Shown here piece after piece: positions 1-10,546 of a DNA stretch of 10,546 bases. The notes under the pieces were generated by a model. It saw only the letters and a program-made list of their open reading frames with translations. It did no database searches and had not been told where the DNA came from. The first letter of the stretch is position 1. Each line of letters begins with the position of its first letter. Both the position numbers and the translations under genes were made by a program. The stretch comes from Anaerolineales bacterium (GTDB lineage: Bacteria > Chloroflexota > Anaerolineae > Anaerolineales > UBA4823): assembly GCA_026415275.1 (NCBI GenBank), contig JAOAHK010000047.1:1-10546 (forward strand), written 5' to 3'.

Positions 1-467
1 CCTTCAAGGGAAGGGCCTGTAAATGTTCTCGTGTCCTTTGCGTTGCGGATGGTCACTCTGTCTAAGACTGTTCCTCCGGCATTGTAAATAGCCGCTCCAC
101 CGAAAATATCGTTCGTCAGACCACCATCTAAAGTAATATTTCTTAGGGTCAAAGAAGCTCCTGATTGCACGTTAAAGATCCTTCCCGAAGCTCTTTGAAG
201 AGTAATCTGCCCCCCTCCGTCAATGATAGTGGTAGGTCCAGGGGAGATATCCACGGTATTGTTTAGAACAAGAGTATACGGCGCGCTTCCGCAATTGAAG
301 GTTACCGTCCCGCCCCCGCTCAGGGCTCCAAAAAAAGCAACCTCCGAGCAACTGCCGGGGGTGCCGCTTCCAACGGTTCCACCAGCTTGAACAGGCAAGG
401 GACGGATAATCAGTATCCCAATCCCGATCAAACAAAACACAAGGAGAAAACGAAACAGCGCTTTCAT
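1..467 (-). CDS. Exported right-handed beta-helix repeat protein, N-terminal part (truncated by window edge)
   Basis: The first 155 codons of a minus-strand gene are visible; the rest lies off the left edge, so there is no stop. It starts at ATG 467 with a GAGGT ribosome binding site at 474-478, six bases upstream. Residues 1-28 form a classic signal peptide: K2 and R6, a hydrophobic core at 7-21, and a V-Q-A cleavage site before GG. The mature part alternates short strands and turns, with phrases such as TTIIDGGGQITL, ASLTLRNITLDGG, AAIYNAGGTVLDRVTIRNA, the pattern of pectin-lyase-like parallel beta-helices (PbH1 / polymorphic outer membrane-like proteins). Such proteins are exported and often act in adhesion or polysaccharide binding; no catalytic residues can be judged from this fragment. 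It lies 25 bases downstream of the small gene at 493-714 and probably shares its transcript. The fold is well supported; substrate or partner is unknown. Confidence 0.85.
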   Translation of the reverse strand, partial: MKALFRFLLVFCLIGIGILIIRPLPVQAGGTVGSGTPGSCSEVAFFGALSGGGTVTFNCGSAPYTLVLNNTVDISPGPTTIIDGGGQITLQRASGRIFNVQSGASLTLRNITLDGGLTNDIFGGAAIYNAGGTVLDRVTIRNAKDTRTFTGPSLE

Positions 468-492
468 TCATTGACCTCACTTTCTTATCTTT

Positions 493-714
493 CTATTCTT
501 CATTTTCGTGATTTTCATCCGAATGGAATAAAATGGATGGAATGTAATCAGCCAAGAACAACTTTATTTGCTCAAAACTTGCAAAATAGATGTGATGCTG
601 GTCGGGTAAATGAAGGATTTGTCCATGCCATCCCGAACGACCACTCTCTTGCCAGATGCGCAAGATAAACGTCTCCGTTTTCAATGGTCGAAAGCCGCGG
701 GAATTTGAACTCAC
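493..714 (-). CDS. Small conserved-looking hypothetical protein (73 aa)
   Basis: This 73-residue frame starts at GTG 714 and ends at TAG 493-495. The core at residues 15-58 reads like a compact folded unit: a strand (TFILRIWQE), a Gly-rich turn, a strand pair (WHGQILHLPD, HHIYFAS) and an amphipathic helix (FEQIKLFLADYI). The tail is acidic (DENHENEE). This strand-W-G-Q-strand-helix layout resembles small uncharacterised proteins I associate with Chloroflexota, but I cannot name a family. It sits between the regulator (66 bases upstream) and the exported beta-helix gene (25 bases downstream), all on the minus strand, so it is probably co-transcribed. No clear Shine-Dalgarno precedes GTG 714; TTG 684 is a possible alternative start that keeps the core. 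The other frames covering this stretch give less protein-like translations. Function unknown. Confidence 0.6.
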   Translation of the reverse strand: MSSNSRGFRPLKTETFILRIWQESGRSGWHGQILHLPDQHHIYFASFEQIKLFLADYIPSILFHSDENHENEE

Positions 715-734
715 GCTAACGAGAATAGCATGAG

Positions 735-754
735 TTGCTTACAGAATTGCTTAC
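735..754. repeat. Two direct copies of TTGCTTAC, 12-base pitch
   Basis: TTGCTTAC occurs at 735-742 and again at 747-754 (plus-strand reading) in the 66-base gap between the regulator stop and the small gene start. The 12-base pitch places both copies on roughly the same face of the helix. BTAD/SARP-type regulators are known to bind short direct repeats spaced by about one helical turn, so this could be a site for the regulator encoded next door; that link is inference. Confidence 0.45.
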
Positions 755-780
755 AAATTCAACCTAAATAGGCTTTTTCT

Positions 781-3700
781 CTATATCTCATCCCCCCGGC
801 AAAGTCGCTCGTAGAGAATAATCGTCTCCTTGGAGGGAGTGACGTTGAGTTCATCAGCTAAAAACACGACCAATTGGTTATAGCTGCGGATTGCTTGCGT
901 ACGTTCGCCCAAACGGCTTAGGCATCGCATGCGCTCGCGATGAGCTTTTTCTAAAAACGGATCTATCCCCAATACCCTTTCAAAGGTCTCTTTTGCTGCA
1001 AGATAGTCTGCTTTGATGAATAAGATTTGGCCAAGATCGATCAGCGCCTGTAGGTGGGTTTGAATAAGCTCCTCGCGGCGAAAAATTGCCCATTCCCCGT
1101 AATCCATCCCCTGTAGAAATTCTCCCCGCCAGAGCCGAACGGCATTCTGCAGAAAAGTTTTCTGCTCCTCCAATCTTTCAGGATTCAACAAGATCGAAGA
1201 ACCGAACTCTGCCGCTTTCCGAACGTGTTCTTCATAATTGGCAACATCGTAATACCAAGATAAGTTCTGATTAACGGAATAAAACTTACCATCAAACTCG
1301 ATGCACGCATTGTCACCCAAGGCTTTACGAATAAAATGGATGCAGCGATGAAAGGAATTCCGAAACTGCTCGGGAGAAGCATCGCTCCACAAATCCAACG
1401 CGATTCGCTCTTTCGTGACTTTGGTTCTTTCCATCAAATAAAAAAACAATTCTTGCGCTTTATGATAGACCCAGCTTGTATCCCGAACAGCGTTTCCAGC
1501 GACATAAACCATGGGTGTCCCAAGTCCATAAACTTGGATCTGCGGAGAGATAACTTTCGCTTGAACGGATTGTTCCTGAGAAGATTTTGGAATCTGTAAT
1601 GATTCTTCGAGCAGAGACCATGCCTCCCCGATTGAAGGAACTGATCGAAATGCATGCATGATCCTATGAAGAGAGGTTGCTAAAGCAACTAGTTGCTCGG
1701 CGAACGGTGATAAGGTCGGAGTATTCCATTTTTGGCGGTGAGTCGAACTCGTCAGCAGGAAAGTGGCAGCCAGCCTTTGATCTTTCGGTGCAAAAACCAA
1801 GGCTGCCATTTCCAAGATTTCCACTCGCGTCATTGGACGATGCCGATGATCTAACTGGGTAACTGCGCAAGTTAAGTCGGCAATAGCATCTTCGTACCTA
1901 TCGTCGACTGACCTCAAGGCCGCCCGACAAGCGTACAGATGTGCCATAAGATCGATGTTATTGGATTGCCGGCATGAGCGAATGCCACCAGAGTACTTCT
2001 CTTCCGCATATTTCCAAAGGAGCCTTTGAACAGCAATATCCCCTAAATCCCGCTCAGTTTCACCTATAAACCAGTTAGCATGGCGCCGCCGATGAATTTG
2101 TTCCGCTTGTTGCATTAAGGCTTCAGCTTCCTGCAGATTTCCCTGTAAGCGTTCGCTTACCCCTCTTAATCGCAAATACAAGGCTTGTGCATGAAGATCA
2201 CCTATGTCATTTGAAAATTGCAATCCCTCATCAATCATGATTTGTAATTGAGCTTGTTTTCCTTGCAATAACGCGATTTCGGCAAGGTTGAAATGAGCCG
2301 CTAGAAGCGAAATACCAAGTTCTTTGGCAATTTGATACGCTTCTTCAAAACACTGTTTTGCCTTCTCATATTCGGCGAGATTGAAGTATAGTAAGCCAAG
2401 ATTATTTAGGGATACGGCAATCGGGTACCGGTCAGGCTGTTCTCGGCGGATTGCTAATGCAGCTTGATGATATTGCAGCGATTTTTCTACCTCACCCAAA
2501 TCGTCTGCCACCAAACCCAGCAAATCCAAGGCGATTGCCTCTAAGTTTGGGTTTGTTGCGCTTTGCGCCAAGCGTAAACTCACTTCTCCCCAATGTTTTC
2601 CAACAAAGCTATCTCCCTGACGACAAGCGATTCGACCGATGACATACGCGGTCTTCGCCTTGATTGCATCTGGTACATTTTGGTCACTCTCAGCAAGGCG
2701 AAAGATTTCTTCCGCCCAGGTGTGCCCTTCTTGCAGCGATCCGTGCATAAACCAATACCGAAAGAGGGCATTGACCAAACGCATCCCCAGAATCAAATGT
2801 TGAGAGTTGATCGCCCATCTCAGGGTTCCCCGAAAATGATCGACTAAATTGTCAATTGCTCGGACCGCTTCACCAGCACCCTGTCCCAGCAATTGGTTTT
2901 CATAGTGTTCTGCAGTGTGAACCGCCCATTCCAAATAGCGCTGCTGAACCTCCTCCGCCCGTCCACTTTCTGCAAGTTTTTGCTTGGCAAATTGGCGAAT
3001 GATCTCTAGGAGACGATAGCTAGCATTGGGATCATCAGGGTAGCTTACCCTGACGATCATCGATTTATCAATCAAACTCAAGAGAAGGTCAATAATCTTT
3101 TCGGGACCGGTATTCGGAGAATAAATTGCTAGAACGAGCTCTAACGAGAAATCCCCGTTCAAGACAGAAAGAAATTGAAGCAAATCTTGCTCCCCCTCGG
3201 AACACAATCCATATCCCCATTCTAGCACTGCTCGGATATCTTGGTGACGTTCTGGCAAGAGATCTTCCTGAAACCTCAAACTACGATGGAGCAAATCTAT
3301 TCCACGCGAAAGTTGTTGATCGATCTGACTAACCGACAGCACAGGTACTAGAGAAGCAGCTAACTCAATCGATAAAGGCAATCCTTCGAGACGGCGGCAA
3401 ATAGAAGCAATTGCCGGTGCATTCGCTTCGGTTAAAGAAAAATCAAAGGCAATTCTCTGCGCTCTCTGACAGAAGAGCGCTACAGACTCGCATTGGATTA
3501 AGTCCTCAATAGGTGTGTTATCTCCGAGCGGGACTGCCAATGGATTGATGCGAATAACTTTCTCGAATGGCAAGCCGAGGGGAATTAAGCTGGTGAGTAA
3601 GATGCGCAGTTCGGGACAGTATCTCTGTAAATCATACACAAATTCTGCAAGTGGTGCGACTAGGTGCTCGGCATTATCGAAAACGATCAATCCGCTCGAA

Positions 3701-4026
3701 TTCGCAAGTACACCGCGGATTAGATGCATCGAAAAACCACCTTCGGAATGGATTCCAAAAGCATCTAAAACGACTTGAGGCAGAAGGCGTTCTTCGGTGA
3801 CCAAGTTCAAATTAACCCACCAGCAATTCCCCTGATACAACCCAATCATTTGATGGGCTATCTCTAAGGCAAGCCTAGTCTTACCACTGCCGGCGCTTCC
3901 GCAAATCGTGACCACCCTATCCTTTCTCAGCGAGTCTTCAACTGCCTGTAATTCGTTTATTCTCCCCACCAAGACAGAAGGGGAGAGCGGTAACCGACCA
4001 AGAATACTTGCCGTTTGGGTTGGCAC
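781..4026 (-). CDS. NB-ARC / TPR transcriptional regulator with C-terminal SARP-like winged helix and BTAD domain
   Basis: A large cytoplasmic regulator of 1081 residues from GTG 4026 (numbering from there). Order: NB-ARC ATPase with P-loop GSAGSGKT (43-50), Walker B LIVFDN (113-118), RILLTS (141-146) and a GLPL motif (215-218); a helical and TPR region (about 460-735, e.g. NLGLLYFNLAEYEKAKQCFE); an OmpR/SARP-type winged helix (about 828-925); and a BTAD domain (about 924-1075, with DVANYEEHVRKA and LYERL). NTP binding through NB-ARC is expected to gate a DNA-binding switch. In Streptomyces SARP/AfsR proteins the winged helix and BTAD come first; here they are last. The frame stays open to ATG 4317, but those 97 codons have no recognisable domain, are rich in AGA/AGG arginine codons (8 of 10 Arg), and carry a strong promoter. 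GTG 4026 has an AGAAGGA site and places LP-x-S-x-LVGR-x-NEL near the N-terminus, as is usual. It heads a probable three-gene operon. The target is unknown. Confidence 0.88.
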   Translation of the reverse strand: MPTQTASILGRLPLSPSVLVGRINELQAVEDSLRKDRVVTICGSAGSGKTRLALEIAHQMIGLYQGNCWWVNLNLVTEERLLPQVVLDAFGIHSEGGFSMHLIRGVLANSSGLIVFDNAEHLVAPLAEFVYDLQRYCPELRILLTSLIPLGLPFEKVIRINPLAVPLGDNTPIEDLIQCESVALFCQRAQRIAFDFSLTEANAPAIASICRRLEGLPLSIELAASLVPVLSVSQIDQQLSRGIDLLHRSLRFQEDLLPERHQDIRAVLEWGYGLCSEGEQDLLQFLSVLNGDFSLELVLAIYSPNTGPEKIIDLLLSLIDKSMIVRVSYPDDPNASYRLLEIIRQFAKQKLAESGRAEEVQQRYLEWAVHTAEHYENQLLGQGAGEAVRAIDNLVDHFRGTLRWAINSQHLILGMRLVNALFRYWFMHGSLQEGHTWAEEIFRLAESDQNVPDAIKAKTAYVIGRIACRQGDSFVGKHWGEVSLRLAQSATNPNLEAIALDLLGLVADDLGEVEKSLQYHQAALAIRREQPDRYPIAVSLNNLGLLYFNLAEYEKAKQCFEEAYQIAKELGISLLAAHFNLAEIALLQGKQAQLQIMIDEGLQFSNDIGDLHAQALYLRLRGVSERLQGNLQEAEALMQQAEQIHRRRHANWFIGETERDLGDIAVQRLLWKYAEEKYSGGIRSCRQSNNIDLMAHLYACRAALRSVDDRYEDAIADLTCAVTQLDHRHRPMTRVEILEMAALVFAPKDQRLAATFLLTSSTHRQKWNTPTLSPFAEQLVALATSLHRIMHAFRSVPSIGEAWSLLEESLQIPKSSQEQSVQAKVISPQIQVYGLGTPMVYVAGNAVRDTSWVYHKAQELFFYLMERTKVTKERIALDLWSDASPEQFRNSFHRCIHFIRKALGDNACIEFDGKFYSVNQNLSWYYDVANYEEHVRKAAEFGSSILLNPERLEEQKTFLQNAVRLWRGEFLQGMDYGEWAIFRREELIQTHLQALIDLGQILFIKADYLAAKETFERVLGIDPFLEKAHRERMRCLSRLGERTQAIRSYNQLVVFLADELNVTPSKETIILYERLCRGDEI

Positions 4027-4031
4027 CAAAA

Positions 4032-4038
4032 TCCTTCT
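4032..4038 (-). promoter_or_regulatory. Ribosome binding site deciding the regulator start (GTG 4026)
   Basis: On the minus strand AGAAGGA (4038 down to 4032) lies five bases upstream of GTG 4026-4024. None of the upstream in-frame ATG codons (4317, 4209, 4140, 4074, 4068) has a comparable purine-rich site at proper spacing. Confidence 0.6.
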
Positions 4039-4072
4039 AAAACTAAACAATAAACGCAAATAGAACATTCCC

Positions 4073-4101
4073 ATTATATAGCGAAGTAAGTTTATTGACA
4101 A
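4073..4101 (-). promoter_or_regulatory. Near-consensus sigma-70-type promoter for the regulator operon
   Basis: On the minus strand TTGTCA (4101-4096, five of six consensus bases), a 17-base spacer, then TATAAT (4078-4073, six of six). Predicted transcription start is near 4066, about 40 bases upstream of GTG 4026. It lies within the open frame leading back to ATG 4317, so it favours the shorter protein. Confidence 0.7.
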
Positions 4102-4521
4102 TTCTTGGGTAAAAAATCCGATTTGAGCAGAGTCTAGCATAGTCGGTTCATCTACCTGGGAACTGTCTTCTTTACCACCGATCTCTGGGAAGTTCCTCAC
4201 TTTTGTCATAGACGGAGGGAGCCTCGAACCCTCGAACCTCACATTTGGACTGTGCGCGTTGACCAAGAGAAGACCATTTTCTAATCTTCTCCTAAGCAAA
4301 TGAGCATCGGTTTTCATCTATGCTTAAGCAGGTAGTGAGCTTCAAGCGATTCAACAACTCTAGGGGGAAAGATTGTTTGATTGCTTTAGAGAAAACTCAA
4401 CTGCCCCTTATTAGTTGGTCAACAGTTTTATTGTTAGCGGCTGTGAGGAATAATCCAATGCAATCTCTTTAGCCGTCTTAGGATGGCCTGCACATTTCTT
4501 ACCAGAAAGCAGGTTTCAGAG

Positions 4522-5868
4522 ATGTTCAAGAAAGTCTTTCCTTTCACTACTTTTGGCGTGCTGGCTCTAACTGCGTGTATTCAAGGCATATTCCCACCCA
4601 CACCATTGCTCTCCACGACAGGTTATAACTTGGACACTCCCGGCAACCCTATTGCCATTGCCGTTGAACCCAATGGACGGAAGAATGTCTTGTGGTTGGA
4701 GAGAGGGGAAGGCGTTGGAGAAGTGGGCAAACTGATCTTTTGGCGAACGCATTTCGGGGAACCGACAGGCACAGCTTCTCTCGATGTCAATTATGCGGCG
4801 GCGCCGGATATTGCGGTGACCGATTCGGGAGTTGCTTACCTTGCGTGGTATCGCTCAAATGCACCTTCTCGGACTTTCCACTATGCCGCGATGCCCGTTG
4901 GGAGCACATCAATCACTCCCAACACGCTTTATTCGGGCGATCTATATAGCACTGCCCTGCATTTGCGAGTCATCGCTCGGGGGGAAGTGGTGTATGCAGT
5001 TTTTCCAGGCTATGGATGTTTATACTTCCAACAACTATCCCCAGGGGCGGGGTCTAGGAAAAAAGTGGCTGACTATGTTGTACCAAATAGCTCGTTAGAA
5101 AATCTGCAAGTGAGCATTGATGCGGCGGATAAGTTGCATGTTGTCTGGGTAGAAAAGGATAATATAGCCGGGAATTATCGCATTCGCTACAACAGCAACG
5201 CTACAACTACCAGTAGTGGAGATATGAATCAAGACCGCGCTATTGGTTACTCCTCACCGGGAGAATCTTTGGCGATTACCAATGCCGGAACGCCTCCCAA
5301 TGAAAAAGTTTATATTCTAAAAAGATTTGAGAGTGGCAGGATTTTCGTCTCCTCCTGTTTGACGAACGGTTGCCCTTTGATGACCGAAAACGAGATCCAT
5401 CTGTCTCCAAGTTCATGGCTGATTTCAGAGCTTCGGGCGGTAGGGATCGGCAGCTCAGTTTATGTTGCTTTTCTGGCTATGAATAGCAGCACATCAAATA
5501 GTGAGCTTTTTTATATTTCCAATCTCACTGCCAACCCAGCCGAGCAGCGGATAACCACCTCCGATTACTCAAAATCTGACTTAAACATGGTGCGGGTGCA
5601 GGGGGAAAGCTTCTTTTTGCCAATTGTTGGTTGGAGACGATACGCTCCGACATCTCCCTACACCTTGGATGATGCCTATATCTGGGCACCCTATTATGGT
5701 ACAAGAAAGATCTTTACCTCCACATCAACCGCCCGGCATCAGGGAAGCGATTTAGCAGCCAATGGCGAGTGGGTGGCCGGCGTGTGGGCAGCCGAATATA
5801 ACGGACGCCTCGTGCCCTTTCTTAGCGGGAATGCCTATCAGTCAAATTTGCCCCTCGTCTCGAAGTGA
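4522..5868 (+). CDS. Lipoprotein with beta-propeller-like repeats
   Basis: A 448-residue exported protein. From ATG 4522 the N-terminus is a lipoprotein signal peptide: KK at 3-4, a hydrophobic core, then lipobox L16-T17-A18-C19, so Cys19 would be lipidated and the protein anchored on the outer face of the membrane. An in-frame ATG at 4483 would add 13 residues before the basic patch and has AGG directly abutting the start, so 4522 is preferred. The body is a series of repeats where a strand ending in an aromatic-W phrase follows a D/G-rich turn: AVEPNGRKNVLWLE, AVTDSGVAYLAWY, SIDAADKLHVVWVE, GIGSSVYVAFLA, AANGEWVAGVWAA. This is the blade pattern of sialidase/BNR-like propellers, but no catalytic Asp-box set is evident, so a binding or structural role is more likely than an enzyme. 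It ends in SNLPLVSK, like the exported protein at 6953-10180. The last 47 bases overlap the convergent RNase H-like gene. Confidence 0.85.
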   Translation: MFKKVFPFTTFGVLALTACIQGIFPPTPLLSTTGYNLDTPGNPIAIAVEPNGRKNVLWLERGEGVGEVGKLIFWRTHFGEPTGTASLDVNYAAAPDIAVTDSGVAYLAWYRSNAPSRTFHYAAMPVGSTSITPNTLYSGDLYSTALHLRVIARGEVVYAVFPGYGCLYFQQLSPGAGSRKKVADYVVPNSSLENLQVSIDAADKLHVVWVEKDNIAGNYRIRYNSNATTTSSGDMNQDRAIGYSSPGESLAITNAGTPPNEKVYILKRFESGRIFVSSCLTNGCPLMTENEIHLSPSSWLISELRAVGIGSSVYVAFLAMNSSTSNSELFYISNLTANPAEQRITTSDYSKSDLNMVRVQGESFFLPIVGWRRYAPTSPYTLDDAYIWAPYYGTRKIFTSTSTARHQGSDLAANGEWVAGVWAAEYNGRLVPFLSGNAYQSNLPLVSK

Positions 5869-6391
5869 GGAACGACTCCATCCATTGACGTAATCGCTCC
5901 TGAGATTGAAGATATGAAGCGTATCGCTCAGAATTTTCATAAACCTCGTCAATCTCTTTCGCCTGGGCAGCAGCCCTCTTTGCCAGTTGATCGGCTTTCC
6001 CCATACCACCATCCCCTGCTCTTTTTTCCTGAAACACCATCTCGACTTTGCGAAATTCCAGCAACTCTTTCACCTCCTCCCATAAGTCTCGATTGGGTCG
6101 CTCCATGCCGTCGATCCCCCGCCAATTCCAACGCCTCTCCCAGATGGATAGCCGATCCCGAACGATTGTATCGTACACATATTCGCTGCAAGTGACACAG
6201 CGAGCGTGCTCTCCCACGGCGATCTGTTCTAAGCCCCGCAGAAAAGCCAGCAGATGCATGCGCGGATCGGTTGAGAGGCGATAGCCGCCCGAGAGTTCCC
6301 GAGTAACTTTTTCGCTTTCAACCACAACCACGCCCCAACCCGCCTTGCCCGGATTCTTATGGGTATATCCTACGCAATAGAGTGTTTTCAT
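5822..6391 (-). CDS. RNase HI-fold protein lacking catalytic residues (probable pseudoenzyme)
   Basis: A 189-residue protein whose first about 145 residues align along their length with RNase HI: NPGKAGWG matches NPGPGGYG, GYRLSTDPRMHLL matches GYTRTTNNRMELM, TCSEYV matches TDSQYV, NRDLW matches NVDLW, ADQLAKRAAA matches CDELARAAA of the E. coli enzyme. RNase HI cleaves RNA in RNA-DNA hybrids using Asp10, Glu48, Asp70 and Asp134 with two metals. Here the equivalents are Val7, His46, Cys68 and Asp134, and the loop His124 is Arg124, so only one carboxylate remains and hydrolysis is not expected. The frame is intact, and the start at ATG 6391 is preceded by AGGAGGTGA, a near-perfect Shine-Dalgarno, so it is presumably well translated rather than a decaying gene. 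A 45-residue charged helical tail (about 145-189) is extra relative to the family. It could bind hybrids or nucleic acid without cutting; that is inference. Confidence 0.85.
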   Translation of the reverse strand: MKTLYCVGYTHKNPGKAGWGVVVVESEKVTRELSGGYRLSTDPRMHLLAFLRGLEQIAVGEHARCVTCSEYVYDTIVRDRLSIWERRWNWRGIDGMERPNRDLWEEVKELLEFRKVEMVFQEKRAGDGGMGKADQLAKRAAAQAKEIDEVYENSERYASYLQSQERLRQWMESFLTSRRGANLTDRHSR

Positions 6392-6394
6392 TGT

Positions 6395-6403
6395 TCACCT
6401 CCT
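6395..6403 (-). promoter_or_regulatory. Very strong Shine-Dalgarno of the RNase H-like gene
   Basis: AGGAGGTGA on the minus strand (6403 to 6395) complements the 16S rRNA tail along its whole length; AGGAGG lies six bases before ATG 6391. It fixes the start codon and implies efficient translation. Confidence 0.85.
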
Positions 6404-6611
6404 CTATGCAGAAATCTTGCACTCTCAATCGGAAATTGTGCCTCCTTTTATGCTTTGAGTCATGCGGAGAAATCCTCAATTAGGTTTAAAAACGGCTCCG
6501 TTCTACAGGGTGGCTGAGGAGGTTCATCGGTTGAGTTATCTAGAATCGCAGACATCCGTCCCTGTGAATGCAGCGTCAACTAATGAGGAACGAATAAACG
6601 AATGTCCATTC

Positions 6612-6812
6612 GAGCGCGCCCTTTATAATGCCGATAGTGCCCCCTGCCCTGTCAAATGAGCTCCTTTGTCGTGTCCAGCGCGCTCTTCATCATGCCGAAA
6701 GCCCCGTATGTCATATCGAACAAGAAGGAGCATCTTACAGAAGACAAGTCAAGAGCTCTCGCTTCGCTCGAGGTGATATCCAAATTCGTCGAAACGCGCC
6801 CTATCTCATGTC
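6612..6812. repeat. Decayed tandem array of 21-base repeats (heptad coding potential on both strands)
   Basis: Five adjacent units can be aligned codon by codon: 6612-6632, 6633-6653, 6655-6675, 6676-6696 and 6697-6717; a single extra A at 6654 separates the second and third. The next two to three units (6718-6790) are too diverged to align firmly, and a clear copy with one extra A returns at 6791-6812. Read on the plus strand the consensus encodes roughly ERALCHV; on the minus strand roughly DMTKGAL (visible as DMTYGAF, GMMKSAL, DTTKELI, GIIKGAL). Against the consensus codons the unit at 6791-6812 matches 19 of 21 positions, 6612-6632 matches 17 and 6697-6717 matches 16. Stops and frame breaks show it no longer encodes a protein. 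Confidence 0.65.
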
Positions 6813-6893
6813 TCCAAATTGACATCATTATCACGCGTTACGTTTTTCCCTCTCAAGTGATGACATTTAGCTAGCAAATAGCCGCTCAATCTC

Positions 6894-6902
6894 TGCTATA
6901 CT
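6894..6902 (+). promoter_or_regulatory. Extended -10 promoter upstream of the dehydrogenase-cytochrome gene
   Basis: TG-C-TATACT (6894-6902) matches an extended -10 element, with TATACT five of six consensus bases. No good -35 lies 16-18 bases upstream, which is usual for extended -10 promoters. Predicted start near 6909 gives a leader of about 45 bases before ATG 6953. Confidence 0.45.
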
Positions 6903-6952
6903 GATTTCAAACAATTCCTCCCCGATTGGTATCCTTCTAAGCGAGACCTTCC

Positions 6953-9900
6953 ATGCGCAAGCTTATTTTCTTTTCATTCTTTTTACTCGTAATCCTTCCC
7001 CTCCTCTGGCAGTTTCGTCCCTCTGTCCAACCCAGCGCTGCTGCGGCCAACGCCTCGATCTCGGTGAACGAGGTGATCGCCAGCGGCTTGCAAGCCCCGG
7101 TGGACATCACCCACGCCGGGGATGGCAGCGGACGGTTATTCGTGGTCGAGCAGCCGGGGCGCATCCGCGTGATCAAGCAAGGGACTTTGCTCAGCACGCC
7201 GTTTTTGGATATCACTTCTTTGGTTTTGTATGGCGGTGAGCGGGGATTCTTGGGTTTAGCATTTCACCCCAACTATAAACAAAATGGCTATTTTTATGTC
7301 AACTACACCCGCAAGCCTGATGGGGCAACTGTGGTGGCGCGTTATCGGGTCTCTACGCAAAACCCAGATGTAGCCGATCCATCTAGCGCTCTAACCCTTC
7401 TGCTCATCCCTCAGCCGTATGCTAACCACAACGGCGGCTGTCTCAAATTCGGACCGGATGGCTATCTCTATATTGGCATGGGGGATGGAGGAAGCGGCGG
7501 CGACCCGCAAAATTACGCCCAGAATAAAGACTCTCTGCTGGGCAAGATGTTGCGCATCGATGTCGATCATGGCAACCCGTATGCCATCCCCGCCAACAAC
7601 CCCTTTGTCAATCAACCCGGCGCAGATGAGATCTGGGCGTTGGGCTTGCGCAACCCGTGGCGCTTCAGCTTTGACCGCTTGAGCGGCGATCTTTACATTG
7701 CCGATGTCGGGCAAAACGCTTGGGAAGAGGTCAACTTTCAGCCGGCCAACGCCGCAGGCGGGATTAATTATGGCTGGCGCTGCCGTGAGGGGGCTCACCC
7801 CTACAATTCCAGCCCGCCTTGTAACAGTGCTAGTTTTCTCGCCACCCTAACCGATCCCTTCACCGAGTACAGTCGTAGCGAAGGATATTCGGTCACAGGG
7901 GGCTTTGTCTATCGTGGCAGCCGTTACCCCAACCTTTACGGCACCTATTTCTTCGCCGACTACGTCAACGGCAAGATTTGGAGCATCAAGAAACTCTCCG
8001 ATTCGCCGCTCACGTGGTCGGCGCGCACTTTGGAAATCCAAGCCGGTTTCAACATCAGCTCGTTTGGCGAAGGCGAAGATGGCGAATTGTATATCGCCAA
8101 CCATAACCAAGGAAAAATCCACCACCTGACCGATCCCAGTGGGCCGGTTGACTTGACCGAAGCACTCAAAGGCTCGCGCAAATTGGTCAGCAGTCCCTGG
8201 GCGGATGCAAATGAAGTGATCACCTACACCATCGAGCTGAAAAACAACTCACTTGCGCCCCTATCCAACGCCGTCCTGACGGATACCCTGCCGGCCAATC
8301 TCACCTACGTCCCCGGTAGCTTTACGGCCTCCACTGGGACAGCAGATGCCTCCCAAGCTCCTGTGCTCAAATGGAATGGCACCTTATCGCCCGGCGTGAC
8401 CACCTTGCGCTATCGGGCACAGGTTAAGACTATAGCGAAAGGCAGTCAAAATAACACAGCTTACCTGAGCCTGAACACCTTACCTGTGCTCTCTCTTGGC
8501 GCTTCGGTATATGTGCCCCGCCCAAAGCTCAATACCAGCGGTGTGGATTTCATTCTGCCCGGCACGCAACCTAATCAACTGCAAGTTTCTCTGCTGGATT
8601 CGACCGATTGCGATACTTGCCACTCGGCGCCGATCTACGACCGTTGGCGGGGCAGTGTGATGAGCCAAGCCGGGCGCGATCCCTTGATGTGGTCAGCCCT
8701 GGCTGCTTCCAACAACGTCGTTCCCAATTCGGGGGAGCTTTGCCTGCGCTGCCATATCCCCAACGGTTGGTTCGACGGTCACAGCCAAGACCCCAGCGGT
8801 GGGCTAATGACCGCCCAAGACCTGCGCAACGGCATCTCTTGCCAACTTGGCCACCGTCTGGTCGATCCCTTCCCTCCCGCAGGAAGTTCCGACCAAGCCA
8901 GCATTATCGATGCCCAAATCCGTCAGAACCTGACCCATCCTTTGCCGGCCAATGCCATCGGCAATGCCATGCTGATCGTCGACCCCAACGACAATCGACG
9001 CGGGCCGTTTGAGCTAGCGCAAAGTTTCAGTTATCACACCGCCTATCGCACCAACTTTTTGGGTCAAACCAGCGATGCGGTCACCCGCTCTCGGTTGTGC
9101 GGCTCTTGCCATAATGTCTTCAATCCTCTACTCAGTTGGGACTCCACCCGCAACCAGTACTGGCCAAACAGCGGCACTTCGCAGGCAACGACCAAAGCTG
9201 CGCCCTACTACCCCATCGAAACGACGTTCAGTGAATGGCTACAGAGCGACTATGCAACAGAGGCAGGCGTCTATGCCCCACAATTTGCCGGGGAGAAAGC
9301 GGATGGCATCCTGCGCGCCTGTCAGGATTGCCATCTCACGCGAGCAACGGGCTACTCGGCTGACCTTGGCTTCAATCCCTTCCAGCGCGATTGCCGCACC
9401 ACGGGCTGCTTGCCTATCCACGATTTGCTCGGCGCAAACACTTGGTTGCCCCAGCTCTTGCTCGATGAGGAGTGGCGACTGAATGCCCTGAGCGATCGAA
9501 GCTATCTCGAGCAGAATCGGATCGCAACCCAATCCTTCTTAAGCAAAGCCGCCACGCTGAACGTGGAGTTGCTGGAGCAAAACGGCAATAAGATCGCCCG
9601 CGTGACGGTCACCAATGAGACGGGGCATAAGCTCCCCACTGGTTACCCCGAAGGGCGGCGGATGTGGCTCAATGTACGCGCTTACGCCTCGAATGGCACT
9701 CTGCTCCAAGAATTTGGCGTTTATCATCGCGGCACCGGCGAGGTGGCAAACGACACAAAAATCTACGAAGTGCTGCAAGGGGTCACCCCCGAGCTGGCAG
9801 CGCTTTTAGGGGTAGAACCGGGGCATAGCTTTCACTTCCTGCTCAACAATACCGTCCTAAAGGACAACCGCATCCCGCCGCGCGGCTTCACCAACGCCAA

Positions 9901-10180
9901 GTTTGATCAGGATGGCTTGCGTCCCGTCGGCGCAACTTACGCCGATGGGCAATATTGGGACACCACGGATTTCACCGTCCCGTCTGAGACAGCGCGGGTG
10001 GTAGTCACCTTGTATTATCAGGTTGCCAGCACGGAATATCTAGATTTTCTGCGCCAGAATGGGGGTTTGGATGGAGAAAGTCTCTGGGGCTTGGCGCAGA
10101 GGACGCCGAACAGCCCACAGGTTGTGCAAGTGGCTCGCTTTCCGGAGCTGCGGTACTATTTTCCGCTGATAGTGCGATAG
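6953..10180 (+). CDS. Exported PQQ-type sugar dehydrogenase (GSDH) fused to DUF11-like and multiheme cytochrome c domains
   Basis: A 1075-residue exported protein. Residues 1 to about 33 are a signal peptide (RK, long hydrophobic core, Ala-rich cleavage region). Residues about 40-395 are a glucose/sorbosone dehydrogenase six-bladed propeller: ANHNGGCLKFGPDGYLYIG puts the catalytic-type His at 159, GLRNPWRFSFD supplies the Arg-Asn pair (233-234), and SVTGGFVYRG and DYVNGKIW are family hallmarks; such enzymes oxidise aldoses with PQQ. Residues about 396-520 resemble a DUF11 beta-sandwich (VITYTIELKN, VLTDTLPANLTYVPGS). From 550 a multiheme region follows: CDTCH (553-557), CLRCH (597-601), CQLGH (630-634, second Cys lost), CGSCH (716-720), CQDCH (790-794). 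A C-terminal domain with NETGHKLPTGYPEGRR (888-903) often accompanies such cytochromes. The architecture suggests electrons pass from sugar via PQQ to hemes outside the membrane; that is inference. It ends in YYFPLIVR. Only a weak GAGA-like site precedes ATG 6953. G+C is visibly higher than in the regulator. Confidence 0.9.
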   Translation: MRKLIFFSFFLLVILPLLWQFRPSVQPSAAAANASISVNEVIASGLQAPVDITHAGDGSGRLFVVEQPGRIRVIKQGTLLSTPFLDITSLVLYGGERGFLGLAFHPNYKQNGYFYVNYTRKPDGATVVARYRVSTQNPDVADPSSALTLLLIPQPYANHNGGCLKFGPDGYLYIGMGDGGSGGDPQNYAQNKDSLLGKMLRIDVDHGNPYAIPANNPFVNQPGADEIWALGLRNPWRFSFDRLSGDLYIADVGQNAWEEVNFQPANAAGGINYGWRCREGAHPYNSSPPCNSASFLATLTDPFTEYSRSEGYSVTGGFVYRGSRYPNLYGTYFFADYVNGKIWSIKKLSDSPLTWSARTLEIQAGFNISSFGEGEDGELYIANHNQGKIHHLTDPSGPVDLTEALKGSRKLVSSPWADANEVITYTIELKNNSLAPLSNAVLTDTLPANLTYVPGSFTASTGTADASQAPVLKWNGTLSPGVTTLRYRAQVKTIAKGSQNNTAYLSLNTLPVLSLGASVYVPRPKLNTSGVDFILPGTQPNQLQVSLLDSTDCDTCHSAPIYDRWRGSVMSQAGRDPLMWSALAASNNVVPNSGELCLRCHIPNGWFDGHSQDPSGGLMTAQDLRNGISCQLGHRLVDPFPPAGSSDQASIIDAQIRQNLTHPLPANAIGNAMLIVDPNDNRRGPFELAQSFSYHTAYRTNFLGQTSDAVTRSRLCGSCHNVFNPLLSWDSTRNQYWPNSGTSQATTKAAPYYPIETTFSEWLQSDYATEAGVYAPQFAGEKADGILRACQDCHLTRATGYSADLGFNPFQRDCRTTGCLPIHDLLGANTWLPQLLLDEEWRLNALSDRSYLEQNRIATQSFLSKAATLNVELLEQNGNKIARVTVTNETGHKLPTGYPEGRRMWLNVRAYASNGTLLQEFGVYHRGTGEVANDTKIYEVLQGVTPELAALLGVEPGHSFHFLLNNTVLKDNRIPPRGFTNAKFDQDGLRPVGATYADGQYWDTTDFTVPSETARVVVTLYYQVASTEYLDFLRQNGGLDGESLWGLAQRTPNSPQVVQVARFPELRYYFPLIVR

Positions 10181-10269
10181 AAAGAACATAGCATCACTTG
10201 AGTCACAACAGATAGGGGGAGGACTTAAAAGCTGATTCCGACTTATTCCCCATACCTACTCTGCCGGCC

Positions 10270-10299
10270 TCTCGTCTGGTTTGTCTGGCAAAGACGAGA
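10270..10299 (+). terminator. Stem-loop after the dehydrogenase fusion, possible terminator without U-tract
   Basis: TCTCGTC (10270-10276) pairs with GACGAGA (10293-10299); inside, TTTG (10280-10283) can pair with CAAA (10289-10292) around a five-base loop, leaving a three-base bulge. No run of T follows, so intrinsic termination is uncertain; it may only protect the 3' end of the transcript. Confidence 0.35.
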
Positions 10300-10353
10300 T
10301 AGAGAGCAGAAAACGCAGGATTATTAAGAAGCTCTAAAAAACAAGAAGAGATA

Positions 10354-10382
10354 TTGACATACGTTATTTTGTTTGCTAAAAT
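10354..10382 (+). promoter_or_regulatory. Consensus promoter of the FGGY kinase gene
   Basis: TTGACA (10354-10359, six of six) is followed by a 17-base spacer and TAAAAT (10377-10382, five of six), with TG at 10374-10375 giving an extended -10. Transcription would start near 10389, inside the adjacent inverted repeat, leaving a leader of about 58 bases before ATG 10447. Confidence 0.8.
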
Positions 10383-10410
10383 ATGTTCAATGTTAGCATA
10401 CATTGAACAT
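10383..10410. promoter_or_regulatory. Perfect inverted-repeat operator overlapping the transcription start
   Basis: ATGTTCAATG (10383-10392) and CATTGAACAT (10401-10410) are perfect 10-base arms around an 8-base spacer. The repeat begins right after the -10 box and spans the predicted start point, the placement of a repressor operator. The transcript would lack part of the left arm, so an RNA hairpin role is unlikely. Sugar-responsive repressors (for example DeoR/SorC, LacI or GntR types) commonly control FGGY kinase genes; which family binds here cannot be told. Confidence 0.7.
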
Positions 10411-10446
10411 TGAAAGCTTATCTTAATATCCTGGGTCAATTTTTTT

Positions 10447-10546
10447 ATGAGTCTGGTCGGAATTGACATCGGAACGAGTGCGGTAAAACTGGCCGCTTAT
10501 GATGAACGGGGCACTCTCCTCTCACAAGCAAGGGTCCCCATAACGA
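10447..10546 (+). CDS. FGGY-family carbohydrate kinase, N-terminal part (truncated by window edge)
   Basis: The first 33 codons are present and the frame runs off the right edge. The N-terminus LVGIDIGTSAVKLAAYDERG is the phosphate-1 loop of the actin-like ATPase fold as found in FGGY sugar kinases (xylulokinase, glycerol kinase, gluconokinase and relatives), which phosphorylate a sugar or polyol with ATP in the cytoplasm. The GIDIGTS-x-VK form leans towards xylulokinase-like members, but the substrate cannot be decided from 33 residues. The gene has its own consensus promoter and a 28-base inverted-repeat operator, so it probably begins a regulated sugar-use operon to the right. ATG 10447 directly follows a run of seven T and no Shine-Dalgarno is visible, which is unusual given the strong promoter. 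Confidence 0.85.
   Translation, partial: MSLVGIDIGTSAVKLAAYDERGTLLSQARVPIT

What the first reader, a model, noticed from the sequence alone, without database searches (positions are those of the whole stretch)
5822..6391. RNase HI homologue with three of four catalytic carboxylates replaced
Aligned on NPG, RM-x-L, T-x-S-x-YV and D-x-LA anchors, the E. coli residues Asp10, Glu48, Asp70, Asp134 correspond to Val7, His46, Cys68, Asp134, and His124 to Arg124. The frame is intact, the fold motifs are kept, and the start has a near-perfect Shine-Dalgarno. A maintained, well-translated but non-catalytic RNase H fold suggests a binding role, perhaps for RNA-DNA hybrids or as a scaffold, with an added charged helical tail of about 45 residues.
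Basis: partly seen in the sequence, partly recalled or inferred. Interest (0 to 1): 0.72.

Follow-up and report, generated by a model that had tools for sequence, protein, structure and literature searches.

The report
Conserved dead copy of RNase HI
Some uncultured Chloroflexota-type bacteria carry, beside ordinary RNase HI, a second copy whose cutting site has been replaced by a different but equally conserved set of residues, so it probably binds something instead of cutting RNA.

Summary
Window 5822-6391 (-) encodes a 189-aa RNase HI-fold protein. E. coli Asp10, Glu48, Asp70 and His124 are Val7, His46, Cys68 and Arg124; Asp134 is kept. This is not decay: 12 of 12 family members found (48-77% local identity to the window) share the replacements, including Asn44→Asp, Asn45→Pro, Gly123→Lys, while 95 of 95 ordinary RNases HI aligned with them keep Asp10/Glu48/Asp70. 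dN/dS between two species is 0.12-0.15 (dS near saturation). Two other genomes of the genus hold both this gene and ordinary RNase HI, so it is a paralogue. It is accessory: 3 of 6 genus genomes, missing at the same locus in two others. Best reading: a neofunctionalised pseudo-RNase HI that binds without cutting. Residues on the DNA-strand side (T43, N100, W85, W90) are invariant; RNA-side residues are replaced, so plain hybrid binding is not favoured. A new Cys/His ligand or metal site is not excluded. An inactive RNase HI is already known in Bacillus subtilis (PMC1950709), so this is a new variant of a known kind; its function is untested.

The parts
5822..6391 (-). pseudo-RNase HI gene, 189 aa
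   Evidence: ORF; PF00075; fold; replaced active site
6371..6373 (-). codon of Val7 (E. coli Asp10 position)
   Evidence: coordinates from the ORF start at 6391; residue pairing
6254..6286 (-). GYRLSTDPRMH motif, residues 36-46, with D42, P43 and H46 (E. coli N44, N45, E48)
   Evidence: placed; invariant D, P, H in 12 of 12
6173..6190 (-). CSEYVY motif, residues 68-73, with C68 and E70 (E. coli D70, Q72)
   Evidence: coordinates from the ORF; 12 of 12
5990..5992 (-). codon of Asp134, the kept fourth carboxylate
   Evidence: D in 9, H in 2, gap in 1 of 12
6395..6401 (-). Shine-Dalgarno-like GGAGGTG
   Evidence: upstream sequence printed
5834..5929 (-). predicted C-terminal helix, residues 155-186, poorly conserved
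   Evidence: alignment
4483..5868 (+). convergent neighbour, 461 aa, no Pfam match; same neighbour in 3 of 3 genomes with the gene
6953..10180 (+). divergent neighbour, 1075 aa, glucose/sorbosone dehydrogenase (PF07995) with DUF11 and a cytochrome c-like part; same neighbour in 3 of 3 genomes with the gene

Best explanation
A neofunctionalised pseudo-RNase HI. Shown: the RNase HI fold is predicted with high confidence; three of four metal carboxylates and the catalytic His are gone; the replacements are fixed across the family; the gene is under purifying selection and coexists with ordinary RNase HI in two genomes. Inferred: an ancestral RNase HI duplicated, the copy lost metal binding and cleavage, and its groove was rebuilt as a fixed new site (V7-T10, S40-H46, C68-Y73, K123). 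Most likely mechanism (inferred): it still docks on nucleic acid through the DNA-strand side of the groove (T41, N100, W84, W90, N13 by window numbering) and acts as a non-cleaving binder or blocker on DNA or a DNA-containing duplex.
For: Fold. Fixed replacement: V, D, P, H, C, E, K in 12 of 12 members against D10, N44, E48, D70 in 95 of 95 ordinary enzymes. Of 31 positions conserved at 90% or more in both groups, 8 differ, and 5 of those are active-site or RNA-contact positions, with no such position unchanged (Fisher p 0.0003; the position set was recalled and chosen after seeing the data). Selection: dN/dS 0.115 (NG86) or 0.152 (YN00), window against G455. DNA-side residues N16, T43, W85, W90, N100 kept in 12 of 12. 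Paralogy: G455 and G448 hold ordinary RNase HI as well. Analogy: inactive RNase II-like pseudonucleases act as RNA-binding proteins (PMC8097288, abstract).
Against: No binding data exist. N16, W85, W90 and N100 may be kept for the fold rather than for binding (W90 and W104 are kept in the dead tandem domains too). D42 and E70 add negative charge where a phosphate backbone would run, and full-length pI in the family spreads from 5.8 to 9.1, so it is not consistently basic. W81, recalled as part of the DNA channel, is R in 11 of 12. dS is near saturation (1.4-1.7) and other pairs could not be computed. The link to the genus's own RNase HI in the tree is weak (86/72). The gene is lost without trace in relatives, so its role is not essential.
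Confidence: 0.45

Rival explanations
1. New ligand or soft-metal site: H46, C68 and D134 (or H134), with D42/E70 nearby, form a Cys/His/Asp site where the Mg site was, binding Zn, Fe or a small molecule, or giving Cys-His chemistry.
For: H46 and C68 replace E48 and D70, which face each other at the metal in RNase HI (recalled geometry), and are invariant in 12 of 12; the third corner is D in 9 and H in 2 of 11 alignable rows, both usual metal ligands.
Against: The D/H exchange is one event seen in two near-identical rows (P0010, P0011). C65 is not invariant (Ile in P0041). H also replaces E48 in 30 of 36 dead tandem domains, where D134 is K in 30 of 36, so H48 alone does not mean a metal site. 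No coordinates were available for measuring geometry.
Confidence: 0.2
2. Partner or regulator: a non-cleaving paralogue that binds or competes with the cell's ordinary RNase HI or another protein.
For: G455 and G448 encode both; a conserved surface with a variable tail suits protein binding; dead paralogues that regulate live ones are known in other families (PMC5201418, search listing and abstract start only).
Against: No complex was modelled. In G000 no ordinary RNase HI was found, but that genome is 67% complete.
Confidence: 0.2
3. A nuclease with unusual metal ligands.
For: D134 kept in 9 of 11; D42, E70, H46, C68 could be ligands.
Against: D10 is Val in 12 of 12 and H124 is lost; both N44 and N45 are replaced.
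Confidence: 0.08
4. A decaying relic with no function.
For: Absent in 3 of 6 genus genomes; G417 shows a deletion of the gene with its neighbour.
Against: Intact frames in 3 of 3 genomes, 50 invariant positions within residues 1-157 in 12 divergent rows, dN/dS well under 1, ribosome-binding sites in 3 of 3.
Confidence: 0.04

Closest known systems
Bacterial RNase HI (rnhA; NCBIfam NF001236, Pfam PF00075)
   Same: Fold, order of elements, NPG, RM, SxYV, NxDLW motifs, handle region, Asp134.
   Different: D10, E48, D70, H124, N44, N45 replaced in 12 of 12; NCBIfam score under cut-off.
Inactive RNase HI of Bacillus subtilis (Group A; PMC1950709, section 6 read)
   Same: An RNase HI-type protein without RNase H activity beside active RNases H is the closest published precedent.
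   Different: Those lack the basic protrusion handle according to the paper; here the handle region is present in the alignment and the change is in the metal site. Their sequences were not compared here.
C-terminal domains of tandem RNase HI proteins (about 300 aa; P0012-P0058 in part)
   Same: Dead RNase H domains with His at E48 (30 of 36) and loss of D10 and D70 in 36 of 36.
   Different: Fused to an active domain; A/T/K at D10/D70/D134 instead of V/C/D; N100 is H in 27 of 36; usually basic (median pI 9.7 over 25 rows). A common clade with the window family is neither shown nor rejected (AU p 0.53).
RNase II-family pseudonucleases such as Ssd1 (PMC8097288, abstract)
   Same: Nuclease turned non-cleaving binder, repeatedly.
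   Different: Unrelated fold and eukaryotic; an analogy only.

Membership tests
RNase HI (catalytic) | RNase H fold / PF00075 | tested here: met
RNase HI (catalytic) | DEDD metal carboxylates D10, E48, D70, D134 | tested here: not met
   V, H, C, D in the window; first three replaced in 12 of 12 members
RNase HI (catalytic) | catalytic His124 | tested here: not met
   R124; R, A, K, Q or V across 12 members, H in 95 of 95 ordinary ones
RNase HI (catalytic) | RNA-strand contacts N44, N45 | tested here: not met
   D42, P43 in 12 of 12; contact role recalled
RNase HI (catalytic) | NCBIfam equivalog cut-off | tested here: not met
   76.5 bits against 160
RNase HI (catalytic) | RNase H activity | not testable with these tools
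   needs purified protein
RNase H1 with hybrid-binding domain (PF01693) | N-terminal hybrid-binding domain | tested here: not met
   no PF01693 match in the window protein at E up to 1; present in the G455 ordinary RNase HI
Dead C-domain of tandem RNase HI | fusion behind an active RNase HI domain | tested here: not met
   189-aa single-domain ORF
Dead C-domain of tandem RNase HI | common clade | tested here: inconclusive
   free trees separate them but the AU test does not reject one clade, p 0.53
B. [quoted passage not shown]
   handle region present without a gap, W85 and W90 kept in 12 of 12
B. subtilis Group A inactive RNase HI | sequence kinship | not tested
   those sequences were not fetched

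The most novel reading that the evidence does not exclude
The old two-metal nuclease centre has been converted into a new Cys/His(/Asp) site that binds a soft metal or a small ligand, or does Cys-His chemistry, in an otherwise intact RNase HI scaffold: a change of chemistry, not only a loss of it.
Probability: 0.15. Interest if true: 0.75.

Novelty: new variant of a known kind. Interest (0 to 1): 0.45.

Why it matters
Most lost active sites drift. Here the three replaced carboxylates and the adjacent RNA-contact residues became a new invariant set, in a paralogue that lives beside ordinary RNase HI. That makes it a clean test of how a nuclease fold is turned to a second use. Together with the tandem proteins that carry a dead second RNase H domain, it suggests that RNase HI folds have been silenced more than once in or near this group; whether E48→His arose once or twice is unresolved. 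It also warns that annotation as 'ribonuclease HI' can be wrong in function.

Tried and rejected
Mobile element, plasmid or phage gene: not supported. 0 relatives of 21 pattern matches in viral contigs. Matches in 42 plasmid and 51 phage records are all under 60% identity; in the 8 rows listed for each the best are 35.7% and 36.1%, annotated, where annotated, as ribonuclease H/HI; active-site residues of those were not inspected.

Recent pseudogene: rejected on conservation and dN/dS.

Frame or assembly artefact: rejected, since the same gene with the same neighbours lies in three separate genomes.

Dead family as descendant of the tandem C-domain: neither shown nor excluded. Quick and careful trees separate them, the AU test does not reject the union (p 0.53).

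Zn site by C65-x-x-C68: dropped, because C65 is Ile in P0041.

Function from neighbours: no link found. The neighbours are a 461-aa protein without Pfam match and a sugar-dehydrogenase/cytochrome-like protein.

Literature: answered searches (open-access library only) listed no paper on this family or on bacterial tandem RNase HI with a dead domain in the rows shown; subscription papers are not held. The rows dropped before the counts: dead and duplicate loci among the 'ordinary' set, P0059 and P0075 (extra domain), and tandem proteins P0030, P0039, P0040, P0050, P0051 and P0062, which the script did not split or was not given.

Full report

Family. A search of 5.8 billion proteins gave 11 members including the window, and a profile search one more, P0041 at 48% over 83% of the window protein (where only the 8000 candidates sharing most words were scored). 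The 11 others have 48-77% local identity to the window; the 12 clusters stand for 58 member sequences. The structural alignment is backed by invariant columns V7, G8, Y9, T10, N13, P14, G15, S40-H46, C68-Y73, W84, W90, R98-N100, D102-W104 and K123. In 12 of 12 the E. coli positions D10, N44, N45, E48, D70, Q72, G123 read V, D, P, H, C, E, K; position 134 is D in 9, H in 2 and a gap in 1; position 124 is R, A, K, Q or V. The comparison set of 95 ordinary RNases HI (59 from Chloroflexota-class and -order searches, 36 proteins from the profile search, all chosen as hits to the dead profile and not by residue) has D10, N44, E48, D70, N100 and H124 in 95 of 95, N45 in 89 and D134 in 92.

What changed and what stayed. 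Of 31 positions conserved at 90% or more in both groups, 8 differ: D10, T42, N44, N45, E48, D70, W81, G123. Five of them belong to the recalled set of catalytic and RNA-contact positions, and no position of that set stayed the same (Fisher p 0.0003; descriptive, because the set was written after seeing the data). Kept in 12 of 12 are N16, T43, W85, W90 and N100. RNase H1 recognises RNA through 2'-OH contacts near the scissile phosphate and DNA through a pocket for one DNA phosphate (PMC4132731, passages); that T43 and N100 belong to the pocket, and N44, N45 and Q72 to the RNA side, is recalled. On that reading the DNA side is kept and the RNA side is rebuilt. The retained Trp and Asn may also be structural.

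Selection and history. Window against G455: RNH 71% identical, dN/dS 0.115 (NG86) or 0.152 (YN00) with dS 1.73 or 1.40; the neighbouring dehydrogenase has 85% and 0.063; the convergent neighbour 65% with dS not computable. The other RNH pairs had saturated or uncomputable dS. The dead family is one clade with full support and a long stem (1.3 and 1.55 changes per column) in both trees. In the careful tree it falls beside the genus's ordinary RNase HI, but weakly (86/72), and a union with the tandem dead domains is not rejected (p 0.53). So duplication within the lineage is likely, not shown.

Distribution. In 396 genomes of the class only the window's own scores in the family range (340.6 bits; next 91.8), and in 400 of the order three do: G000, G455, G448 (340.6, 334.9, 302.2; next 107.7, an ordinary enzyme). 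These two samples overlap. In the genus the gene is in 3 of 6 genomes. One locus of genome contigs was found, QEXX01000001.1, 'Anaerolineae bacterium isolate Nak19' (records near the window may be left out). A narrow DNA pattern found it in 1 of 400 genomes of the phylum; the pattern misses the GYRI variants, so this is a weak test. G455 and G448 also hold ordinary RNase HI; the one tested from G455 has a hybrid-binding domain (PF01693) before RNase_H, and those of G417, G467, G585 and one of G448 look alike by eye. G448 has a second, 164-aa one with Asn at 134. In G000 no other PF00075 match and no RNase HII were found, but it is 67% complete; RNase HII is in the other 5 of 6.

Locus. In 3 of 3 genomes the gene lies between the same two neighbours, convergent to the 461-aa-type protein and divergent from the sugar-dehydrogenase/cytochrome protein. 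In G417 the dehydrogenase region is 96-98% identical at DNA level to the window, but the gene and its convergent neighbour are gone, with a fragment of the window's large regulator gene left, so a deletion is likely. In G585 the end of the convergent neighbour lies 232 bases from the dehydrogenase with no gene between. G467 has no close dehydrogenase copy (54%). The gene is thus dispensable.

Mechanism. Loss of D10, E48, D70 and H124 makes RNase H catalysis very unlikely (established mechanism of RNase HI). The fixed new residues point to a new use of the groove. I rank a non-cleaving nucleic-acid binder using the DNA side first (0.45), then a Cys/His ligand or metal site (0.2), a partner or regulator of another protein (0.2), an unusual nuclease (0.08) and a relic (0.04). 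Against the first: two added acids in the groove, mixed pI (5.8-9.1 full length), loss of W81.

Precedent. PMC1950709 (section 6 read) reports that B. subtilis RNase HI shows neither RNase H nor other nuclease activity, and that this group lacks the basic handle. PMC8097288 (abstract) describes repeated origin of pseudonucleases in the RNase II family that bind RNA. I therefore call this a new variant of a known kind.

Noticed in passing
P0012-P0015, P0018-P0038, P0042-P0053, P0058; L026 (G383:C152); L088-L091: Tandem RNase HI proteins of about 300 aa: an active N-terminal domain followed by a dead C-terminal RNase H domain. In 36 C-domains D10 and D70 are lost in 36, E48 is His in 30, D134 is Lys in 30; C-domains are basic (median pI 9.7 of 25). 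A match spanning both domains at E<=1e-60 occurs in 49 of 396 class genomes (their C-domain residues were not all inspected). Model of P0021: pLDDT 93.8, pTM 0.69, both domains folded. Possibly a built-in substitute for the hybrid-binding domain.
   Followed up: partly
L064-L068 (G448, G455, G417, G467, G585): The genus's ordinary RNase HI appears to carry an N-terminal hybrid-binding (Cauli_VI, PF01693) domain; tested by Pfam for L065 only.
   Followed up: partly
L063 (G448:C10), L049, L052: RNases HI with Asn instead of Asp at E. coli position 134 but D10, E48, D70 and H124 kept.
   Followed up: no
L085 4371-7652 (G417:C15): The dehydrogenase homologue, 98% identical to the window's, is read as two ORFs with one stop inside.
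   Followed up: no
window 781-4317 (-): 1178-aa STAND-type regulator (BTAD, TPR and AAA-like domains) present next to the locus in the window, not seen between the same genes in G455 and G448; a 102-aa fragment-like ORF remains in G417.
   Followed up: partly
window 6953-10180 (+): GSDH-DUF11 protein with several CxxCH-type motifs by eye; cytochrome c matches stay below Pfam cut-offs.
   Followed up: no
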